Below, one piece after another: positions 1 to 64,000 of a stretch of DNA of 64,000 bases. The DNA lies in assembly GCF_014195325.1 (NCBI RefSeq), contig NZ_JACIBK010000001.1:806001-870000 (forward strand), given 5' to 3'. How positions within the stretch are numbered: the stretch's first letter is position 1; the number at the start of each line of letters is the position of its first letter. The notes below the pieces were generated by a model. It was not told the DNA's origin and searched no databases. It saw only the letters and a list, made by a program, of their open reading frames with translations. Made by a program: the position numbers and the translations under genes. This stretch comes from Rhizobium sp. BK650 (GTDB lineage Bacteria > Pseudomonadota > Alphaproteobacteria > Rhizobiales > Rhizobiaceae).

Positions 1-1004
1 TCAAGCTTGAGCGGGAGGCCGTCGCCTGTGAGGCACTCGCTGTTTCCGACGTCGTGAACGCCCGGCATCAGATCAAACCATTCGCAAGTCTCGCCGAGGA
101 TTGTTTCGGTCTTGCCGAGTGAAACCTTCCCGGTTGTCTCATCGAATTTGAACGGGGCAGAACCATCGTCTGCCGGACGCCCAGCCGTGAGCCTGCGATA
201 GCCGCCTTCCTGCTGGTAGGAGATGCCTTGAGCTTCGAGCTTGTTCCAGATCGTGATGCGAAGGGAGCCGCCACGGTCCCGTTGCTCCCGATAATGCCAG
301 GGATAATGCCGCAACAAGCGGATCGTCGAGCCGCCGACGGTTTCCAGCGTGATGTCGAAATCGGGTTGGGAAGGATTGGCATCATGGTCCCGGATCGGCC
401 TGAGCCAGAATTCCTGCGTCAGGATTTCCGACGGCGGCTCGATCTCCGAGGGGGCGACGGTGCGGCGGTCGAGGCTGGCGAGGCGGGTGCGATAGATCGG
501 CACGTCATTCGCGGCGAGCAGCCTTGTTTCGATGACGATACCGTCATCGGTGATGCAGTTCTGCTCTCGTGCGATGAATGTTCCGGGCGAGGGCGATTTG
601 CTCGCCGTTTGGCGCCATGTGCAGCGTTCACCGGCAATGATAGAAACCTCTGCAAGCGGCTGGAGCGCTTCTGTTTTCGTGGCATCCAGTTTTCGATCGC
701 GAAGAAGAAGTTCCAGGAACGTGATCTGACCGTCCGCCTGCCTGCTCCAGCGCAGAACAGGCCCGTTCCTGTCCGCTCCGAAGCCGACGCTTATCCGGCC
801 GTCGCGCAGCGTCTCGCTCAGAAACATGCCGCCGCGATGCGTCATGGTGACGGTAGGATCGACCGGCTTGCCATCCTTGTCGAGCGCCTGCATGACGGCC
901 ACGTAGTCCGGCGGAACTGGGGAGGCGGTAAGAATCGACTGGGCAATCGCGGTTCCCGCCAAGGCCGTGAAGGCGATTGCGCCTGTTATTGCTGCGGTCT
1001 TCAT
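1..1004 (-). CDS. Exported protein of unknown function, C-terminus cut by the window edge
   Basis: The frame opens at ATG 1004-1002 and stays open to base 1, so the 3' end lies outside the window. The N-terminus (MKTAAITGAIAFTALAGTAIAQ) reads as a Sec signal peptide with cleavage near residue 22, so the product should be periplasmic or secreted. Two similar segments occur: one with C-T-W followed by N-C-I-T-D-D-G, and a later one with C-E-W followed by E-C-L-T-G-D-G, which suggests an internal duplication, each copy with a possible disulphide. I do not recognise a named family. The next gene upstream on this strand is a DUF982 gene about 110 bases away; nothing ties the two together functionally. 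Confidence 0.72.
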   Translation of the reverse strand, partial: MKTAAITGAIAFTALAGTAIAQSILTASPVPPDYVAVMQALDKDGKPVDPTVTMTHRGGMFLSETLRDGRISVGFGADRNGPVLRWSRQADGQITFLELLLRDRKLDATKTEALQPLAEVSIIAGERCTWRQTASKSPSPGTFIAREQNCITDDGIVIETRLLAANDVPIYRTRLASLDRRTVAPSEIEPPSEILTQEFWLRPIRDHDANPSQPDFDITLETVGGSTIRLLRHYPWHYREQRDRGGSLRITIWNKLEAQGISYQQEGGYRRLTAGRPADDGSAPFKFDETTGKVSLGKTETILGETCEWFDLMPGVHDVGNSECLTGDGLPLKL

Positions 1005-1110
1005 TTTCTCTCGGATGTTCGCCTGCACGTCATCGCTTTGCCGCCAGCAGATGACGGTTTTGCCGAGAAAATCAATGGAGCCATTGGCTCAATGGAAGCT
1101 TATCAAACCA

Positions 1111-1374
1111 TCAATGGACGATGGTCAGCGCGGCGATGCCCGCCTCGTCGGCGGCGCGCAAAAATGCCTCGCGGAATTGTTCCGGAGCCACTTCTCCACA
1201 GATGGCGTCGATACAGGCTTTGACGGCGATCACATATTCCTCGCCATCATCAAAGGGCCAGTCCCGGATCAACAAGTATGCAGCATCGCCGAGCGTGCGC
1301 ACGACGGTGTGCGTCTCTCGACCACGCAAAACCAGCCCGACCGGCGCGAATGCCGATGACGTATTCCAACTCAT
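1111..1374 (-). CDS. DUF982 domain protein
   Basis: This 87-residue protein has the DUF982 pattern seen in many rhizobial paralogs: an N-terminal strand region (VGLVLRGRETHTVV), then a Trp-Pro core (LIRDWP), then a helix with alternating acidic residues and Cys (VIAVKACIDAICG), ending in a short helical tail. Family members are about 75-100 residues long and have no assigned function; they are often scattered singly, as here. It lies upstream of the exported gene at 1-1004 on the same strand. No strong promoter was identified. Confidence 0.85.
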   Translation of the reverse strand: MSWNTSSAFAPVGLVLRGRETHTVVRTLGDAAYLLIRDWPFDDGEEYVIAVKACIDAICGEVAPEQFREAFLRAADEAGIAALTIVH

Positions 1375-1499
1375 TGTCCTCGACCCCTCAAGGCACAGAG
1401 GTTCAGTCCCTTAAACACACTATACGCGTGAATTATGAAATTCGGAATTGCGGAATGCGTGAATGTCGAACGCGTGACTTTTTTGCCGCGGACAAAGAA

Positions 1500-1530
1500 G
1501 GGCGCTCTACGACGTCATGTCGGAGCGCCC
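1500..1530 (-). terminator. GC-rich hairpin, possible terminator
   Basis: GGGCGCTC at 1500-1507 pairs exactly with GAGCGCCC at 1523-1530 around a 15-base loop. Read on the minus strand it is followed by CTTCTTTG, a weak T-rich tail; on the plus strand there is no T tract. It could end transcription coming from the right, but no confident gene on that strand reads directly into it. Confidence 0.3.
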
Positions 1531-1647
1531 TGTGGCTGCGTCGGCATCAGTTGCGGCGGAGGCCGACGGCAGGCCTCATCATCAGACGGCATCTGGAACG
1601 AAATGGCAACAGCGGGGGCCAAACTGCGCCCCAATGCGACCTTCGAT

Positions 1648-1674
1648 CCACAATGTTTCCACAGCTTATCCACA
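1648..1674. promoter_or_regulatory. Three DnaA-box-like sites in helical phase
   Basis: The core CCACA occurs at 1648, 1659 and 1670, each exactly 11 bases after the last. The third is a perfect consensus DnaA box, TTATCCACA (1666-1674). The other two read GATCCACA and TTTCCACA. Seen in sequence: the motif and its spacing. Inference: a DnaA binding or titration site. No replication genes are nearby, so an origin is unlikely. Confidence 0.35.
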
Positions 1675-1945
1675 GGCGCGGTCCAATCTCTCCCCAACGC
1701 TTTCAACGACATGTACGTGAAACCGGTTGGTCTGCCCCGGATGGGTGATGTGACCGGCCGATAACAGCGGGAATATCTTCCAGACCAAGCGCCCTAAAGG
1801 CCACAATACCCGGCTATTCTGGTTCTCCCTCCTTGAGCGCGGGGCGGCGGATGCTCGGAGGTGGGAGGCGGCAGGCGTGCATGAGGGCCTGCCGCCTTCA
1901 ACGTCCGGAATAAGGGACAAATCGGCGACTGACGTTGTCGCAAAC

Positions 1946-1973
1946 AAAAAGGACCCGCTCACTTGGGAGCGGG
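1946..1973 (-). terminator. Rho-independent terminator of the 2020-2220 gene
   Basis: GAGCGGG (1967-1973) and CCCGCTC (1954-1960) form a perfect 7-bp stem, and on the minus strand the stem is followed by TCCTTTTTG. It lies about 50 bases downstream of the stop at 2020, in the correct orientation. Confidence 0.75.
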
Positions 1974-2019
1974 CCTCAGGGGTGCCCGGAGTCGGACGGG
2001 CATCGGGAAAAATGGTTGG

Positions 2020-2220
2020 TCAGATAAAGGCCGCAGCATCGATGCTCCAGCTATCCCGCATCTTTGCGCTGACAAAAGCCCTGTCGCCTGCCGGGCGGGC
2101 GTTTTCACGGGCGGCTGCATCCAGAAGGGCCGCAAAAGATGCCAGGCTGATCTTGTCGGCGCGAAGCATCTGGCGGATCAGCGGATCTCTCAGCATTTCC
2201 GATGAGGTCATCTCTGGCAT
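2020..2220 (-). CDS. Small conserved-looking hypothetical protein
   Basis: A 66-residue protein beginning MPEMTSSEMLRDPLIRQML. It is rich in Leu and charged residues, predicted to be mostly helical, with no signal peptide or membrane segment. Its first half (residues 8-40: DPLIRQMLRADK, then ASFAALLDAAA) reads like a short amphipathic helical module. Codon use matches neighbouring real genes, and a good terminator lies just downstream, which supports expression. An upstream AGGATAACC at 2221-2229 (minus sense) gives a plausible ribosome site. No function can be assigned. Confidence 0.65.
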   Translation of the reverse strand: MPEMTSSEMLRDPLIRQMLRADKISLASFAALLDAAARENARPAGDRAFVSAKMRDSWSIDAAAFI

Positions 2221-2447
2221 GGTTATCCTCCAATGACTGGTTCTTCCGACGCTTGCCGCATCTTACATCCGTATTGCTATGAATGCATGTCGCGGCGGTG
2301 GCGAAAAGACGGCAAACGAAGTTCATTTGGGCTAGCTCCAATGTGGCATTGGTCTGCCGGTTGATCGGATGCTACCGTAAGCGACCGAGGGTGTACCGCA
2401 GCGAAAGACAAGCACGGCCAAGGCGGGCATAGCGAAGGAGGGGGCAC

Positions 2448-2651
2448 ATGGAAGCAAAGATGTTCGATGAGATCGTGGTAGGGCTGGCTGCACTCAAGGC
2501 CAGGAATGCCGCGATTAGTGATCGGCCCCAAGCTCCCAAAGATCAGAAATATGCGCGGATTGAAGTGAAGGTCAGGTCTGCCAAAGCGCGCAAGCGCGCG
2601 CAGCAAATGGAGAGCGACGAGACCGAATGCGTGATATCAACGCAATGTTGA
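2448..2651 (+). CDS. Small basic hypothetical protein
   Basis: A 67-residue protein (MEAKMFDEIVVGLAALKARN at the start) preceded by a very strong ribosome site, GAAGGAGG, 8 bases before the ATG. Its middle is strongly basic (KYARIEVKVRSAKARKRA), which could contact nucleic acid or acidic partners. The C-terminus ends in C-V-I-S-T-Q-C. No known family is recognised, and there is no membrane segment. It stands alone between a minus-strand gene and another short plus-strand gene about 110 bases downstream. Confidence 0.5.
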   Translation: MEAKMFDEIVVGLAALKARNAAISDRPQAPKDQKYARIEVKVRSAKARKRAQQMESDETECVISTQC

Positions 2652-2760
2652 CCATGAACGTATTTTTCTGACATTCGCTCACATTTTTCCGATTGCATAT
2701 GCATGCGAAAGCCGCTCTTCTTGTCGTCCATATCCCTAATTTAGAGATCTCCTGACCGCC

Positions 2761-2991
2761 ATGAACCGTTACGACATCGAGCGCCGGAACGAAGACGACT
2801 GGATTGTGATCGACCGGCTGACGGGTGCACCCGCGCCGCATCTGCCGGAAAAGCTCGGAAGCAGGCTTGAGGCCCAGGCCCTTGCCGATTTTCGTAACCG
2901 GCTGGCTGTCCCGCAACAGGAGCGCATCCGCTCCCGCCTCGACACGCTAAGGCTCGCCTGGCAGGCGCTGACGGGTAAGCGAACGCGTTAA
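2761..2991 (+). CDS. Small hypothetical protein
   Basis: A 76-residue, highly charged, soluble protein starting MNRYDIERRNEDDWIVIDRL. The first 20 residues read as a beta-strand pair (DWIVIDRLTG), and the remainder as a long helix (LEAQALADFRNRL to LDTLRLAWQAL). A ribosome site is not strong (GATCTCCTGACC precedes the ATG). No family is recognised; composition and codon use look genuine. It converges with the nrsF-like gene, and a terminator serving the opposite strand lies between them at 3011-3033. Confidence 0.6.
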   Translation: MNRYDIERRNEDDWIVIDRLTGAPAPHLPEKLGSRLEAQALADFRNRLAVPQQERIRSRLDTLRLAWQALTGKRTR

Positions 2992-3010
2992 AGCTATTCC
3001 ACCGAGGCAC

Positions 3011-3033
3011 AAAAAGGCCCGCCGAAGCGGGCC
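3011..3033 (-). terminator. Rho-independent terminator of the sigF-nrsF unit
   Basis: GGCCCGC (3016-3022) and GCGGGCC (3027-3033) form a 7-bp stem closed by a CGAA tetraloop (TTCG on the minus strand), followed on that strand by TTTTTG. It lies about 150 bases downstream of the anti-sigma gene stop. A second weak hairpin (GTTATT/AATAAC, 3043-3058) lies just before it. Confidence 0.8.
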
Positions 3034-3178
3034 GAACTGTGGGTTATTGGGAAATAACAGGCTGGATCGCACGACGCGTTGTGTGATGCATGGTTCCGTT
3101 AAAGGAAGTGCGCCGTACGGTCCGCATTCCAGACCGAAATAGCCGCCAAAAGTTCCCGCGGTTGATGATATTTTTCCA

Positions 3179-3814
3179 TCACCAGCGAAGGATTTTTCGG
3201 CCGAGCAGGAAGCCTGCTGCCGTCGCGACCGATATGCCGATCGAATACCAGGTCGCCACAAACAGCGGACTGTCGTCGGGGCAATGCCAGGCATAGATGG
3301 CGGCCGCGATGCCGCCGGCGGCAAGGCCCGCCACGGCACCGGCCATGCCCGGATTTTCCGGCGCGCCCTGGCGGACGGAATAGAGGATGGCGGCAAGCGG
3401 GGCGATCGAGAGCGTCGGGACGAAGAACAGGCAGAAGGCGGAGAAACGGCCCTCCATGCTGCTTGCCCAGGCCGCCTGCGGCACCACAAGGAACTCGGTC
3501 GCGATACCGATGACAAGAACGGCGAGTGGCAGGATGAGTGCCAGCGCCGCAGAGCGCAGCGAGATGCCGGGTTTGCCGATCCGGAAGGCGAGTCGGGTGG
3601 CGGTGGCGGCAAGCAGCAGGGTGAAGCCGAGTTTGAAGAGGACGCGCGGCGTCTCGATCATCTCGGCCATGTTCTTGCGGATGCCGATGGTCGATAGCAG
3701 CAGGGCGGCGGAGACCACCACGCCGATGGCGAGCGCAATCATGAAGACGCGGCCGAAGCGGATGCGGACGCGCGCGTCCTTTGCCAGCAGGTTGATCAGG
3801 TCATCCGTTTTCAC
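3179..3814 (-). CDS. nrsF: NrsF-type (DUF1109) membrane anti-sigma factor
   Basis: This 211-residue protein begins with a short charged cytoplasmic segment (MKTDDLINLLAKDARVRIRF) and then has six predicted membrane helices, the DUF1109/NrsF arrangement. Family knowledge: NrsF holds an ECF sigma factor inactive at the inner membrane and releases it under stress sensed through conserved cysteines. Two cysteines are present, Cys128 and Cys178, 50 residues apart, a spacing that as I recall matches the Caulobacter protein. Its start overlaps the end of the sigma gene by 14 bases, so the two are translationally coupled, as is usual for sigma/anti-sigma pairs. The inducing signal is inferred, not seen. 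Confidence 0.88.
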   Translation of the reverse strand: MKTDDLINLLAKDARVRIRFGRVFMIALAIGVVVSAALLLSTIGIRKNMAEMIETPRVLFKLGFTLLLAATATRLAFRIGKPGISLRSAALALILPLAVLVIGIATEFLVVPQAAWASSMEGRFSAFCLFFVPTLSIAPLAAILYSVRQGAPENPGMAGAVAGLAAGGIAAAIYAWHCPDDSPLFVATWYSIGISVATAAGFLLGRKILRW

Positions 3815-4367
3815 GCGTATTGCTCCGATATAGGGCGGCCAATCCCTTGAGCGCCCGGTGCAGCGCCACCCGCACAGCGCCTTCCGTCATCTGTAGCCTC
3901 TCGGCCGTTTCGCGGATGCCGGCACCGCCGAGCGAGATGGATCGCACAATTTCACGCTGCGGATCGCGCAGACCTTCCAGCATGCGGTCGACATCGATGC
4001 GATCGCCCCCGTCTTCCTGGTGGTCGGCTTCCAGCGTTTCCATCACATCCTCGATCGGCACCGAGACATGGCGGCCGCGGCGGCGCAGGCTGTCGATCAG
4101 CTTGTTGCGCACAATGGTCGAGAGCCACGGGCCGATCGGCCGGGAAATGTCCCATGTGCCGCGCTTCAGGTGCACTGCCAGAAGAACTTCCTGCACCACG
4201 TCTTCCACCTCGCTCGGCGGGGCACCGAACTGGTCGCAGCGCCGACGCGCAATCGACCGGAGATAGGGTGTCACGGCCTTGAGGAAACGGTCATAGGCCT
4301 TGATGTCGCCGGCGATTGCCGAGCGCATCCAGGCCGCCCATTCCTCTTCACGGGCCGAATATTTCAT
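3801..4367 (-). CDS. sigF: ECF sigma factor, SigF-like
   Basis: A 188-residue extracytoplasmic-function sigma factor. Region 2 spans roughly residues 20-95 (core helix with DVVQEVLLAVHLKRGTWD, then PWLSTIVRNKLIDSLRRRG) and region 4 roughly 120-180 (DPQREIVRSISLGGAGIRET, then the recognition helix MTEGAVRVALHRALKGL). It precedes and overlaps the NrsF-type anti-sigma gene, the organisation of the Caulobacter SigF-NrsF pair. A GTAAC-N17-CGTA promoter upstream (4382-4407) suggests autoregulation, and the same promoter type precedes the nearby bufferin-like operon. Target assignment rests on this shared motif. Confidence 0.9.
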   Translation of the reverse strand: MKYSAREEEWAAWMRSAIAGDIKAYDRFLKAVTPYLRSIARRRCDQFGAPPSEVEDVVQEVLLAVHLKRGTWDISRPIGPWLSTIVRNKLIDSLRRRGRHVSVPIEDVMETLEADHQEDGGDRIDVDRMLEGLRDPQREIVRSISLGGAGIRETAERLQMTEGAVRVALHRALKGLAALYRSNTRENG

Positions 4368-4381
4368 CCGCCACTATCCTC

Positions 4382-4407
4382 TACGCACCGGACCACGTGT
4401 TTGTTAC
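4382..4407 (-). promoter_or_regulatory. Candidate SigF-type promoter of sigF-nrsF
   Basis: On the minus strand GTAAC (4407-4403) is followed after exactly 17 bases by CGTA (4385-4382), with the sigF start 15 bases beyond the -10 element. The layout matches the -35 GTAAC / -10 CGAA signature known for Caulobacter SigF, and the spacing equals that of the promoter found before bufA. A promoter this close to the ATG leaves only a very short leader. Confidence 0.6.
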
Positions 4408-4507
4408 CGTCATCCTGAAAAATTTGATGACGTGGCACGTGAGGGAAAGCCGGCGTCCGCGCCTATTGAGCGCATTGACCGGCAAACGGCAAGAGCAGTG
4501 CGGGAAC

Positions 4508-4548
4508 AAAAACGCAAAAGCCGCCCAGCGCGATGAGGAGCCGGGCGG
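4508..4548 (-). terminator. Terminator of the bufferin-like operon
   Basis: GGGCGG (4543-4548) pairs with CCGCCC (4521-4526), and on the minus strand the stem is followed by CTTTTGCGTTTTTG. It lies 32 bases past the doxX-type stop and about 100 bases before the sigF promoter, so it separates the RiPP operon from the sigma/anti-sigma unit. Confidence 0.65.
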
Positions 4549-4579
4549 TGAGCTTGCGCCGGTATCGTATTCGGTCGGT

Positions 4580-5107
4580 CTAGCTCTTGGCAGCGCCTGA
4601 TATCCGCGCAATCAGATGGTCGAGAGACAGGCGACCCGGCCCGTAGCGCATGATGGCGAGCGCCATTGCCGCCCAGGTGATGTGGATGGGCCAGCCATCG
4701 GGAACTGTCAGCTCGACGATCAGGGTCATGAAAAGCAGGCCGAGGCCGGCAAAGCGGGTGGCGAGGCCAAGGACGAGCAGCGTCGGGAAGATGATCTCGC
4801 CGCAGCCGGAGAGAAAGGCCATGACCGCAGGCATGGGGAAGGGATAGGGGCCGCCCGGCAGGTGCAGCATGAATTCCTCGGTGAAGAGATCGATCGCCGT
4901 ATCGTTCAGCTGCAGGAAGCCATCCCATTTCAGGATGCCGGAGCGCCAGAAGGGCACGGCGAGCGCCACACGCAGCACGGCCTGAACAAGATCGGGGTGG
5001 GCGACGGCGCGGACAAGTCCGTCAGCCGTCGCCACCAGCCTCGCCAGCGGGGAGAGAGCGCCGTTGCGAGGCTCGTTGTGAGGCCGGGATTCAAGCATAT
5101 CAGACAT
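4580..5107 (-). CDS. DoxX family membrane protein of the bufferin-like operon
   Basis: A 175-residue integral membrane protein with about four transmembrane helices and the DoxX core (VPFWRSGILKWDGF, then a long helix with LVLGLATRFAGLGLLFMTLI, and the closing HITWAAMALAIMRYGPG). DoxX proteins are small quinone or redox-linked membrane subunits; their role beside MNIO RiPP genes is not firmly known. It is the last gene of the minus-strand operon, and its start overlaps the end of the DUF2063 gene by 8 bases, so it is cotranslated with the modification genes. Start chosen at [11 protein letters not shown], preceded by GGAGATTTCCA. Confidence 0.85.
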   Translation of the reverse strand: MSDMLESRPHNEPRNGALSPLARLVATADGLVRAVAHPDLVQAVLRVALAVPFWRSGILKWDGFLQLNDTAIDLFTEEFMLHLPGGPYPFPMPAVMAFLSGCGEIIFPTLLVLGLATRFAGLGLLFMTLIVELTVPDGWPIHITWAAMALAIMRYGPGRLSLDHLIARISGAAKS

Positions 5108-5903
5108 TGGAAATCTCCGGTTCGATAGCGGAAAAGGCGCCTGATGCGATCATCTCGCCAATGGCAGCGGAGAGATCGAAGGCGGGATAGGTGTTGAGGC
5201 CGGCTGCCACGGCGGCGGCAAGGCATTCGCCCGATAGCAGCGCGTTGAAGAAAGCCGCACCACCTGGAGGCAGAAGACGCACGGTGACCTCGTCGTCGAC
5301 GCGGGTGATCAGCCCGTCTTCGGGGTGATCGTCGACGCGACCGACCGGCCCCGAGCCCCGATTGATGGCGAAGATGGTGACGGCTGGATGATCAGATGAG
5401 ATCACGCGCGTTGCCGGATGCGGGCGAAAAGCCGCCGCCCCGAGATCTTCCTGTGGCACGGCTGCCAGCGCTTCGCCGCGGAGGGCTGGCGCATCGGCGG
5501 CGTGATAGGCGTCCAGCCAGGCCCGCTCGATCCTCGCCACATCCGAAAGCCAGGGCATGTCCTGGGCGTATTCGTAGCGATCGATGAAATCGGGAAAGTC
5601 ACGTCCGTATTCGAACAGCAGCGGCGAGGCTGGCGGCGTCTCGCGCACATGGAAGCGTGCCATGGCGCGGAAGAAATCGGTGCCCGTAATACGCTCGACC
5701 GCCGGGAAGATCGAGGAGAGGGCGGCAATCAGGCTGACGGTGACATTGTTGCGGTAGACATTGTAGCGCTTCTCCGCCCGCTTGCCACGCGGGCCTGTGA
5801 TCAGGTCCGGGGTGGGGGCGTCGGGGACCAGCAGGGCTGCGGAGAATTGCCTGGCGAAATTTGATGCCATTGGTCGGATCGGCAGGATATCAGCCGAGCG
5901 CAT
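5100..5903 (-). CDS. bufC: DUF2063 partner protein of the MNIO enzyme, BufC-like
   Basis: Start chosen at the ATG at 5903 because GGGAGA lies 7 bases upstream; an ATG at 5927 would add 8 residues. The product is 267 residues. The N-terminal part ([13 protein letters not shown], then [20 protein letters not shown] and FPAVERITG) is the DUF2063 'putative DNA-binding' domain that in MNIO clusters serves as the partner which presents the precursor to the enzyme (as in MbnC and TglI-type systems). The C-terminal half is a less conserved alpha/beta domain. The gene overlaps the MNIO gene by 14 bases and the DoxX gene by 8, so all three are coupled. DNA binding is only the old domain name and is not implied here. 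Confidence 0.85.
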
Positions 5904-6816
5904 GGGAAGTCTCCCTGTCACTGACATGTCGATCGAGAATGGCTTGCGCCGCCAGCGCCTCGGCGCGCAGCACCGGCCAGTCGGGGATATTGCTGTCCCA
6001 TTCGATCAGGGTGGGGATTGGGCCGCAGCTGTTTATGACGATCTCGTAGAGCTGCCAGACGGCGTCGGCGACCGGGCCGTCATGGCTGTCGATCAGAAGC
6101 AGCTCGCCTTCGTCGTCCTCCTGTTCGGCATGGCCGGCGAGGTGGATCTCGCCGACTTTCGCCAGCGGAAAGTCGCTCAGATATTCCAGCGCCGAAAACC
6201 CGTGATTGCTTGCGGAAACGAAGACATTGTTGATGTCGAGCAGCAGGCCGCAGCCCGTGCGTTTCGATATCTCGCGGATGAAATCCGTCTCACTGATGGA
6301 GGATTCCGCAAAGAGCACATAAGTGGAGGGATTTTCGAGCAGGATCGGCCGGCCGATGGCATTCTGCATCTCATCGATATGATCGCAGACGTGCGCGAGT
6401 GTCGCCGGTGTATAGGGCAATGGCAGCAGGTCGTTCAGATAGGTATCGACATGCGTCGACCAGGCGAGATGCTCAGACACCAGCGCCGGCTCGTAGCGGT
6501 CGATGAGGCTCTTGAAGCGCTTGAGATGGTCTTTGTCGAGCGGCTGCGGGCCGCCGAGCGACATGCAGACACCGTGCAGCGAAATCGGGTGGTCGCGGCG
6601 CACCCTTTCAAGCGCGCGATGCGGCGGGCCGCCGGCACCCATATAATTTTCGGCGTGGATTTCAAAGAAGCCTTGCGAACCGGACAGGGCCGAGATTGCC
6701 GCAAGATGCTCCGGCTTGAAGCTGGTGCCGGCCTGACCGGCGACCGGGTATGTCGGAAAGCGGAGGGAGCTTTCCGTCTCCGAGGGAAGGTTGGCCTTCA
6801 AGGTGACGTTTGCCAT
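5890..6816 (-). CDS. bufB: MNIO family (DUF692) multinuclear iron-dependent oxidase, BufB-like
   Basis: A 308-residue TIM-barrel enzyme of the DUF692/MNIO family. Visible metal-site blocks are [10 protein letters not shown] (51-60), [10 protein letters not shown] (80-89), SEHLAWS (114-120), LLENPSTY (159-166), [10 protein letters not shown] (191-200), [10 protein letters not shown] (222-231), IDSHDG (242-247) and [11 protein letters not shown] (270-280), which carry the His, Glu, Asp and Asn residues that hold the iron atoms in this family. Family knowledge: MNIOs oxidatively rebuild cysteines of ribosomal peptides; in bufferins they form 5-thiooxazoles that bind copper. Directly upstream lies a DUF2282 precursor, downstream a DUF2063 partner, so this enzyme very probably acts on that precursor in the cytoplasm before export. 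Confidence 0.93.
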
Positions 6817-6855
6817 ATGCGCCTCCGCTTTCCTGATCTGCGTCTGGTTTTCGGC

Positions 6856-7170
6856 TTAGATGTCGCGCGTCAGCGGCTTCAGCGAGCCGTGACGGCCGCC
6901 CGGCAGATCAAGCGAGGCGCAGGTGCCGCCCTGGACGAATTTCCACGAATTGCCCTGGAAGTCCTTGACCGAGGTTCCCTGGCAGGTCGTGCCCGGGCCG
7001 GCAGCGCAATCGTTCTGGCCCTTAAGCGCAACGCCGAAGCACTTCTCCTTGTGGGCGGCGGTTGCGGCAGCGGCCTCAGCCTTGGTCAGCGGGGCGGCAC
7101 TGGCCATCGTGGCAAGAGCTGACGTGATTGCGCCGGCAAGAAGGGCGGTGCTGATGGAAGTCTTCAACAT
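6856..7170 (-). CDS. bufA: Bufferin-type RiPP precursor (DUF2282), BufA-like
   Basis: A 104-residue precursor. Start chosen at ATG 7170, with GGAGA 9 bases upstream; a longer frame to 7656 has no signal sequence at its head. Residues 1-26 form a Sec signal peptide ([19 protein letters not shown]). The mature part has four cysteines, 44, 55, 63 and 84, in the DUF2282 pattern K-C-F-G, N-D-C-A, T-C-Q-G and G-G-T-C. This fits the bufferin family, in which MNIO-modified cysteines buffer copper in the periplasm. It is the first gene of the operon, 39 bases ahead of bufB, and has its own SigF-type promoter. The 20-residue tail after Cys84 carries one His and several Arg/Lys but no further Cys. Confidence 0.9.
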
Positions 7171-7498
7171 GGTAGTCTCCGTTGCTTGAAACGCCCCTGT
7201 TTCAGCGGGGCACGTCGGGGTATTCGCAACGGGAGAGCGGGTTGTTACACGCGTGGCGGTAACGAAGGCGTGATGTTGGTTTGGGAGCGTGGAGTGCGGT
7301 TCGCCATGAAACGTGAATTTGAGATTGTTGCTGATGTGAATGGGCGTGCATGGCCACTTCTTTGGCGACGAAGACTGCTCGGAGATTGTATCGCGCCGGC
7401 CGGATGAGGTCTGACAATGGCTTTGCGGGCATTTCAAGCGCATAATGTTCAGTGCCTGAAATGTGCCTGCTGACATCCCCGTGGAAAGGATGCATGTC
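7171..7498. other. Divergent intergenic region between bufA and the hydrolase gene
   Basis: About 330 bases lie between the two divergent starts. On the minus side they hold the bufA promoter (7223-7248). On the plus side there is only a ribosome site (GGAAAGG, 7483-7489) for the hydrolase. A plus-strand GTAAC at 7259-7263 has no matching -10 element. No coding frame here is convincing. Confidence 0.55.
7223..7248 (-). promoter_or_regulatory. Candidate SigF-type promoter of the bufferin-like operon
   Basis: On the minus strand GTAAC (7248-7244) is followed after exactly 17 bases by CGAA (7226-7223), a full match to the GTAAC / CGAA signature reported for the Caulobacter SigF regulon. A start of transcription near 7215 would leave a leader of about 45 bases before bufA. 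The same elements with the same spacing precede sigF itself. Confidence 0.7.
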
Positions 7499-8803
7499 AT
7501 GACCTTCCGGCAATCGGTCCAGAGGCTGCAGATCTCACGGCGCTCGCTCCTGTCGAGCGGTGCGGCAATCGGGTTGGCGGCAGCACTTCCGTCGGCAGCT
7601 GCGGCGGACGATGCCATGGTGCCTGGCGGTGAAATCCAGCCGTTCCGGGCGGACATTCCGGAGGCGTCCCTTGTTGATCTGCGCCGCCGGCTCGCCGCAA
7701 CACGATGGCCTGATGGAGAGACCGTGGCCGACCGATCGCAAGGTGTGCCGCCGGACAGGCTGAAGGCGCTAGTGGCGGACTGGCAATCTTCCTACGACTG
7801 GCGCAAGGCGGAGGAGCGGCTGAATGCCTTTCCGCAATTCGTGACTGAAGTCGACGGGGTCGACATCCATTTCATTCATGTCCGCTCCCGGCACGAGAAT
7901 GCCCTGCCGTTGATCATGACGCATGGCTGGCCGGGGTCGGTGTTCGAGTTGCTCGGCGTCATCGGTCCGCTGACCGATCCCACGGCACATGGCGGCACGG
8001 CTGACGATGCCTTCCATCTGGTCATTCCATCGATCCCCGGCTTCGGCTTTTCCGGCAAGCCCATGGAATCGGGCTGGAACCCCCAGCGCATCGCCGCCGC
8101 CTGGGACAGGCTGATGAAGCGCCTTGGCTATGAGCGCTATGTTGCGCAGGGTGGGGACTGGGGGGCGATCATCAGCGATGCGCTGGGGCGTCAGGCGCCC
8201 GACGGCCTGCTTGCCATTCACGTCAACCGGGTGGAGCGCGCCACGACCTTTCCGCCGGATGCGGCTCAAGCGCTGATGAACGGTGCGCCCGCGCCTGACG
8301 GCTTGTCGCCGGAAGAGAAGATCATCTTCAGGGAGGCGCGGGATTTCCTCAATAACGGCTTCGGCTATGCCGCGATCATGGGAACGCGACCGGAAACGAT
8401 CGGCTACGGTCTAGCGGATTCTCCCGTCGGGCTGGCGGCCTGGCTCTATGACAAGATCGCCGACTGGGTTTTTACCCGCGGCGATCCGGAACAGGCGCTC
8501 GGCAAGCAGGCCATTCTCGATAACATTACGCTTTACTGGCTCACCAATACCGGGCCGTCGAGCGGGCGCATCTACTGGGAGAATGCCGCAGCGGGCGCAA
8601 AGCTGGAACCGGTGAAGGTTCCGGTCGCCGTCACGGTCTTTCCCGGCGAGGTATACCGGCCGCCGCGGCACTGGCTCGGCAGGGCCTATCCGCAGCTGAT
8701 CTACTACAACACGGCCGAAAGAGGCGGCCATTTTGCAGCCTGGGAGGAGCCGGAACTCTTCGCCCGGGAGGTTAGGGCCGCGTTCAGGACATTGCGTGCT
8801 TAA
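7499..8803 (+). CDS. Epoxide hydrolase-like alpha/beta hydrolase with Tat signal
   Basis: Start chosen at ATG 7499, which has GGAAAGG about 9 bases upstream; earlier ATGs would bury the signal. The N-terminus has a twin-arginine motif ([13 protein letters not shown]) and an Ala-rich stretch ending in PSAAAA, so the enzyme should be exported folded. The body carries the N-terminal epoxide-hydrolase domain ([20 protein letters not shown]), the oxyanion motif HGWPGS, the nucleophile motif GGDWGA with its catalytic Asp, and the late catalytic His in [10 protein letters not shown]. These place it in the EH subfamily that resembles juvenile hormone and microsomal epoxide hydrolases. The natural substrate cannot be read from the sequence. 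Confidence 0.88.
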
Positions 8804-8832
8804 GGAGGGTCGCAATTCTGCGGGCGGATGCG

Positions 8833-8857
8833 GGAACATCCCGCTTCTTCGCCCGTT
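8833..8857 (+). promoter_or_regulatory. EcfG-type general stress promoter
   Basis: GGAAC (8833-8837), a 16-base spacer and CGTT (8854-8857) match the alphaproteobacterial EcfG consensus exactly. It ends about 34 bases before the ATG of the downstream gene, a suitable leader length. Confidence 0.75.
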
Positions 8858-8890
8858 TGCGGAGAGGAAAGTCCCGGAGGAGGAACCCCA

Positions 8891-9514
8891 ATGAGCAATC
8901 TCCATAATGACAGCGCCCCCGAATTCTCAGGCGGCGAGGGCCGCCATACGTTGACCGCTTTCTTCGACAGCCGTGACGATGCCGAGAATGCTGTCGACCG
9001 GCTGAGAAATTTGGGCATCACCAGCGTCAGGATGATGCCGGGATATGAAGCGGATGGCGACAAGGCCGGCGTTGCCGGCGACGACCGCAGTGGTTTCTGG
9101 TCGAAGCTCGAGGATTGGCTTTTCCCTGACGAAGACCGTTCGGTTTATGCCGAAGGTCTGCGCCGGGGCGGCTTTCTGATCTCCGTCGAAGTCGACGATG
9201 CGACCTATGGCATCGCCCACGACATTCTCGACGATGAAGGCTCCATCGACATGGACGAGCGTGCCGATCTCTGGCGGGCTGAAGGCTGGGATATCAGCAA
9301 GTCGAATGAAGCTCTGGCGGCATCGCGGTATAAGACTCGTGGTTACGATCTCCATGAGGAACCGCTGCTCGATCCGGAACTGCGTGACGATATCCTGCCG
9401 ACCGGGCATCACCGCACGGTGGATGAATCCCGCGAATATGCCGAGCGCGAGCTTCGTCGGGCTCAGGATGTAGACGCGATGAAACAGGATCAGACGATCC
9501 CGCGTGGCCGGTAG
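8891..9514 (+). CDS. Stress-induced acidic protein, GsiB/17M-like N-terminal domain
   Basis: A 207-residue protein. Start chosen at ATG 8891 because AGGAGG lies 9 bases upstream. The N-terminus (LTAFFDSRDDAENAVDRLRNLGI) resembles the 'general stress protein 17M' domain, in which a strand and helix handle a glycine-rich or redox partner. The middle is acidic, with SGFWSKLEDWLFPDEDR. The C-terminal third is polar and charged, probably disordered. An exact EcfG promoter upstream supports a role in the general stress response. Biochemical function is unknown. Confidence 0.75.
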   Translation: MSNLHNDSAPEFSGGEGRHTLTAFFDSRDDAENAVDRLRNLGITSVRMMPGYEADGDKAGVAGDDRSGFWSKLEDWLFPDEDRSVYAEGLRRGGFLISVEVDDATYGIAHDILDDEGSIDMDERADLWRAEGWDISKSNEALAASRYKTRGYDLHEEPLLDPELRDDILPTGHHRTVDESREYAERELRRAQDVDAMKQDQTIPRGR

Positions 9515-9544
9515 GGGTTTGGTGTCAGCAGCAGTTTGAGGTAG

Positions 9545-9570
9545 GGCGCGCCGGTTTTCCGCGCGCCTTT
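9545..9570 (+). terminator. Rho-independent terminator after the stress gene
   Basis: GGCGCGC (9545-9551) pairs with GCGCGCC (9561-9567), followed by TTT. It sits 30 bases after the stop at 9514 and abuts the convergent ABC ATPase gene, whose stop codon it overlaps. Confidence 0.6.
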
Positions 9571-10321
9571 AATGCGCCATGCCGTCGACGATGACGTGGT
9601 CGTGGTCCCTTGAGCATTTCTCGATGCGGGCGTGGATCTTGTAGACCTCGCGCAGCATGTCGACGGTAACGACCTCGCGCGGCTTGCCGCAGGCGCGCAT
9701 GCGGCCGTTCTGGATGATCAATACCTTGTCGGCGAAACGGAGCGCCTGGTTCAGGTCGTGGATGGCGATCAGCACGATCATGCCGCGCTTGCGGGCCTGT
9801 CGCTGCATGAAATCCAAGACTTCCACCTGGCGATGAAGATCGAGCGCGCTGGTCGGCTCGTCCATCAGCATGATTTCGGGCTCGCGCACCAGCGCCTGGG
9901 CGATGGAGACGAGCTGGCGCTGGCCGCCGGACAGCGCGCCGAGATCGCGGAAGGCGATCGCCTCGATATTCAGCGCCTTCATGATGTCGTCGATCAGCCT
10001 CAGATCCTCATCGCCGACGCCCCAGGACTGGCCCTGCTTGCGGGCAAGCAGGATGGATTCATAGACCGTCAGCACGGCATTGGCCGAGGTATCCTGCGGC
10101 ATGTAACTGATGGCATTTTTGGTCTTTGAGCCCTCGACCAGCACCTTTCCCGGGCCTTTCAGGAGGCCGGTGATGCGCTTGAAGAGCGTCGACTTGCCGG
10201 CGGCATTCGGGCCGATGACGGCGACGAGTTCGCCGGCAGCCAGCTTCGGCGTCGATATGCCTTCGACGAAGAGCTTGCGGCCGTGATAGGCGCCGACCGA
10301 CTGCAATTGAAGCGCTACCAT
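9569..10321 (-). CDS. Iron/siderophore-type ABC transporter ATPase (FecE/BtuD class)
   Basis: A 250-residue ATPase with Walker A GPNAAGKST near residue 37-45, Q-loop MPQDTS, signature LSGGQRQ near 128, Walker B IMLMDEPTSALD and the switch His in AIHDLNQALRFAD, an order and length typical of FecE/FhuC/BtuD subunits. It would power uptake of a metal chelate or cobalamin together with the permease upstream. Its ATG overlaps the permease stop by 7 bases. The last gene of a three-gene operon headed by a binding protein and an iron-responsive operator. Confidence 0.92.
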   Translation of the reverse strand: MVALQLQSVGAYHGRKLFVEGISTPKLAAGELVAVIGPNAAGKSTLFKRITGLLKGPGKVLVEGSKTKNAISYMPQDTSANAVLTVYESILLARKQGQSWGVGDEDLRLIDDIMKALNIEAIAFRDLGALSGGQRQLVSIAQALVREPEIMLMDEPTSALDLHRQVEVLDFMQRQARKRGMIVLIAIHDLNQALRFADKVLIIQNGRMRACGKPREVVTVDMLREVYKIHARIEKCSRDHDHVIVDGMAH

Positions 10322-11385
10322 GAGCGGCTCCTGTTTGAGAGGATGAGGGAGAAGAAGAAGGGCACGCCGACGAGCGCCGTGATGATGCCGATCGGGAAGA
10401 CGACGCCCGGAATGATTGACTTAGAGATGACTGAGGTCAGCGACAGCAGCAGCGCGCCCGAGAGGATCGAGCCGGGCAGGAAGAAGCGCTGATCTTCGCC
10501 GAGGATCATGCGGGCGATATGCGGGCCGACAAGGCCGACGAAGCCGATCGTGCCGACGAAGCTGACGGGAACGGCTGACAGCAGCGAGATGATCAGCATC
10601 GTTTCCAGCCGGACGCGGCGCACATTGACGCCGAAGCTTGCCGCCTTGTCTTCGCCGAGACGGATCGCCGTCAGCGCCCAGGCGTGGCGGGCAAAGAGCG
10701 GCAAGGAAATCAGCAATACGGCAAGCGTGATCCAGATCTTCGGCCAGGTGGCCTTGGTCAGGCTGCCCATGGTCCAGAAGACGACGGCTGACAGCGCCTG
10801 TTCGGAGGCGAGATATTGCAGGAAGGCGAGAGCCGCGTTGAAGGTGAAGACGAGGGCGATGCCGAGCAGCACGACCGTCTGTACCGAAACGCCGCGCGCC
10901 TGTGAGATGAAGTGGATGAAGAGGGTTGCGACAAGTGCCATGACGAAGGCGTTGACCGGCACCAATAATCCCGCCGCAACCGGCAGGATCGGCACGCTTG
11001 TGACGATGGCAAGCGCCGCGCCGAAGCTTGCTGCCGCCGAAATGCCGAGCGTGAAGGGACTTGCGAGCGGATTGGCGAGGATCGTCTGCATCTGGGCGCC
11101 GGCGACCGAGAGCGAGGCGCCGACGACGATCGCCATGACGGCGACCGGCATGCGGATATCCCAGACGACGGCGCGGAGCTGCGCCGAGACGGAGCCCGGA
11201 TCGAGCAGGGCTGCCACGACCTCATCGAGGCCGTAGCGGGCCGGTCCCCAGGCGAGATCGACGGCGAAGGACAGGCAGAGCGCTGCCGTCATGGCAACGA
11301 GGATCAAAAGCTTGCGGCGGGCGAGGGCGCGGTAACGCGCCCTGCCTGCTTCGGCTTCGATCGGCATAGCGGCGATCTCTGCCAT
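10315..11385 (-). CDS. FecCD/BtuC-family iron-chelate ABC permease
   Basis: Start chosen at ATG 11385: the binding-protein stop lies 5 bases upstream and AAGTAAGG gives a ribosome site. The 356-residue product has about nine or ten membrane helices and the FecCD landmarks, a cytoplasmic RYGLDEVVAALLDPG loop, GASLSVAGAQMQTILANPLA, and the coupling segment near GTIGFVGLVGPHIARMILG. It works as a homodimer with the ATPase to import an iron complex across the inner membrane. Charged N-terminus, no signal peptide. Confidence 0.92.
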   Translation of the reverse strand: MAEIAAMPIEAEAGRARYRALARRKLLILVAMTAALCLSFAVDLAWGPARYGLDEVVAALLDPGSVSAQLRAVVWDIRMPVAVMAIVVGASLSVAGAQMQTILANPLASPFTLGISAAASFGAALAIVTSVPILPVAAGLLVPVNAFVMALVATLFIHFISQARGVSVQTVVLLGIALVFTFNAALAFLQYLASEQALSAVVFWTMGSLTKATWPKIWITLAVLLISLPLFARHAWALTAIRLGEDKAASFGVNVRRVRLETMLIISLLSAVPVSFVGTIGFVGLVGPHIARMILGEDQRFFLPGSILSGALLLSLTSVISKSIIPGVVFPIGIITALVGVPFFFSLILSNRSRSW

Positions 11386-11390
11386 TGGCC

Positions 11391-12527
11391 TTACTTTCCG
11401 GCCTTGGCGTCGACCCAGTAACCCGGCTGATAGGGAACCGGCAGGAACTTCTCGTGGAATTCCTTGAAGGTCGCATCCGGATCGAGATCGGCAAAGAGGT
11501 CCGGATGGAACCACTTGGCCATCTGCTGAACGGCGACGAACTGATAGGGGCTCGTATAGAACTGGTGCCAGATCGCGTGGACATTGCCGCCGCCAACAGC
11601 CTTGGAGCCGGTAAAGGCCGGGTTCTGCATCAACGCATCGAGCGCCTTGCGGCTGTCGTCGATGGTGGCGGCAGCGGTCGGGCCGACATTGACGTAGTCC
11701 TTGGCGTCCGTGGTCTGGCTCCAGTTCGAGCCGGTCACGACGACGACGTCAGGATTGGAGGCGATGACCTGTTCGGCATTGATCGAGCCGGTATAGCCGG
11801 GCAGGAAATCGGAGCCGAGATTGTGGCCACCGGCCCAATCGACCATCAGGCCGAAATTGTCGGGGCCGAAGGTGCCGCAGCATTCGACGAGGCCGGCGGC
11901 GCGATACATGAAGACGTTGGGCTTCTTCGGTTCGGCTTCCTTAAGCTTGTCGGTGACGCGCGCCATCTGCTCTTTCCAGTAAGCGGCGACGGCCTCGGCG
12001 CGGTCTTCATGGCCGAAGATCTTGCCGAGGATCTTCAGGCTCGGCTCGGTATTGGCAAGGATATGTTCGCGGAAATCGATATAGACGATCTTCACGCCGA
12101 TCTTGTCCAGCATGTCCTCGAGCTTCACCTCGTCGGCGGCCTTCTTGTTGCCGATCGGCAGCAGCATGACGTCGGGGTGAAGGGCGACGACGGTCTCCGT
12201 CTGCAGCGTGCCGTCCGTCAGGTTGCCGAGGAAAGGCAGGTCCTTGGCCTTTGGGAATTTCTCGACATAGGCATTGAAGCCATCCTTGTCTGTCGTCCAG
12301 AGGTCGTTGCGCCAGCCGACGATCTTGGCGAAAGGATCGTCCTTCTCGATAGGGGCAACGGCATAGAGCATGCGGCCTTCGCCGAGGATCACGCGTTCGA
12401 CCGGCTTGTCGAAGGTGACTTCGCGGCCGGCGACATCCTTGATGGTGAAAGGGTCGGCAAAGACCGAGAACGGCAGCAGTATCGCAACGGCGGCCGCGAC
12501 CAGTGCAAGCAATTTCATAAAATTCAT
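11391..12527 (-). CDS. Periplasmic binding protein for an iron chelate
   Basis: Start chosen at ATG 12527, with GGAGAG upstream; a second ATG lies 9 bases later. Residues 1-24 are a signal peptide (LALVAAAVAILLPFSVFA). The mature protein is a class III (FecB/TroA-like) binding protein: a first lobe with the VTFDKPVERVIL start, a long backbone helix, and a second lobe with ASNPDVVVVTGSNW. An unusual pair of adjacent cysteines (VECCGTFGP) lies near the ligand cleft. The operon has a TGA-N9-TCA box upstream, pointing to iron regulation. The exact ligand (siderophore, haem, cobalamin) is not decidable. Confidence 0.88.
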   Translation of the reverse strand: MNFMKLLALVAAAVAILLPFSVFADPFTIKDVAGREVTFDKPVERVILGEGRMLYAVAPIEKDDPFAKIVGWRNDLWTTDKDGFNAYVEKFPKAKDLPFLGNLTDGTLQTETVVALHPDVMLLPIGNKKAADEVKLEDMLDKIGVKIVYIDFREHILANTEPSLKILGKIFGHEDRAEAVAAYWKEQMARVTDKLKEAEPKKPNVFMYRAAGLVECCGTFGPDNFGLMVDWAGGHNLGSDFLPGYTGSINAEQVIASNPDVVVVTGSNWSQTTDAKDYVNVGPTAAATIDDSRKALDALMQNPAFTGSKAVGGGNVHAIWHQFYTSPYQFVAVQQMAKWFHPDLFADLDPDATFKEFHEKFLPVPYQPGYWVDAKAGK

Positions 12528-12574
12528 CTGGAAACTCTCTCCGTCCTCGGTTATTTCCCGAGGCATAGAAAAAC

Positions 12575-12589
12575 TGAGTTTTGGAATCA
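12575..12589. promoter_or_regulatory. IRO box (RirA-type iron-responsive operator)
   Basis: TGA (12575-12577), nine bases and TCA (12587-12589) match the TGA-N9-TCA core of the iron-responsive operator bound by RirA in Rhizobium. It lies about 48 bases upstream of the binding-protein start and about 50 upstream of the divergent methyltransferase start, so it could control both directions. Confidence 0.65.
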
Positions 12590-12641
12590 AGTTTTATGTT
12601 TTAGAGCTTTTCCAAAGTGAAGCCGGCGCCGGGTGAAGACG

Positions 12642-13430
12642 ATGAATACGATGAACACGAATTACTCCATTCGCGATGAAATCCGGGATTTCTGGTCGGA
12701 AAGGGCAGCGACGTTCGACGAGAGCGTCGGCCACGAAATCTTTTCCGAAGCCGAGCGAAAGGGCTGGCAGCGCCTGATCCGCAAGCATCTCGGCGAGGGA
12801 GAGGGGCGGGCGGCGCTCGACCTTGCCTGCGGCACGGCTGTCATTTCCCATCTCATGCATGGCGCGGGCTTCAAGGTGACGGGGCTCGACTGGTCGGATG
12901 CGATGCTGGCGCAGGCGCGGGCCAAGGCAAAGAAGCGCGGCACCGATATCCGCTTCGTCTCGGGTGACGCGGAAAACACCATGGAGCCGAAGGAGAGCTA
13001 TGACGTGATCACCAATCGGCACCTCGTCTGGACGCTGGTCGATCCGCCGTCGGCCTTCCGCGAATGGTTCTCCGTGCTGAAACCCGGCGGCAAGGTGCTG
13101 ATCGTCGACGGCAATATGGGCAAGGAGACCTGGGTCAAGGGTCTGCAGAAGCTCTGGACGAGGCTGACCGGCAAAGCGCCGGCAAGCCACATGAGGCCCG
13201 AGATGATGGCCCGCCATCAGGCCATCCGCTCGCGCGTCTATTTCTCGGACCAGATGCCGGCCGAAGCGATCGTCGAACTGCTGCGCCAGGCGGGCTTCGA
13301 CAATATCGTCGTCGACCGCAAGCTCTCGGATATTCATTGGGCGCAGGCGCGCAAGATGCCTTTCCTGCGCGGGCTGGAGCGGATGGTGCAGGATCGGTTT
13401 GCGATCTGTGCGACGAAGCCTCTGGCTTAG
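12642..13430 (+). CDS. SAM-dependent methyltransferase linked to the iron importer
   Basis: A class I methyltransferase of about 262 residues. Motif I is ALDLACGTAV, with VTGLDWSDAML as motif II, a post-I block IRFVSGDAENT and NRHLVWTLVDPPSA/FSVLKPGGKVLIVDG as the central strand region. Several starts are possible: GTG 12633, ATG 12642 and ATG 12651; GGTGAAG just before 12642 favours that one. It is divergent from the binding-protein gene and shares the IRO box. A methyltransferase beside an iron-chelate importer may modify or break down the imported ligand, but the substrate is an inference. Confidence 0.85.
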   Translation: MNTMNTNYSIRDEIRDFWSERAATFDESVGHEIFSEAERKGWQRLIRKHLGEGEGRAALDLACGTAVISHLMHGAGFKVTGLDWSDAMLAQARAKAKKRGTDIRFVSGDAENTMEPKESYDVITNRHLVWTLVDPPSAFREWFSVLKPGGKVLIVDGNMGKETWVKGLQKLWTRLTGKAPASHMRPEMMARHQAIRSRVYFSDQMPAEAIVELLRQAGFDNIVVDRKLSDIHWAQARKMPFLRGLERMVQDRFAICATKPLA

Positions 13431-13469
13431 GTTTTCTGCAGGCCGGAGTTGCGTGGCCGGTGCCGGTGG

Positions 13470-13868
13470 TCATTGAAGCTCCTGATGTCCTTTACCGAGG
13501 AGGCTTAAGAGCAATGCGGCTATTTCGCGGGAATCGGCAGGCTTTGACACCAGCGGCACCTGGGAGAGGGACGGAGGGATGACGACGCGGTCGTAGCCGC
13601 TGGTAAATATGAAGGGAATGCGCTTTTGCCGCAGAAGCGCGGCGATGGGAAAACTCAACTCGCCTCCGAGGTTGATATCGATCACCGCGCCGTCGAGTTT
13701 AGACGCATTGTCGATCGCTGCGGTGGCATGCGCGACGCTTGAAAACGGACCAAGAATGGTTGCACCATGCCGTTCGAGCGCTTCCGCAAGATCGACCGCT
13801 ATCAGATATTCGTCTTCGACAACAAGTACGTGGCCCAGCGCTTTTTCCACCTGAGCGCTCCATCTCAT
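13470..13868 (-). CDS. Single-domain response regulator (receiver)
   Basis: A 132-residue lone receiver domain: acidic pocket VVEDEYLIAV near residue 16-25, phospho-acceptor Asp in GAVIDINLGG near 61, switch Thr/Ser in FIFTSGYD, and the conserved Lys in LVSKPAD. No output domain follows. It starts 125 bases from the divergent CheB/CheR/HWE kinase, a very likely phosphodonor. A second, similar receiver lies at the other end of that kinase gene. Such lone receivers act by protein contact or as phosphate sinks. Confidence 0.9.
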   Translation of the reverse strand: MRWSAQVEKALGHVLVVEDEYLIAVDLAEALERHGATILGPFSSVAHATAAIDNASKLDGAVIDINLGGELSFPIAALLRQKRIPFIFTSGYDRVVIPPSLSQVPLVSKPADSREIAALLLSLLGKGHQELQ

Positions 13869-13993
13869 AACGGCTCCAGAACGGAAATATGGCGGAAGTC
13901 CTGCGAGTAAATGGAAATTGCCAAATAGGGCTCTCCTCCCTAAATTTTACCTGAGTCTAAGGGCCGCGATCTTCGGTCTTGAGGAGCGGTGAC

Positions 13994-16900
13994 ATGGTAC
14001 AGGCAAATCCGAGATTCCCGATCGTCGGCATCGGCGCTTCGGCGGGCGGAATCCCCGCTATGGAAGGTTTCTTCCAGGGCTTGCCGGAGCCCTGCGGCAT
14101 GGCGTTCGTGGTTGTGACCCATTTGAATCCGGGACGCCAGAGCCGCCTGCACGAAGTCATCGCCCGCTATACCGATATGAAGGTGGTGCTCGCCGCCGAC
14201 AAGGTTAGCGTGGTTCCCGACACAATCTATGTCATGCCGGAAAATGTGGTGCTGGGCCTTCATGACGGCGTGCTTTCGGTCAAGCCGATGGACATCCATT
14301 CGATGGAGCGCAAGCCTATCGATGTCTTCTTCGGCGAGCTTGCGAAAGACCAGGGCGAATTTGCCGTCGGCGTCATCCTGTCAGGCGGGGACGGCGACGG
14401 GACGCTCGGCGCCAAGGCAATCAAGGAGCGGGGAGGGCTGACGCTGGCGCAGACTGCCGACGGGTCGGGTCCGCGCAATCCGGATATGCCGCAAAGCGCG
14501 ATTGCCAGCGGTCTTATCGATCTCGCCCTGCCGTCTGAGCAGATGGGTGAAAAGCTGGTGGCCTTCGCGCGCAGCTTTGCGTCTCTTTCCCATATCGGAG
14601 GAACTGACGAACAGGACAAGGCAAGCGATCTCGAAAGGGCCCGCGAGCGTATCTATGCGATCCTTCGCAATCAGTCCGGCCATGATTTTTCCGGGTACAA
14701 GACCAAGACATTTCTGCGACGGGTGCGTCGGCGCATGCAGGTCCGGCAGTTGAAGACAATCGAGGCCTATGTCGATTCGCTGGAGCAGGATCCCGACGAG
14801 GTTTCGAGGCTTTTCAGCGACCTGTTGATCAACGTAACCAATTTTTTCCGCGACACTGATGCATTCTCTGTGCTTGAAACCACTGTCATCCCGCAATTGT
14901 TTGCCGGCAGAAACGCGACCGATACCTTGCGTGTCTGGGTTCCGGGCTGCGCAACGGGGGAGGAAGTCTACTCGATCGCCATTCTCATGCGCGAGCATAT
15001 GGAGAGACTGTCGCAGGTACCGAGAGTGCAGATATTTGCAACCGATATCGATGAACCTGCGCTGCAGATAGCCAGGACCGCGCGTTATCCGGAGGCGCTG
15101 CTGGAGGGCGTTTCAAGCACACGCAAGAAAAAATTCTTCAGCAGCGACGGGGCCAGTTTCGTCGTCAGCAGCAGCATCCGCGAGCTGTGCATCTTCTCGC
15201 CGCACAGTGTCATCCGCGATCCGCCCTTTTCCCGCATGGACCTCGTGTCCTGCCGCAACCTGCTGATCTATCTCGGGCAGGAGATACAGAACCGGGTCGT
15301 CCCCACGTTCCACTATGCGCTGAAACCCGGCGGTTATCTCTTTCTCGGTACTTCCGAGGGGATCGGGCAGCACGGCGATCTCTTCACCACCGTCGACAAG
15401 AAGAACCGCATCTTCCAGGCGCGGGAACATGCCAACGCACACCGTCTTCCGATCCTGATGGGGGACGAACGCTATACGCCTTTCCCGGCATCTGCAAAAA
15501 TCGATTCACGCGGCTTTGGCGGCGTGCAATTGCGGCAGGCGGTCGAGGCGCAGGTGCTGGAATCATTTGCCCCCGCTCATGTTGTCGTGAATGCGGATGG
15601 TGATGTCGTCTATTCGTCCGGGCGCACGAGCAAGTTTCTGGAGGTGCCGCAGGGCGCGCCGAGCCGACAGCTGATCAATATGGCGAGGCGGGATCTGCGG
15701 CTCGATCTCCGGGCCGCCCTGCGCGAGTGCGCATCATCAAGACAGCGTGTCACCAAGGACAATATCGTCGTTGACGACGATGACGGCCGCGTCCAGGTCG
15801 TATCTGTGGCGGTCGAGCCGCTCGGCAATCGCGGATCAGGCGAAGCGCTCTATGTTGTTCTGTTTCAAACCGTCGGACCGTCACAGGCGCGCTCGGAAGC
15901 CGAGCGCGCCCAGCGAAACGTGGAAGGGACCGCGGACCTCGAGAGGGAACTGCGCGACACGCGCGAGCGTCTGCAATCGACCATCGAGGAATATGAGACG
16001 GCGCTCGAAGAGCTGAAGTCATCGAACGAGGAACTGGTATCGGTCAACGAAGAGGCCCAATCCTCCAACGAGGAACTCGAGGCTTCCAAGGAGGAGATGC
16101 AGTCTCTCAACGAAGAGCTCAACACGATTAATGCGGAGCTCAACAGCAAGGTCGAGGAGCTGGACCGGGCCAACAACGACCTGAAAAACCTCTTCGACGC
16201 CACTGAGATCGCGACGATTTTCCTCGACCGCAATCTGGTCATCCGCAATTTCACGCCGACGGCATCGAATTTCTTCAAGCTGCGTGCATCCGATGTCGGC
16301 CGACCGCTGACAGAACTCTCCAGCGATATCGACTATCCCGAGCTGAACGACCATATTGCCGAGGTTTTCGCTTCCGGTCAAAGCCGGGATCGCCACCTTC
16401 CGCGCGACGAGCAGGGGCGTCATTTTCTGGCCCGCCTCCTTCCGTATCGGGGCGACAATAACAGGATCGACGGTGTGATCGTCACGCTCATCGACGTCAC
16501 CACGCTGGCCGAAGCCGAACAGCACCAGAAGGTGCTGATCTCGGAGCTCAATCATCGCGTCAAGAACATGCTCGCGGTGACGATCAGCATCGCCACCCAG
16601 ACGCTGGAATCTTCTGCCTCGCCGGAGGCGTTTCACGCAGCGTTCGTCGGCCGTTTGAAGGCCATGTCGCGGGCCTACGGCCTGCTTTCACGCGAACATT
16701 GGAAAGAAGCCTCAGTTAAGGAGCTGATAGCCCAGGAGCTGACGCCATTCGGGGCGGAGCGCATTGCGCTCGACGGTCCGGAATATAAGCTCAACCCGCA
16801 GCGGGGACTTGCGCTCGGGATGGTCATCCACGAGCTTGCGACCAACGCCGCCAAATACGGGGCCTTGAGCAATGGCGAGGGCCGTATCGATGTCCGATGG

Positions 16901-17089
16901 CAGCTCGAAAACCATTCTTTCATCCTCGGCTGGAGCGAGCGCGGCGGCCCGGCCGTCAAAAAACCGCAAGCGGACGGATTCGGAATGTCGCTGATGCAGG
17001 GCGAAATCGGCTACCGGCTCGGAGGGCAGGTGGAAACAAATTTCGATTCCGGTGGTTTAACGGTCAACCTCTCTTTCCCGCTCAATTAG
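13994..17089 (+). CDS. CheB-CheR-PAS-HWE hybrid sensor histidine kinase
   Basis: A 1031-residue fusion. Start chosen at ATG 13994 behind GAGGAG. Order: CheB-type methylesterase (about 8-190; GIGASAGG with the Ser, VVTHLNPG with the His, SGGDGDGTLG with the Asp), CheR-type methyltransferase (about 213-480; VWVPGCATGEEVYS), a long coiled coil (about 645-732, many E-E-L repeats), a PAS domain (about 730-840) and an HWE kinase (ELNHRVKNML phospho-His near 850, REHWKEAS, and HELATNAAKYGA in the ATP lid region). No membrane segment, so cytoplasmic. The kinase should phosphorylate one or both flanking receivers (13470 and 17109). The esterase and methyltransferase substrates are unknown in such hybrids. 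Confidence 0.93.
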   Translation: MVQANPRFPIVGIGASAGGIPAMEGFFQGLPEPCGMAFVVVTHLNPGRQSRLHEVIARYTDMKVVLAADKVSVVPDTIYVMPENVVLGLHDGVLSVKPMDIHSMERKPIDVFFGELAKDQGEFAVGVILSGGDGDGTLGAKAIKERGGLTLAQTADGSGPRNPDMPQSAIASGLIDLALPSEQMGEKLVAFARSFASLSHIGGTDEQDKASDLERARERIYAILRNQSGHDFSGYKTKTFLRRVRRRMQVRQLKTIEAYVDSLEQDPDEVSRLFSDLLINVTNFFRDTDAFSVLETTVIPQLFAGRNATDTLRVWVPGCATGEEVYSIAILMREHMERLSQVPRVQIFATDIDEPALQIARTARYPEALLEGVSSTRKKKFFSSDGASFVVSSSIRELCIFSPHSVIRDPPFSRMDLVSCRNLLIYLGQEIQNRVVPTFHYALKPGGYLFLGTSEGIGQHGDLFTTVDKKNRIFQAREHANAHRLPILMGDERYTPFPASAKIDSRGFGGVQLRQAVEAQVLESFAPAHVVVNADGDVVYSSGRTSKFLEVPQGAPSRQLINMARRDLRLDLRAALRECASSRQRVTKDNIVVDDDDGRVQVVSVAVEPLGNRGSGEALYVVLFQTVGPSQARSEAERAQRNVEGTADLERELRDTRERLQSTIEEYETALEELKSSNEELVSVNEEAQSSNEELEASKEEMQSLNEELNTINAELNSKVEELDRANNDLKNLFDATEIATIFLDRNLVIRNFTPTASNFFKLRASDVGRPLTELSSDIDYPELNDHIAEVFASGQSRDRHLPRDEQGRHFLARLLPYRGDNNRIDGVIVTLIDVTTLAEAEQHQKVLISELNHRVKNMLAVTISIATQTLESSASPEAFHAAFVGRLKAMSRAYGLLSREHWKEASVKELIAQELTPFGAERIALDGPEYKLNPQRGLALGMVIHELATNAAKYGALSNGEGRIDVRWQLENHSFILGWSERGGPAVKKPQADGFGMSLMQGEIGYRLGGQVETNFDSGGLTVNLSFPLN

Positions 17090-17108
17090 CAACAGGTGGA
17101 GTGAGCCG

Positions 17109-17498
17109 TTGAAATCCAGCTTTCCCCACAGTTCCCTTTTTGCCGGAAAGCGAGTTCTCGTTGTAGAAGATGAGTTTTTGCTCGCAGAGGATGCGCGTAA
17201 AGAGCTTACCAAGCTCGGCGCAATCGTCATCGGTCCGACACCACGCGTCGATCATGCGCTCGCCCTCATCGAAGATCAGCAGATCGATGCCGCCATCCTC
17301 GATGTTTTCTTGTCCGACACGATGGTATTTCCCGTGGCGGAACGCCTCGAGGAGCTCGGCATCCCGTTCGTGTTCGCCACCGCTTACGATCCATCCGTCA
17401 TTCCCGGGAGGTTCGGTGGCTATATTCTCTGCGAAAAGCCAATCGAACTGGAAAATATAGCTCAAGGCCTTTTCGGACGACCAGCATCGGATGCTTGA
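17109..17498 (+). CDS. Single-domain response regulator (receiver)
   Basis: A 129-residue receiver. The frame opens with TTG at 17109, preceded by GGTGGAGTGAG, and lies only 19 bases after the kinase stop, so the two are probably cotranscribed. Markers: VLVVEDEFLLAEDA acidic pocket, phospho-acceptor Asp in AAILDVFLSD, switch Thr in FVFATAYD and Lys in LCEKPIE. It resembles the divergent receiver at 13470-13868 in length and in the GATIL/GAIVIGP stretch, suggesting duplication. It is a likely partner of the HWE kinase. No output domain. Confidence 0.88.
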   Translation: MKSSFPHSSLFAGKRVLVVEDEFLLAEDARKELTKLGAIVIGPTPRVDHALALIEDQQIDAAILDVFLSDTMVFPVAERLEELGIPFVFATAYDPSVIPGRFGGYILCEKPIELENIAQGLFGRPASDA

Positions 17499-17666
17499 TC
17501 GTCGAATTGCTGCGGTGTGGTGCAGGACCGCTTTGCGATCTCAGCGACCAAGCTCTGGCTCAGGGTTTTGCGAGGCTTTCGGCCCGCTGCAATTCTATTT
17601 TAAGAGACATAGTGCAGATCGCTCAGGCTGCAGCTTGCCCAATTCAAACTTGCCTGGAGAGACCCG

Positions 17667-18593
17667 TTGACTTCCGTATCAACTGCATTGCGCTTTCCTC
17701 CGGATGAAGCGAAGGTTTTGACCGTCGAAGCCATTGTGGAAAATCGCCTCTATCCCTTCGCTTTGAAGGATGCTGCGCTGAAGCTTATCGCAATGCACGA
17801 TGCCGCGCCTCGTATCGTGCGCTATACCGCGGACATGAAGCGATGGCTGCTGACGCAGTCCATTCTGGCGTTTCATTTTCAACGCGTCACGTCACCGTCT
17901 CATCCGGGCCTGACGGCCGCCAAGCTCAACGCCCTCATCACTGAAAGTAAGGTTGCCTCCAAGAACACGGCGTTTGCGCATCTCGCGGAGATGCGCAATT
18001 ACGGCCTCCTCGTCGATACCAATGAAAGCGGGGACAGGCGCGTTCGCCAGCTCAGAATTTCCGAAACTGCGGAAATCTTGATCCGCGAATGGTTCGATGA
18101 ACATCTGAAATCACTCGACATGCTCGATGGAGGCACACGATTCTCGCAGTCATCGGCCGATCCGCGCCTGCTTTGGTATGCGCAGCCAAGAATGGCCCAG
18201 AGCCTCTTTCACGATCCAGGCTGGGCCAGTCCTACCCAGACCGTCGACGCTTTCGTTCGAACTGCTTCCGGCAGCAACATCCTGCACGATCTGATGTCTC
18301 GATTGCCGCCGGAAAAGGAGTTGGAGCCGCGGATGTCGATTGGTCCTTTGCGCATCGGAGAATTCTTCAAGCGCTACGCCATCTCTCGGACTCATGCGCG
18401 GCGCCTTTTCGATCGCGCTCAGTTGGTCGATGCTTGTGGATGGGACCTCTCCAGCGACAGCGCTGATTTCTGGCTTGGGGCAGAGCTCATCCGTGACTAC
18501 CGGCACTGGCAGGCGGTCAAGTTTGCGGCCATCGACGAAGCGTTCGAATGGGCCTGTCGTCATGTACCGGAACCGACCATGCGCTCTCCCTGA
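17667..18593 (+). CDS. Winged-helix-like DNA-binding protein of unknown family
   Basis: A 308-residue soluble protein. It starts at TTG 17667 behind CTGGAGAG. Residues 50-135 read as a winged helix: helices around ILAFHFQRV and LTAAKLNALITE, a recognition helix SKNTAFAHLAEMRNYGLL and a wing with SGDRRVRQLRISET. A second helix-turn-helix-like stretch lies near 225-255 (LRIGEFFKRYAISRTHARRL). I see no kinase, receiver or enzyme motif. It follows the kinase/receiver pair by about 170 bases; whether it is their output is inference only. Possibly a MarR-like regulator with a C-terminal extension. Confidence 0.6.
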   Translation: MTSVSTALRFPPDEAKVLTVEAIVENRLYPFALKDAALKLIAMHDAAPRIVRYTADMKRWLLTQSILAFHFQRVTSPSHPGLTAAKLNALITESKVASKNTAFAHLAEMRNYGLLVDTNESGDRRVRQLRISETAEILIREWFDEHLKSLDMLDGGTRFSQSSADPRLLWYAQPRMAQSLFHDPGWASPTQTVDAFVRTASGSNILHDLMSRLPPEKELEPRMSIGPLRIGEFFKRYAISRTHARRLFDRAQLVDACGWDLSSDSADFWLGAELIRDYRHWQAVKFAAIDEAFEWACRHVPEPTMRSP

Positions 18594-18673
18594 GCGAAGA
18601 TCAGCAGATGATGCCGTGGTCTCAATGTTTTCTAGTCCATCGAACTGGAAATGCGCGAGGTGTGAGCTTGGAG

Positions 18674-18795
18674 CCCCCTCATCCGTCCCTTCGGGCCACC
18701 TTCTCCCCGTTGGGGGAGAAGGGGTGTCGTCGCAGCGTTTCGATTCCCCCCTTCTCCCCTGCGGGGAGAAGGTGCCCGAAGGGCGGATGAGGGGG
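18674..18795. repeat. Rhizobial palindromic intergenic repeat
   Basis: A 122-base element with long inverted arms: 18674-18708 (CCCCCTCATCC, then CCTTCGGG and CCTTCTCCCC) against 18763-18795 (GGGGAGAAGG, CCCGAAGGG, GGATGAGGGGG). Further CTTCTCCCC/GGGGAGAAG repeats lie in the centre. It sits between the convergent ends of the winged-helix gene and the ABC exporter gene. The arms match the RIME-like repeats common between rhizobial genes; copy number cannot be judged here. Confidence 0.8.
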
Positions 18796-18823
18796 CCACG
18801 GGCACGCACCTTGGTCGTTTTCC

Positions 18824-20692
18824 TTACCCTGTACCCAACTCATCAATTTCCTCCGGAATAAACCCGCCCGTCTGCCGCCGCCACAGGCGCGCGAACAGTC
18901 CGTCGCTTGCTATCAGCTCTTCCGGCCGGCCTTCCTCGACGATGCGGCCATGGTCGAGCACGACGATGCGATCCATGCTGGAAATCGTGGAAAGGCGGTG
19001 GGCGATGGCGATGACGGTTTTTCCTTCCATCACCAGGTTCAGCCGTTCCTGGATGGCGGCTTCGGATTCGCTGTCGAGGGCCGACGTTGCCTCGTCGAGT
19101 ACCAGGATCGGCGCGTTCTTGAGAAGCACCCGGGCGATCGCCACACGCTGGCGCTGGCCGCCCGAAAGCTTGATGCCGCGGTCGCCGACGAAGGCTTCGT
19201 AGCCCTTGCGGCCTTCGCTGTCAGCGAGATCGGCGATGAAGACGTCTGCGCTCGCCATCTTCGCCACGTTCTCGATCTCTTCCTGTGTCGCCTCCGGCCG
19301 GCCGTAGCGGATGTTGTCGCCGACCGAGCGATGCAGCAGCGCGACGTCTTGGGCGATGACGCCGATGGCGCGGCGCAGGCTGGACTGGGTGACGGTGCGG
19401 ATATCCTTGTTGTCGATTAGGATCGCCCCCTCCTTGATGTCGTAGAAGCGCAAGAGCAGGTTGGCGAGCGTCGTCTTGCCCGCGCCTGACAGGCCGACGA
19501 GGCCGACTTTTTCGCCCGGGCGTACGGTCAAAGACAGGTTGTCGATGACCGACTTCCCGGACTTGTAAGCGAAGTGGACGTTGTCGAAGCGGATTTCGCC
19601 TGATGGCACGGCGAGCTCCGTCGCGTCCGGTCTGTCGACGATGGTGGGCGGCGTCGTCATGACCGGCATCGCATCCTTTATCGTGCCGATCGCTTGGAAG
19701 ATCGCCTGGCCCATCTGCAGGAAAGTGAAGATCTGCGTCGACAGCCGGTTGAGAATATAGACGGCGCCGACGAATTCGCCGATCGAGAGAAAGCCGTAGA
19801 GGAGGCCGGAAAAGCCGATCGACAGCATGCTCAGCCACAACAGCGTGTTCAGCACAACGACTGTGAGTTCCGAGCTGCGGTAGATGCGCTGTTCGCTGTG
19901 CTGCGTGCGCACGTTCTTCTCGATGATGCGGCGGATGGCGCCAGCCTCGCTGTCTTCAGCAGCGAATTGTTTGATCATCTGCATGTTGGTGTAGAGATCG
20001 GTGATCGCGCCGGCGACCAGGCTGCGCTGCTTGGCGGTGCGGCGCGCGCGCTCGGCAAAGATCGGCACGATCCTGACCGTGAATGCGACATTGAGAAGAA
20101 TCCAGATGACGACAGGCACGGCAAGCTGCCAGGCGAGTGCGCTTAACAGGATCACCGAGCCCACCAGCTGCAGCAGGAAGCGCGGAACGGTCTGGAAGGC
20201 GGCGCTGATCTGCGACTGGACGGCGGAGGAGACCTGCTGCAGGCGCGAGGCGACCTGTCCGGCATAGAGATCGTGGAAGAAGGCGAGGTCTTGCCGTTCC
20301 ACCGCCTTATGACCTTGCCACTGAATGGCAGCTGGCATGCCGACCCCCAAAGTATGGGACTGGAGCGTGTTCAGCATGAAGGAAAGGATCGGCATGACAG
20401 GGAAAATCAGCAGGCCGAGGATGGTGAGCAATGGCCATTCGTGATGCAGGAAGGCGGCAGCACCTTGCTGTGTCACACCATCGACGATGACCGAAAGCCC
20501 CCAGACGATTGTCAGGTTGACGGCCTCGAATGCCATCGAGGAAAGCGCCAACGCAATCAGCACGCCGCGAAACATCGAGATGAAGTGCAGGAGCACGGTG
20601 ACCGGCCCCTTCGACGGCAGCGGCCGGTAGGGTATATCAAGCGGCCGGATCAGCGTTTCGAAGGGACGGTAGATCGCATCTGAAATCGACAT
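18824..20692 (-). CDS. ABC exporter, fused membrane and ATPase domains
   Basis: A 622-residue half-transporter. The first ~340 residues hold the six-helix exporter domain (HDLYAGQVASRLQQVSSAV is the typical intracellular loop). The ATPase follows: Walker A GLSGAGKTT near 420, Q-loop IAQDVALLHRSVGDNIRYG, signature LSGGQRQR, Walker B ILVLDEATSALD and the H-loop IAHRLST. The layout fits the multidrug/lipid exporter class (MsbA/HMT-like), which acts as a homodimer. It has a long N-terminal cytoplasmic stretch (about 30 residues). No substrate evidence in the context. The gene stands alone, with no recognisable partner. Confidence 0.9.
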   Translation of the reverse strand: MSISDAIYRPFETLIRPLDIPYRPLPSKGPVTVLLHFISMFRGVLIALALSSMAFEAVNLTIVWGLSVIVDGVTQQGAAAFLHHEWPLLTILGLLIFPVMPILSFMLNTLQSHTLGVGMPAAIQWQGHKAVERQDLAFFHDLYAGQVASRLQQVSSAVQSQISAAFQTVPRFLLQLVGSVILLSALAWQLAVPVVIWILLNVAFTVRIVPIFAERARRTAKQRSLVAGAITDLYTNMQMIKQFAAEDSEAGAIRRIIEKNVRTQHSEQRIYRSSELTVVVLNTLLWLSMLSIGFSGLLYGFLSIGEFVGAVYILNRLSTQIFTFLQMGQAIFQAIGTIKDAMPVMTTPPTIVDRPDATELAVPSGEIRFDNVHFAYKSGKSVIDNLSLTVRPGEKVGLVGLSGAGKTTLANLLLRFYDIKEGAILIDNKDIRTVTQSSLRRAIGVIAQDVALLHRSVGDNIRYGRPEATQEEIENVAKMASADVFIADLADSEGRKGYEAFVGDRGIKLSGGQRQRVAIARVLLKNAPILVLDEATSALDSESEAAIQERLNLVMEGKTVIAIAHRLSTISSMDRIVVLDHGRIVEEGRPEELIASDGLFARLWRRQTGGFIPEEIDELGTG

Positions 20693-20883
20693 GATCGACG
20701 TGAGCCTCTCGGATCGAATATCGGGAAGGGCGGCGGAACACGGCTACGCGGTACAGTATGGAATCACCTTCCGGCTGCAATCTCAACTAGAAATTTTGGA
20801 AATCTCCGCTGAAGGGAGGCGCCGGCGCTTGGTTATGCGGTCAGGCCACCAGCCATAGCGGCCGTTCTGCGATCGAATGTGGC

Positions 20884-21783
20884 TCAGTTCATCGATTTGA
20901 ACGTCTCAAAAATCAGCGCCCTCAGCCAGCGATGGACAGGATCTGCATCCATTCGAGGGTGCCATGCCTGGACGATGTCGAAACCCGGCACGGCGACCGG
21001 CAGGTCGAATGCCCTGATCTGATCTGTCGCGACGGATTTGCGATAGGAGTTGGGAATTGCGCCGATCAGATCGGATGCCGCGGCAACTGCGATGACAGCC
21101 GGAAAGCTCGGGACGATCAGTCTGACATTGCGGTAAATGCCGAGTTCGGCGAGCGCCCTGTCAACAGGGCCGGCATAATCCGCCTGCGGTGAGAAGAGGA
21201 CGTGGCCGCAGGCGGCATAGGTCTCGACCGTGATCTTATCCGTATCGAAAATCGGGTGTCCTATCCTCGCGAGACCGACATATCGATCTGCAAATAGGGT
21301 CTGACAACGCAGTTCCCCGCTGTTCGTCGGCAGGACGCCGATATCCAGATCCACGGCTGCGTCTCTCAGGGATTGAACATCCTTGTCCGATCTCGGCGCA
21401 AACCGAAGCCTTATCCCTGGCGCCGCATTCGCGACGGCGGCGCTCAGGCGCGCGGCAAAGATTAGCACGAATGCCTCATTGGCACGGATCGTGAAATCAC
21501 GCTTCACCTCGCCGATTTCCACTGACGATGGGGGACTGAGCACCGCTTTCACGGCATCTTTCAGCGAATGCACATCCTCGGCAATCGCTAGGGCATGAGG
21601 AGTGGCGATCATGCCGCGCCCGGCAGGCACGAGGATCGGGTCGCCGAGGGCGATCCTCAAGCGTGACAGCGTCCGGCTCATGGCGGATGTGCTGAGGCCG
21701 AGCCGACGCGCGGCGCCAGATACGCTTCTCTCGCGCAGCAGCGCATCCAGCGCCACCAGAAGGTTGAGATCGAGATCGGACAT
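20884..21783 (-). CDS. LysR-type regulator, probably of the divergent MFS exporter
   Basis: A 299-residue LysR regulator with the N-terminal winged helix (LDLNLLVALDALLRERSVSG, then GLSTSAMSRTLSRLRIALGD) and a periplasmic-binding-like effector domain (from about residue 95, RDFTIRANEAFVL). The DNA-binding part is of the NodD/NahR type ('LNLL..LDALL'). It is divergent from an MFS drug exporter with 120 bases between starts and very likely regulates it in response to a small molecule. The start at MSDLDLNLL is clear, although the ribosome site is modest (GGAAGGTC). Confidence 0.9.
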   Translation of the reverse strand: MSDLDLNLLVALDALLRERSVSGAARRLGLSTSAMSRTLSRLRIALGDPILVPAGRGMIATPHALAIAEDVHSLKDAVKAVLSPPSSVEIGEVKRDFTIRANEAFVLIFAARLSAAVANAAPGIRLRFAPRSDKDVQSLRDAAVDLDIGVLPTNSGELRCQTLFADRYVGLARIGHPIFDTDKITVETYAACGHVLFSPQADYAGPVDRALAELGIYRNVRLIVPSFPAVIAVAAASDLIGAIPNSYRKSVATDQIRAFDLPVAVPGFDIVQAWHPRMDADPVHRWLRALIFETFKSMN

Positions 21784-21857
21784 GACCTTCCTTTATCGAG
21801 GTATGGCGTTTTGCGCAACAGTTGGTTGATTCCGTTGCGTCTGGCGCGGTCGCCGGG

Positions 21858-21889
21858 TTGGACCTAATTATTCGGCCGTCCGATAATTA
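21858..21889 (+). promoter_or_regulatory. Promoter and inverted repeat before the MFS gene
   Basis: TTGGAC (21858-21863) and GATAAT (21882-21887), 18 bases apart, form a sigma-70-like promoter. An imperfect inverted repeat, TAATTATTCGG against CCGATAATTA (21865-21889), spans the spacer and -10 and could be the LysR binding site or a repressor site. Confidence 0.5.
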
Positions 21890-21903
21890 TTGGGAGTTTC
21901 TCA

Positions 21904-23298
21904 ATGTCCCTTGTTTCCACCGCACCCATCTCTCAGGACGGCTTGGCAACGCCGCGACGGTATCTGGCCATCGCACTCATACTTGCGACAATCGTTCTCG
22001 TCGTCCTGGACGGAGCCATCGCCAACGTCGCCTTGCCCTCGATTGCGCTCTCGCTGCAGGCCGAAGCCGGCAACACCGTATGGGTCGTCTCGGCTTATCA
22101 GCTGGCGGTGCTGGTCGCCCTGCTTCCGTGTGGCGCGCTCGGGGAAATCTACGGTGCGCGGCGGGTCTTTCTGATCGGTGTCGCGCTGTTCACGGCGGCT
22201 TCGGCTGCCTGCGCCTTCGCGGGCGACCTCTCGCTGCTGATCCTTGCCCGTTTCGCGCAGGGTCTCGGCGCGGGCGCCATCATGGCGCTTGCCATGATGA
22301 ATCTGCGCTCAGCCTTGCCGCAGCACATGCTCGGTCCGATCATCGGCATCAATGCCATGGTCATCGCCATTTCTTCGGCTGCCGGCCCCGGCATTGCCGG
22401 CGCGATCCTTTCGGTCACGACCTGGCCGTGGCTGTTTGCGGTCAATATACCGCTTGGCATCATTGTCCTGCTCAGCGGGGGCGTGCTGGGAAAAATGCAG
22501 GGCACGAACCGGAAGCTGAACGCCAAGGCCTTGCTGGCCAACACGCTGATGTTCATCCTCTTCTTCTACGGTGCCGACCAGATCGCCAATGCGCCGGCCA
22601 ATGGCACGCTCCTCATCGCCGCCTCGATAGTCTGCCTTGTCATCCTGCTGCGCCTGGAACGCGGTAGCACTGCTCCGATCATTCCGACGGATCTTCTGGC
22701 GACACCGGCATTCCGCGTCGCGGTCATCGCCTCGATATCCTGCTTCTGCGGCCAGATGCTGAGCTACATCGCGCTGCCGTTCTATCTTCAACACAGGTTG
22801 CACATGACGCCGGTTCTCGCCGGTCTCTACATGATGCCCTGGCCTGTTGCGACCGCGGTCATCGCGCCGGTTTCGGGACGTCTGGCAAACCGCGTCAAGA
22901 CGGCATGGCTTTGCGCCACGGGCGGCGCGCTGCTGAGCGGCGGCCTGCTTGTGGCCGTTCTCAGTCCGTCCGATCCAAGAGGCATCGCTTTTGTGGCTGG
23001 CACTGTCATCGCCGGCCTGGGTTTCGGACTGTTCCAGACGCCGAACAACCGCATCCTGCTTCTGTCGGCGCCGAAAGCCAGAAGCGGCGCGGCAGGCGCG
23101 GTGCAGGGCACTGCGCGGCTTCTCGGCCAGACGCTTGGCGGAATCTCGATGTCACTCATCTTCGCAACGCTGCCGCTCTCGGCCGCACCCGAATTTGCAG
23201 TGGCCATCTCCGCCGGCTGCGCGGCGATTGCAAGTCTGGTCAGCCTGAGCCGGGCCCGCTACGAGCTAGCGGGAGCTTCTGAAGACCGCCCTCGATAA
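21904..23298 (+). CDS. MFS drug exporter, DHA2 (EmrB/QacA) class
   Basis: A 464-residue transporter with about 14 predicted membrane helices. MFS markers: helix 1 with LDGAIANVALPSIA (the DHA2 'D-x-x-I-V-N-V-A-L-P' motif), the loop 2-3 motif GALGEIYGARRVF, and motif C-like GPGIAGAILS near residue 160. Helices 11-14 follow GLGFGLFQTPNNR. Family members pump lipophilic drugs or dyes out in exchange for protons. The divergent LysR gene suggests inducible expression. Start ATG 21904 has GGGAG upstream. Confidence 0.9.
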   Translation: MSLVSTAPISQDGLATPRRYLAIALILATIVLVVLDGAIANVALPSIALSLQAEAGNTVWVVSAYQLAVLVALLPCGALGEIYGARRVFLIGVALFTAASAACAFAGDLSLLILARFAQGLGAGAIMALAMMNLRSALPQHMLGPIIGINAMVIAISSAAGPGIAGAILSVTTWPWLFAVNIPLGIIVLLSGGVLGKMQGTNRKLNAKALLANTLMFILFFYGADQIANAPANGTLLIAASIVCLVILLRLERGSTAPIIPTDLLATPAFRVAVIASISCFCGQMLSYIALPFYLQHRLHMTPVLAGLYMMPWPVATAVIAPVSGRLANRVKTAWLCATGGALLSGGLLVAVLSPSDPRGIAFVAGTVIAGLGFGLFQTPNNRILLLSAPKARSGAAGAVQGTARLLGQTLGGISMSLIFATLPLSAAPEFAVAISAGCAAIASLVSLSRARYELAGASEDRPR

Positions 23299-23399
23299 GT
23301 GATCTGTCCGCGAAGCGGTGATATTGGCCTCTACCGCGACCTGTGAGGTACAGGCCACTCCGCAGCGGACAAGAATGAAGCAGGAGATTCAGGGGGCAT

Positions 23400-23819
23400 T
23401 CAACCTGCGTGCCTGACAATGCTGCCCTCATGAAAATGCTCGCCGGCGCTGTCGATCTGAACCCAATGATGTTTAGATCGCTCGAAGATCGATTTAGCGG
23501 GAGCGGGGAGGTGGCTGGTCTCGGTTAAGGCTCCGAGCGCCACGCCGATCATGGAGGGCAGGTTTTCGGCCTTCCAATAGATCGACGAGCCGCAGTCCGG
23601 GCAGAAATAGGAATGCACCTTTCCGCCGCTTGCCGCATCGCGCGTGTATTGCCTGGCCGTTCCCGAGATGGCGACGGCTTCGACGGGATAGAAGGCGCCG
23701 GCGCCGAAGGGGGCGCCTGTTCGCCTCTGGCATTCGATGCAGTGACAGGCGATCACTGCCTTTGGTTCATCCGGCAGCGTCAATCCAAGCGCACCGCAGC
23801 TGCATCTGGCATTGGCCAT
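23400..23819 (-). CDS. GFA family (CENP-V/GFA) zinc protein
   Basis: Start chosen at ATG 23819 behind AAAGGAG; a longer frame to 23921 has an Arg/Pro-rich head unlike the family. The 139-residue product shows the GFA zinc motifs: C-S-C-G near 6-9, C-H-C-I-E-C near 27-32 (CHCIECQRRTGAPFGAG) and C-P-D-C-G near 75-79. Proteins of this fold are annotated as glutathione-dependent formaldehyde-activating enzymes, but most members lack demonstrated activity. It converges with the MFS gene. Another member, of a different subgroup, occurs at 40488-40889. Confidence 0.88.
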   Translation of the reverse strand: MANARCSCGALGLTLPDEPKAVIACHCIECQRRTGAPFGAGAFYPVEAVAISGTARQYTRDAASGGKVHSYFCPDCGSSIYWKAENLPSMIGVALGALTETSHLPAPAKSIFERSKHHWVQIDSAGEHFHEGSIVRHAG

Positions 23820-24206
23820 CGGGATACTCCTTTGCGAAGGGTGGGGAAGATTTCGGGATTTTGCGGAAGGTGCCGGGCGCCGAGCAGGATTCGCTCGTCT
23901 TGAAGCGACGGCAGCTGCCACCAGCCGCGGCCATTCTCGGGGTGCCGCTAGCGAGAGATCAAGCTGAGCATGCCGATGAGACTATGTTCGAAGCGGCTAT
24001 CTGTTGCTCAAACTATCAGGAGTAGCGCCGGTCGGCAAAATCTAATTTCGTTCTGCCATTAACTTTGAAAACGCGGAGATCGACGAAGTTTGAAGAATTG
24101 CCAGCCCATTCGAAAAGCCGGTCCCTGTGGAGCAGGCCCGGCTGTTTCAGGGAGGTAGACCGATCGACCGCCCCAGTGTCGTGATCTATTGCAAGGATCC
24201 GCTGCC
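23820..24206. other. Intergenic region with no gene seen
   Basis: About 390 bases between the end of the VOC gene and the start of the GFA gene. Short frames (for example 24059-24241 minus) show no family resemblance or ribosome site. I see no repeat or strong hairpin. The promoter of the GFA gene should lie here but is not recognisable by consensus. Confidence 0.5.
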
Positions 24207-24686
24207 TCAGCCGCGGCGGGCCGCTTCGATCGCTGCGACATCGATCTTTCGCATCGTCATCATTGCGTCGAAGGCGCGTTTTGCCGCAGGACCGCCGGCG
24301 CTAAGCGCTTCCATCAGGACCCTTGGGGTGATCTGCCAGGAGACGCCCCATTTGTCCTTGCACCAGCCGCATTCGCTTTCCTCGCCACCATTGTCGACGA
24401 TCGCGTTCCAGTAGCGATCGGTCTCTTCCTGAGTTTCCGTGGAGATCTGGAAGGAGAAGGCTTCATTGTGCTTGATCTGAGGGCCGCCATTCAGGCCGAT
24501 ACAGGCAACGCCGCAGACCGTGAAATGGACGACCAGAACGTCTCCCTGCTGACCGGCCGGATAGTCGCCGGGTGCGCGGTGAATGGCGCCGACGCTGCTG
24601 TCCGGAAAGGTCTCGGCGTAAAAGCGGGCGGCTTCCTCGGCGTGCTTGTCATACCAGACGCAGATCGTGTTCTTTGCGATTGCCAT
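24207..24686 (-). CDS. VOC-family protein, PhnB / '3-demethylubiquinone methyltransferase' type
   Basis: Start chosen at ATG 24686; an earlier in-frame start has an Arg-rich head. The 159-residue product has the VOC (glyoxalase fold) beta-alpha-beta-beta-beta layout with F-Y-x-E-T-F-P near 25-32, a conserved core GGPQIKHNEAFSFQI, and WCKDKWGVSWQITP near 108-121, the PhnB-like hallmark. Such proteins are often called 3-demethylubiquinone-9 3-methyltransferases, a misleading name because they have no SAM site. Function is uncertain, possibly binding of small aromatic or metal ligands. Confidence 0.88.
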   Translation of the reverse strand: MAIAKNTICVWYDKHAEEAARFYAETFPDSSVGAIHRAPGDYPAGQQGDVLVVHFTVCGVACIGLNGGPQIKHNEAFSFQISTETQEETDRYWNAIVDNGGEESECGWCKDKWGVSWQITPRVLMEALSAGGPAAKRAFDAMMTMRKIDVAAIEAARRG

Positions 24687-24780
24687 TGCGCGGTCCTTTG
24701 CTGTTTCGTTCCCTCCGCAGTGACATAAGCGGCGAACCGGTTTTCGCCAGTCCCGGCGCGGCATTTAAGCTCCGACCCCG

Positions 24781-24990
24781 TTATCCCCAGAACCATGACC
24801 TGCTGACCTCGGTCCTTGCCTCGGAAGGGCTGACGCCGATATCGCGGAGCTGATCCTCGGAGAGATCGGAGAGTGCCAGCCGCTCGCGGCGCTTGCTGAA
24901 ATACAGGGTGAGGCGCATCAGGCAGCGCCGCGCAATGCTGCCGCTCTGGGCGCGGTCCCTTGTCGTTGGCAGTTCTGCATCTGATATCAT
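24781..24990 (-). CDS. DUF1127 small protein
   Basis: A 69-residue protein with the DUF1127 core: a basic helix (MRLTLYFSKRRERLALSDL), then SEDQLRDIGVSPSEA, and a C-terminal Trp-Phe-Trp. DUF1127 proteins of alphaproteobacteria are small Arg-rich factors, several of which affect RNA turnover or phosphate and stress metabolism. It is divergent from a LysR regulator with 99 bases between, including an inverted repeat, and is a likely target of that regulator. Confidence 0.85.
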   Translation of the reverse strand: MISDAELPTTRDRAQSGSIARRCLMRLTLYFSKRRERLALSDLSEDQLRDIGVSPSEARTEVSRSWFWG

Positions 24991-25052
24991 CGGGCATCTC
25001 CGGCATTCGTCTTGGAGGCCTCAAAATGGACTGGTGTGCGCTCCTAATGAAG

Positions 25053-25078
25053 CTTATGGTTTTTATGCAATCCATAAG
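25053..25078. promoter_or_regulatory. LysR-type operator candidate
   Basis: CTTATGG (25053-25059) and CCATAAG (25072-25078) form a perfect inverted repeat with a 12-base centre. It lies 12 bases before the LysR start and 63 before the DUF1127 start, the usual place for autoregulation and divergent control. Confidence 0.55.
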
Positions 25079-25089
25079 GAATTCTTCTG

Positions 25090-25962
25090 ATGTTGAACCT
25101 TGACCAGCTCGCCGCCTTCGTCAGCGTCGTCGATCTCGGCAGCTTTACCGCAGCGGCCGAAAGAGCAGGGTTGACGCAGCCTGCGGTCAGTCTGCAGGTG
25201 AAGCTTCTGGAACAGCGGATGGGGGTTCGGCTGATCGAGCGTGTCGGCCGTCGGGCGCAACCATCGGCGGCGGGCGTCGAATTGCTTGCGCATGCGCGCC
25301 GGATTCTCGGCGAATGCCTGTCGGCCGAGGAAGCGATGGCGCCCTACAGGCAGGGCGCGGTGGGGCGCGTGCGGATCGGCAGCGGCGGCACCGCCTCGAT
25401 CCATCTGCTGCCGCGGGCAATCGCCGCCGCCAAGAAGCGGATGCCGGGTCTGGAGATCGTCGTGCGTGTCGGCAATACCGATGAGATGGTGCGTGATCTT
25501 GAAACCAATGCCCTCGATATCGCCGTCGTCACGCTGCCGGCGTCTGGCCGCTCCATCGAGATCGAGGCTTTCTACGAGGACGAGCTCGTCGCCGTGGCGC
25601 CGAAGGGAAGCATGATGCCGGATGGCGGTCCGACGCCCGACTTCTTCAAGGACAAGATCATGATGCTCTATGAGGGCGGCAATACGCGGCGCGTCACCGA
25701 CGAATGGTTTGAGGCCGCGGGGATCAAGAGCCAGCCGACGATGGAGTTCGGCAGTGTCGAGGCTATCAAGGAACTGATCGCCGCCGGGCTCGGATGGTCG
25801 GTACTGCCGGGGCTTGCCTTGAAGCGCGACCGAGCCCGGTTCGTCACGTCACCCGTTCAGCCGCCGCTCGTGCGCCAGCTCGGGATGGTCATCCGCCGCG
25901 ACAAACATCTGACAAAGGGGCTGCGCGAGGTCATGAAATGCCTTCGCGCATTCGAGGTTTGA
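25090..25962 (+). CDS. LysR-type regulator
   Basis: A 290-residue LysR protein: winged helix at 1-60 (LDQLAAFVSVVDLGSFTAAA, then LTQPAVSLQVKLLEQRMG), linker helix and effector domain from about residue 90 (VGRVRIGSGGTASIHLLP). Length and CysB-like fold are usual for the family. It has a divergent DUF1127 neighbour and an inverted repeat between them. The start at 25090 is preceded by AAGGAATT. The effector is unknown. Confidence 0.9.
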   Translation: MLNLDQLAAFVSVVDLGSFTAAAERAGLTQPAVSLQVKLLEQRMGVRLIERVGRRAQPSAAGVELLAHARRILGECLSAEEAMAPYRQGAVGRVRIGSGGTASIHLLPRAIAAAKKRMPGLEIVVRVGNTDEMVRDLETNALDIAVVTLPASGRSIEIEAFYEDELVAVAPKGSMMPDGGPTPDFFKDKIMMLYEGGNTRRVTDEWFEAAGIKSQPTMEFGSVEAIKELIAAGLGWSVLPGLALKRDRARFVTSPVQPPLVRQLGMVIRRDKHLTKGLREVMKCLRAFEV

Positions 25963-26008
25963 TTGATGCCCGTCGCTTACCCATCGGCGCCGGGCTTGAG
26001 GGGAGCAG

Positions 26009-26989
26009 TCAGCCCAGCGCACTCTGTTCGGCGCAGATGCGGTCGATCAAGGCATCGAACTCGCCCTTCGGCGGGCGGCCTTTGGCGAAACGCTGCTTGA
26101 GGTGCATGATCGGCTCGGCCAGGATATCATCCAGACTGTCGGCGCAGGTGAAGTCGCCGGCAACGCTCTTAACCTTGGAATTGTCGAAGAGCGCCGTCCA
26201 GGCCTTGTCGCCGGTCAGCGGGCCGATCCATTCCGGATTGTATTTTACCAGCGTATCTGTCGGCACGTGGACGATCCGGGCTTCGACGCCGAGCAATCGG
26301 CCGATCGCCTTCTGGATATCGTCCCAGATATGGGCGTGGTCGTTGGTGATATGGAAGATGTCCTGCAGCGCCTTCTGCTTGCCGAACAGGCCGACGAAGG
26401 GTACGGCAAAATCCACCGAGCGCGTCAGCGTCCAGGGCGTGTGGCCGTCCCCGGCGACGATGGTCGGTTCGCCGTCCAGCATCCTCCGCGCCATGACATC
26501 GCTGTCGCCCATCATGATCGGCAGGCCGGTGCGAACCGTGTGACTGGGACGCACGATCGTCCAGGCGAGGTTGTCGGCCTTCTTCAACAGCGCCTCGCAG
26601 GCGATCTTGGCCTGGCTGTAGGGCCAGTAGGGGTTGATTGCCGGCGTTTCCTCGGTGATCACGTAATGGCGGGCCGGCTTTTCATAGACCGAAGCCGACG
26701 AGATGAAGATGTACTGGCCGCAATGGCCCGAGAAGATCTCGATATCACGCGCGATCTGATCCGGCGTGAAGGCGATGAACTGGGCGACGACATCATAATT
26801 GGCCCTGGCGAGATCGGCATAGGCGGCCGATCCGAGTTCGCCGACGATCGAGGTGACGCCGGCGGGCAGGGGGTCGCCTCTCAGGCCGCGGTTGAAGACG
26901 CTGACATCATGGCCCTGCGCAACGGCGCGTTCGACGCAGGGATAGGAAATCTGGCCGGTGCCGCCGATGAAAAGGACTTTCAGAGCCAT
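26009..26989 (-). CDS. NAD-dependent epimerase/dehydratase-like protein
   Basis: Start chosen at ATG 26989, giving 326 residues; upstream sequence in frame is polar and unlike the family. The N-terminal nucleotide fold is visible as ALKVLFIGGTGQISYPCVERA (GGTGxI). Residues with YVIT and SQAK further on (near 120-145, HYVITEE and PYSQAKIACE) give the extended SDR Y-x3-K motif in PYSQAK. The C-terminal half has an LLGVEARIVHVPTD segment, as in chloroplast mRNA-binding CSP41-like or isoflavone-reductase-like SDRs. The reaction is unknown. It lies downstream of the hybrid kinase on the same strand, 92 bases away. Confidence 0.82.
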   Translation of the reverse strand: MALKVLFIGGTGQISYPCVERAVAQGHDVSVFNRGLRGDPLPAGVTSIVGELGSAAYADLARANYDVVAQFIAFTPDQIARDIEIFSGHCGQYIFISSASVYEKPARHYVITEETPAINPYWPYSQAKIACEALLKKADNLAWTIVRPSHTVRTGLPIMMGDSDVMARRMLDGEPTIVAGDGHTPWTLTRSVDFAVPFVGLFGKQKALQDIFHITNDHAHIWDDIQKAIGRLLGVEARIVHVPTDTLVKYNPEWIGPLTGDKAWTALFDNSKVKSVAGDFTCADSLDDILAEPIMHLKQRFAKGRPPKGEFDALIDRICAEQSALG

Positions 26990-27080
26990 GCGGGGGACCT
27001 CGGTATCGGAAGGGGCGGGATTATCGATGATCTTCATAGCGCGAAAGAGATGGAGGGTCTCGTGGAAAATAACCGACACG

Positions 27081-29249
27081 CTAAGGCGACGGGTGTCCGT
27101 GTGTCGGCAGCTGCGCCGCGCGCGATCTGGGCGCGACCATCAGTTTGCCGATTTCCAGAGCCAGCTGATCCTGGGTGTAGGGCTTTCCGAGCTTGGCCAC
27201 GTCGAGGTCCAGCCCGGGCGGGAGTTCGGCATATCCTGATGCAATGAGAATAGGCAGGCCAGGCGCGATCGTGCGGGCGGCTTTGGCGAGGTCTCCACCG
27301 GTCATGCCGGGCATGGAGTAATCCGTAATCATCAGGTCGAAGTTCCCACCGTTGCCGAGGCACTCGAGCGCTTCTTTTGCCGAATGAGCCTCGACCACTT
27401 CATGGCCGAGATCGGCGAGCATGTCGGCCGAGCTCATGGCGATCAGAACGTCGTCGTCGACAAGCAGGATGCGCTTCGGGCCATGGACCGCGTCAGCCTC
27501 TGCCGGCAGCGCGTGATCGGACTCCGTGTGGGCCTCGGCCGATGTGGAGACGGGGATCCAGAGTTCGGCTGTCGTGCCCTTGCCCGGGGCGCTTTGCAGT
27601 TTGAGGTCACCCTTCAATTGCAGGGCAAGGCCATGGATCATGGAGAGGCCGAGCCCCGTTCCCTTGCCCAATTCCTTTGTCGAGAAGAAGGGCTCTATAG
27701 CCCTTTGCAGCGTTTCCTTGTCCATGCCAAACCCGTGGTCGGCGACGGTCAGGACGACGTAACTGCCGGCGGCGAGTTCATCGGTCGGCGCAGCCTGCTC
27801 CTCCTGCCTCAGCTCGATGCGGATCGTGCCGCCATCAGGCATTGCATCGCGGGCGTTGACGGCAAGATTGAGCAGCGCGAGCTCGACCTGATTGGCGTCG
27901 GCCGACACTAGAGGAAGATGATCGGGAACCGTGGTTTCGATCATGATGGTCGAGCCCACGGAACGCTTCAGGAGGTCCGTCAAGCCGAGCACGAGGGCGC
28001 GCAGGTCGACCGGCCCGATGTGCAGATCCTGTCGCCGCGCAAAGGCGAGCAGCCTCTGAGTGAGAGAGGCACCGCGTTTGGCCCCCTGCAGGGCGCCGTC
28101 GATCAGGCGGGAGACCTTGGGGTCGTTTCCGACATATTTGCGCAGCAGTTCGAGATTGCCGAGGACGGCCATCAGGAGATTGTTGAAGTCATGCGCCACG
28201 CCACCGGTGAGCTGGCCGATCGCTTCCATCTTCTGAGCCTGGCGAAGCTGCTCTTCGGCGCGTTCGCGCTGGCTGATTTCCGCCATGACCGCGGCATGGG
28301 CCCGTTCCAGTTCGCGCGTGCGCTCGGCAACCTTTTCCTCGAGTATCTCGTTGAGCTGGCGCTGGTGTTCTTCGGCTTGCAGCCGAGCGGTGATATCTGC
28401 CGAGACGCCCACCAGCTTGATACCTTTTCCCGACCGGTCTCTATGGAGCAACGCCCGCATTTCGACCCAATGAACAGAGCCGTCGCTCCAGACTGTGCGG
28501 TATTCGACGGAATAGTCCGTCCCGGTTTCGACAGTCGCGTCCATTGCCGCCTGCGCACGCTTCCGGTCGTCAGAGTGAACGGACCGTTGCAGATCCTCAT
28601 AGGTAAAGGGCTCTCCAGGGCGCCGGCCGAAAATCATCCTGCAGGTTGCCGAGGTCGTCAGCATTCCGGTCGCAAGGTCAAGTTCCCAGGCGCCGAGCCG
28701 CCCGGCTTCCAGGGCTGTTTGAAGCCGGCGTTCGCCTTCATCGAGGGCTTGGATATGCAATCGAGCCTCGTACTGACGCCGCCGCCCGCGCATGGCGGAG
28801 CGAGCCACGCTGACGAAAGTGGTCGCATGGAACGGGCGTTCGATGAAGCTGACATTGCCCAGGATTTCGGAAAGCCTGGCGGCGGCGGGATTGCGTTCCG
28901 GGCCGCCGCCTCTATTGGTGAGAATGATGAAAGGCAGGTCGGACCAGCTCGGCTGCTCCCCGATCCAGGCGGAGATGGCGCGCAGATCGGCCGATCGCAG
29001 CGCCTCCTCGGTGACAATGGCAAAAGCGACATCATCATTAAGGCTTTCGGCGAAAGAGCAGAGATCCGGCGCCGTCTTTGACTGTATGCCCACTTCCCGC
29101 AGAAGCGACGCGGCAATCTGCGCATCGCGGCCGATCGGGGCATGGATCAGGCCGATGGCGTTTCTGTTAGGAATGGTCTCGGTCCTCTTCTGACATGTCC
29201 AGAAGCGGCTGTTTTTCGCCGACGAATGTCGGCACGCCGCGAAGCACAC
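27081..29249 (-). CDS. Hybrid sensor histidine kinase (PAS-HisKA-HATPase-receiver)
   Basis: A protein of up to 722 residues. Residues about 30-160 look like a degenerate receiver or similar alpha/beta domain. A PAS domain with PAC (about 175-300, VGVSADITAR) follows, then a coiled coil, HisKA with phospho-His in GGVAHDFNNLL (near 370), the ATPase with N box LNLAVNARDAMPDGG and G boxes DHGFGM and GLGLSMIHG, and a C-terminal receiver with Asp in LMITDYSMPG and Lys in LGKPYT. Its beginning overlaps the KaiC-like gene by up to 83 bases; no ATG lies near the KaiC stop, so the true start (GTG 29249 or a non-ATG codon) is open. The overlap implies a shared signalling unit with KaiC. Confidence 0.88.
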   Translation of the reverse strand: MCFAACRHSSAKNSRFWTCQKRTETIPNRNAIGLIHAPIGRDAQIAASLLREVGIQSKTAPDLCSFAESLNDDVAFAIVTEEALRSADLRAISAWIGEQPSWSDLPFIILTNRGGGPERNPAAARLSEILGNVSFIERPFHATTFVSVARSAMRGRRRQYEARLHIQALDEGERRLQTALEAGRLGAWELDLATGMLTTSATCRMIFGRRPGEPFTYEDLQRSVHSDDRKRAQAAMDATVETGTDYSVEYRTVWSDGSVHWVEMRALLHRDRSGKGIKLVGVSADITARLQAEEHQRQLNEILEEKVAERTRELERAHAAVMAEISQRERAEEQLRQAQKMEAIGQLTGGVAHDFNNLLMAVLGNLELLRKYVGNDPKVSRLIDGALQGAKRGASLTQRLLAFARRQDLHIGPVDLRALVLGLTDLLKRSVGSTIMIETTVPDHLPLVSADANQVELALLNLAVNARDAMPDGGTIRIELRQEEQAAPTDELAAGSYVVLTVADHGFGMDKETLQRAIEPFFSTKELGKGTGLGLSMIHGLALQLKGDLKLQSAPGKGTTAELWIPVSTSAEAHTESDHALPAEADAVHGPKRILLVDDDVLIAMSSADMLADLGHEVVEAHSAKEALECLGNGGNFDLMITDYSMPGMTGGDLAKAARTIAPGLPILIASGYAELPPGLDLDVAKLGKPYTQDQLALEIGKLMVAPRSRAAQLPTHGHPSP

Positions 29250-30675
29250 CCTGGAAGCCGGAAAGCGGCTCGCCGAGCGTCAGCCCGGAATTTGTGATGC
29301 GGAATTCCCGGATAGTCTCCTCATGATTGCCTGTTCGTTTTTTGACGACGGAAATCGCTCGTCGCACTTTTCCGAGCGCCTCGAAATATCGCAGAAGGAT
29401 TACGGTGTCGGCGAGATAGGTGACATCGACCGGCGCCTTCATGTCTCCGACAAGGCCGTGCTGGGCAACGGTCAGATAGGTATTTGCACCCTGGCGATTC
29501 AGATATTGAAGAAGCTCGTGCATGTGCAGGATAAGAGCGTTTTCCTCGGGCATCGATGCCTGATAGCCGTTGATGCTGTCGATCACGACGGTCTTGGCGT
29601 CGTAGCTTGCAACCCGATCCCTGACGCGCTGGGCAAACTCTCCTGGCGACAGCTCCGCCGCATCCAGTTGCTCAATGTGGATCAACCCTTCATCGCTCAT
29701 CCTCTCCAGATCGATGCCCAGCGATTTTGTCCGCGTAAACAGCAGTCCAAGCTCTTCATCGAAAACGAATATGGCAGCCTTTTCGCCGCGTTTGACCGCC
29801 GCATCGACGAATTGAAGGGCAAACAGGCTCTTGCCGGTGCCGGCCGGGCCGATCAGCAGCGTGCTGGAGCCACGCTCGATCCCTCCGCCCAGAAGATCGT
29901 CCAATTCCTTGATGCCGCTTGAAAGTGTCGATCTCTCAAAGCCTCTTTTGTGCTCGATCGCTCGTAACCGCGGGAAGACCGACACGCCGCCGGTTTTGAT
30001 GACGAAATCGTGGTAGCCGCCGCGAAAGGACTGGCCGCGATATTTGACGACCCGCAGCCGCCGACGCTCCGAGCCGTAAGTCGGTGCCAGCTGTTCCAGA
30101 TGGATCACCCCATGAACGACGCTGTGAACAGTTTTATCGAGATTGTCCGAGGTCATGTCGTCGAGGAGCAGGACCGTGGCATCCGACCGAGCGAAGAAAT
30201 GCTTCAGCGCAAGGATCTGCCGGCGATAGCGCAGCGAGCTTTGGGCGAGCAGCCTGATTTCGGAGAGGCTATCAATGACCACCCTCTGCGGGTTTATGCG
30301 CTCGAAGGCTTCGAAGATCAGCTTTGTGGTCTCGCCCAATTCGAGATCGGATGAATAGAGAAGGCTCTGCTGCTGATCTGCATCGAGCAGGCTTTCAGGG
30401 GGCACGAGCTCGAAGATTTCGATGCGGCCGCCGAGTTTCATTCCGTGCGAGGCGGCGCTATCGCGCAGCTCTTCCTCGGTTTCGGAAAGACTTATATAGA
30501 GGCAGCGCTCATTCAGAGCCGCGCCTTCAAGCAAAAATTGCAGGGCAATAGTGGTTTTTCCAGTGCCGGGCGAACCTTCCACCAGGAATACATGCCGGCG
30601 TGAAAAACCGCCCAATAATATGTCGTCCAAACCGGCTATACCGGTTTCGGCTTTCTTGCTCAGAACTTGGTCCAT
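29167..30675 (-). CDS. KaiC-like double RecA-domain ATPase
   Basis: Start chosen at ATG 30675 behind GGAGGCAG. The 502-residue product has two KaiC/RecA-type domains: Walker A1 GSPGTGKT (34-41), Walker A2 GPAGTGKS near 280, each followed by Walker B-like strands (RVVIDSLSEIRLL; KTVVIDSINGYQ). Family knowledge: such proteins occur widely outside cyanobacteria, usually next to sensor kinases, and are not clock proteins by themselves. No kaiA or kaiB is present. It is the upstream partner of the overlapping hybrid kinase and is likely to control or respond to its phosphorylation state. Confidence 0.9.
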   Translation of the reverse strand: MDQVLSKKAETGIAGLDDILLGGFSRRHVFLVEGSPGTGKTTIALQFLLEGAALNERCLYISLSETEEELRDSAASHGMKLGGRIEIFELVPPESLLDADQQQSLLYSSDLELGETTKLIFEAFERINPQRVVIDSLSEIRLLAQSSLRYRRQILALKHFFARSDATVLLLDDMTSDNLDKTVHSVVHGVIHLEQLAPTYGSERRRLRVVKYRGQSFRGGYHDFVIKTGGVSVFPRLRAIEHKRGFERSTLSSGIKELDDLLGGGIERGSSTLLIGPAGTGKSLFALQFVDAAVKRGEKAAIFVFDEELGLLFTRTKSLGIDLERMSDEGLIHIEQLDAAELSPGEFAQRVRDRVASYDAKTVVIDSINGYQASMPEENALILHMHELLQYLNRQGANTYLTVAQHGLVGDMKAPVDVTYLADTVILLRYFEALGKVRRAISVVKKRTGNHEETIREFRITNSGLTLGEPLSGFQGVLRGVPTFVGEKQPLLDMSEEDRDHS

Positions 30676-30892
30676 ACTGCCTCCATAGAAATCCAAGAAT
30701 TAGGGCAGGAGGTGTCGGGAGCAAGACTGCCGCCGACCTGGATTAACCAATGTCGAGCAATCTCATCGCTCGATGAGTGGCGTTTCCGTAGCGCGCCGCC
30801 GTTCGGCGGTGCAGGCACCGGCGGCGCTCCGATGGAAGGCTTGCCGAGCGGGGCATTTGCGTCTAGGTCTTGCCATCAGCGCGGAGATCGCC

Positions 30893-31699
30893 ATGTCCGG
30901 TGACACCCTTGTCCGTTCCTTTGGCCGGGAGGCCTTCGGGCTCAGTCCTGAAAACTATCACTCTGCCCGACCGGCCTATCCGCCGGCGGTTTGGGAGCTC
31001 TTACGGCAGCGGGCCGGGTTGCGAGCCGGTATCTCGATCCTGGAAGTCGGAGCGGGGACGGGTCTCGCCACCGAACATCTTCTGGCGCATGACCCGCAAC
31101 GGCTTCTGGCCGTCGAACCGGACACGCGGCTAGCCGAATTCCTGCGCGCCCGGTTGCTTCGCCCCGAACTCGAAGTGATCGAGCAGCCCTTCGAAGATCT
31201 GGACGAGGCTGGGCGATCCTACGATCTGGTCGTCAGCGCGACGGCATTCCATTGGCTCGATGCGGTTCCGGCGCTGCGGCGTATCCATGCGCTGCTTCGC
31301 GATGGCGGCGCTGTCGCCTTGATCTGGAACGTTTTTGGCGACAACAGCAGGCCCGATCCATTTCATGAGGCGAGTGCGCATTTATTCGCCGGGCATCGCC
31401 CAAGCCCGTCCGGCGGAGGAACGACGGAGACGCCCTACGGGCTCGACAGAGAGGCGCGGCTCAGGGATTTCAAGGCGGCTTCATTCCAGTGCGAGCCGCC
31501 CTTTATGTTCGAGTGGACGCTGACGCTCAATCCGCCCGCAGTGCGGCGGCTCTATGCGACCTATTCCAATGTCGTGGCAGTGGAGGCGGAGAAGCGCGAG
31601 GCGTTGCTTGATGCGCTTGAAGAGCTGGCACGGAGCGATTTTGGTGGTGTCGTCACCCGGAATATGACGACATCGGTTTTTGTCGCGAGGCGGGCATGA
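30893..31699 (+). CDS. Class I SAM-dependent methyltransferase
   Basis: Start chosen at ATG 30893, with GCGGAGATC upstream. The 268-residue enzyme begins SFGREAFGLSPENYHSARP and carries motif I ILEVGAGTGLATEHLL, an acidic motif II (LLAVEPDTRLAEFL), a post-motif VVSATAFHWLD and the DGGAVALIWNV strand. It resembles the UbiE/trans-aconitate class of methyltransferases that act on small molecules. It stands divergent from the KaiC-like gene. The C-terminal part (FMFEWTLTLNPPAVRRLYATYS) is typical of the family. Substrate unknown. Confidence 0.88.
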   Translation: MSGDTLVRSFGREAFGLSPENYHSARPAYPPAVWELLRQRAGLRAGISILEVGAGTGLATEHLLAHDPQRLLAVEPDTRLAEFLRARLLRPELEVIEQPFEDLDEAGRSYDLVVSATAFHWLDAVPALRRIHALLRDGGAVALIWNVFGDNSRPDPFHEASAHLFAGHRPSPSGGGTTETPYGLDREARLRDFKAASFQCEPPFMFEWTLTLNPPAVRRLYATYSNVVAVEAEKREALLDALEELARSDFGGVVTRNMTTSVFVARRA

Positions 31700-31734
31700 A
31701 GAGTCCGCGAACCACGGCGCCTGATGCTTCATGA

Positions 31735-32214
31735 TCAGCTGAACTTGGCGCCCGTAGCCTTGTCGATCCGATCTGCCTTGATCTTCAGCGATTCAAACCA
31801 ACGGTTAGGAGCCCCGGCAATGTGATCTCTAAGCCGATCCTCGATATGTTCGGCGCTCCATACGGCCGCAGGTTCTAGACCAATACACTCTTCGATATTT
31901 GCCGGACGCTCGTTACCCTCGGAGTAGATCGACAGCCTGCCACTGATGAGGTCCTGTTTGAAAAAGGAGGCAGGTCTCATCAGTTCTGTTTCTAACGGCC
32001 ATTTTGCAACAACGGGCCATCTCCCTGATGTCACAGCTCGTCTCATCACCCACACCTTGAAAATTGGCTGTTTATCGCCAAGCGTTATGGGGTCTGCTGG
32101 CTTTTCCGCTATGTCGTAGGAGGCAAACAGCGGATCAGAAAGAACTCGCGCATAGGCTTTCAGTCCTCCGCCAAGTGCAATCTCAACAAGGCTTCCTTCT
32201 GTGCGGCGAGGCAT
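31735..32214 (-). CDS. Imm26-like immunity protein
   Basis: A 159-residue protein that matches my knowledge of the Imm26 family: an N-terminal strand-rich part (EIALGGGLKAYARVLSDPLFASYD), then PIFKVWVMRRAVTSGRWPVV and PASFFKQDLISGRLSIY. Imm26 proteins neutralise polymorphic toxins, often nucleases or peptidases, from contact-dependent systems. The start ATG 32214 follows AAAGGA. No toxin, Rhs or secretion gene is near, so it appears to be an orphan or a captured immunity gene. Assignment rests on pattern recognition only. Confidence 0.68.
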   Translation of the reverse strand: MPRRTEGSLVEIALGGGLKAYARVLSDPLFASYDIAEKPADPITLGDKQPIFKVWVMRRAVTSGRWPVVAKWPLETELMRPASFFKQDLISGRLSIYSEGNERPANIEECIGLEPAAVWSAEHIEDRLRDHIAGAPNRWFESLKIKADRIDKATGAKFS

Positions 32215-32255
32215 GGTAACCCTATTCCTTTTTGCGGAAGTGGTTTCGCGTCAAC

Positions 32256-33641
32256 TCAGATCGCCGGCCCCGGCCGGATGGGACTGCCGTCGGTGAAGCG
32301 TGACAGCCGGAAGCGGTTGAGGTCGTGGCCTGGGGCGTTGCCCTGGATGAGGTCGGAGACGATGCGGCCGATGCCCGGGCCGATGCCGAAGCCGTGGCCG
32401 CTCATGCCGGTTGCGATGAAGAGGCCGGGGATCGCCTGCGCGCGATCGACTATCGGCACGACATCCGGCATGGCGTCGATCATGCCGGCCCAGGCCGTCT
32501 TTAGACGGACGGATTCGAATTGCTGGAAGAGGCGTTTGAAATCGCACCTGATCGCATCGAGGCTGGATTTCTCCGGGGCGGGGTCGAGCACGCGCATCCG
32601 CTCGAACGGGCTTTCCGCATCCGCCGTCCAGTTGCGCGGTGTCGACCAGCTGTCGGGGTAGCCCTTGGGGGCTGCAAGCGAATAGCGCGTGCCGAAAGGG
32701 TGAGCCATGAGTGCTGGCAGATATCTCGTGGCGTGGCGGAAGACGTCCGGCCCGAGATAAAGGCGATGGTTTCCCGGCGCCAGCGTATAGCCCCCGTCCT
32801 GTCTGCGGCGGAAGGCAACCTCTGCACCGGCGACCGCGCCGCTATGGATTTCGGCCATAGGCTCAGTGGCGGCGACGGTGGCGCGCACGGCCAGCTGCGG
32901 GATGGAGATGCCATGGTTTCTGAGGAAAAGGGAAGACCAGGCGCCGCCTGCGACGAGAACGGTCGAGGTTTCGATGCGGCCGGCTTCGGTCCAGACACCG
33001 CTCACCTTGCCGCCGGATAGATCGAGGGTCCGTGCGGCGCAGTTTTCGACGATGGTGACGCCCAGCCGGGCGGCGAGCCGGGCGAGGGCAGGGACGGCGC
33101 GCCAGGGCTCGGCGCGCATGTCGGACGGCGTCGTCATGGCGCCGGCAAATTTGCGGGAAATGCCTTTGAAGAGGGCTGCCGTCTGGCCGCTGTCGAGCAG
33201 GCGGGTGTCGAGATCGTAGGCGCCGGCGAGCTTCATGAAGGTTTCGAAACCCGCCATCTCCTTGTCCGAGTTGGCGAGATAGGTGACGCCGGTCTGCGTG
33301 AGACCGATATCCTCGCCGCATTCTTCCGCCAGCTCTTTCCAGAGGCGGCAGGCCTCGATGACGATGGGAAGTTCGTCGGCGTCGCGGCCCTGCTTGCGGA
33401 TCCAGCCCCAGTTGCGGGACGATTGTTCGGCGGCGATGCGTCCCTTCTCGACGAGCGTTACGGAAATCCTGCGCTTGGCCAGAAACAATGCCGTCGTGAC
33501 ACCGACGACGCCGCCGCCGATGACCACGACGTCGGACGTTTTCGGAAATGGGCCAAGATGCTGGATGGGGTCGTTCAAGGAGAAGGGGAAGGTGGGCAAA
33601 CTGTGGATCCTGAAGTCTAATCGGTGACCCGACGATTGCAC
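32256..33641 (-). CDS. FAD-dependent amine/amino acid oxidoreductase (DadA-like)
   Basis: A 461-residue flavoprotein. The dinucleotide motif is SDVVVIGGGVVGVTTALFLA near 37-56, followed by VTLVEKGRIAAEQSSRNWGW. The C-terminal FAD cap is GLFIATGMSGHGFGIGPGIG near 415-434. The 'SSRNWGWIR' stretch is typical of rhizobial members of the D-amino acid/opine oxidase group that use O2 or a quinone. The start is ambiguous: GTG 33641 has a weak ribosome site and TTG 33578 is an alternative that would begin at the conserved NDPIQHLGP. It may act on amino acids or derived amines; no partner subunit is present. Confidence 0.85.
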   Translation of the reverse strand: MQSSGHRLDFRIHSLPTFPFSLNDPIQHLGPFPKTSDVVVIGGGVVGVTTALFLAKRRISVTLVEKGRIAAEQSSRNWGWIRKQGRDADELPIVIEACRLWKELAEECGEDIGLTQTGVTYLANSDKEMAGFETFMKLAGAYDLDTRLLDSGQTAALFKGISRKFAGAMTTPSDMRAEPWRAVPALARLAARLGVTIVENCAARTLDLSGGKVSGVWTEAGRIETSTVLVAGGAWSSLFLRNHGISIPQLAVRATVAATEPMAEIHSGAVAGAEVAFRRRQDGGYTLAPGNHRLYLGPDVFRHATRYLPALMAHPFGTRYSLAAPKGYPDSWSTPRNWTADAESPFERMRVLDPAPEKSSLDAIRCDFKRLFQQFESVRLKTAWAGMIDAMPDVVPIVDRAQAIPGLFIATGMSGHGFGIGPGIGRIVSDLIQGNAPGHDLNRFRLSRFTDGSPIRPGPAI

Positions 33642-34332
33642 ATCCGGAACCCAAACGACAAGCGCAGCCTTGGTGCCCCGGCGTATGCGGCAACTCCTCG
33701 CGTTTCAAATTCTGGTCGGTGTCGTGTTCGACAACTTCTCGGTAAAACGAGTTAGGAGGCGGCTATCTACCCACTGATGCGTCGGCGTGCGCTGCCCGCC
33801 TGCCAGAGCCAAGGCAAATCCGACCAGAATTAAATTAATTGAGAAGCTGCAGTGAGAGCAGCGTGGCCGGCACGGCATTCCCGCCCGCCTGTAGTACTGC
33901 TATCACCCCTATCGAGGAACGCGTTTCATATTACGCGACAATCTTCGGGAGTTTCAGCAGCGCCGCTATTGCAGATAAAACTATCGCGACAGCTAAGAAC
34001 CGAACTTTTCTCTCGCTCCATCCATCCCGTGAACAAGAAAACAAAAAAGCCATAAGCCAGTTTATGGCGTCCAATAACGTTGCAACCAATGCCGCCGCGA
34101 TGCCGATCGTCTACGCGCCTCTCATGGTGAGGTGCCGGCGGATCGGCAGGAGAGCATTGGAGTCCTTAAAAGAGGCGGCATTGGCGCGGCAGGGGCGGTT
34201 GGCCTGCGCGCAATTGCGTGGGGTGCAGGTTGCACAGCCGGCGGGAGAAATGCTAGGCGAGCATTTTTCGACGGGAGCCCCGATACGAGGGCGCCCATGG
34301 CGGCCCCGAGCAGCAGAAACCCTGGTTGGACG
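33642..34332. other. Intergenic region, no convincing gene
   Basis: About 690 bases, more AT-rich than its neighbours between roughly 33800 and 34090. The plus-strand frame 33839-34336 and a minus-strand frame 34122-34346 have no family resemblance or clear ribosome site, and the latter overlaps the GT25 start. A GTTAGGAGGCGG at 33750 is not followed by a usable frame. It may hold a decayed gene. Confidence 0.45.
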
Positions 34333-35067
34333 ATGAGCATCGGCATCTATGTGATCAATCTCGACCGGTCCGTGGACCGGTGGAACGCGCTCTCCGATCA
34401 GGCCAGGGCCTTGCCGTTCGACCTTGTGCGCATTGCCGGTGTCGATGGGCGGGAGGTTTCCGCAGAGCAGCGCAACGGATTGGACGAACGTGCCTTTCAG
34501 CGCAACAACGGGCGAACGGTGCTGGCCGGCGAATATGGCTGCTACCGAAGCCATCTGAAAGCGCTCGCGGCCTTTCTGGAAACGGGCGAGGCCGCCTGCA
34601 TCATCGTCGAAGACGATATTATTCTGTCTGCCGACCTCGCTCTCCGCGCTGAGGCGGCACTTGCAGCGGTGCCTGGCGCTGATGTGATCAAGCTCGTCAA
34701 TCACCGCATCGTCGGCTTCAGGCCTGTCGCCACCTCCGACGCGGGCGACGAGATTGGCCGAGCGACGCATGGCCCACAGGGGTCGGCCGCGTGCTATGCG
34801 GTGACGCGGACCGGCGCCCGGAAGCTCCTCGATCAGATCGCCATTATGCGATTTCCCTGGGATATCGAACTGGAGCGAGGCTGGGCATCGCGCGCGCAGA
34901 TCTATACGACCCGCGGGAACGTGACCGATATAAACGAGGGCAGCTCCAATATCGGCACACGATCCGTCTATAGGGCCACCAAATTTCGCTGGTGGAAGCG
35001 GCTCCCGACCTATGCGGTTCGCATCGCCGAGACAATCCGCAGAATCAACTATGCCATGAAGAAATAG
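34333..35067 (+). CDS. Glycosyltransferase family 25
   Basis: Start chosen at ATG 34333, where the family sequence begins (IGIYVINLDRSVDRWNAL); upstream in-frame sequence is low-complexity. The 244-residue enzyme has the GT25 blocks: VINLDRS near 5-11, the acceptor/donor segment GCYRSHLKAL near 67-76, and the metal-binding E-D-D in ACIIVEDDIIL. GT25 enzymes add galactose or other sugars to lipo-oligosaccharide or glycoprotein. It opens a cluster of glycan genes on the same strand. A basic C-terminus (IRRINYAMKK) may attach it to the membrane. Sugar and acceptor are unknown. Confidence 0.88.
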   Translation: MSIGIYVINLDRSVDRWNALSDQARALPFDLVRIAGVDGREVSAEQRNGLDERAFQRNNGRTVLAGEYGCYRSHLKALAAFLETGEAACIIVEDDIILSADLALRAEAALAAVPGADVIKLVNHRIVGFRPVATSDAGDEIGRATHGPQGSAACYAVTRTGARKLLDQIAIMRFPWDIELERGWASRAQIYTTRGNVTDINEGSSNIGTRSVYRATKFRWWKRLPTYAVRIAETIRRINYAMKK

Positions 35068-35161
35068 GCAAGCAGGCCCGATCGTGGGTGCCATTTTGCT
35101 GTTGCCGGCAAGTCCGGCGCAATAGTTTTTGGTCTTTCAGCGGGCCGCTTAAGCGGTGTTG

Positions 35162-35201
35162 CAGTATTGCACAATACTGTCGCTCATTTCCAATGAGCGA
35201 C
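35162..35201. promoter_or_regulatory. Two adjoining palindromes upstream of the GT4 gene
   Basis: CAGTATTG and CAATACTG (35162-35169 and 35172-35179) form one palindrome, and GTCGCTCATT with AATGAGCGAC (35179-35188 and 35192-35201) form a second, with a 3-base loop. The first looks like a protein operator; the second could be a transcribed hairpin. They lie about 170 bases before the GT4 start in a 303-base gap without a gene. Confidence 0.4.
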
Positions 35202-35370
35202 TTCAGACAGTTACCCCAATAATGGTCGTTCTGTGACGTAAAACCTTACGATTCCGTATAGTTATCCAGTCTTGTTCATGACATATCGGCGGTGTAGATC
35301 ATAGCCAGAAGCTATCGAGCAGTGTTCGGCCAACATCTCAACTCGATCGGCCATTGGTCTGAGGTGTATC

Positions 35371-36513
35371 GTGAGCGCTCGAAACGATTTCGTAGGTGAT
35401 GTGCATCCGCATGCCTATGAAGCTGCCAATCCGGCAGCGTTTCATAAGCTAAAAATTCTTCATGTCTTGTTCTCCTCCAGAGTTGCGGGATCGGAACGGT
35501 ACTGCGTCGATCTCGCCAACGGGCAGGCCGCTCTTGGGCATGAGGTGCATGTTGCCGGACGATACGGCTCGCCGATGGCGAAACTGCTGTCCCGGGAGGT
35601 CATTTTCCATGGCTTTGCGATGCCGTTTCTGCGCGGTCTCAGGCTGCGGCGGCTGGCTGCGCGAACAGGGATCGAGGTTGCGCACGGGCACCTCAGCCAT
35701 GGCTGCAAGGCGCTGGCCGTTGCGCCTGACAACGTTGCCAGGATCGCCACCCTGCATGTCGGGTACAAGGCCAAACAGCATGCCAGCCTCGATGGGGTAA
35801 TCTGCGTCAATGCCACCCAGGCAACACGGCTCGGTAAATATGATGGCCAGTCGACGCTGATTTCCAATTGGCTGCCCGATGTCAAATCCGCCGAGAGCTT
35901 TGACCTGCGCGCGCAGCTGAACTTGCCGCGCGAAACGCGGCTCATCGGCAGTGTCGGCCGTCTGCATCTGAGCAAAGGATATGACGTGCTGGTATCAGCC
36001 TTCCGGCAGGCGGCACCCAGCAATGCCGCTCTCGTCATCGCCGGCGAAGGGCCGCATCGCGCTGAGCTCGAAAAGCTTGCAAAGGGCGACAGCCGCATCC
36101 ATCTGCCCGGTCATTGCAACAATGTGCCGGGGTTCCTGCGCAACCTGGATCTATTCGTGTCGCCGTCGCGCGAGGAGTCGGCGGGCCTTGCCATTCTCGA
36201 GGCCATGAGCGAGGGACTACCGATCATCGCCACGGCGACGGAGGGGCCTTTGGAATATCTCAGCCGCCATCCGGTGACGCTGGTCGAGCCCGGCTCGGTC
36301 GAACGCCTGTCTGCGGCACTTATCGACGTGCTGCGAGAAGAGTCGGTTGTCCGTCTGTCGCGCGTAAGCTACGACTTGGCTCCTTTTTCTCGATCGACGG
36401 GTATTAGTAATGTTCTCGATTTCTATTCGCGGGTTCTGGCTGGGGCCGGAGGGCAGGCCGCTTCCGATACCGACCAGCCGCGGTTGATCTATGCGACTAA
36501 AGCCCAAGAGTGA
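35371..36513 (+). CDS. GT4-type glycosyltransferase
   Basis: A 380-residue GT-B enzyme, starting at GTG 35371 with GAGGTG just upstream. It has the N-terminal VLFSSRVAGSERYCVDLANG acceptor domain and the C-terminal donor domain: IGSVGRLHLSKGYDVLVSAF near 190-210, IAGEGPHRAELEKLA and the E-x7-E block SREESAGLAILEAMSEGLP. This matches family GT4 (retaining, nucleotide-sugar donors), common in polysaccharide synthesis. No membrane helix. It overlaps the next gene by 23 bases, so the two are coupled. A pair of palindromes lies upstream. Confidence 0.9.
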   Translation: MSARNDFVGDVHPHAYEAANPAAFHKLKILHVLFSSRVAGSERYCVDLANGQAALGHEVHVAGRYGSPMAKLLSREVIFHGFAMPFLRGLRLRRLAARTGIEVAHGHLSHGCKALAVAPDNVARIATLHVGYKAKQHASLDGVICVNATQATRLGKYDGQSTLISNWLPDVKSAESFDLRAQLNLPRETRLIGSVGRLHLSKGYDVLVSAFRQAAPSNAALVIAGEGPHRAELEKLAKGDSRIHLPGHCNNVPGFLRNLDLFVSPSREESAGLAILEAMSEGLPIIATATEGPLEYLSRHPVTLVEPGSVERLSAALIDVLREESVVRLSRVSYDLAPFSRSTGISNVLDFYSRVLAGAGGQAASDTDQPRLIYATKAQE

Positions 36514-37420
36514 TTTCTGGCAGGTCGGCATAGTGCCTGCGCCGGCTGAAGCCCTGCTCGATGCCGAGACTTTGGCGGATTGCGCAAGCCGCATCACATG
36601 GCTGCCCGATCCCGGCCCGTGGCGCTTTCTCGCCGATCCCTTCGCCGTGAGGCGGGGCGATGCCCTGCACGTCTTCGTCGAGGCCTATGACTACCATACA
36701 AAGCATGGCTTCATTGAGCGCCACGAACTGGGGCCGGATCTCGCCTGGCGCGGCAACGCGGCAGTGCTGGTCCAGCCCTTTCATCTCTCCTATCCGTTCC
36801 TGATCGAGCAGGATGGCGAGGTGCTGATGATGCCGGAAAGCCACAAGGCGGGTGAAGTGGCGCTCTACCGGGCGCGCGCCTTCCCCGACGGCTGGGTGCG
36901 CGAGACCGTGCTTTTGCGCGACATCCCGGCGGCCGAGGCCTGCCTGATCGAGTACGAAAGCAGATGGTGGATGTTCTACACACTCGTCGGGCCAGGCGCA
37001 CGCGACCAGCGCGAGCTGCACATCGCCTATTCAGACAAGCTGACCGGCCCGTGGAAAACCCATCCGAAAAATCCCGTGCTCGTCGACCGCTCCGGTGCTC
37101 GGCCGGGTGGCACGCCCTTTGTCGATGCCTTGGGCAAGGTCGTGCTGCCGGTTCAGGATTGCAGCGTCAGCTATGGCGGCGGCCTGCGCTTCCTGCGCTT
37201 TGATCTGCTCAGCGAGACGCATGTGACCGTTGAACATCTGCCGGTGCGGCTGACGGGTGATCTCGCTGCTGCCAGTCATCTTGACGGGCTGCACACATTT
37301 TCCGCCTGCGGGGACCTGACGCTGATCGACGTGAAGCGCATCGACAGGTCTTTCGGTCGCCACATCGTGAACCTGAAACGAAAGCTGCTGCGGAAGGGCG
37401 TGCTGCCGACACCGGGTTGA
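36491..37420 (+). CDS. GH43-like / GINT1 N-terminal-like protein of a glycan cluster
   Basis: A 309-residue soluble protein. It contains repeated beta-propeller-like blades with the motifs WRFLADPFAV near 43-52, YPFLIEQDGEVLMMPES near 96-112, and WWMFYTLVG near 157-165, as in the five-bladed GH43-like domain found at the N-terminus of plant glucosamine inositolphosphorylceramide transferase 1 and in bacterial glycan clusters. Its start overlaps the GT4 gene by 23 bases, a strong sign of joint function, probably transfer or trimming of sugars on a lipid or polysaccharide. I cannot state the reaction. No signal peptide. Confidence 0.65.
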   Translation: MRLKPKSDFWQVGIVPAPAEALLDAETLADCASRITWLPDPGPWRFLADPFAVRRGDALHVFVEAYDYHTKHGFIERHELGPDLAWRGNAAVLVQPFHLSYPFLIEQDGEVLMMPESHKAGEVALYRARAFPDGWVRETVLLRDIPAAEACLIEYESRWWMFYTLVGPGARDQRELHIAYSDKLTGPWKTHPKNPVLVDRSGARPGGTPFVDALGKVVLPVQDCSVSYGGGLRFLRFDLLSETHVTVEHLPVRLTGDLAAASHLDGLHTFSACGDLTLIDVKRIDRSFGRHIVNLKRKLLRKGVLPTPG

Positions 37421-37579
37421 GAGACATCGATCGCCTCACCAAGCAAATCAGGCCAATCCAGAGCCCCCGAACTCAGCTTACCCTGGGCCAGGCCACTTTC
37501 TCCCAAAGAACATACCGTCTAGATATAAGGGGATTTCGATCCGCCTGCGAGGGCGGCAACGGCATGACATGAGCGGCTG

Positions 37580-38353
37580 ATGATAATGATAACGAAGCCG
37601 ATGCTTTCGCTGCAGCTTTTTTCGATGCGCGGCCTTGGAGACCTCGGCACGCAGCTGCAGACGGCAGCGAGAGCCGGTTACCGCGCGGTCGAACCGCTTG
37701 AAGGGCATCTGCGCGATGCGGACCTGCTGCGGGACGGGCTTCTGAGAAACAGTCTCTCGGCGCCATCTGCTCATGTCGGGCTGGAGGCGCTGCGCAGCGA
37801 GCGGCAGCGCTTCGTCGAGGCCTGCCGGCAGTGCGGCATCGGGCAGCTTTTCGTTCCGCATCCCGCGCCGTCGGTGACGAAGGAAACGAAAGGCGCATGG
37901 CAGCGGATCGGCCATGAGCTCGGCGCGCTTGCGGAGCAGATGAAGGCCGACGGCATCGTGCTCGGCTACCACAACAAGACGGCAGGCTTCGAGCGTACCA
38001 TCGGCGGGCGCTACGGTTTCGAGCTGATGTTCGAGGCGGCCAGAGGCAGTCCGCTCGTCTGGCAGGCGGATATCGCGTGGCTGGCGCGCGCCCAGCCTAA
38101 TGCCGGCGAATGGATCAGGCACTATGCCAGCGTGCTCACCTCGGTGCATGTCAAGGATCAGGCGCCCGACGGTATAGGCCCGGAAGAAGATGGCTGGGCA
38201 AATATCGGCTCCGGCGTGCTCCTCTGGCCCTCGCTTTGGCAGGCGGCGGTCGCGAGCGGAGCGCGGCTCTTCGTGGTCGAGCACGACAATCCGCGATTGC
38301 CCTTCGAATTTGCGGCGCGCAGCTATGCCTATCTCAGCCGGTTTTTGACCTGA
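37580..38353 (+). CDS. TIM-barrel sugar phosphate isomerase/epimerase-like protein
   Basis: A 257-residue protein of the xylose-isomerase-like TIM barrel (AP endonuclease 2 class). Markers are the N-terminal LSLQLFSMRGLGD, the GYRAVEPLE strand, YHNKTAGFE, WQADIAWLARA, SVHVKDQAP and the C-terminal VEHDNPRLPFEF; the metal-binding Glu/Asp/His residues lie in these strands. Members isomerise or epimerise sugars (for example inosose and tagatose derivatives). ATG 37580 or 37586 may be the start. It sits between glycan genes, about 160 bases after the GH43-like gene. Confidence 0.85.
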   Translation: MIMITKPMLSLQLFSMRGLGDLGTQLQTAARAGYRAVEPLEGHLRDADLLRDGLLRNSLSAPSAHVGLEALRSERQRFVEACRQCGIGQLFVPHPAPSVTKETKGAWQRIGHELGALAEQMKADGIVLGYHNKTAGFERTIGGRYGFELMFEAARGSPLVWQADIAWLARAQPNAGEWIRHYASVLTSVHVKDQAPDGIGPEEDGWANIGSGVLLWPSLWQAAVASGARLFVVEHDNPRLPFEFAARSYAYLSRFLT

Positions 38354-38501
38354 AGCCTGTGGCGCGATGAGGGAAGGAATTGCGGGGCGCGAAAGATCAT
38401 ACCCCTGCTATGCCTTTAGATATGGCGCAGGGGGGACTTGCGGCAAGACCCCGTTCGAGGCGTAAAACGCTTATCCTGATCAACCGCATCGGGAGAAGAG
38501 C

Positions 38502-39758
38502 ATGCGTGTACTGTTATCCACATACGGGTCGCGGGGAGATGTACAGCCGCTGGCGGCGCTGGCGGTGGCTTTGAGGACATTGGGCGCCGAGGCGATCGTG
38601 TGCGCGCCGCCGGATGCGGAATTTGCAGACCTGCTCGACCGTTTCGGGGTGCCGCTGGCGCCGGCCAATGCCCCGGTGCGGCAGTGGGTCAGCGAGGTGA
38701 TGAAGAAGAGTGCTGCAGGGGACACGCGGGAGCGCTCCGCCGAGGGCATTTCGGAACGGGCGGCGGGGATCATGGCAGGGCAGGTCGAAGCCCTTTCGGC
38801 GGCTGCCGAGAGCTGCGATCTCGTTGTCGCGGCAGGCCTCTTTCCCTCGATGGCAGCGGCGCGGCTGGTGGCGGACAGGATGGGCATCGGCTATTTCGGC
38901 GCCGCCTTCTGCCCGATTTTCTTGCCGTCCGAGCATCACAAGCCGCATGCTTTTCCCGGCCGGCCGCATCCGCCAGGGGTGACGGAGAACCGGGCGCTCT
39001 GGGATTATGATGTCGAAACCAAGAACGTGATGTTCGGCGGAACTTTCAATCGTCTGCGCAGCTCGATGGGCATGGCGCCGGTGGAGAATGTGCGCGATGT
39101 CGTCCTGACCAGACGGCCCCTGTTGGCTGCTGATCCGGTGCTCGCGCCTTTGCTGAAGACGGATCTGATCGATCCTGTGCAGACGGGTGCGTGGATACTC
39201 GATGACGACCGGCCGCTACCACAGGCGCTGAAAGCCTTTCTCGATGCCGGCGACCCGCCGGTCTATGTCGGTTTCGGCAGCATGCCGATGCAGGCGTTAC
39301 GGGGTGCCGTCAGCCCGATCCTTGCCGTTATCCGCGAGCAGGGCCGGCGGGCGGTGCTGTCGCAAGGCTGGGCCGGGCTGCTGCCCGACGATGGTGCGAG
39401 CGATTGTTTCGTCGTCGACGAAGCCAATCATCAGGCGCTCTTCCGGCGGGTTGCAGCCATCGTCCATCACGGCGGGGCCGGCACGACAGCGGCGGCAGCG
39501 CGCGCCGGCGTGCCGCAGGTCGTCGTGGCGCAGATAGCCGATCAGCCCTATTGGGCAGGACGCGTTGCAGCCCTCGGCATCGGCGTAGCGCACGAGGGGA
39601 CGACGCCCACGCGCCAGACCTTCTCGAATGCACTTTCAGCGGCGCTGCAGCCGGAGATGCGCCATCGCGCAGCAGCCTTTGCTCCTGAAATCCGCACCGA
39701 CGGGGCGATGGTTGCGGCAAGGCTACTGCTTGCCTCGGCAGGCCGGCAGCGAGGATAG
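38502..39758 (+). CDS. GT1 (UGT/MGT) glycosyltransferase
   Basis: A 418-residue GT-B enzyme of the UDP-glucosyl/macrolide type. It begins MRVLLSTYGSRGDVQPLAAL (the 'GSRGDVQP' block of sterol/antibiotic glucosyltransferases) and has the donor-site stretch VVDEANHQALFRRVAAIVHHGGAGTTAAA followed by AGVPQVVVAQIADQPYWA. Such enzymes add a sugar to a lipid or natural product hydroxyl group. A bacterial relative is the vancomycin-type GtfB. It ends the glycan cluster, 3 bases before the convergent small gene at 39762. The ribosome site before ATG 38502 is GGAGAAGAG. Confidence 0.88.
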   Translation: MRVLLSTYGSRGDVQPLAALAVALRTLGAEAIVCAPPDAEFADLLDRFGVPLAPANAPVRQWVSEVMKKSAAGDTRERSAEGISERAAGIMAGQVEALSAAAESCDLVVAAGLFPSMAAARLVADRMGIGYFGAAFCPIFLPSEHHKPHAFPGRPHPPGVTENRALWDYDVETKNVMFGGTFNRLRSSMGMAPVENVRDVVLTRRPLLAADPVLAPLLKTDLIDPVQTGAWILDDDRPLPQALKAFLDAGDPPVYVGFGSMPMQALRGAVSPILAVIREQGRRAVLSQGWAGLLPDDGASDCFVVDEANHQALFRRVAAIVHHGGAGTTAAAARAGVPQVVVAQIADQPYWAGRVAALGIGVAHEGTTPTRQTFSNALSAALQPEMRHRAAAFAPEIRTDGAMVAARLLLASAGRQRG

Positions 39759-39761
39759 CGG

Positions 39762-40028
39762 TCAATCGCGCGGCAGCCTGCCGAGCAGTAGCTGGTTTCC
39801 CGTTCGGTTGCCGCAGCCGCTGCATTTCAGGCGAGGGCCGATCCTTGCCAGCGAGATGTCCTTTCCATGGCGGTAGGCGAGCATGCGCCGGTCGATCATC
39901 GTTTCGTGCTGACAGGACGGGCAGCGAGCGTGCAGCACGTACCACTGGGGCAGGGTGGCGAGCGTCTCCCTGTCGATTGCGACCTCCTGATGGCTGGGGA
40001 CGAGGTCGATGCTGCGCCGGTGTTTCAT
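39762..40028 (-). CDS. Small zinc-ribbon-like protein, probably SOS-controlled
   Basis: An 88-residue basic protein with two CxxC pairs, C-P-S-C near 36-39 and C-S-G-C near 69-72, a likely zinc ribbon. The stretch between them is basic (DRRMLAYRHGKD). Its ATG overlaps the stop of the upstream gene (ATGA at 40028-40025), so it is cotranslated with that gene. The shared promoter carries a LexA-type SOS box, which suggests a DNA-damage role, perhaps nucleic acid binding. I recognise no family beyond the zinc pattern. Confidence 0.7.
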   Translation of the reverse strand: MKHRRSIDLVPSHQEVAIDRETLATLPQWYVLHARCPSCQHETMIDRRMLAYRHGKDISLARIGPRLKCSGCGNRTGNQLLLGRLPRD

Positions 40029-40294
40029 CTGTTTTCGACAGGAAGATGCTCGATGAGGGGCCGCTCAAGCAGGGAGCGTTCGAAGGCGGGACGCCAGCCG
40101 CGTACCATGCCGCGGCTCATGGCGCCCTCGGCAAGCGCCAGCTGGGCGCGCAGGTGGCGGCAGTCCTGGAGCAGCGTGGCGATGGCGGCCTTGGCATCCT
40201 CGTCATGCCATGCGAGCACAGCCTCGACTTCCCATCTCAGGTCTTCGTTTTCCATCGTCGCGGTTGATGTCTTCGGGGCCAGTTGCGGACGCAT
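40025..40294 (-). CDS. Small helical protein, first gene of a putative SOS operon
   Basis: Start chosen at ATG 40294, with AGGAG 8-12 bases upstream; the longer frame to 40447 would read through the promoter and SOS box. The 89-residue product is Leu-, Glu- and Arg-rich with a helical centre (LRWEVEAVLAWHDEDAKAAI, then LLQDCRHLRAQLALAEGA). No family is recognised. It overlaps the zinc-ribbon gene by 4 bases. The exact SOS box at 40362-40376, overlapping the -10 region, is the best clue to its regulation. Confidence 0.7.
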   Translation of the reverse strand: MRPQLAPKTSTATMENEDLRWEVEAVLAWHDEDAKAAIATLLQDCRHLRAQLALAEGAMSRGMVRGWRPAFERSLLERPLIEHLPVENR

Positions 40295-40361
40295 GTTCTC
40301 ATTCTCCTTGCAGAGCGTTTCAGCTCCGGATTGTCGGGATGGCGGCCGCTGCGCCACGAAT

Positions 40362-40376
40362 GTTCCTATTATGTTC
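40362..40376 (-). promoter_or_regulatory. LexA-type SOS box (GAAC-N7-GAAC)
   Basis: On the minus strand GAAC (40376-40373) and GAAC (40365-40362) are separated by 7 bases, the direct-repeat SOS box of alphaproteobacteria. It overlaps the -10 element of the promoter listed next, an ideal position for repression by LexA. Confidence 0.75.
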
Positions 40377-40395
40377 TCATTTGCGCAGGAGTCAA
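40368..40395 (-). promoter_or_regulatory. Sigma-70 promoter of the two-gene SOS operon
   Basis: TTGACT (40395-40390) and CATAAT (40373-40368) on the minus strand, 16 bases apart, give a strong sigma-70-type promoter about 70 bases before the ATG at 40294. The SOS box covers the -10. Confidence 0.65.
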
Positions 40396-40487
40396 GCGCA
40401 GCTGCCGGTTCGCGGAGGCGGCTTGCTTCGGAACGCCAATGGGGCAAGATGCGCTCATTGGAACGAGCGGGATAAAACGGTGCGCTG

Positions 40488-40889
40488 ATGCTGATCGGCT
40501 CATGTCATTGCGGCAAGGCGGGTTGGACGCTGGAGGGCGATCCGGGCTCGGTCACGGCCTGCAATTGTACGCTCTGCCGGCGCTATGCAGCGCTCTGGGC
40601 CTATGATTACGAGGGCGAGCGGATCAACATGAAGGGCGAGACCGGCTCCTATACGCGGACCGGCAGGGAGACATCGTCGCTGGAAATATTATTCTGCCCG
40701 AGCTGCGCCTGCGTGCTGAGCTGGCGCGCCTTGAGGCTCAATAAGGACGGGCATCGGCGCATGGCGGTGAATTTGCGGCTCGCGCCGCCGGATCTCGTTG
40801 CCGACCTGCCGATCGATCATTTCGACGGGCTGGAAACATTCGACGATCTTCCTTCCAAGGGGCGGTGCGTGCGCGATCTCTGGTTCTGA
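40488..40889 (+). CDS. GFA-like (CENP-V/GFA fold) zinc protein
   Basis: A 133-residue protein with the GFA zinc motifs: S-C-H-C-G near 5-9, C-N-C-T-L-C near 25-30 and C-P-S-C near 70-73. Between them, GSYTRTGRETSSLEILFCP is the GFA core. It is related to the protein at 23400-23819 but distinct in length and the C-terminal half. The start at 40488 is only about 93 bases from the divergent SOS operon promoter. The 'formaldehyde-activating' label of the family is not evidence for that reaction here. Confidence 0.88.
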   Translation: MLIGSCHCGKAGWTLEGDPGSVTACNCTLCRRYAALWAYDYEGERINMKGETGSYTRTGRETSSLEILFCPSCACVLSWRALRLNKDGHRRMAVNLRLAPPDLVADLPIDHFDGLETFDDLPSKGRCVRDLWF

Positions 40890-41246
40890 ACGCCGACGAC
40901 GATTTTCGGATCCTGGATGATAGTCACAGCCACGGTGGAAAGGCGCTCGCGCCGCTTCCGATGGCACGCGCGTGAGCTGCCCAACATCCGCTGACCGACT
41001 TCGTAGAAGCCGTGGCAGATATGCCAGCGATGAAAAGATGACGCCTTCATGATGTCGGAAGTATAATTCCTTTTATAGCTCGAATATCACCCGTTTGGGT
41101 TATAATTTCACCTTTTATATCGTGACATCCGTAATAGTAAAACGGAGAATTTTGAGATAAAGGTTAAAATACGAGATTAAATCCAAGGTGTTCGGCAAGT
41201 TAAATTTAACTTAGACGCCTTCAAGCGCAGACCCGGAAGGGAAGCT
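40890..41246. other. AT-rich intergenic region before two small membrane proteins
   Basis: About 360 bases with no gene. From roughly 41040 to 41215 the sequence is strikingly AT-rich compared with the rest of the window, with several TATAAT-like and TTTTATA-like stretches. It probably holds the promoter of the small gene at 41247 and possibly a site for a nucleoid or AT-binding protein. No hairpin of note was seen. Confidence 0.5.
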
Positions 41247-41402
41247 ATGAGGATCTACTTGTTTTTCATCGCGTGTCAGGTCAGCCTGCTGATGTGGGGC
41301 AGTGCCTATTATAGCGCTCGGGGAATCTATCAGACCTTGGATGCTTCCCGGTCGTCCGATACTTCCGTCGTTTCGCGGGAGGTTGCTGGCAAGCCGCACT
41401 GA
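41247..41402 (+). CDS. Small membrane protein (51 residues)
   Basis: An ATG at 41247 is preceded by GGAAGGG 6 bases upstream. It encodes 51 residues with one hydrophobic N-terminal helix (IYLFFIACQVSLLMWGSAYY) and a polar C-terminal tail ending in K-P-H. It follows a long AT-rich region. A second, similar-sized membrane gene follows 82 bases later. I know no family. Being short and alone in its frame it could be spurious, but the ribosome site and hydrophobic helix support it. Confidence 0.5.
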   Translation: MRIYLFFIACQVSLLMWGSAYYSARGIYQTLDASRSSDTSVVSREVAGKPH

Positions 41403-41484
41403 CACCCGATCACGATAATTCCCACCCCGCCGATCGCCGCAATCGATCTCATGACGACTCTAGAAACCTGAAAAGACCATCACA

Positions 41485-41655
41485 ATGAAGTCGCTGCATT
41501 CCCTTCTCATCGTCTACCTTGCCCCGCCGCTGTTTGCAGTTGCGGCACTTTTCATCATCGTGTCGTGGTTCCATCACGAGCAATCCGACCGGCGGCCGAA
41601 TACGACGGTCGTCGTACAAAAAGGCAACAGGATCGGCAGTGAGATGTTTCGGTGA
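41485..41655 (+). CDS. Small membrane protein (56 residues)
   Basis: A 56-residue frame beginning MKSLHSLLIVYLAPPLFAVA. Residues 5-30 form a membrane helix or signal anchor (LLIVYLAPPLFAVAALFIIV), followed by a basic, polar tail (HHEQSDRRPNTT to QKGNR). The ribosome site is weak (GAAAAGA). Like its neighbour at 41247 it is N-in/C-tail polar by the positive-inside rule, perhaps a paralogous pair or a toxin-like couple; this is speculation. No function known. A hairpin (41692-41728) lies downstream. Confidence 0.45.
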   Translation: MKSLHSLLIVYLAPPLFAVAALFIIVSWFHHEQSDRRPNTTVVVQKGNRIGSEMFR

Positions 41656-41691
41656 TGAGGGCGCCACGCTATCATGGCGCACATGAGACAT

Positions 41692-41728
41692 GAGAAGGGC
41701 CGCCAAGTGGGGCCCAGCGACCCTTCTC
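41692..41728 (+). terminator. Hairpin downstream of the small membrane genes
   Basis: GAGAAGGG (41692-41699) pairs with CCCTTCTC (41721-41728) around a 21-base loop. It follows the stop at 41655 by 36 bases but has no T tract, so it could be an RNA stabiliser rather than a terminator. Confidence 0.35.
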
Positions 41729-41876
41729 CTGCTGGTAGGTGCAGCATCCAGCGAGGGCAAAATACACGCACTGGATGCTCCGGATAGTGACCGAGGTCAC
41801 ATCGTGACAATATTTTCTAGTAGAAGCTGAACAAGCTCTAGCTTGTCGTTACAAGGAGCCACGGGCGGCCACCTAT

Positions 41877-42665
41877 CTAGGGGCGCTCGGCCATGACGAG
41901 CAAGAGGAAGGCCGCGAGATCCCGCCAGCGAGCGAAACGACGGGTTTCGCAGACTTTTTGGCTCGGCTGCGGTTCGCCGATCTTGCTAATGCGGAATCCG
42001 GCACCGGCAATCGCGTTCAAATAGTCGGACATCGTGCGCGGGAAACGGGGGACGGCGAAGAGCTTGACCTCTTCGTCTGCCGGACGGCTGCCGAAACGCC
42101 ATTCCTCGGTGAAGCTCGTGCGGTCGAAATAGCGCGAGACGCAGAGCGCAGTGGCAATGCCGGCCTCGTTCCTCTGCCATGCAAGGCCGGGCGTGATGAA
42201 GCAGGGATGCAGCACGCTGAAGGCGAGGAAACCGCCGGGGCGGATAAGGCGGAAGGCCTGCCGCATGGCGCCCTCGAAATCCGGACCGTCCATCAGCGCC
42301 ATGGTGGAGACCACGGCATCGAAAGAGCCCTCCGCAAAGCCGGTATCGGCGCTGTAGGAGGCGACCTTATAGGCGATGCCGAGTGGATGCTCCTCTTCGG
42401 CCCTGCGGGCGTGTCCGATCATACGTTCGGAGAGATCGATGCCAGTCATGCGCGCACCCATCTGTGCGAGGCGGCGGGTGTTCGTTCCTTCACCGCAGCC
42501 GAAATCGATCACATCTAGGCCGCCAAGCGGCGGCAGGAAATCCACGAAGGCGGGGAAGGTGAAGAGTTCGCGGTAGGTATCGTAGCCATTGCGAACGTCT
42601 TGGGTCCATTGATCCGCGTTGTCATCCCATCGCGCCGCCACGTCCTGCAACATTTCGTCCGTCAT
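41877..42665 (-). CDS. Class I SAM-dependent methyltransferase
   Basis: Start chosen at ATG 42665 with GGAAG upstream; an earlier in-frame start lies in Arg-rich sequence. The 262-residue protein has motif I VIDFGCGEGTNTRRLA, motif II MTGIDLSERMIGHAR, an internal VVSTMALMDGPDFE and GGFLAFSVLHPCF as post-motif. The fold and length fit small-molecule methyltransferases of the SmtA/UbiE class. It has a UBP zinc-finger gene divergent from it and small membrane genes convergent. No substrate evidence. Confidence 0.87.
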   Translation of the reverse strand: MTDEMLQDVAARWDDNADQWTQDVRNGYDTYRELFTFPAFVDFLPPLGGLDVIDFGCGEGTNTRRLAQMGARMTGIDLSERMIGHARRAEEEHPLGIAYKVASYSADTGFAEGSFDAVVSTMALMDGPDFEGAMRQAFRLIRPGGFLAFSVLHPCFITPGLAWQRNEAGIATALCVSRYFDRTSFTEEWRFGSRPADEEVKLFAVPRFPRTMSDYLNAIAGAGFRISKIGEPQPSQKVCETRRFARWRDLAAFLLLVMAERP

Positions 42666-42846
42666 CGTGCTTCCATTCGTTTTGCCGATTCGCGCTCTGA
42701 GAATGCGCGATTTGCGGTTGAAGGGAACGGCTTGGTTGCATTGAGTGCGGACGCGCATTTCTATCCTTGCGTATAGATGGAGAAAATCGCCCCGTGATCT
42801 ATGTTCTTCCGGCAGGGACAGCCTTCAATCACCACCGGAGAACCAG

Positions 42847-43149
42847 ATGTCGGGATGTAAGCATGTCGCAGGTGTGCGATCCGTGACGCCAAGGACGCTT
42901 GGTTGCGAAGAGTGCCTGGAGATTGGCCAGGAATGGGTGCATCTTCGCCTGTGCCGGGAATGCGGCCATGTCGGATGCTGCGATCAATCCATAGGCAAGC
43001 ATGCGACGGCGCATTTTCACGCCACGGGACATCCGATCATCGAGGGCTATGACCCGCCTGAAGGCTGGGGCTGGTGCTATCTCGACGAGATCATGGTGGA
43101 GCTTCCCGATCAGACGCCGCAGCGCGGCCCGATCCCGAGCTTTTATTGA
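42847..43149 (+). CDS. UBP-type zinc-finger protein
   Basis: Start chosen at ATG 42847 behind GGAG. The 100-residue protein consists almost entirely of a ZnF-UBP domain: zinc ligands Cys4, His6, Cys20/Cys23, the loop WVHLRLCRECGHVGCCDQ with four more Cys, His51-type KHATAHFHATGHPII, and a Trp/Tyr-rich C-terminus (EGWGWCYLDEIMV). In eukaryotes this domain binds the C-terminal tail of ubiquitin. The next gene begins 10 bases later on the same strand, a thioredoxin-reductase-like fusion, so the pair forms an operon. What tail it binds in a bacterium is unknown. Confidence 0.9.
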   Translation: MSGCKHVAGVRSVTPRTLGCEECLEIGQEWVHLRLCRECGHVGCCDQSIGKHATAHFHATGHPIIEGYDPPEGWGWCYLDEIMVELPDQTPQRGPIPSFY

Positions 43150-43159
43150 GGGCTTCGAC

Positions 43160-44857
43160 ATGAGCGCCGATAATCTGGAATCCCGCCGCTATCAGATGTT
43201 TCCGGTGCTGAGCGCCGCGCAGGTTCGGATGGCGAGGCGCTTTGCCAGCGGCGGGCCGCATAGATTTGCTCCCGGCGAGGTCGTCTACCAGATCGGTGAC
43301 CGGAATGCCCCTGCATGGCTGGTCCTTTCCGGCCGCCTGGATGCTTTCCGGCATGACGGACTGTCGACGCCGGAAGTCTTGATCACCAGCCATGGCGAGG
43401 GGCAGTTTTCAGGAGAAGTCAGCCAGCTCTCCGGAAGGCCGCTGCTTGCCGGCGGGCGCGCGGGGCCGGAAGGATGTGTGGCGCTCGCCTTCGATGCCGC
43501 CCATCTGAAGGCGCTGATCATCGGTTCGGCCGAGATCGGCGAGATCATCATGCGCGCCTATATCCTGCGGCGTGTGGAACTGATCCAGTTCGGCGGTGCC
43601 GGCTCGATCCTGATCGGCCATCCCGGTGAGCGCGATCTCACGCGGCTTCAGGGCTTCCTGTCCCGGAGCGGCTATCCGCATGTCGTGCTCGATGCCACCT
43701 CCGACCATGAGGGCCGGGCATTGGTGGAGAGGCTTGGCATTCTGCCTGAGGATCTGCCGCTGATGGTCTGCCCGAACGGCACGGTGCTCAAACACCCAAC
43801 CGATGCGGAAGCCGCCTGCTGCCTCGGCATCATGCCGGAGCTCGATCCGGCCATCCTCTACGATGTGGCGATCGTCGGCGCCGGACCCTCGGGCCTTGCG
43901 GCGGCCGTCTATGCCGCGTCCGAAGGGCTGCGCGTCATCGTCATCGATGCCCGCGCCATCGGCGGGCAGGCCGGCAGCTCCTCGCGCATCGAAAACTATC
44001 TCGGCTTTCCAACGGGAATTTCGGGCCAGGCGCTTGCCGGCCGCGCCTTCAACCAGGCCCTCAAGTTCGGCGCGGAGATCGCCCTGCCGCTCGATGTCAG
44101 CGAGCTGGTCCCGGCGGCGGCGGGCCGGCGGGGAATCGACCCGATGATGTTGCGCCTCGATGGAGACAGGACGGTGAAGGCGCGAACCGTCGTCATCGCC
44201 TCGGGTGCCCGATACCGCAGGCCTACTATTCCCGACATCGCCCGTTTCGAAGGAGCGGGCATTTCCTATTGGGCCTCGGCAATCGAGGCGAAGCTCTGCG
44301 AGAACGACGATATTGCGCTTGTCGGCGGCGGCAATTCGGCCGGCCAGGCTGTCGCCTTTCTGGCGCCGCGGGTGCGGCGCTTGCATCTGGTGATCCGCCG
44401 AAGCCTGGTGGAAACCATGTCTACCTATCTGATCGAACGTATAGCCGCGCTGCCGAATGTGGAGATGCATGTGGGATGCGAATTGACGGCGCTCTGCGAA
44501 GAGCAGAATGGCCGCCTGGCGGCCACCGTTACGAATTTCGAGACGCGGAGCGAGACAAATTACGACCTTCGCAAGGTCTTCATGTTCATCGGAGCAGATC
44601 CCAATACCGACTGGATCAAGTGCCGCATCAAGACGGATGACAAGGGCTTCATCAGAACCGGCACGGGTTTTGCTGCCGATGTCGAAATGGAGCTTGGGCG
44701 GCCCTCGCTCGCGCTTGAAACCAGCCTGCCGAACGTCTTTGCGATCGGCGACGTGCGCGCCGGCTCGACGAAGCGGGTTGCGGCGGCGGTCGGCGAGGGG
44801 GCTGCCGTCGTCAGCGATATTCATGCGGCGCTCAGACAGTCGGCGCTTATGAAATAG
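43160..44857 (+). CDS. cNMP-binding domain fused to thioredoxin-reductase-like flavoprotein
   Basis: Start chosen at ATG 43160, with GAGG upstream. The 565-residue fusion has an N-terminal cyclic-nucleotide-binding-like beta roll (about 15-135; GGPHRFAPGEVVYQIGDR and GHGEGQF-like), then a linker domain, then a pyridine-nucleotide disulphide oxidoreductase fold: FAD motif YDVAIVGAGPSGLAAAVYA near 236-254, NAD motif ALVGGGNSAGQAVAF near 393 and the closing VFAIGDVRAGSTKR. At the place of the thioredoxin reductase CxxC there is instead ISYWASAIEAKLC, so the dithiol centre is missing. It pairs with the UBP zinc-finger gene. Probably not a normal thioredoxin reductase; role unknown. Confidence 0.88.
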   Translation: MSADNLESRRYQMFPVLSAAQVRMARRFASGGPHRFAPGEVVYQIGDRNAPAWLVLSGRLDAFRHDGLSTPEVLITSHGEGQFSGEVSQLSGRPLLAGGRAGPEGCVALAFDAAHLKALIIGSAEIGEIIMRAYILRRVELIQFGGAGSILIGHPGERDLTRLQGFLSRSGYPHVVLDATSDHEGRALVERLGILPEDLPLMVCPNGTVLKHPTDAEAACCLGIMPELDPAILYDVAIVGAGPSGLAAAVYAASEGLRVIVIDARAIGGQAGSSSRIENYLGFPTGISGQALAGRAFNQALKFGAEIALPLDVSELVPAAAGRRGIDPMMLRLDGDRTVKARTVVIASGARYRRPTIPDIARFEGAGISYWASAIEAKLCENDDIALVGGGNSAGQAVAFLAPRVRRLHLVIRRSLVETMSTYLIERIAALPNVEMHVGCELTALCEEQNGRLAATVTNFETRSETNYDLRKVFMFIGADPNTDWIKCRIKTDDKGFIRTGTGFAADVEMELGRPSLALETSLPNVFAIGDVRAGSTKRVAAAVGEGAAVVSDIHAALRQSALMK

Positions 44858-44973
44858 GCTGCATTCTTTTAAGCGGGGTTGGGCTACTTTTCATTGGTGC
44901 AGCGGCGCTGGAAAGTCGAACCGGCCATTGCTGATGCATTGCGGGCCGACGATGCGCAGGAGGCGGATATCGC

Positions 44974-45519
44974 ATGGTGATGTCTTACCGGGAGGCAGTG
45001 GCTGCCGCCGAGGATCTGGCGCAAAGCGAGCCGCGGGTCGTGTTCCTGATGTGCGGTCTGGCGGGGTCCGGCAAAACGACGTTTGCGAAGCGGCTAGAGA
45101 CACTCGGATGCGAGCGCTTCTCGATCGATGAGGAGGTCTGGCGGCATGACGGGCGTTTTGGCGTCGATTATCCCGAAGCCGCCTATGCCGATCTGCAGGC
45201 CGCGGCGGAGGCAAGGCTGAGGCTGCGTCTTGAAAATCAGCTGACCGCCGGCACGAAAGCCGTGATCGATTTTGCGTTCTGGAATGCCGCGTCCCGTACC
45301 CGCTACCGCCAGCTTGCCGAAGCCCATGATCATAGGTGCTGCATCATCTGTCTGCAGGTGGAGGAAGCGATCTTGCGCAGCCGTTTGAAAGCACGCGCAG
45401 CTCGACGCGACGCGAATGCCGCATTTCCGATAACGGACGAACTACTCGCACGATATGCTCAAGGTTTCGAATTTCCGAGCGAACAGGAAGCATGGATCGT
45501 GCGGGCCGAATTCGATTGA
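44974..45519 (+). CDS. Small P-loop kinase-like protein (AAA_33 class)
   Basis: A 181-residue protein with Walker A GLAGSGKTT near 28-36, a conserved SIDEEVW acidic block near 50 and the C-terminal lid helix ILRSRLKARAARRDANAAF. The fold is that of the gluconate-kinase/zeta-toxin-like P-loop family ('AAA_33'). Such proteins phosphorylate small molecules or act as antibiotic or toxin kinases. It starts at ATG 44974 behind AGGAGGCGG. It has no partner antitoxin visible. The region just downstream carries the promoter and leader of ilvB. Confidence 0.82.
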   Translation: MVMSYREAVAAAEDLAQSEPRVVFLMCGLAGSGKTTFAKRLETLGCERFSIDEEVWRHDGRFGVDYPEAAYADLQAAAEARLRLRLENQLTAGTKAVIDFAFWNAASRTRYRQLAEAHDHRCCIICLQVEEAILRSRLKARAARRDANAAFPITDELLARYAQGFEFPSEQEAWIVRAEFD

Positions 45520-45608
45520 AGATAATCGATCCATGCGATCGACGCATCCGACGGGCTCTGCAAAGACGCGATTGACGGGCCGCAAAATTGGGATTAGCTC
45601 TTACGCCC

Positions 45609-45665
45609 ATGAAAATCGCAATGGTTCTCGTCGTGGTGATATCGCGCATGGGCAGGACGGTGTAA
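45609..45665 (+). CDS. ilvB leader peptide (attenuation)
   Basis: An 18-residue frame, [18 protein letters not shown], with a run of Val-Leu-Val-Val-Val-Ile codons at positions 6-11. It lies 160 bases upstream of ilvB, and the transcript between folds into a terminator (45700-45723). Shortage of charged Val/Leu/Ile tRNA would stall the ribosome at this run and change folding, the usual attenuation mechanism for ilv operons. A candidate -35 element, TTGACG (45572-45577), lies a little upstream. No ribosome site is strong. Confidence 0.78.
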
Positions 45666-45723
45666 CCGTCCGGCATTAGCCACCCATGCGCCGAACACAA
45701 GGTCCCTGACGGGGCCTTTTTTT
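45655..45723 (+). terminator. ilvB attenuator with alternative folds
   Basis: AGGTCCC (45700-45706) and GGGGCCT (45711-45717) form a 7-bp stem with a TGAC loop and a G-U pair, followed directly by a T run (45717-45723), a classical intrinsic terminator. Upstream, GGACGGT and ACCGTCC (45655-45661, 45665-45671) form a pause hairpin that covers the leader stop codon, and CGCATGGG can pair with CCCATGCG (45683-45690) in a competing fold. The folds support regulation of ilvB by amino acid supply. Confidence 0.78.
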
Positions 45724-45768
45724 GTGCCCCGTCGCACCCAATCACCCTATCAACGACGGAAAATTGCT

Positions 45769-47583
45769 ATGACCGGCGATAAGGCCAGCTTTACCCAAAA
45801 TTCCCCCAATTCTTCTTCCGCCCGCCTGATGAACGGCGGCGAAATCGTGCTGCGGGCGCTGCGCGACAATGGCGTCGAGCATATTTTCGGCTATCCCGGC
45901 GCGGCCGTGCTGCCGATCTATGACGAGATCTTTCAGCAGGACGAAATCAGGCATCTGCTTGTCCGCCACGAGCAGGGTGCCGGCCATGCTGCCGAAGGTT
46001 ATGCGCGTGCGACCGGTAAGGTGGGCGTCATGCTGGTCACGTCAGGGCCGGGTGTCACCAATGCGGTCACGGCCTTGCAGGATGCGCTGATGGATTCCAT
46101 TCCGCTCGTCTGCCTGACGGGGCAGGTGCCGACCAACCTGATCGGCACGGATGCGTTTCAGGAATGCGATACTGTTGGTATCACGCGGCCCTGCACCAAG
46201 CATAATTTCCTTGTCAGCCATATCGACGATCTCGCAAAGACGATCCATATCGCCTTCAGGATAGCGACATCGGGAAGGCCTGGGCCGGTTCTGGTGGATA
46301 TGCCGAAGGATGTGCTCTTTGCGAGCGGGCTCTATGTCGGGCCGGACGAGGTCTCCGTGCCGGCGCCCCACCGGCCGCGGTGCCATGACAACGGTGACGC
46401 GATCCGTGCTGCAGTCGAGCTGATGGCAGAGGCGAGGCGGCCGATCCTCTATACCGGCGGTGGCATCATCAATTCGGGGCCGGAGGCCTCGCGGCTTCTG
46501 CGCGAACTGGTGGAGCTGACGGGCTTTCCCACCACCTCGACGCTGATGGGACTCGGTGCCTATCCGGCATCTGGGCCGAACTGGCTGAAAATGCCGGGCA
46601 TGCACGGCTCTTACGAGGCCAATATGGCGATGCATGATTGCGACCTGATGATTGCGATCGGTGCGCGTTTCGACGATCGCGTCACCTCGCGCACCGACAC
46701 GTTCTCGCCGGGTTCGAGGAAGATCCATATCGATATCGACCCATCCTCGATCAACAAGAATGTCGCCGTCGATATCGGGATCACCGGGGATGCGGCTGCG
46801 GTGCTTGCGGAGATGAACGAGGCCTGGCGGGCGCTTCCCGCTGCACCGGAGCGAAGGCGGCTGGATGGCTGGTGGGCCGAGATCGGGCGATGGCGGGCGC
46901 GAAAATCCTTCGCTTATGAGATGCGCCGGGACGAGATCATGCCGCAATATGCGCTGGAGCGGCTGCATGCGCTGACGGCCGATCTCGATCCGATCGTGAC
47001 GACCGATGTTGGCCAGCATCAGATGTGGGCGGCGCAGCTTTTCGGCATCGAGGCGCCGAACCGTTGGTTGACGTCAGGCGGACTCGGCACGATGGGCTAT
47101 GGGCTGCCGGCGGCGATCGGGGCGCAGATCGCCCATCCCGGGCGGCTGGTTCTCGGCATTGTCGGCGACGGCTCGGTGCAGATGACGCTGAAGGAGCTTT
47201 CGGCGGCGATGCAGCATCAGGCACCGGTGAAGATCTTCATTCTCAACAATGCGCAGCTCGGCATGATCCGGCAATGGCAGCAGATCCTGCACGGCAATCG
47301 CCGCGACCGATCCTATTCTGCCTCGCTGCCTGACTTCGTCAGGCTGGCGGAAGCCTATGGGGCGGTTGGCATTCGATGCGAGAAGCCGGATGAACTGGAT
47401 GACAAGATCCGGGAGATGATCGCTGTTGACCGCCCAGTGCTTTTCGATTGCCGGGTCGCGGCGTTGGAAAACGTCTATCCGATGGTCCGCAGCGGCCGGC
47501 CGCATAATGACATGCTCTTCGGCGAGCATGTGCGCGCGGCGGAATCGGAGGGCGAATTCGGTTTCAGCCAGGGGCTCGTTTGA
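45769..47583 (+). CDS. ilvB: Acetolactate synthase, large (catalytic) subunit
   Basis: Start chosen at ATG 45769 (604 residues), preceded by GACGGA. It makes 2-acetolactate from pyruvate in valine/leucine/isoleucine synthesis, with ThDP, FAD and Mg2+. Visible motifs: [15 protein letters not shown] (30s), the catalytic Glu in [19 protein letters not shown] (near 65-80), a FAD-binding stretch in the middle ([14 protein letters not shown]), and the ThDP motif [29 protein letters not shown] at about 470-500. The adjacent downstream gene is unrelated, so the regulatory small subunit (ilvH) is not here. A leader peptide and attenuator precede it. Confidence 0.93.
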
Positions 47584-47594
47584 TAGAATGGATT

Positions 47595-47618
47595 GGCCGG
47601 CGTCGCAGGACGCCGGCC
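47595..47618. terminator. Bidirectional hairpin between ilvB and the reductase gene
   Basis: A perfect 10-bp stem: GGCCGGCGTC (47595-47604) and GACGCCGGCC (47609-47618) with a GCAG loop. It lies 12 bases past the ilvB stop and 12 before the convergent gene's stop. There is no T tract on either side, so it may work with Rho or as an RNA end stabiliser. Confidence 0.5.
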
Positions 47619-47629
47619 ATCACTGGGAG

Positions 47630-48271
47630 TCATTTCGACAGCACTATATGAGTGGCCATTTCCGTCGCCTCGTGGGATTTGACGGAGAAGCCCAGCGCCG
47701 GCAGGTCGATGCCTTCGAACATGGATTCGCCCTTGCCGAGAACGACGGGAGAGATGGCGAAATGCATCTCGTCGATCAGGCCAGCCTTGAGATATTGGCG
47801 CACCGTGCTGACGCCGCCCCCGATCTTGACGTCCTTGTTGCCGGCTGCGGCTTTTGCCTTTTCCAGCGCTTCCTCGATACCGCCGGTGATGAAGTGGAAG
47901 GTTGTGCCGCCTTCCATGACGATGGGCTCGCGGGCATAGTGGGTGAGGATGAAGGTGGGTGCGTGATAGGGTGGGTTCGTCCCCCACCAGCCTTTCCACT
48001 CCTCATTCGGCCACTCGCCCCTGATCGGGCCGAACATGTTGCGGCCGAGGATAAAGGCGCCAAAGCCGGAATTGCCGGCCGAGGCGTATTTCTCGTCGAC
48101 GCCTGTGGTGCCGTCGTCCTTGCCGATCATGGTGCGGAAGGTGCGGGTGGGAAAGAACCACTGGTGGACCTCCATGCCGCGCTTGCCGAGCGGGTTTTCA
48201 AGGCTCTGGTCCGGGCCGGCGCCGAAACCATCGACCGAAAGAGAAAATGCAGCGACACGTACACGGGTCAT
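47630..48271 (-). CDS. Dihydrofolate reductase-family (RibD C-terminal-like) protein
   Basis: Start chosen at ATG 48271, with GGAGG upstream. The 213-residue protein has the RibD-C/DHFR fold of the YwjB type: an N-terminal FSLSVDGFGAGPD block, a central GGFGAFILGRNMFGPIRG-like segment with GWWGTNPPYHAPTFILTHY and a C-terminal IGGGVSTVRQYLKAGLIDEMHFAISPVVLGKG. Function is unknown; family members reduce flavin or pterin-like or other small molecules with NADPH. It is divergent from an HxlR regulator and its expression is probably controlled by it. The catalytic residues of true DHFR are not evident. Confidence 0.88.
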   Translation of the reverse strand: MTRVRVAAFSLSVDGFGAGPDQSLENPLGKRGMEVHQWFFPTRTFRTMIGKDDGTTGVDEKYASAGNSGFGAFILGRNMFGPIRGEWPNEEWKGWWGTNPPYHAPTFILTHYAREPIVMEGGTTFHFITGGIEEALEKAKAAAGNKDVKIGGGVSTVRQYLKAGLIDEMHFAISPVVLGKGESMFEGIDLPALGFSVKSHEATEMATHIVLSK

Positions 48272-48304
48272 TTCAGCCTCCATCTGATTGCATATTGAAA
48301 CTAG

Positions 48305-48333
48305 TTGAGTTATCGCATGACTAGTCCTATAAT
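48305..48333 (+). promoter_or_regulatory. hxlR promoter and flanking inverted repeat
   Basis: TTGAGT (48305-48310) and TATAAT (48328-48333), 17 bases apart, form a near-consensus sigma-70 promoter for the HxlR gene. AAACTAGTTG before it and CAACTGGTTT after it form an imperfect inverted repeat around the promoter, and ACTAGT occurs twice, all plausible HxlR operator elements. Confidence 0.6.
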
Positions 48334-48361
48334 GCAACTGGTTTTTCTCGCGGAGTCGGAA

Positions 48362-48883
48362 ATGGATATCGAGATAAGGTCGGGCTGCCCGATCAACCTG
48401 ACGATGGAGGTGCTGGGCGACCGGTGGAGCCTCGTCATCATCAGGGATATCATGTTCGGCAACCGCCGTCATTTTCGCGAGCTCTTGACGCAGTCGGAAG
48501 AAGGCATCGCCTCAAATATTCTGGCGGCGCGCCTCAAGCGGCTGATGTCCTATGGGCTGATCACCAAGCTGGACGATCCCTCTCACAGCCAGAAAGCGAT
48601 CTACAGCCTGACGGAAGCGTCCATCCAGCTGGTGCCGATGTTTGCGATGATCGGCGCCTGGGGACGGCGGTTTCTGCCCGTCAGCGAGGATCTGAGCATC
48701 CGCGCCGAACTGCTGGAGGAAGGCGGGCCGCCGCTGTGGGACGAGTTCATGGCGGACCTGCGCCGGATCCATATCGAAGATCCGATCGGCGGGGCAAATG
48801 GCACTGTCAAATCGCCGGTTCTGGCGCGGCTGACGGCAGCGTTTCTGGAAGTGCGGGCGAAGATGGATGCGGCGGCTGGATAA
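48362..48883 (+). CDS. HxlR-family transcriptional regulator
   Basis: Start chosen at ATG 48362 behind GCGGAG. The 173-residue protein shows the HxlR winged helix: GCPINLTMEVLGDRWSLVII near 7-26, FRELLTQSEEGIASNILAAR near 38-57 (recognition helix), RLKRLMSYGLITK and the wing KAIYSLTEAS. The conserved Cys8 in SGCPINL matches the redox or electrophile-sensing Cys of the HypR/YodB subgroup. It is divergent from a RibD-C-like reductase gene, so a quinone or aldehyde response is a reasonable guess, not shown here. The C-terminal 50 residues are an extension beyond the usual domain. Confidence 0.9.
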   Translation: MDIEIRSGCPINLTMEVLGDRWSLVIIRDIMFGNRRHFRELLTQSEEGIASNILAARLKRLMSYGLITKLDDPSHSQKAIYSLTEASIQLVPMFAMIGAWGRRFLPVSEDLSIRAELLEEGGPPLWDEFMADLRRIHIEDPIGGANGTVKSPVLARLTAAFLEVRAKMDAAAG

Positions 48884-48902
48884 GCTGCCATCCACTGGGG
48901 TT

Positions 48903-49493
48903 TCAGGCTGATTTCGTCGGCCAGGCCGATAGCGCCTGCTCGGCAACGGCTTCCAGAGCCTCGCGGCTGAAGCCGGCCTTGGCCTGCACCGCCATACCGT
49001 GAAGGACGGCGAGGAGGAATGCCGCAAGCGCTGCGGGCTTGGCGGTCTCCGGCAGGTCACCCTCGGCCTTTGCCCGTTCGAAGCGTTCTCGAAGCTGCAT
49101 TTCACCGACGGCGCGGGCATCGATCAAGGCCTGCCGCACCGGTTCGGCTTCATCCGATCCTGCCAGCACACCATTGATGCCAAGGCAGCCGGTATGGCTG
49201 GGATAGCGCGTGTTGAGGTCGATCGCATTCGACATGATGAACGCGGCGACTTCCCGCGATGTCGGCAGCTCGAGTGCTTTCGGGAGATAGTCGAGGTATC
49301 GCTCATAGTAGCGATCCAGAGCCTGGCGGAAGAGCGCTTCCTTGTTGCCGAAGGCGGAATAAAGCGCCGGCCTCTCCACTCCGGTCGCTTCTGTCAGGTC
49401 CGCGTAAGACGCGCCTTCATAGCCCTTGCGCCAGAAGACGCAAAGCGCGGCATCGAGCGCTTTTTCCACATCAAACTCGCGATGGCGTCCCAT
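48903..49493 (-). CDS. TetR/AcrR-family repressor
   Basis: Start chosen at ATG 49493; upstream sequence in frame is polar and contains the operator. The 196-residue protein has the helix-turn-helix at 1-55 (EKALDAALCVFWRKGYEGAS, then LTEATGVERPALYSAFGNKEALF) and a ligand-binding core. The C-terminal sequence HTGCLGINGVLAG is typical of the AcrR-like subgroup that represses a divergent oxidoreductase. The neighbouring SDR gene starts 159 bases away. A 22-bp perfect palindrome and half-sites lie between the two genes, so it very likely controls itself and the SDR. Confidence 0.9.
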   Translation of the reverse strand: MGRHREFDVEKALDAALCVFWRKGYEGASYADLTEATGVERPALYSAFGNKEALFRQALDRYYERYLDYLPKALELPTSREVAAFIMSNAIDLNTRYPSHTGCLGINGVLAGSDEAEPVRQALIDARAVGEMQLRERFERAKAEGDLPETAKPAALAAFLLAVLHGMAVQAKAGFSREALEAVAEQALSAWPTKSA

Positions 49494-49570
49494 CAGATCA
49501 GCCCGGTGAATTTCATAATGGTCGTTATTAAACCACTTGACAGCTTTTGTCCAGATTTCATACCAATCGT

Positions 49571-49592
49571 TATCGTAACGATCGTTACGATA
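49571..49592. promoter_or_regulatory. 22-bp perfect palindrome, TetR operator
   Basis: TATCGTAACGA (49571-49581) and TCGTTACGATA (49582-49592) are exact reverse complements. Extra half-sites of the type TCGTTAT occur at 49567-49574 and 49521-49528. It lies 78 bases upstream of tetR and 61 upstream of the SDR start. Confidence 0.75.
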
Positions 49593-49652
49593 ACTGCACC
49601 GCCGGCTGACAGCGGCCAGGCAGGGCCTCGATGGGGTATGGAAAGGACTGAT

Positions 49653-50411
49653 ATGTCTCACGTTTTGAAGGGAAAGGTCGCGCTCGTGACCGGTGGTTCA
49701 CGCGGGCTCGGTGCGGCGACAGCGCAGGCGCTGGCTGATCAAGGTGCCGATGTTGCGATCAGCTATGTCAATTCTGCCGAGAAGGCGGAGGCTGTCGTCG
49801 AGACGCTGCGGGCCAAGGGTGTGCGGGCTCTGGCGATCCAAAGCGACCAGGCCGATATGGCGGCAGCCAAACCGCTCATCGACAAGGTGGTCGCCTATTT
49901 CGGCAGGCTCGACATCCTCGTCAACAATGCGGCGATCGCCGTGCAGGGAAGGACGGTCGACGATCCCGAACTCGATACGGTCAATCTCGATCGCCAGTGG
50001 CAGATCAATGTGCTTGGGCCAGTGGCGGCTACGCGGGCGGCGGCACCCGTGCTTTCGGATGGGGGACGGATCATCTTCATCGGCTCGCTGTTCGGCACGC
50101 GTGTGCCGTTTCCCGGTGCGGCCGATTATGCCGGTACGAAATCTGCCCTCATCGGCTATGCGAGAGGCGTCGCGCGCGACCTCGGCAGGCGCAACATCAC
50201 CGTCAACGTCGTCCAACCCGGTGTGATGCCGACAGACATGTCCGCAGAGGTGCTGGGAGACAGCGTGCCCGATGCACTTCTGGACCTGCATCCCATCAGG
50301 CGCATCGCAACGCTCGAGGAAGTCTCCGCCCTGATTTGCCATCTGGCGGGGCCGCACGGTGGTTACATGAGCGGCGGCGTCATCGATGTGGCCGGCGGCC
50401 TTGCAATCTGA
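49653..50411 (+). CDS. Short-chain dehydrogenase/reductase (classical SDR)
   Basis: Start chosen at ATG 49653 behind GAAAGGA. The 252-residue enzyme has the classical SDR layout: VTGGSRGLGAATAQALAD near 13-30 (GxxxGxG), NNAAIAV near 91-97, catalytic Ser in FIGSLFG, and Y-A-G-T-K (YAGTKSALIGYARGVA, about 159). C-terminal GGVIDVAGGLA is also family-typical. It is probably an NAD(P)-dependent 3-oxoacyl-ACP-reductase-like enzyme or a reductase of a xenobiotic; the gene is likely repressed by the divergent TetR. The substrate is not known. Confidence 0.9.
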   Translation: MSHVLKGKVALVTGGSRGLGAATAQALADQGADVAISYVNSAEKAEAVVETLRAKGVRALAIQSDQADMAAAKPLIDKVVAYFGRLDILVNNAAIAVQGRTVDDPELDTVNLDRQWQINVLGPVAATRAAAPVLSDGGRIIFIGSLFGTRVPFPGAADYAGTKSALIGYARGVARDLGRRNITVNVVQPGVMPTDMSAEVLGDSVPDALLDLHPIRRIATLEEVSALICHLAGPHGGYMSGGVIDVAGGLAI

Positions 50412-50444
50412 AGATCTGACGATCTGACGACCGGAAATGGTTTG

Positions 50445-50473
50445 CGCCTGCGGAAATGAAAGTCCCGCAGGCG
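50445..50473. terminator. Hairpin between convergent SDR genes
   Basis: CGCCTGCGG (50445-50453) pairs with CCGCAGGCG (50465-50473). It lies between the ends of two convergent genes and probably helps end transcription in either direction, although no T tract is seen. Confidence 0.4.
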
Positions 50474-50484
50474 TCGATCCGGGC

Positions 50485-51384
50485 TCAGGCCGCGAGGCTG
50501 CCGTAATCCATCGCGTCGAGATCTGCGATCAGGCCGGGGCCTTCAGGATTCCAGCCGAGGATCCGGCGGGTCTTTTCGCTGGAGGCCGGAAAGTCGAGGC
50601 CGGCGAAAATCGCCATCCATCCGAAATGCTCGGCCGCCTTTTCCGGTGCGACCGAGACGACCGGAAGCTTCAGGCCGCGGCCGAGGGCTTCGGCAATCTC
50701 ACGGGTGGCGATGCCTTCTTCGGCAACGGCATTGTAGCGGGCGCCTGGTTCGGCCCGTTCGATGGCAAGCCGGTAGAGCAGGGCGACGTCCAGCAGGTGG
50801 CCGGCCGGGAACCGGTTGCGGCCTTCGCCGACATAGCCGACGGCGCCCTTTGCGCGGGCGATTTCGATGAGCGGCGAGACCAGCCCCTGCTTGATGGTAT
50901 TGTGGACCTGCGGAAGGCGCATGACGGAGACGTTGACGCCCTGGTCGAGCAGGGCGTTGCCGGCACGTTCGGAGGCGATGCGCGGGTTGGGATGCTCGTC
51001 ATTGAAGACATCCTCGCTCGCGGGCTCTCCGAGATGGGCGTTGCCGATGCCGGTGCCTGACGTGATAAGGAGGGGGCGGTTCGAGCCTTTCAGAGCCTCG
51101 CCCATCGCGGCGATGACGCGGCTGTCCTTCTGGCAGTTCTCGACGAAGCGGGAGAAATCGTGGTCGAAAGCCGTATGGATGACGGCATCGGCCTTCTCGA
51201 CGCCGGCTCGCACGCTGTCGGGCTCTTCCAGAACGCCGCGGTGGACCTCGACGCCGACTGCTTCAAGCGCCCTGGCGCCTGCGTCGGAACGGGTCATGCC
51301 GATGACATGATGGCCTGCCTTCTGAAGTTCCGGCATGATGGCCGAGCCGATGAAGCCGGTGGCACCGGTGAGGAAAATGCGCAT
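50485..51384 (-). CDS. Extended SDR, NAD-dependent epimerase-like
   Basis: A 299-residue protein beginning MRIFLTGATGFIGSAIMPEL (TGxxGxxG). Further markers: VIHTAFDHDF, SGTGIGNAHLGE (catalytic region) and the substrate-domain tail PGLIADLDAM. The Y-x3-K of extended SDRs is not obvious, so this is probably an atypical member (SDR_a5 type, as in NAD(P)-binding YwnB-like proteins). It is divergent from an XRE regulator with 97 bases between. Substrate unknown. Confidence 0.83.
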   Translation of the reverse strand: MRIFLTGATGFIGSAIMPELQKAGHHVIGMTRSDAGARALEAVGVEVHRGVLEEPDSVRAGVEKADAVIHTAFDHDFSRFVENCQKDSRVIAAMGEALKGSNRPLLITSGTGIGNAHLGEPASEDVFNDEHPNPRIASERAGNALLDQGVNVSVMRLPQVHNTIKQGLVSPLIEIARAKGAVGYVGEGRNRFPAGHLLDVALLYRLAIERAEPGARYNAVAEEGIATREIAEALGRGLKLPVVSVAPEKAAEHFGWMAIFAGLDFPASSEKTRRILGWNPEGPGLIADLDAMDYGSLAA

Positions 51385-51481
51385 TGGGTATCTCCTTGTT
51401 GCTGATAACCCAGTTATTGCGCTATGTTTTATGCTGTTAAAGTAGTTACATTATCCTATTATAATAGCTAACAGGCACGGC

Positions 51482-52306
51482 ATGACGACTGACAGCAACC
51501 CCCTTGGCACCTTCCTTCGCGACCGGCGCTCGCGCCTCGATCCGGCGGTGTTCGGATTCTCAGGCCGCCGGCGCACACCGGGGCTGAGGCGGGAAGAGGT
51601 GGCGCAGCGCGCCAATATCAGCCCGACCTGGTACACATGGCTGGAGCAGGGGCGCGGCGGTGCGCCGTCGTCGGACGTACTGAACCGGATCGCAAACGGC
51701 CTGATGCTGACTGAGCCGGAGCGCGAGCATCTCTTCATGCTCGGCCTCGGCCGGCCGCCGGAGGTGCGCTACCGCGCTATCGAGGGCATCAGTCCGCGTC
51801 TGCAGCGTCTGATCGATACGCTGGAGGTCAGCCCGGCGCTGGTGCGCACGGCCGCCTGGGACATCGTCGCCTGGAACCGGGCGGCGACCGTCGTCATGAC
51901 CGATTACGGCAAGCTTGCGCCCGAAGACCGGAACGTTTTGCGGCTGCTGTTCTCCAACCCCGGTGTCCGGAACGTCCAGCATGACTGGGAGACCGTAGCG
52001 CGCTTCGTCGTCGGCGCCTTCCGGGCGGATGCCGCGCGAGCGGGTGCGACCTCGGAGGTTGCCGATCTGGTGGAGGAACTTTGCCGCACCAGCCCGGATT
52101 TCAAGCGGATCTGGCAGGAGAACGAAGTGATCTCCCATGGCGAGGGCACGAAGCAGCTGAGACATCCTGTTCTCGGCGATATCGAGCTTGAATATTCGGG
52201 CTTTGCTATAGATGGCAGGCCCGATCTCAATATGGTCGTCTACAATCCCGTCAATCCCGACGTGGCCGAGCGCATTCGCAAACTGGTCGCGGTGACGAGG
52301 CCGTAG
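51482..52306 (+). CDS. XRE-family regulator with MmyB-like ligand domain
   Basis: A 274-residue protein: helix-turn-helix at about 10-70 (LGTFLRDRRSRLDPAVFGF, RREEVAQRANISPTWYTWLE), then the MmyB-like ligand domain from 100 (PALVRTAAWDIVAWNRAATVV; the 'V-A-W-N' block). In actinobacteria and proteobacteria such proteins bind fatty acids or small ligands and repress a neighbouring oxidoreductase. It is divergent from the SDR at 50485, its probable target. Its stop codon directly abuts the end of the metallophosphatase gene on the other strand. The start at ATG 51482 lacks a clear ribosome site. Confidence 0.9.
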   Translation: MTTDSNPLGTFLRDRRSRLDPAVFGFSGRRRTPGLRREEVAQRANISPTWYTWLEQGRGGAPSSDVLNRIANGLMLTEPEREHLFMLGLGRPPEVRYRAIEGISPRLQRLIDTLEVSPALVRTAAWDIVAWNRAATVVMTDYGKLAPEDRNVLRLLFSNPGVRNVQHDWETVARFVVGAFRADAARAGATSEVADLVEELCRTSPDFKRIWQENEVISHGEGTKQLRHPVLGDIELEYSGFAIDGRPDLNMVVYNPVNPDVAERIRKLVAVTRP

Positions 52307-53428
52307 CTAGGCGCGCCTGCGCAGCGTGAACACTGTCAGCTCCGAGGGCCTGCCCAGGCGTAATGCGAATCCGGGCCAGAGCGCGGTACCGTTATTGACA
52401 TAGAGCTGCATCCCGCCGACCTGATAGAGGCCGGAGACGAAGCCGCCATTGGCGCGGGCGACCAGACGATCGAGGCCGAGGACCATGCCGCCATGGGTGT
52501 GGCCGGACAGCTGTAAGGCAACGCCTCTCTTGGCGGTCTTGGCCGCCATTCTCGGCTGATGATCGAGGAGGATAACAGGGGCTTCGGCCGGAGCGCCGTT
52601 CAATGCTGCCGTAAGGTCGGGATTCGGCATGGTTCTTCCGAAGGCCGCAAGATCTGTCACACCGGCAATGACGATGCGATCGGCACCGCGCTCGATGACC
52701 GCATGCTCGTTCGTCAGCATGCGCATACCAAGGCTGGCGTCATGCTCTATCCAGTCGTCGTAGCCGAAATAATATTCGTGATTTCCGGGGATGGCGAAAA
52801 TGCCGTCGGGCGCCTGCAGTCGTGCCAGCGGCGCGATATCGGTGCGGCGCTTCTCCAGGTGGCCGTCAATGAAATCGCCGGTCACGACGATCAGATCGGT
52901 CTTCAGCTCATTGGCCTTTTTCACGACCGCCTCGGCCCAGGACACGGGGAAGAGGCGGCTGAGATGCAGGTCGGTCAATTGCAGCAGCCGGTAGCCGTCG
53001 AAGGCTTGGGGAAGATCTTTGATGGCGATGTCGACATTTTTCAAAGGCGGGATACGCACGGCGTGGGCGACGCCGACCGCGGCCAGAAGAATGGCTGCCG
53101 TTCCCATGACATAGCGGACAGCGGGCGGCACGACCGGAAAATCTCCGTTGAGCAGAAGAGGGATCAGCGAGAGGAGATCGAGAGCGATCTGGAAAACGGC
53201 GAGCAGGACCGTTGCGCCGAAGAGGAAGTTGAAGGCGATGATCAGCGGCCGCGGATATTCGGGGGCGAAGATAGAGCCGGAGGATATCCGGTTGAACACC
53301 AGATGCTGGGAGGCGATCAGAAGCACACCGGCAACCAGGGCCTTGGCGGGCCATATCCACGGCAGGGGTAGAATGAACCTGCTGACAACGACCAGCCAGG
53401 GAAGTCCAAGGATGAGGTGAAACATCAA
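52307..53428 (-). CDS. Membrane-anchored metallophosphatase (YkuE class)
   Basis: A 373-residue protein with about four or five N-terminal membrane helices (residues 1-125, FHLILGLPWLVVVSRFIL and so on) and a C-terminal calcineurin-like phosphoesterase domain. Metal ligands: TDLHLS near 153, GDFIDG near 185-190, GNHEYY near 216-221, HQPRM and GHTHGG near 313. Family enzymes cleave phosphate esters such as lipid intermediates or UDP-2,3-diacylglucosamine-like substrates; the active site faces one side of the inner membrane. It converges with the XRE gene without any gap. Substrate is unknown. Confidence 0.9.
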   Translation of the reverse strand: MMFHLILGLPWLVVVSRFILPLPWIWPAKALVAGVLLIASQHLVFNRISSGSIFAPEYPRPLIIAFNFLFGATVLLAVFQIALDLLSLIPLLLNGDFPVVPPAVRYVMGTAAILLAAVGVAHAVRIPPLKNVDIAIKDLPQAFDGYRLLQLTDLHLSRLFPVSWAEAVVKKANELKTDLIVVTGDFIDGHLEKRRTDIAPLARLQAPDGIFAIPGNHEYYFGYDDWIEHDASLGMRMLTNEHAVIERGADRIVIAGVTDLAAFGRTMPNPDLTAALNGAPAEAPVILLDHQPRMAAKTAKRGVALQLSGHTHGGMVLGLDRLVARANGGFVSGLYQVGGMQLYVNNGTALWPGFALRLGRPSELTVFTLRRRA

Positions 53429-53561
53429 TATGCCTGTGATTATCCGGTATTATGAGCGGGAATGAAGAAAATGAATCCGGTGTCTCTGCGCATGGTGGCC
53501 TGCGCAAGAGGCTTAGATGATATCTCGGCGCATCGCATGCAAGCAGGGCTTCTGTTCGGCC

Positions 53562-54482
53562 TTACGGGGCGGCGGGCTCGCTATCTGCCGGGCGGTCCTT
53601 CCGCGCCTCGGCGAGAAGCCAGTCGATGACAGTGTCCAACGCAGACGATTTTCGGTAGCGGGGCCAGACGAGGTAGATATCTGAGGGGCCGCGCAGCCGG
53701 GCTTCGAAGACACGCACCAGCCGGCCCTTAGCCAGGTCGTCGGTGACGAAGCCGCCATTGGCGAGTACGATGCCCTGTCCGGCAATCGCCGCCTCGATGG
53801 CGTGAGAGGTCTGCGAGAAGCTGATGCCCTTGAAGGAAGCGCTTCTACTGTTGGTGAGATGGCGTTCGACGAATTCCGGCCAGAGATTATGGGCATCGTG
53901 CAGCAGCGGATAGGCGGCGAGCTCCTCGGCCGTGCGCGGCGGAGTGCGGTCGGCAAGCAAAATCGGGCTGCAGACGGCAATGACTTCCTGCTCGAACAAC
54001 AGCTCGGCATTCAGGCCCGGCCCGAAGGGAGGGCGGCCGTAGCGGACGGCCAGATCCACACCGTCCGCGGCGAAATTCGAGATGCGTTCGGTCGCGAGAA
54101 TATGCAGGTCGAGATCGGAATGCAGCGCCGTGAAGTCCGGCAGGCGCGGGATCAGCCATTTGGAGGCGAAGGTCGGCGTCGTGCTGATCGTCAGCTTGAT
54201 CGCCTGCGGCTTCAATTCGCCGGTTGCCCTTGCGATGATCTCGAAGGCGCGCCTGATATCGGCAATGTAGCGGCGGCCTTCCGATGTCAGCGCCAGCGCG
54301 CGCGGCAGCCTCTCGAAGAGGGCCATGCCGAGCTGGGCCTCGAGACCGCGAACCTGCTGGGCGACGGCACCCTGTGTGACACCAAGTTCCTCGGCTGCAA
54401 GCCGGAAATTCAGGTGGCGCGCGGCGACCTCGAAGGCCTTCAGGCCGTTGAGGGAAGGGAGCTTTCCGATGACATCGCTCAT
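53562..54482 (-). CDS. LysR-type regulator, GcvA-like
   Basis: Start chosen at ATG 54482, preceded by GAAGAAG. The 306-residue protein has the LysR DNA-binding helix (LPSLNGLKAFEVAARHLNFR, then LGVTQGAVAQQVRGLEAQLG), the GcvA-like pattern 'NGLKAFEVAARH', and an effector domain with KLTISTTPTFASKWLIPRLP. It has a divergent short-chain dehydrogenase gene 136 bases away. Codon use is uniform with the neighbours. Its inducer is unknown. Confidence 0.9.
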   Translation of the reverse strand: MSDVIGKLPSLNGLKAFEVAARHLNFRLAAEELGVTQGAVAQQVRGLEAQLGMALFERLPRALALTSEGRRYIADIRRAFEIIARATGELKPQAIKLTISTTPTFASKWLIPRLPDFTALHSDLDLHILATERISNFAADGVDLAVRYGRPPFGPGLNAELLFEQEVIAVCSPILLADRTPPRTAEELAAYPLLHDAHNLWPEFVERHLTNSRSASFKGISFSQTSHAIEAAIAGQGIVLANGGFVTDDLAKGRLVRVFEARLRGPSDIYLVWPRYRKSSALDTVIDWLLAEARKDRPADSEPAAP

Positions 54483-54617
54483 TCTATATCTTCTTCGTTG
54501 GCGATAGTTTTTCTGCTGGCAAAGAGAAGGAGAACTGTTTCGTGCCCACGTGAAGGACATGGTACATTGGCACCATCAAGTGATCAATCAATGTGATGAA
54601 TCCTGGAGGACACCGGC

Positions 54618-55322
54618 ATGTCAGTAGAAAAAGTGGCTGTTATCACCGCAGGCGGCAGCGGCATGGGGGCCGAGAGCGCAAGACGCCTTGCGGCCGATGG
54701 CTATAAGGTCGCGATCCTGTCTTCGTCGGGAAAGGGTGAGGCGCTTGCCAAGGAGCTTGGCGGCGTCGGCGTGACCGGCTCCAACCAGTCGAATGACGAT
54801 CTGAAGCGGTTGGTCCATTCCGCCATGGATGCCTGGGGGCGCATCGACGTTCTCGTCAATAGCGCAGGGCATGGGCCGCGCGCGCCGCTCAATGAGATCA
54901 CCGACGAGCAATGGCGGACGGGCATGGATGTCTACCTGATGAACGTCATCCGCCCGGTGCGGCTGGTGACGCCGATCATGCAGGCGCAGAAGAAGGGCGC
55001 GATCGTCAATATCTCGACGGCCTGGGTCTTCGAGCCATCGACGATGTTCCCGACCTCGGCCGTCTTCCGCGCCGGCCTTGCCGCCTATACGAAGCTCTTT
55101 GCCGACACCTATGCGGCCGACAACATCCGCATGAACAACGTGCTGCCCGGCTGGATCGACAGTTTGCCGGCGACGGAGGAGCGGCGCCAGAGCGTGCCGA
55201 TGGGCCGCTACGGCACGAGTGCGGAAGTGGCGGCGACGATTGCGTTTCTGGTGTCGGATGGGGCGGGGTACATTACCGGGCAGAGCCTGAAGGTGGATGG
55301 CGGGTTGATGCGGTCGGTTTGA
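54618..55322 (+). CDS. SDR-fold protein with altered catalytic motif
   Basis: A 234-residue SDR with the cofactor motif VAVITAGGSGMGAESARRLA near 6-25 and NSAGHGP near 85-91, a catalytic-type Ser in NISTAWV near 131-136, and the C-terminal GYITGQSLKVDGG. At the place of Y-x3-K it has SAVFR (in FPTSAVFRAGLAAYTK), so Tyr and Lys are replaced by Ser and Arg. It may be a non-enzymatic binding protein or act on a different substrate. The start ATG 54618 follows GGAGGAC. It is divergent from a LysR regulator, a likely control pair. Confidence 0.85.
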   Translation: MSVEKVAVITAGGSGMGAESARRLAADGYKVAILSSSGKGEALAKELGGVGVTGSNQSNDDLKRLVHSAMDAWGRIDVLVNSAGHGPRAPLNEITDEQWRTGMDVYLMNVIRPVRLVTPIMQAQKKGAIVNISTAWVFEPSTMFPTSAVFRAGLAAYTKLFADTYAADNIRMNNVLPGWIDSLPATEERRQSVPMGRYGTSAEVAATIAFLVSDGAGYITGQSLKVDGGLMRSV

Positions 55323-55356
55323 GGGCAGTAGGGCGGCGGAGTGTTGATGCGGCGGA

Positions 55357-55500
55357 AGACCCCGCCCCAAACCCCTCCCCACAAGGGCGAGGGGCTTAAC
55401 CGGCCGCACCCGCTTTCCGCATTCTCGACGTTTCGGGAGGAATGAGGCGGTGCTCCAAGTTAGTCCCTCCCCCTTGTGTGAGGGGTTGGGGAGGGGTCTT
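55357..55500. repeat. Rhizobial palindromic intergenic repeat
   Basis: Inverted arms of about 30 bases: 55357-55387 (AGACCCCGCCCC, AACCCCTCCCC, ACAAGGG) and 55471-55500 (CCCTTGTGTG, AGGGGTTGGGG, AGGGGTCTT) around a 83-base centre. It follows the SDR gene. It is of a different sequence class from the element at 18674. Confidence 0.7.
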
Positions 55501-55597
55501 TCTCTCCCCGCAACGGCTGATCGATCGACGCCTTGAACTATCTCGCTCTCAGCCTATTGTCCGGCTATGAACGCGACGATCTAGAAAGCCCGAAGCC

Positions 55598-55813
55598 ATG
55601 CACAAGTTCACCGTGTCCATAACCCGAGAGATCGAGGCCGACACCGCCGAGGAAGCCGCGCTTCTCCTGTATCAGGAACTCGCCAGGGAAGCGCCGCCGC
55701 TTCATTACTTGATCGTGGACGAGACGAAGAGGGCGACGGGTCTGACGCTCGATCGGGACAAGGCGGATGAATTTGCTGCTGCCGATCACACCGCCGATCC
55801 GGGGAACTGGTAG
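55598..55813 (+). CDS. Small hypothetical protein
   Basis: A 71-residue acidic, soluble protein starting MHKFTVSITREIEADTAEEA. It reads as a compact beta-strand (KFTVSITREIEA), a helix (TAEEAALLLYQELARE) and a second strand (HYLIVDETKR), a small alpha/beta fold. No family is recognised, no membrane segment and no Cys pairs. It lies between two palindromic repeats. AGAAAGCCCGAAG upstream is only a weak ribosome site. Confidence 0.55.
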   Translation: MHKFTVSITREIEADTAEEAALLLYQELAREAPPLHYLIVDETKRATGLTLDRDKADEFAAADHTADPGNW

Positions 55814-55862
55814 GTGGTGGCGGACCGCCGTTGGCGGCGGCTTGTCAAAGACGATTGACGGT

Positions 55863-56063
55863 GTGCCGTGTGATCACCCCCCTCTGCCCTGCCGGGCATC
55901 TCCCCCACAAGGGTGGAGATCGACAAGCGGTTTGACCTTCGCACATCATTGACGTCGCGCAGTCTGCAACGTCTCTTGTTTAGGGAAACCGGCGCTTCCA
56001 GCCAATCTCCCCACCTGTGGGGGAGATGCCCGGCAGGGCAGAGGGGGGGTGACCACACGGCAC
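55863..56063. repeat. Large rhizobial palindromic intergenic repeat
   Basis: A 201-base element with long inverted arms of about 55 bases, 55863-55920 and 56005-56063: GTGCCGTGTG, ATCACCCCCC, TCTGCCCTGCCGGG and CATCTCCCCC on one side face their complements on the other. The centre (55921-56004) is less repetitive. With its neighbours it occupies nearly the whole gap 55814-56223, which has no other gene. Confidence 0.75.
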
Positions 56064-56223
56064 GACAGGCAACTTACGTCGATCCACCGTGTCCAATTCC
56101 TGAGCCCAGCTCACAAGCCCATTCCGTATCCCGCCGCTAATCCGGATAATCCTCCAACGCTATATCCCCTTTGACGCGCTTTCGGCGCCGTCTGTTTCCA
56201 ACAGCTCTGCAAGGGACAAGCCA

Positions 56224-57282
56224 TTGAGAACGTCTGGATTTGCCGCAACCGATGCGAATACGCCGTTGCAACCTTTCTCCTTCGATCGGCGGGAATTGCG
56301 TCCCGAAGACGTGGCGATCGATATTCTCTACTGCGGCGTCTGCCATACGGACCTGCATATGGCCCGCAACGACTGGGGATTTTCCAATTATCCCGTCGTG
56401 CCCGGGCATGAAATCGTCGGGCGGGTGTCTGCCGTCGGCAGTGGCGTGTCGCGCTTCAAGGTCGGCGACAATGTCGCCATAGGCACGATTGTCGACAGCT
56501 GCATGGAATGCGCCCAGTGCCGGCGCAACGAAGAGCAGATGTGCTACAAACGTGCCACCACCACCTATAATGGCCAGGACCGGGTGACGGGCGAGACGAC
56601 TTATGGCGGCTATTCCGATCATATCGTCGTGCGCCAGGAATTCGTGCTCAGCGTGCCGGATGGGCTGGATCTGTCGCGCGTCGGGCCGCTGCTTTGCGCC
56701 GGGATCACCACCTATTCGCCGCTGCGCACGTGGAATGTCGGCCCCGGCAGCCGGGTCGGCGTCATCGGGCTTGGCGGGCTTGGCCACTTGGCCGTGAAAT
56801 TTGCCTCCGCACTTGGGGCTGAAGTGACTGTGCTGACGCGCTCGGAAAGCAAGGTCGAGACGGCGCGAGCGCTCGGTGCCGATGCGGTGCTGCTGTCGAC
56901 CGATGCCAAGGCGATGGAGGCCTCAGCCTTCGCCCTCGATATCATCATCGACACAGTGCCTTACGAACATGATCTCAGTCCTTACCTCAACCTGCTCGAT
57001 GCCGATGGCACGCTGGTCATTGCAGGCTCGCTGGTCGATACGCCGAAGTTCAACAACCTCCTGATCCTCCGCGGACGGCGGCGCATTGCCGGCACGCCGA
57101 GCGGCGGGATCAGAGAGACGCAGGAGATGCTGGATTTCTGCGGCCGCAAGCACATCCTGCCGGAATGCGAGATGATTGCCATGGGCGATATTGCCAGAGC
57201 GTTCGAACGGCTGGAGCGCGGCGACGTGCGCTACCGCTTCGTCATCGACATGGCGACGATGCCGGCTGCTCAGGCGGCCTGA
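56224..57282 (+). CDS. Zinc-dependent alcohol dehydrogenase, cinnamyl/AdhC type
   Basis: A 352-residue zinc-dependent dehydrogenase with a TTG start behind AAGGGAC. Catalytic zinc: CGVCHTD near 38-44 and GHEIVG near 60-65; structural zinc: C-M-E-C-A-Q-C-R-R-N-E-E-Q-M-C near 92-106; NADP motif GLGGLGHLAV near 181-190; and SESKVETARALGADAVLLS. This matches CAD-type (AdhC) enzymes that reduce aldehydes with NADPH. It converges with a LysR gene. The downstream gap to that gene is only 10 bases. Confidence 0.92.
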   Translation: MRTSGFAATDANTPLQPFSFDRRELRPEDVAIDILYCGVCHTDLHMARNDWGFSNYPVVPGHEIVGRVSAVGSGVSRFKVGDNVAIGTIVDSCMECAQCRRNEEQMCYKRATTTYNGQDRVTGETTYGGYSDHIVVRQEFVLSVPDGLDLSRVGPLLCAGITTYSPLRTWNVGPGSRVGVIGLGGLGHLAVKFASALGAEVTVLTRSESKVETARALGADAVLLSTDAKAMEASAFALDIIIDTVPYEHDLSPYLNLLDADGTLVIAGSLVDTPKFNNLLILRGRRRIAGTPSGGIRETQEMLDFCGRKHILPECEMIAMGDIARAFERLERGDVRYRFVIDMATMPAAQAA

Positions 57283-57292
57283 TTTCCCACAT

Positions 57293-58204
57293 TCACGAAT
57301 TTGGGGGGCGTTTCGGGATGGCGCGCAGCGCCTCGACGAAGACCGAAAGGGCCGGCGGCATCTGTCGCCGGCTCGGATAATAGATGGAATAGCCGGTAAA
57401 GGGTTTGCAGTAATCCTCCAGCACGCGGATCAGCCGGCCGTTTCTGATATGATCGGCGGCGAAATCCTCGAAGACATAGACGAGGCCGGAGCCGGCAAGG
57501 GCCGCCTCGATCATCATTTCGGAATCATTGACCATGAAGCTGCCCGAGACCTTCACCTCGATCTCGCGGCCATCCTCCTCGAATTCCCAGGCGTAGGGCG
57601 CCCCATGGGAGGCCATGTAATAAGTCACGCAGTCATGCACTGCGAGATCGGCAGGCCTTTTCGGCAGCGGATGGCGGGCGAAATAATCGGGCGCGCCGAC
57701 CACGGCGGCGCGGATGTCGGGGCCGATGCGCAGGCCCACCATGTCCTTGTCGATGCGCTCGCCGAAACGGATGCCGGCATCGAAACGTGAGGCGACAATA
57801 TCCTCGAAACGGTCGCCGACAATGAGTTCCACGCGGATATCGGGATAGGTGCGGTGGAATTCCGGCAGGATCGGCATGATGAGCGAGGCGGCCGCATGTT
57901 TGCCTGCAGTAATGCGCACGGTGCCGGAGGGTTTTTCCCTCAAATTGCCGAGTTCTTGGAGGCCACGGTTGATCTCGGCGAAGGCGGGCTGGAGGGTGAG
58001 AAGCAGGCGCTCGCCGGCTTCCGTGGTGGCGACGCTGCGGGTCGTGCGGGCAAGCAGGCGCATGCCGAGCCGCTCCTCCAGCTGGCGCATCATGTGGCTC
58101 AGGCCGGAGGAGGAAATACCGAGCCGGGCGGCGGCGCGGGTGAAGCTCCGCTCCTCGGCGACGATGACGAAGGCGGCGAGGTCATCGAAATCGTGACGTT
58201 TCAT
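57293..58204 (-). CDS. LysR-type regulator
   Basis: Start chosen at ATG 58204, where the family sequence starts (KRHDFDDLAAFVIVAEERSF); an upstream ATG at 58252 has no ribosome site. The 303-residue protein has the winged helix (LGISSSGLSHMMRQLEERLG) and an effector domain with SGTVRITAGKHAAASLIMP. It is of the group of LysR proteins that control oxidoreductases such as the convergent alcohol dehydrogenase, but no shared control region exists. The divergent neighbour is yidB-like. Confidence 0.88.
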   Translation of the reverse strand: MKRHDFDDLAAFVIVAEERSFTRAAARLGISSSGLSHMMRQLEERLGMRLLARTTRSVATTEAGERLLLTLQPAFAEINRGLQELGNLREKPSGTVRITAGKHAAASLIMPILPEFHRTYPDIRVELIVGDRFEDIVASRFDAGIRFGERIDKDMVGLRIGPDIRAAVVGAPDYFARHPLPKRPADLAVHDCVTYYMASHGAPYAWEFEEDGREIEVKVSGSFMVNDSEMMIEAALAGSGLVYVFEDFAADHIRNGRLIRVLEDYCKPFTGYSIYYPSRRQMPPALSVFVEALRAIPKRPPNS

Positions 58205-58386
58205 TTCTGGTCTGCATTCAGGAGTGGCGGGCGACTGTCGTGTGTCGTTCATATATTTAGAGCAGGGTGGAGGATGCTCGCAAGACGGGTGCTGTTTTGC
58301 GATCGGAGCCCTTTCTGTTCGTAAATCTGCGATGACACAAATTCGCCTTCGTGCTAAAAGCATAGTCCGCTGATGGAGGAGAGACG

Positions 58387-58731
58387 ATGAGTATTTTCGA
58401 CGGCTTAGGCAGTGTTCTCTCGGACGTGCTTGCCGGCAGGCAAGTCGATTACGTCGCAGTTGCGACCAGAATTTTCGACAATGCCGGCGGGTTGCAGGGC
58501 ATCGTTTCCCAGCTCAATTCGGCCGGCCTTGGTGAGCAGGTCGCATCCTGGATCGGCACCGGCCATAATCTTCCCGTATCGGCAGAACAGATCGAGCAGG
58601 CGCTGTCCTCCGATCAATTGCGCGATCTCGCCGCCAAGTTCGGCGTCAATACCGAAGACGTGGCCAAGCTGCTTGCCGAGCATCTGCCGAAAGCGGTCGA
58701 TGCCGCGACGCCTGCCGGAACCCTTCCATAA
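58387..58731 (+). CDS. YidB-like protein (DUF937)
   Basis: A 114-residue protein with the DUF937/YidB pattern: MSIFDGLGSVLSDVLAG, GLQGIVSQLNSAGLGEQVASW, the I-G-T-G-H-N-L-P-V-S segment near 57-66 and DLAAKFGVNTEDVAKLLAEHLP. Family members are small helical cytoplasmic proteins of unknown function, common in proteobacteria and often stress linked. Its ATG follows GGAGGAGAG. The next gene starts 46 bases later. Confidence 0.9.
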   Translation: MSIFDGLGSVLSDVLAGRQVDYVAVATRIFDNAGGLQGIVSQLNSAGLGEQVASWIGTGHNLPVSAEQIEQALSSDQLRDLAAKFGVNTEDVAKLLAEHLPKAVDAATPAGTLP

Positions 58732-58777
58732 GTTTCTTAGACGTGCATGCCGTGACTGCCCCAACCGAGGATATCCC

Positions 58778-59236
58778 ATGATTGCAAGATTGCTTGTGCC
58801 AGCTTCCGTCGGAGCACTGATTGCTGCCGCCGCCTTCGTTTCTCCGGCCTCCGCGCTGACCATGAAGGAATGCAGCGCCAAATATCAGACGGCCAAGGCC
58901 GATGGTTCGGCCAAGGATATGAAGTGGAACGACTTCAGGGCGAAGTTCTGCGGCGCTGACGCTGCCGCCGAAGACGCCGCCGATGACAAGGCGGTTGCCG
59001 CGACGACGGAAAAGGAACCGGAAAAGCCGACGATCAAGGCCCCCAAGAGCGTGACCTTGCCGAAGGCGATCGACAAGAAATATGCAAGCGAAACGCCCTC
59101 CAAGGGCCGGCTGCATACCTGCGTTGACAGCTATCATGCCAACAAGGATGCCGGCACGCTCAGCGATCTGAAATGGATTCAGAAGGGCGGCGGCTTCTGG
59201 AGCCTCTGCAATACGGCGCTCAAGTCCGGCGGCTGA
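58778..59236 (+). CDS. Exported protein with duplicated Cys motif
   Basis: A 152-residue protein. Start chosen at ATG 58778 with GAGG upstream. Residues 1-26 are a signal peptide (VGALIAAAAFVSPASA). The mature part has two similar units, KECSAKYQTAKADGSAKDMK...FRAKFC near 30-58 and HTCVDSYHANKDAGTLSDLK...FWSLC near 113-144, each with two Cys and a Lys-Trp centre, joined by a Lys/Glu/Ala linker rich in charged residues. This could be a disulphide-paired repeat protein. I do not recognise a family by name; similar proteins occur in rhizobia. Confidence 0.72.
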   Translation: MIARLLVPASVGALIAAAAFVSPASALTMKECSAKYQTAKADGSAKDMKWNDFRAKFCGADAAAEDAADDKAVAATTEKEPEKPTIKAPKSVTLPKAIDKKYASETPSKGRLHTCVDSYHANKDAGTLSDLKWIQKGGGFWSLCNTALKSGG

Positions 59237-59364
59237 GGCCATAGGCCGGCCCGGCCTGTTGTCTACCCCATCCTGAACCGCGGCCCGATGCGCGCAAGCG
59301 AAGGGCCGCGGACATCATACCAGTGGAAGCGCTCCCCAATCGGTCGCCAGGGACCTGTTCGCAG

Positions 59365-59985
59365 CTATTGCGAGAAGGCGTCTTCCATCTCTTCGCGCCC
59401 CTGCAGGATCCGGTCGATCAGGCCCCATTCCAGAGCCTCTTCGGCTGTCATGAAGCGGTCGCGATCCATCGCCTTTTCGAATTCATCGTAGGATCGGCCG
59501 CAATGCTCGGCATAGAGGCTGGTCATCCGCTGCTTCGTCTTGCGGATTTCTTCGGCATGGATCAGCATATCCGAGGCCTGGCCCTGGAAGCCGCCGAGCG
59601 GCTGGTGGATGAGGATGCTGGCATTCGGCAGGGCGTAGCGCTCTCCAGGCTGGCCTGCCATCAGCAAAAATGACCCCATGGAGCGGGCCGTTCCCATGCA
59701 GAGCGTCTGCACCGGGGCGCGGATGAAGCGCATCGTATCGTACATGGCGAACCCGCTCGTCACGACGCCGCCCGGCGAATTGATATAGAGATTGATCGGC
59801 TTCTTCGGGTTTTCGGCCTCGAGGAAGAGAAGTTGTGCGCAGACGAGAGCGGAAACGGCATCGTTGATTTCGCCGTTCAGAAAGATGATCCGCTCTCGCA
59901 GGAGCCTGGAATAGATATCGAAGGATCGCTCCCCTCTCGAGGATTGTTCTACGACCATGGGGACGAGCTGCATCACTTCGCGCAT
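59365..59985 (-). CDS. clpP: ClpP protease paralog
   Basis: A 206-residue Clp[10 protein letters not shown] near 65-73, the nucleophile in [13 protein letters not shown] (Ser102), the catalytic His in [12 protein letters not shown] (His127) and Asp in MDRDRFMT (Asp176). The usual G-Q-A-A-S-M-G around the nucleophile reads G-T-A-R-S-M-G, so this is a divergent copy, but all catalytic residues are present. It would work with a ClpX/ClpA-type ATPase not found here, degrading tagged proteins in the cytoplasm. It has no clp partner next to it, suggesting a secondary paralog. The start ATG 59985 is preceded by a weak site. Confidence 0.93.
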
Positions 59986-60029
59986 CGGCGAACTCCAATC
60001 TTTCAGACATTGATGGGAAACCAGCCGCG

Positions 60030-60377
60030 TCAGGCGGCGAGCATGAGCATCGGGCTGTTGCTGTTGGCGACCGTTTTCGCCAGCCGCTCGAAGGTTGCAC
60101 CGGTCAGCTCATGGATAATGCGCAGGCTGGTGCCGCCCGACGCGTTCGGCGTGATCGCGAAGGTGACGGTGCTTTCGAGATAGGGCGGGGCATCATCGCG
60201 CAACCTGTAGCGGATTTCCCGGCCCGGAGTCTCGGAAAGCGACTGCGGCTCGGCAAGCGCTTCCTTCGGCAGCCACTTTTCCCGGAATTCGGCGATGCTG
60301 ATCGCCCGCCAGACCTTTTCCGGCGGCGCATCCAGTTCGTATGTCTGTTCGAAGCCGGTTTCCTGCACCTCGTTCAT
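60030..60377 (-). CDS. SRPBCC (AHSA1-like) domain protein
   Basis: A 115-residue protein of the Bet v 1-like START/AHSA1 fold: [20 protein letters not shown] at the start, [11 protein letters not shown] and a C-terminal strand/helix part ([20 protein letters not shown]). It follows the ArsR gene with an ATGA overlap (60377-60374), an arrangement very common in proteobacteria where ArsR regulates a SRPBCC protein. The domain binds a hydrophobic ligand; the ligand is unknown. Slightly shorter than typical members (140 residues). Confidence 0.88.
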
Positions 60378-60688
60378 TGATCCATATCCTTCAGCAAGAG
60401 CTTGAGCGCATCAATGCGGGCCGGCCAGTAGGCGCGGTATTTCGCCAGCCATTGCGCGATGAGGGCGAGCCCATCGGGATCGACCTCGTAATTCACGAAG
60501 CGGCCCTCTTTCCGTTCGCGCACCAGCCTTGCTGCTCTCAGCACCGCAAGGTGCTGGGACATGGCCGGCTGGCTGATCTCCATGCCTTGCCGCAGGGCGC
60601 TGGCATTCATGCTGCCGGCCGCCAGCTTCTCGAAGATCGTGCGGCGGGTCGGGTCGGCGAGCGCGCGGAAAAAATCATGTTCCATCAT
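60374..60688 (-). CDS. ArsR-family regulator
   Basis: A 104-residue winged helix regulator: FFRALADPTRRTIFEKLAAG near 5-24, recognition helix ISQPAMSQHLAVLRAARLV near 38-56, wing RKEGRFVNYEVDPDGL. No metal-binding Cys pair is seen, so a non-metal signal is likely. It is cotranscribed with the overlapping SRPBCC gene. The start ATG 60688 or 60685 (MM) is ambiguous. It likely represses its own operon. Confidence 0.9.
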   Translation of the reverse strand: MMEHDFFRALADPTRRTIFEKLAAGSMNASALRQGMEISQPAMSQHLAVLRAARLVRERKEGRFVNYEVDPDGLALIAQWLAKYRAYWPARIDALKLLLKDMDQ

Positions 60689-60799
60689 GGATACACATAA
60701 GCACAGACTTATGTGATTCGCAAGAGACCATGAGCGGGGATGCTACGCGCTAATGATGTCGGTGCGAAGGTTCTCCCTGTCCGGAAAGGGCCCGCCTCT

Positions 60800-60824
60800 G
60801 GAACATCACCGGCCTCGTTTCGTT
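60800..60824 (+). promoter_or_regulatory. EcfG-type general stress promoter
   Basis: GGAAC (60800-60804), a 16-base spacer and CGTT (60821-60824) match the EcfG consensus. The ATG of the proline-rich gene lies 48 bases after the -10. It is the same layout as the site at 8833-8857. Confidence 0.72.
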
Positions 60825-60871
60825 TGGCTTGCGGAAGCAATCCCTTCACGCAAGCCGGAAGGACCAAGACC

Positions 60872-61048
60872 ATGACGATCCCTGCCGCAGCGATCCGGAT
60901 CCTGGCGCCCGAACCTCCGTCAGTCCCCATTTCTCCGCCCGGAAAGCCCGCTCCGCCCGTCAAGGAGCCGATGCCCGACAAGCCCGATAATGACGAGCCG
61001 GCGCCTGATCCTGACGAGAACGAGATTCCTCCGGAGGCTGCGCCATGA
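60872..61048 (+). CDS. Small proline-rich acidic protein, EcfG-controlled
   Basis: A 58-residue protein starting at ATG 60872 behind GGAAGG; an upstream frame to 60740 would read through the promoter. Rich in Pro (about 18), Glu and Asp (PPGKPAPPVKEPMPDKPDND), so probably disordered. It has an EcfG promoter and overlaps by 4 bases (ATGA) the next micro-gene, so both are made under general stress. No function known. It resembles small proline-rich proteins of unknown role in rhizobial stress regulons. Confidence 0.65.
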   Translation: MTIPAAAIRILAPEPPSVPISPPGKPAPPVKEPMPDKPDNDEPAPDPDENEIPPEAAP

Positions 61049-61152
61049 CGCCGGCGGCGAAATACCAAGTCAAATACATGTCGATCTATATCGGCCTGAT
61101 ACTGCTCGTCGCGGTGATCATCACGTTCGGATCTCTCGTCTTCTCACGGTGA
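61045..61152 (+). CDS. 35-residue membrane microprotein
   Basis: A frame of 35 residues (MTPAAKYQVKYMSIYIGLIL start) overlapping the upstream gene's stop by 4 bases, with GGAGG 9-13 bases upstream. Residues 13-33 form one membrane helix (IYIGLILLVAVIITFGSLVF). A short basic N-terminus faces the cytoplasm. Translational coupling to the EcfG-controlled proline-rich gene makes this a stress-induced microprotein candidate. Too short for family recognition. Confidence 0.55.
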   Translation: MTPAAKYQVKYMSIYIGLILLVAVIITFGSLVFSR

Positions 61153-61252
61153 CCTGTCTTGGATGTAACAGAGTTTTCGGGAGCGGCGGGTTCGGGAACA
61201 AAGGCGTGATGGGGCAGTTCGGACTGCTGACCATCATCGCTGGAGCATTGCC

Positions 61253-61528
61253 ATGATTGGACATCGGGAAGGCGCGCATTTCGCGCTTGTGCCGTCAGGC
61301 GAGCCGAACGTTTTCCACCTGACCGTCGACAGCAACTATATCGGGACCATAGCAAGCGATAGCGACAGCCTGTCGACGTCAAAACCCTGGGGGTGGCGCC
61401 TGCAGATCGGCGATGGCACGTTGGGCGATGTGCCGCTGGCCGGCCGTTCGCACAATATCGATGAGGCGCTGACCGAGGCAAAGCATGCTTACGAACGGCA
61501 TCGGGACCTGCTCTCACATCGAATGTGA
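61253..61528 (+). CDS. Hypothetical soluble protein
   Basis: A 91-residue protein starting MIGHREGAHFALVPSGEPNV. It looks like a small beta-rich unit (HFALVPSGEPNVFHLTVDSN; WGWRLQIGDGTLGDVPLAG) with a C-terminal helix (IDEALTEAKHAYERHRDLL). The ribosome site is TGGAG. A 15-residue frame at 61209 overlaps its ATG and could couple translation. A GGAAC at 61195-61199 lacks a proper -10 partner. No family recognised. Confidence 0.55.
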   Translation: MIGHREGAHFALVPSGEPNVFHLTVDSNYIGTIASDSDSLSTSKPWGWRLQIGDGTLGDVPLAGRSHNIDEALTEAKHAYERHRDLLSHRM

Positions 61529-61629
61529 ACCGTTATTATTACGGCGAACGAATGTCGCATTGAGCTTTGCGCGAGATGCCGTTATCAGGGAGTCGACGCT
61601 GAGGCAGTAGCCTCAGGGGTAGGGGAACC

Positions 61630-62034
61630 ATGCAACGTCGGCTGGACATGATCGAGCAATGGCTGGTGCGCATCTTGTGCACTGTCGCGCTCGTCTTCGT
61701 CGGCCTGGCGCATCAGGTTCCCGCTGCGCAGAACGATCTCAGCCCCGCAGCACTTGCCCAATATGTGCTGCCTGACGGCACATTGCCGATGCTTTGCGTC
61801 ACCGTCACCGACGACAGCGGCAAGGAGCACGGCAAGATCGCGCATCTCAATCCGTGCGAAGCCTGCCGCATCGGCGCCGCCGTGGTGCTGCCGCAGCCGG
61901 CCGACGTCACTGGTGCACGGATCGGCTTTGCGGTGGCTGTCGTGCTGCCGCGCCGTGCCGAAGCCTTCCACCGCCAGCTTTTTCCGCCGAATACGGGGCC
62001 GCGCGCCCCGCCTGCCACTCCGAGCCTCGCCTGA
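61630..62034 (+). CDS. Exported CxxC protein, DUF2946-like, of a probable copper cluster
   Basis: A 134-residue protein with one N-terminal hydrophobic segment (VRILCTVALVFVGLAHQVPA, a signal peptide or anchor), a Cys in LPMLCVTVTDD and a C-E-A-C pair near 75-78, and a Pro-rich tail. DUF2946 members next to copper genes are similar, but the match is by eye. The next genes, PepSY and PCu(A)C, follow on the same strand within about 90 bases, so all are probably one operon for metal handling in the periplasm. Start ATG 61630 follows GGGGTAGGGG. Confidence 0.6.
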   Translation: MQRRLDMIEQWLVRILCTVALVFVGLAHQVPAAQNDLSPAALAQYVLPDGTLPMLCVTVTDDSGKEHGKIAHLNPCEACRIGAAVVLPQPADVTGARIGFAVAVVLPRRAEAFHRQLFPPNTGPRAPPATPSLA

Positions 62035-62122
62035 ACCCGCAATGCGGCACCGGCCGTGATGCGTCTTGCAATCATGGCCGGGCTGCATTGACGCCGCCGG
62101 CCGAGGATTCGGATCCAGTCTC

Positions 62123-63496
62123 ATGTCTACCATTGTTGCCGCCGATCCGGCGGAGAGCGCCACGTCAGGCGTTTCGCTCTATCGCGCCATCTGGCGCTGG
62201 CACTTCTTTGCCGGCCTGCTCATCCTTCCTTTCCTGTTGAACCTTGCGATTACCGGCTCGCTCTATCTCTTCAAGGACGAGATCAACGATACGGTCTTTG
62301 CCTATCGCACCATCGTACAGCCCGCAGGCAAGCCGCTTGCGCCGCATCAGATCGCCGATATCGCGGCGGCCGCCGTGCCAGGCTCGGTTGCGAATTCCTA
62401 CAAGGATCCGGCTGAATCCGACCGGTCGGCGATCGTGACGGTGTCATCAGACGCCGGCTCGACGCTGGTCTTCGTCAATCCCTATGATGGCACAGTGCTT
62501 GATACGGTCGGGACGACGGAGGAATTCAGTTATGTCGTCAAGCGCATCCACAGTCTGGCGCTCTTTGGAGCCCTCCCCAATAAGCTGATCGAGATCGCAG
62601 GCGGTTTTGCCATGGTGCTGGTCGCAACCGGAATTTATCTCTGGTGGCCGCGGCGGCAGACAGGTGGTGTCGTCACCGTGCGCGGAACGCCTGCGCGGCG
62701 GGTCTTTTGGCGCGATCTGCATGCGGTGACGGGAGCGTTTGCCGGCATCCTGATTTTCTTCATGGCGATCACCGGCATGCCATGGTCCGGTTATTGGGGC
62801 GCCAACGTCAATGCGTGGCTGACGAGTCATGATCTCGGTTATCCCGTGAAGCTCTGGGATGCCGTGCCGAAATCGCGGAAGGTAACGGAGGATATCCTGC
62901 CGAAGGCCGGCTGGATCGTCGAGAAGGCGCCGGTGCCGCTTTCGGAGATCGCCGAGGCGCAGTCGAAGAAGCCGATCGGGCTTGATCGCGCCGTTGAGAT
63001 CGCCCGCGCGCTCGGTATGCAGCCAGGCTTCGATCTCGCCATTCCCGGCAGCGAGACGGGCGTCTATACGGCGGCGGTCTATCCCGACGACCTGAGCAGG
63101 GAGCGAACGCTTCATATCGATCAGTATTCCGGCAGGCCGCTCGTCGATCTCTCCTTCGGCCAGTATCCGTTCCTCGGCCAAGCGATCGAATGGGGCATCA
63201 ATGTGCATCAGGGGCAGGAATTCGGGCTCTTCAACCAACTCCTGATGCTGGCAACCTGCCTTGCCATCATCCTTTCCTGCGTGACCGGGGCGGTCATGTG
63301 GTGGAAGCGGCGGCCGGCGGGAAGGCTCGGTGTGCCGCCCATGCCGCAGCGGCGCTCGGTCTATTTCGGGCTGTGGATCATCGTGCTCGCCTTTGCCATC
63401 GCCTTTCCGATGAGCGGGCTTGCGATCCTGGTGATGATCGCCTTCGACCAGATGGTGATCCGTTTCGTGCCGCCGCTGAAGCGCGCCTTTGCCTGA
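62123..63496 (+). CDS. PepSY-TM domain membrane protein
   Basis: Start chosen at ATG 62123; 457 residues. Four to five membrane helices with the PepSY_TM architecture: an N-terminal helix (WHFFAGLLILPFLLNLAITG), periplasmic PepSY-like domain with GSVANSYKDPAES, a long segment, and the helices FFMAITGMPWSGYW and LLMLATCLAIILSC. His residues in W-R-W-H-F, R-I-H-S-L and N-V-H-Q-G are usual for the family and may hold haem or metal; PepSY_TM proteins are often iron- or copper-reduction associated. It lies just before a PCu(A)C chaperone gene, 9 bases apart. Confidence 0.88.
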   Translation: MSTIVAADPAESATSGVSLYRAIWRWHFFAGLLILPFLLNLAITGSLYLFKDEINDTVFAYRTIVQPAGKPLAPHQIADIAAAAVPGSVANSYKDPAESDRSAIVTVSSDAGSTLVFVNPYDGTVLDTVGTTEEFSYVVKRIHSLALFGALPNKLIEIAGGFAMVLVATGIYLWWPRRQTGGVVTVRGTPARRVFWRDLHAVTGAFAGILIFFMAITGMPWSGYWGANVNAWLTSHDLGYPVKLWDAVPKSRKVTEDILPKAGWIVEKAPVPLSEIAEAQSKKPIGLDRAVEIARALGMQPGFDLAIPGSETGVYTAAVYPDDLSRERTLHIDQYSGRPLVDLSFGQYPFLGQAIEWGINVHQGQEFGLFNQLLMLATCLAIILSCVTGAVMWWKRRPAGRLGVPPMPQRRSVYFGLWIIVLAFAIAFPMSGLAILVMIAFDQMVIRFVPPLKRAFA

Positions 63497-63505
63497 GGAG
63501 GGAAT

Positions 63506-64000
63506 ATGAAGACGATATTTTCTTTTCTATTCGGCTTTCTGCTCGCGACGGCAGCCGTCGCGCAGGACACGATCCGCATCGACCATGCAGCCTCGCATTC
63601 CATGGTGCCCGGCGCCAAGGTCGGCGACGGCTACCTTGTCATAACCAATAGAGGCAGCGAACCGGACCGGCTGATTGGCGCGCGCGCCGAGCGTGCCAAG
63701 ACCGTACAGCTGCACCAGATGAGCATGGATAACGGCATCATGACCATGCGCGAGTTGAAGGACGGGCTTGCCATTCCCGCCGGCCAGACAATCACGCTTG
63801 AGCCGAACTACCATTTGATGTTCCAGGACGTGGTGAGGCCCTTCCAGCAGGGCGAGACGATCCGGGCGGTGCTGAAGTTCGAGAAGGCCGGTGAGATCAC
63901 GGTCGATTTCGCGGTCGGCAAAATAGCGGGGCCGCTGGACGATGTGGGTCGGGGCCGTGGCATGGATCATGCGGCAATGGATATGCCCGGCATGGATATG
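63506..64000 (+). CDS. PCu(A)C-type periplasmic copper chaperone, cut by the right edge
   Basis: Starts at ATG 63506 behind GAGGAGGGA. The 165 visible residues have a signal peptide (FLFGFLLATAAVAQ) and the PCu(A)C fold with copper ligands in H-Q-M-S-M-D-N-G-I-M (near 72-81) and Y-H-L-M-F near 105, the H-x-M...H-x-M copper site. The tail, rich in Met, His and Asp (GMDHAAMDMPGMDM), is still open at the window end. PCu(A)C proteins deliver Cu(I) to cytochrome oxidase or store it. Its neighbours suggest a copper uptake or delivery cluster. Confidence 0.92.
   Translation, partial: MKTIFSFLFGFLLATAAVAQDTIRIDHAASHSMVPGAKVGDGYLVITNRGSEPDRLIGARAERAKTVQLHQMSMDNGIMTMRELKDGLAIPAGQTITLEPNYHLMFQDVVRPFQQGETIRAVLKFEKAGEITVDFAVGKIAGPLDDVGRGRGMDHAAMDMPGMDM

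Follow-up and report, generated by a model that had tools for sequence, protein, structure and literature searches.

A probable bufferin-1-type operon and its neighboring sigma factor/NrsF gene pair, a locus of mosaic ancestry in Rhizobium sp. BK650

The DNA analyzed here, a stretch of 64,000 nucleotides of Rhizobium sp. BK650 (contig NZ_JACIBK010000001.1, positions 806,001 to 870,000 of the forward strand) referred to as the window, contains a complete bufferin-type operon in a locus of mosaic ancestry: the buf genes are of Sinorhizobium type and the adjoining sigma/anti-sigma genes of Rhizobium type. We put the probability at about 85% that an ECF16-type sigma/NrsF switch here controls an operon of the Buf1 (bufferin-1) kind, working as proposed below. 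The locus is real, complete and ordinary in kind; the additions to prior work are its mosaic assembly and a lead concerning ilvD. With it, a bufferin operon becomes accessible together with the switch belonging to it in a rhizobium that is tractable, so that a simple reporter test could show what induces ECF16/NrsF pairs in rhizobia.

Gene content and conserved residues of the operon

The four-gene operon runs from 7170 to 4580 on the minus strand of the window and is followed by the sigma and NrsF genes at 4367 to 3179, all six being intact open reading frames (Table 1). A four-gene minus-strand operon with one gap of 39 bases and overlapping genes otherwise had been the original prediction, and it was confirmed by the reading frames and by Pfam matches on all four products: bufA and bufB are 39 bases apart, and bufC and the DoxX gene overlap by 8 bases. 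The bufC frame (5927-5100) opens at 5927; we judge the ATG at 5903 to be the likelier start, which gives an overlap of 14 bases with bufB. The order bufA-bufB-bufC on a single strand recurs in 78 of 80 named loci and is not due to chance; the exceptions are L103, without a bufA match, and L104, at a contig end and without a bufC match. Profile searches of the whole genome matched DUF2282, MNIO and NrsF once each, and DUF2282 is present in 52 of 80 genomes of relatives.

Table 1. Features of the bufferin locus and candidate promoter sites (window coordinates unless a record is named)
Feature	Coordinates	Strand	Basis
bufA, Buf1/DUF2282 precursor, 104 aa	6856..7170	minus	Pfam DUF2282 74.6 bits (cut-off 22.4)
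Cys of BufA, in a segment of 23 residues (letters not shown)	within 6856..7170	minus	
bufB, MNIO (multinuclear non-heme iron oxidative enzyme), 308 aa	5890..6816	minus	Pfam MbnB_TglH_ChrH (PF05114) 345.7 bits (cut-off 25); NCBIfam MNIO_BufB
bufC, DUF2063 partner protein, 267 aa from ATG at 5903	5100..5903	minus	Pfam DUF2063 86.6 bits (cut-off 27.2)
DoxX-family membrane protein, 175 aa	4580..5107	minus	Pfam DoxX 55.7 bits (cut-off 23.6)
ECF sigma factor, 188 aa	3801..4367	minus	Pfam Sigma70 r2/r4; beside NrsF
NrsF-type anti-sigma, 211 aa	3179..3814	minus	Pfam NrsF 184.3 bits (cut-off 26.8)
SigF-type promoter GTAACA-N16-CGAA, 78 bases upstream of bufA start	7223..7248	minus	consensus match
SigF-type promoter GTAACA-N16-CGTA, 40 bases upstream of sigma gene	4382..4407	minus	consensus match
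ECF16-type candidate promoter upstream of ilvD	L140:2981-3006 = G000:C7:18480-18505		pattern GTAACR-N16-CGWA

A comparison of the precursor with other DUF2282 sequences had been suggested, and in it all four Cys columns of BufA hold Cys in each of 130 aligned copies, which come from 111 loci besides the window. By eye the N-terminus appears to be of Sec type, with a basic start, a hydrophobic stretch and the sequence TMASA|APLT (putative cleavage ASA|AP). Other assignments were rejected for BufA: the NCBIfam BufA2 model (Buf2) gave 22.9 against a cut-off of 60, and the protein has four Cys, not six; oxazolin-type membership was rejected on the NCBIfam scores of the cluster (HvfC and HvfX, below), and by eye the four-Cys protein has no EGKCG repeats; an unusual core, suggested by a stretch from Cys2 to Cys3 that seemed one residue longer than expected, was dismissed since such a length is frequent in the set of 130. 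In another group of loci (group R below; L003-L006, L013, L017, L095, L101, L110 and others) bufA occurs as tandem pairs, in which the first copy differs in its core and has fewer residues from Cys2 to Cys3 (GK-HDC); there the promoter site precedes the first copy.

BufB exceeds the cut-off of the NCBIfam equivalog MNIO_BufB ('MNIO family bufferin maturase') with 378.8 against 310 and matches the structure 3BWW by sequence (E 2.3e-38). In an alignment of 111 BufB rows the window protein departs from none of the near-invariant columns. The same is true of BufC, the sigma factor and NrsF in 80, 48 and 31 rows, respectively, in a test that covered these four proteins, with short or cut rows left out. 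Through 3BWW, BufB D243 and H245 align with D242 and H244 of HvfB, and N196 or N197, ambiguous by one position, with N175; all three HvfB residues are reported to be essential (PMC13419390). BufB D274 probably sits at the position of Asp249, the base proposed for FonB (PMC12668002).

For BufC a sequence search of the PDB gave no match at E 0.1. Its structure model (pLDDT 90.8) matches TglI of the TglHI holoenzyme (8hi7_A, E 5.6e-06) and NGO1945 (3dee, E 7.2e-05), both MNIO partner proteins, and the modeled fold supports a role of BufC as DUF2063 partner. With 34.8 against 142, BufC is below the NCBIfam cut-off for HvfC, and DoxX is below that of the HvfX family with 58.3 against 80. Scores below NCBIfam cut-offs, seen for precursor, partner, DoxX and NrsF, count against our best explanation.

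The sigma/NrsF pair and its promoter sites

In a phylogenetic tree the sigma factor groups with other sigma factors encoded beside NrsF. From its NrsF partner and the promoter sequences we infer that it is of the ECF16/SigF type. The sulfite response of Sinorhizobium meliloti RpoE1/RpoE4 was rejected as a model for it, RpoE1 and RpoE4 being ECF26. NrsF scored 102.8 against a cut-off of 300 for the NCBIfam equivalog AntiSigF_NrsF, and by this score would be a relative of that family and not a member of the narrow equivalog. In an alignment of 31 NrsF rows its residues C128 and C178 are among the positions with a conservation of at least 97%, and they match by position C131 and C181 of Caulobacter NrsF, which help to keep the sigma factor in check (PMC3511200).

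Sites of the SigF type lie before both bufA and the sigma gene (Table 1). The published SigF consensus is GTAACC-N16-CGAA (PMC3511200), and RpoE7 promoters are given as GTAACA...CGAA in a table that mixes 5'-RACE and RNA-Seq sites (PMC6180224). Conservation was followed for the bufA, sigma and ilvD sites, a strict site being defined as GTAACN-N16-CGNA within 350 bases upstream. In the loci other than that of the window, such a site precedes 67 of 129 bufA copies (0.69 expected) and 34 of 48 sigma genes (0.15 expected), the expectations being taken from single-base shuffles of the same stretches and the counts from related loci, hence not from independent events. The other 62 bufA copies have no strict site, which counts against the best explanation. 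Genome-wide, the bare pattern has 151 matches and its reversed control 582; for the narrower GTAACR-N16-CGWA the numbers are 21 and 47. As the reversed controls outnumber the matches, most of these sites in the genome are chance occurrences, and with the bare pattern so common the case for the promoters rests on their position and conservation. At the locus of S. meliloti 1021 (L114) we found the SMb20530 site identical, letter for letter, to the printed one, and a sigma site with a spacer one base shorter.

Where no sigma gene was matched in the stretch examined, the site before bufA is retained in 23 of 50 loci (among the named records from L034 up), so that control in these loci is probably exerted in trans. 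Fifteen named bufferin loci are without a sigma gene in the stretch examined, some of them being cut by contig ends, and 14 of these keep a SigF-type site before bufA. They comprise Mesorhizobium loci (L048-L050, L054, L058, L060, L067 and L081, the last being the only one without the site) and Bradyrhizobium loci (L044, L061, L062, L071-L073 and L075).

The bufferin-type operon that had been claimed for this DNA is supported by the family models and the order of the genes as well as by conserved residues and promoter sites. Nothing was found in favor of an inactive relic. That reading, which we regard as highly improbable, is opposed by the six intact frames, by the unbroken near-invariant columns of BufB, BufC, sigma and NrsF and by the retention of both promoter sites.

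Proposed function and competing readings

In the mechanism that we propose, thiol-reactive stress in the periplasm, most likely excess copper, would be sensed by NrsF in the membrane via its two Cys. Once freed from NrsF, the sigma factor would start transcription at the two GTAAC-N17-CGWA sites and raise the levels of itself, NrsF and the bufABC-doxX products. BufB with its partner BufC would oxidize the two central Cys of BufA to thiooxazoles in the cytoplasm, the signal peptide doubling as leader; after Sec export the outer two Cys would form a disulfide and the peptide would hold copper in the periplasm. DoxX may have an auxiliary role. Chemistry, metal, signal and the role of DoxX are read from relatives, and modification of Cys, export and metal binding are likewise what the family would predict.

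The family precedent for the peptide comes from Buf1 bufferins, in which Cys-derived thiooxazoles sequester periplasmic copper, the central Cys being modified and the outer Cys forming a disulfide (PMC12452194); thiooxazoles have been assigned in Caulobacter bufferin 1 (PMC12668002). The use of the signal peptide as leader is mentioned in one sentence and a cited title of PMC13419390. Buf1 bufferins in general share with the window the four Cys, the order bufABC, DoxX and the sigma/NrsF genes reported for their clusters (PMC12452194), and we found no difference that would set the window member apart biochemically.

Among the systems for which a phenotype is published, the closest is the SigF-NrsF regulon CC3252-CC3257 (bufferin 1) of Caulobacter crescentus, which has the same six gene families, a GTAACC-N16-CGAA promoter and an NrsF with two Cys (PMC3511200). 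It differs in that its regulon includes a second DUF2282/MNIO operon and MsrPQ (PMC3511200, PMC8224329), whereas the window genome has DUF2282, MNIO and NrsF once each. Copper induces both SigF and the regulon in all conditions tested there, and a sigF::Tn5 mutant is copper-sensitive (PMC8224329), which is the precedent for reading copper as the signal. Against this reading, the related gig cluster of C. metallidurans is quoted as having no effect on copper resistance (PMC8224329), and sigF and two of the MNIO genes were non-essential for resistance of Caulobacter to the metals tested in PMC3511200.

With the same operon and chemistry, the trigger and purpose might instead be oxidant, chlorine or sulfur stress, the NrsF Cys sensing reactive chlorine or thiol oxidants and the thiol-rich peptide acting mainly as a periplasmic scavenger. 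In favor of this, an MsrPQ-like operon is under the control of another ECF16/NrsF pair, the HOCl-responsive BcrS-AbcS of Brucella (PMC8315932), and in a relative without DUF2282 (G026) the sigma/NrsF genes lie near a molybdopterin oxidoreductase gene. In S. meliloti, RpoE7 and the homologous promoters were not induced by H2O2, cadmium or chromate, and the section concerned names neither copper nor hypochlorite (PMC6180224); this non-induction counts against our best explanation. Besides the copper phenotypes of Caulobacter, the oxidant reading has against it that agents generating reactive oxygen did not induce the SigF-dependent genes there (PMC3511200), and we consider it rather unlikely. 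That the peptide buffers another soft metal (gold, silver or mercury) more than copper appears quite improbable to us. In its favor, a GIG operon of Legionella reportedly responds to gold as well as copper (PMC5413113), the Cupriavidus gig cluster is upregulated with gold, silver and copper (PMC8224329), and fusions of MerC to bufferin domains are reported (PMC12452194), set against which the work on Buf1 in PMC12452194 and PMC12668002 centers on copper.

Mosaic ancestry and a candidate site upstream of ilvD

The idea that such an operon in a rhizobium, with a sigma pair of its own, may be uncharacterized did not stand: RpoE7-EcfR7 and SMb20527-SMb20530 of S. meliloti were published in 2018 with regulon and promoter sequences and no inducer found (PMC6180224). 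This system (SMb20530-SMb20527 on pSymB) also combines DUF2282-MNIO-DUF2063-DoxX with an ECF16 sigma factor, an NrsF-type anti-sigma and GTAAC...CGAA promoters (PMC6180224), and its BufB is 70.5% identical to that of the window. Its sigma pair, however, is divergent and upstream of the operon, whereas that of the window is downstream and co-directional, and its sigma factor and NrsF fall on different branches from those of the window.

Three layouts were distinguished. In layout W (the window and 10 loci) sigma-nrsF is downstream and co-directional. The pair is divergent and upstream in layout R (17 loci, mostly Rhizobium, 15 of them with two bufA) and in layout S (eight Sinorhizobium/Ensifer loci and one of Chelatococcus). 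In the sigma tree W joins R (support 98), and a grouping of W with S is rejected (p-AU 7.7e-55); the nrsF tree likewise rejects W+S (p-AU 1.1e-8), the support for W+R being just 77. The operon genes gave the opposite grouping. W joins S in the trees of BufB (support 100; W+R rejected, p-AU 3.9e-5) and BufC (support 99; W+R rejected, p-AU 2.3e-5), and for DoxX W+R is rejected as well (p-AU 3.0e-6) with a support for W+S of just 24. These clade tests were run on the same organisms, with 44 of 47 rows (L026, L045 and L106 omitted), and included 11 of the 17 R rows for nrsF and 4 of 17 for doxX. The naming of the groups followed inspection of the sigma and BufB trees; nrsF, bufC and doxX represent new data, with low support for two of their joins, W with R for nrsF and W with S for doxX.

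The -10 elements of the promoters follow the same division. In W, sites occur before bufA in 8 of 11 loci, all with CGAA, and before sigma in 8 of 10, all with CGTA; in R both genes have sites in 17 of 17 loci, all CGTA, and in S bufA has sites in 7 of 9, all CGAA. The R loci share the sigma and NrsF lineage of the window and differ from it in their two bufA copies (15 of 17), in a BufB on another branch and in a bufA promoter with CGTA, not CGAA. Trees and -10 elements thus agree that the locus is a mosaic. The simplest account of these sequences would be that an S-type bufferin operon came with its promoter under a resident R-type switch. The mosaic suggests that in this stress system output operon and sensing module can be swapped one without the other, with the promoter code preserved.

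The third candidate site is flanked by ilvD and by msrPQ-like genes, from which it is divergent, and points to ilvD, the ATG of which follows after about 160 bases. It is present in strict form in 75 of 120 genus genomes including that of the window (74 with CGTA, one with CGAA), against 0.30 expected from shuffles; the spacer is one base shorter in 2 genomes and the site is absent from 43. An unselected alignment, comprising 24 of the 30 best-matching loci with one row from the window's own genome, keeps the site in 23 of 24 rows and shows a diverged spacer with CCGTATA mostly retained. The partial counts 23/24 and 27/44 come from samples enriched in top matches or in the most diverged ones, and in a separate alignment of chosen ilvD sites the invariance of the -35 and -10 elements is partly due to selection. 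G102, the only one of the 120 genomes without an NrsF match, retains the site, which speaks against strict dependence on the SigF/NrsF switch. On contig 7 no SigF-type site faces the msrPQ-like pair, a check that covered this pair; two further Oxidored_molyb genes were identified. A literature search on ilvD in connection with an ECF sigma factor in Rhizobium gave one paper, on c-di-GMP.

IlvD is an Fe-S dehydratase, a class of enzymes damaged by soft metals and oxidants. As a third target of the switch ilvD is a lead and not a result. It is possible, though we hold this tentatively, that the switch of this Rhizobium branch couples periplasmic copper capture by the bufferin with renewed synthesis of IlvD via the ilvD promoter, the swapped-in operon having brought its own CGAA promoter and one sigma factor reading both CGAA and CGTA. 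If the ilvD site works, periplasmic copper capture would be tied to the replacement of a vulnerable cytoplasmic enzyme.

Around the operon, an epoxide hydrolase-like gene (window 7463-8803) is divergent from bufA; in L034, L035, L038 and L040, which are among the closest relatives, an EH-like match also lies upstream of bufA. Further on, window 9569-13430 carries a FecCD-type importer made up of ATPase, permease and binding protein, with a SAM methyltransferase gene in divergent orientation. In the Rhizobium without DUF2282 (L221, from G026), positions 2132-5477 hold, besides the ECF sigma/NrsF genes and the molybdopterin oxidoreductase, a gene judged by eye to be probably cytochrome b-like; the arrangement resembles the published HOCl-responsive one (PMC8315932), and there are five similar stretches (L222-L226).
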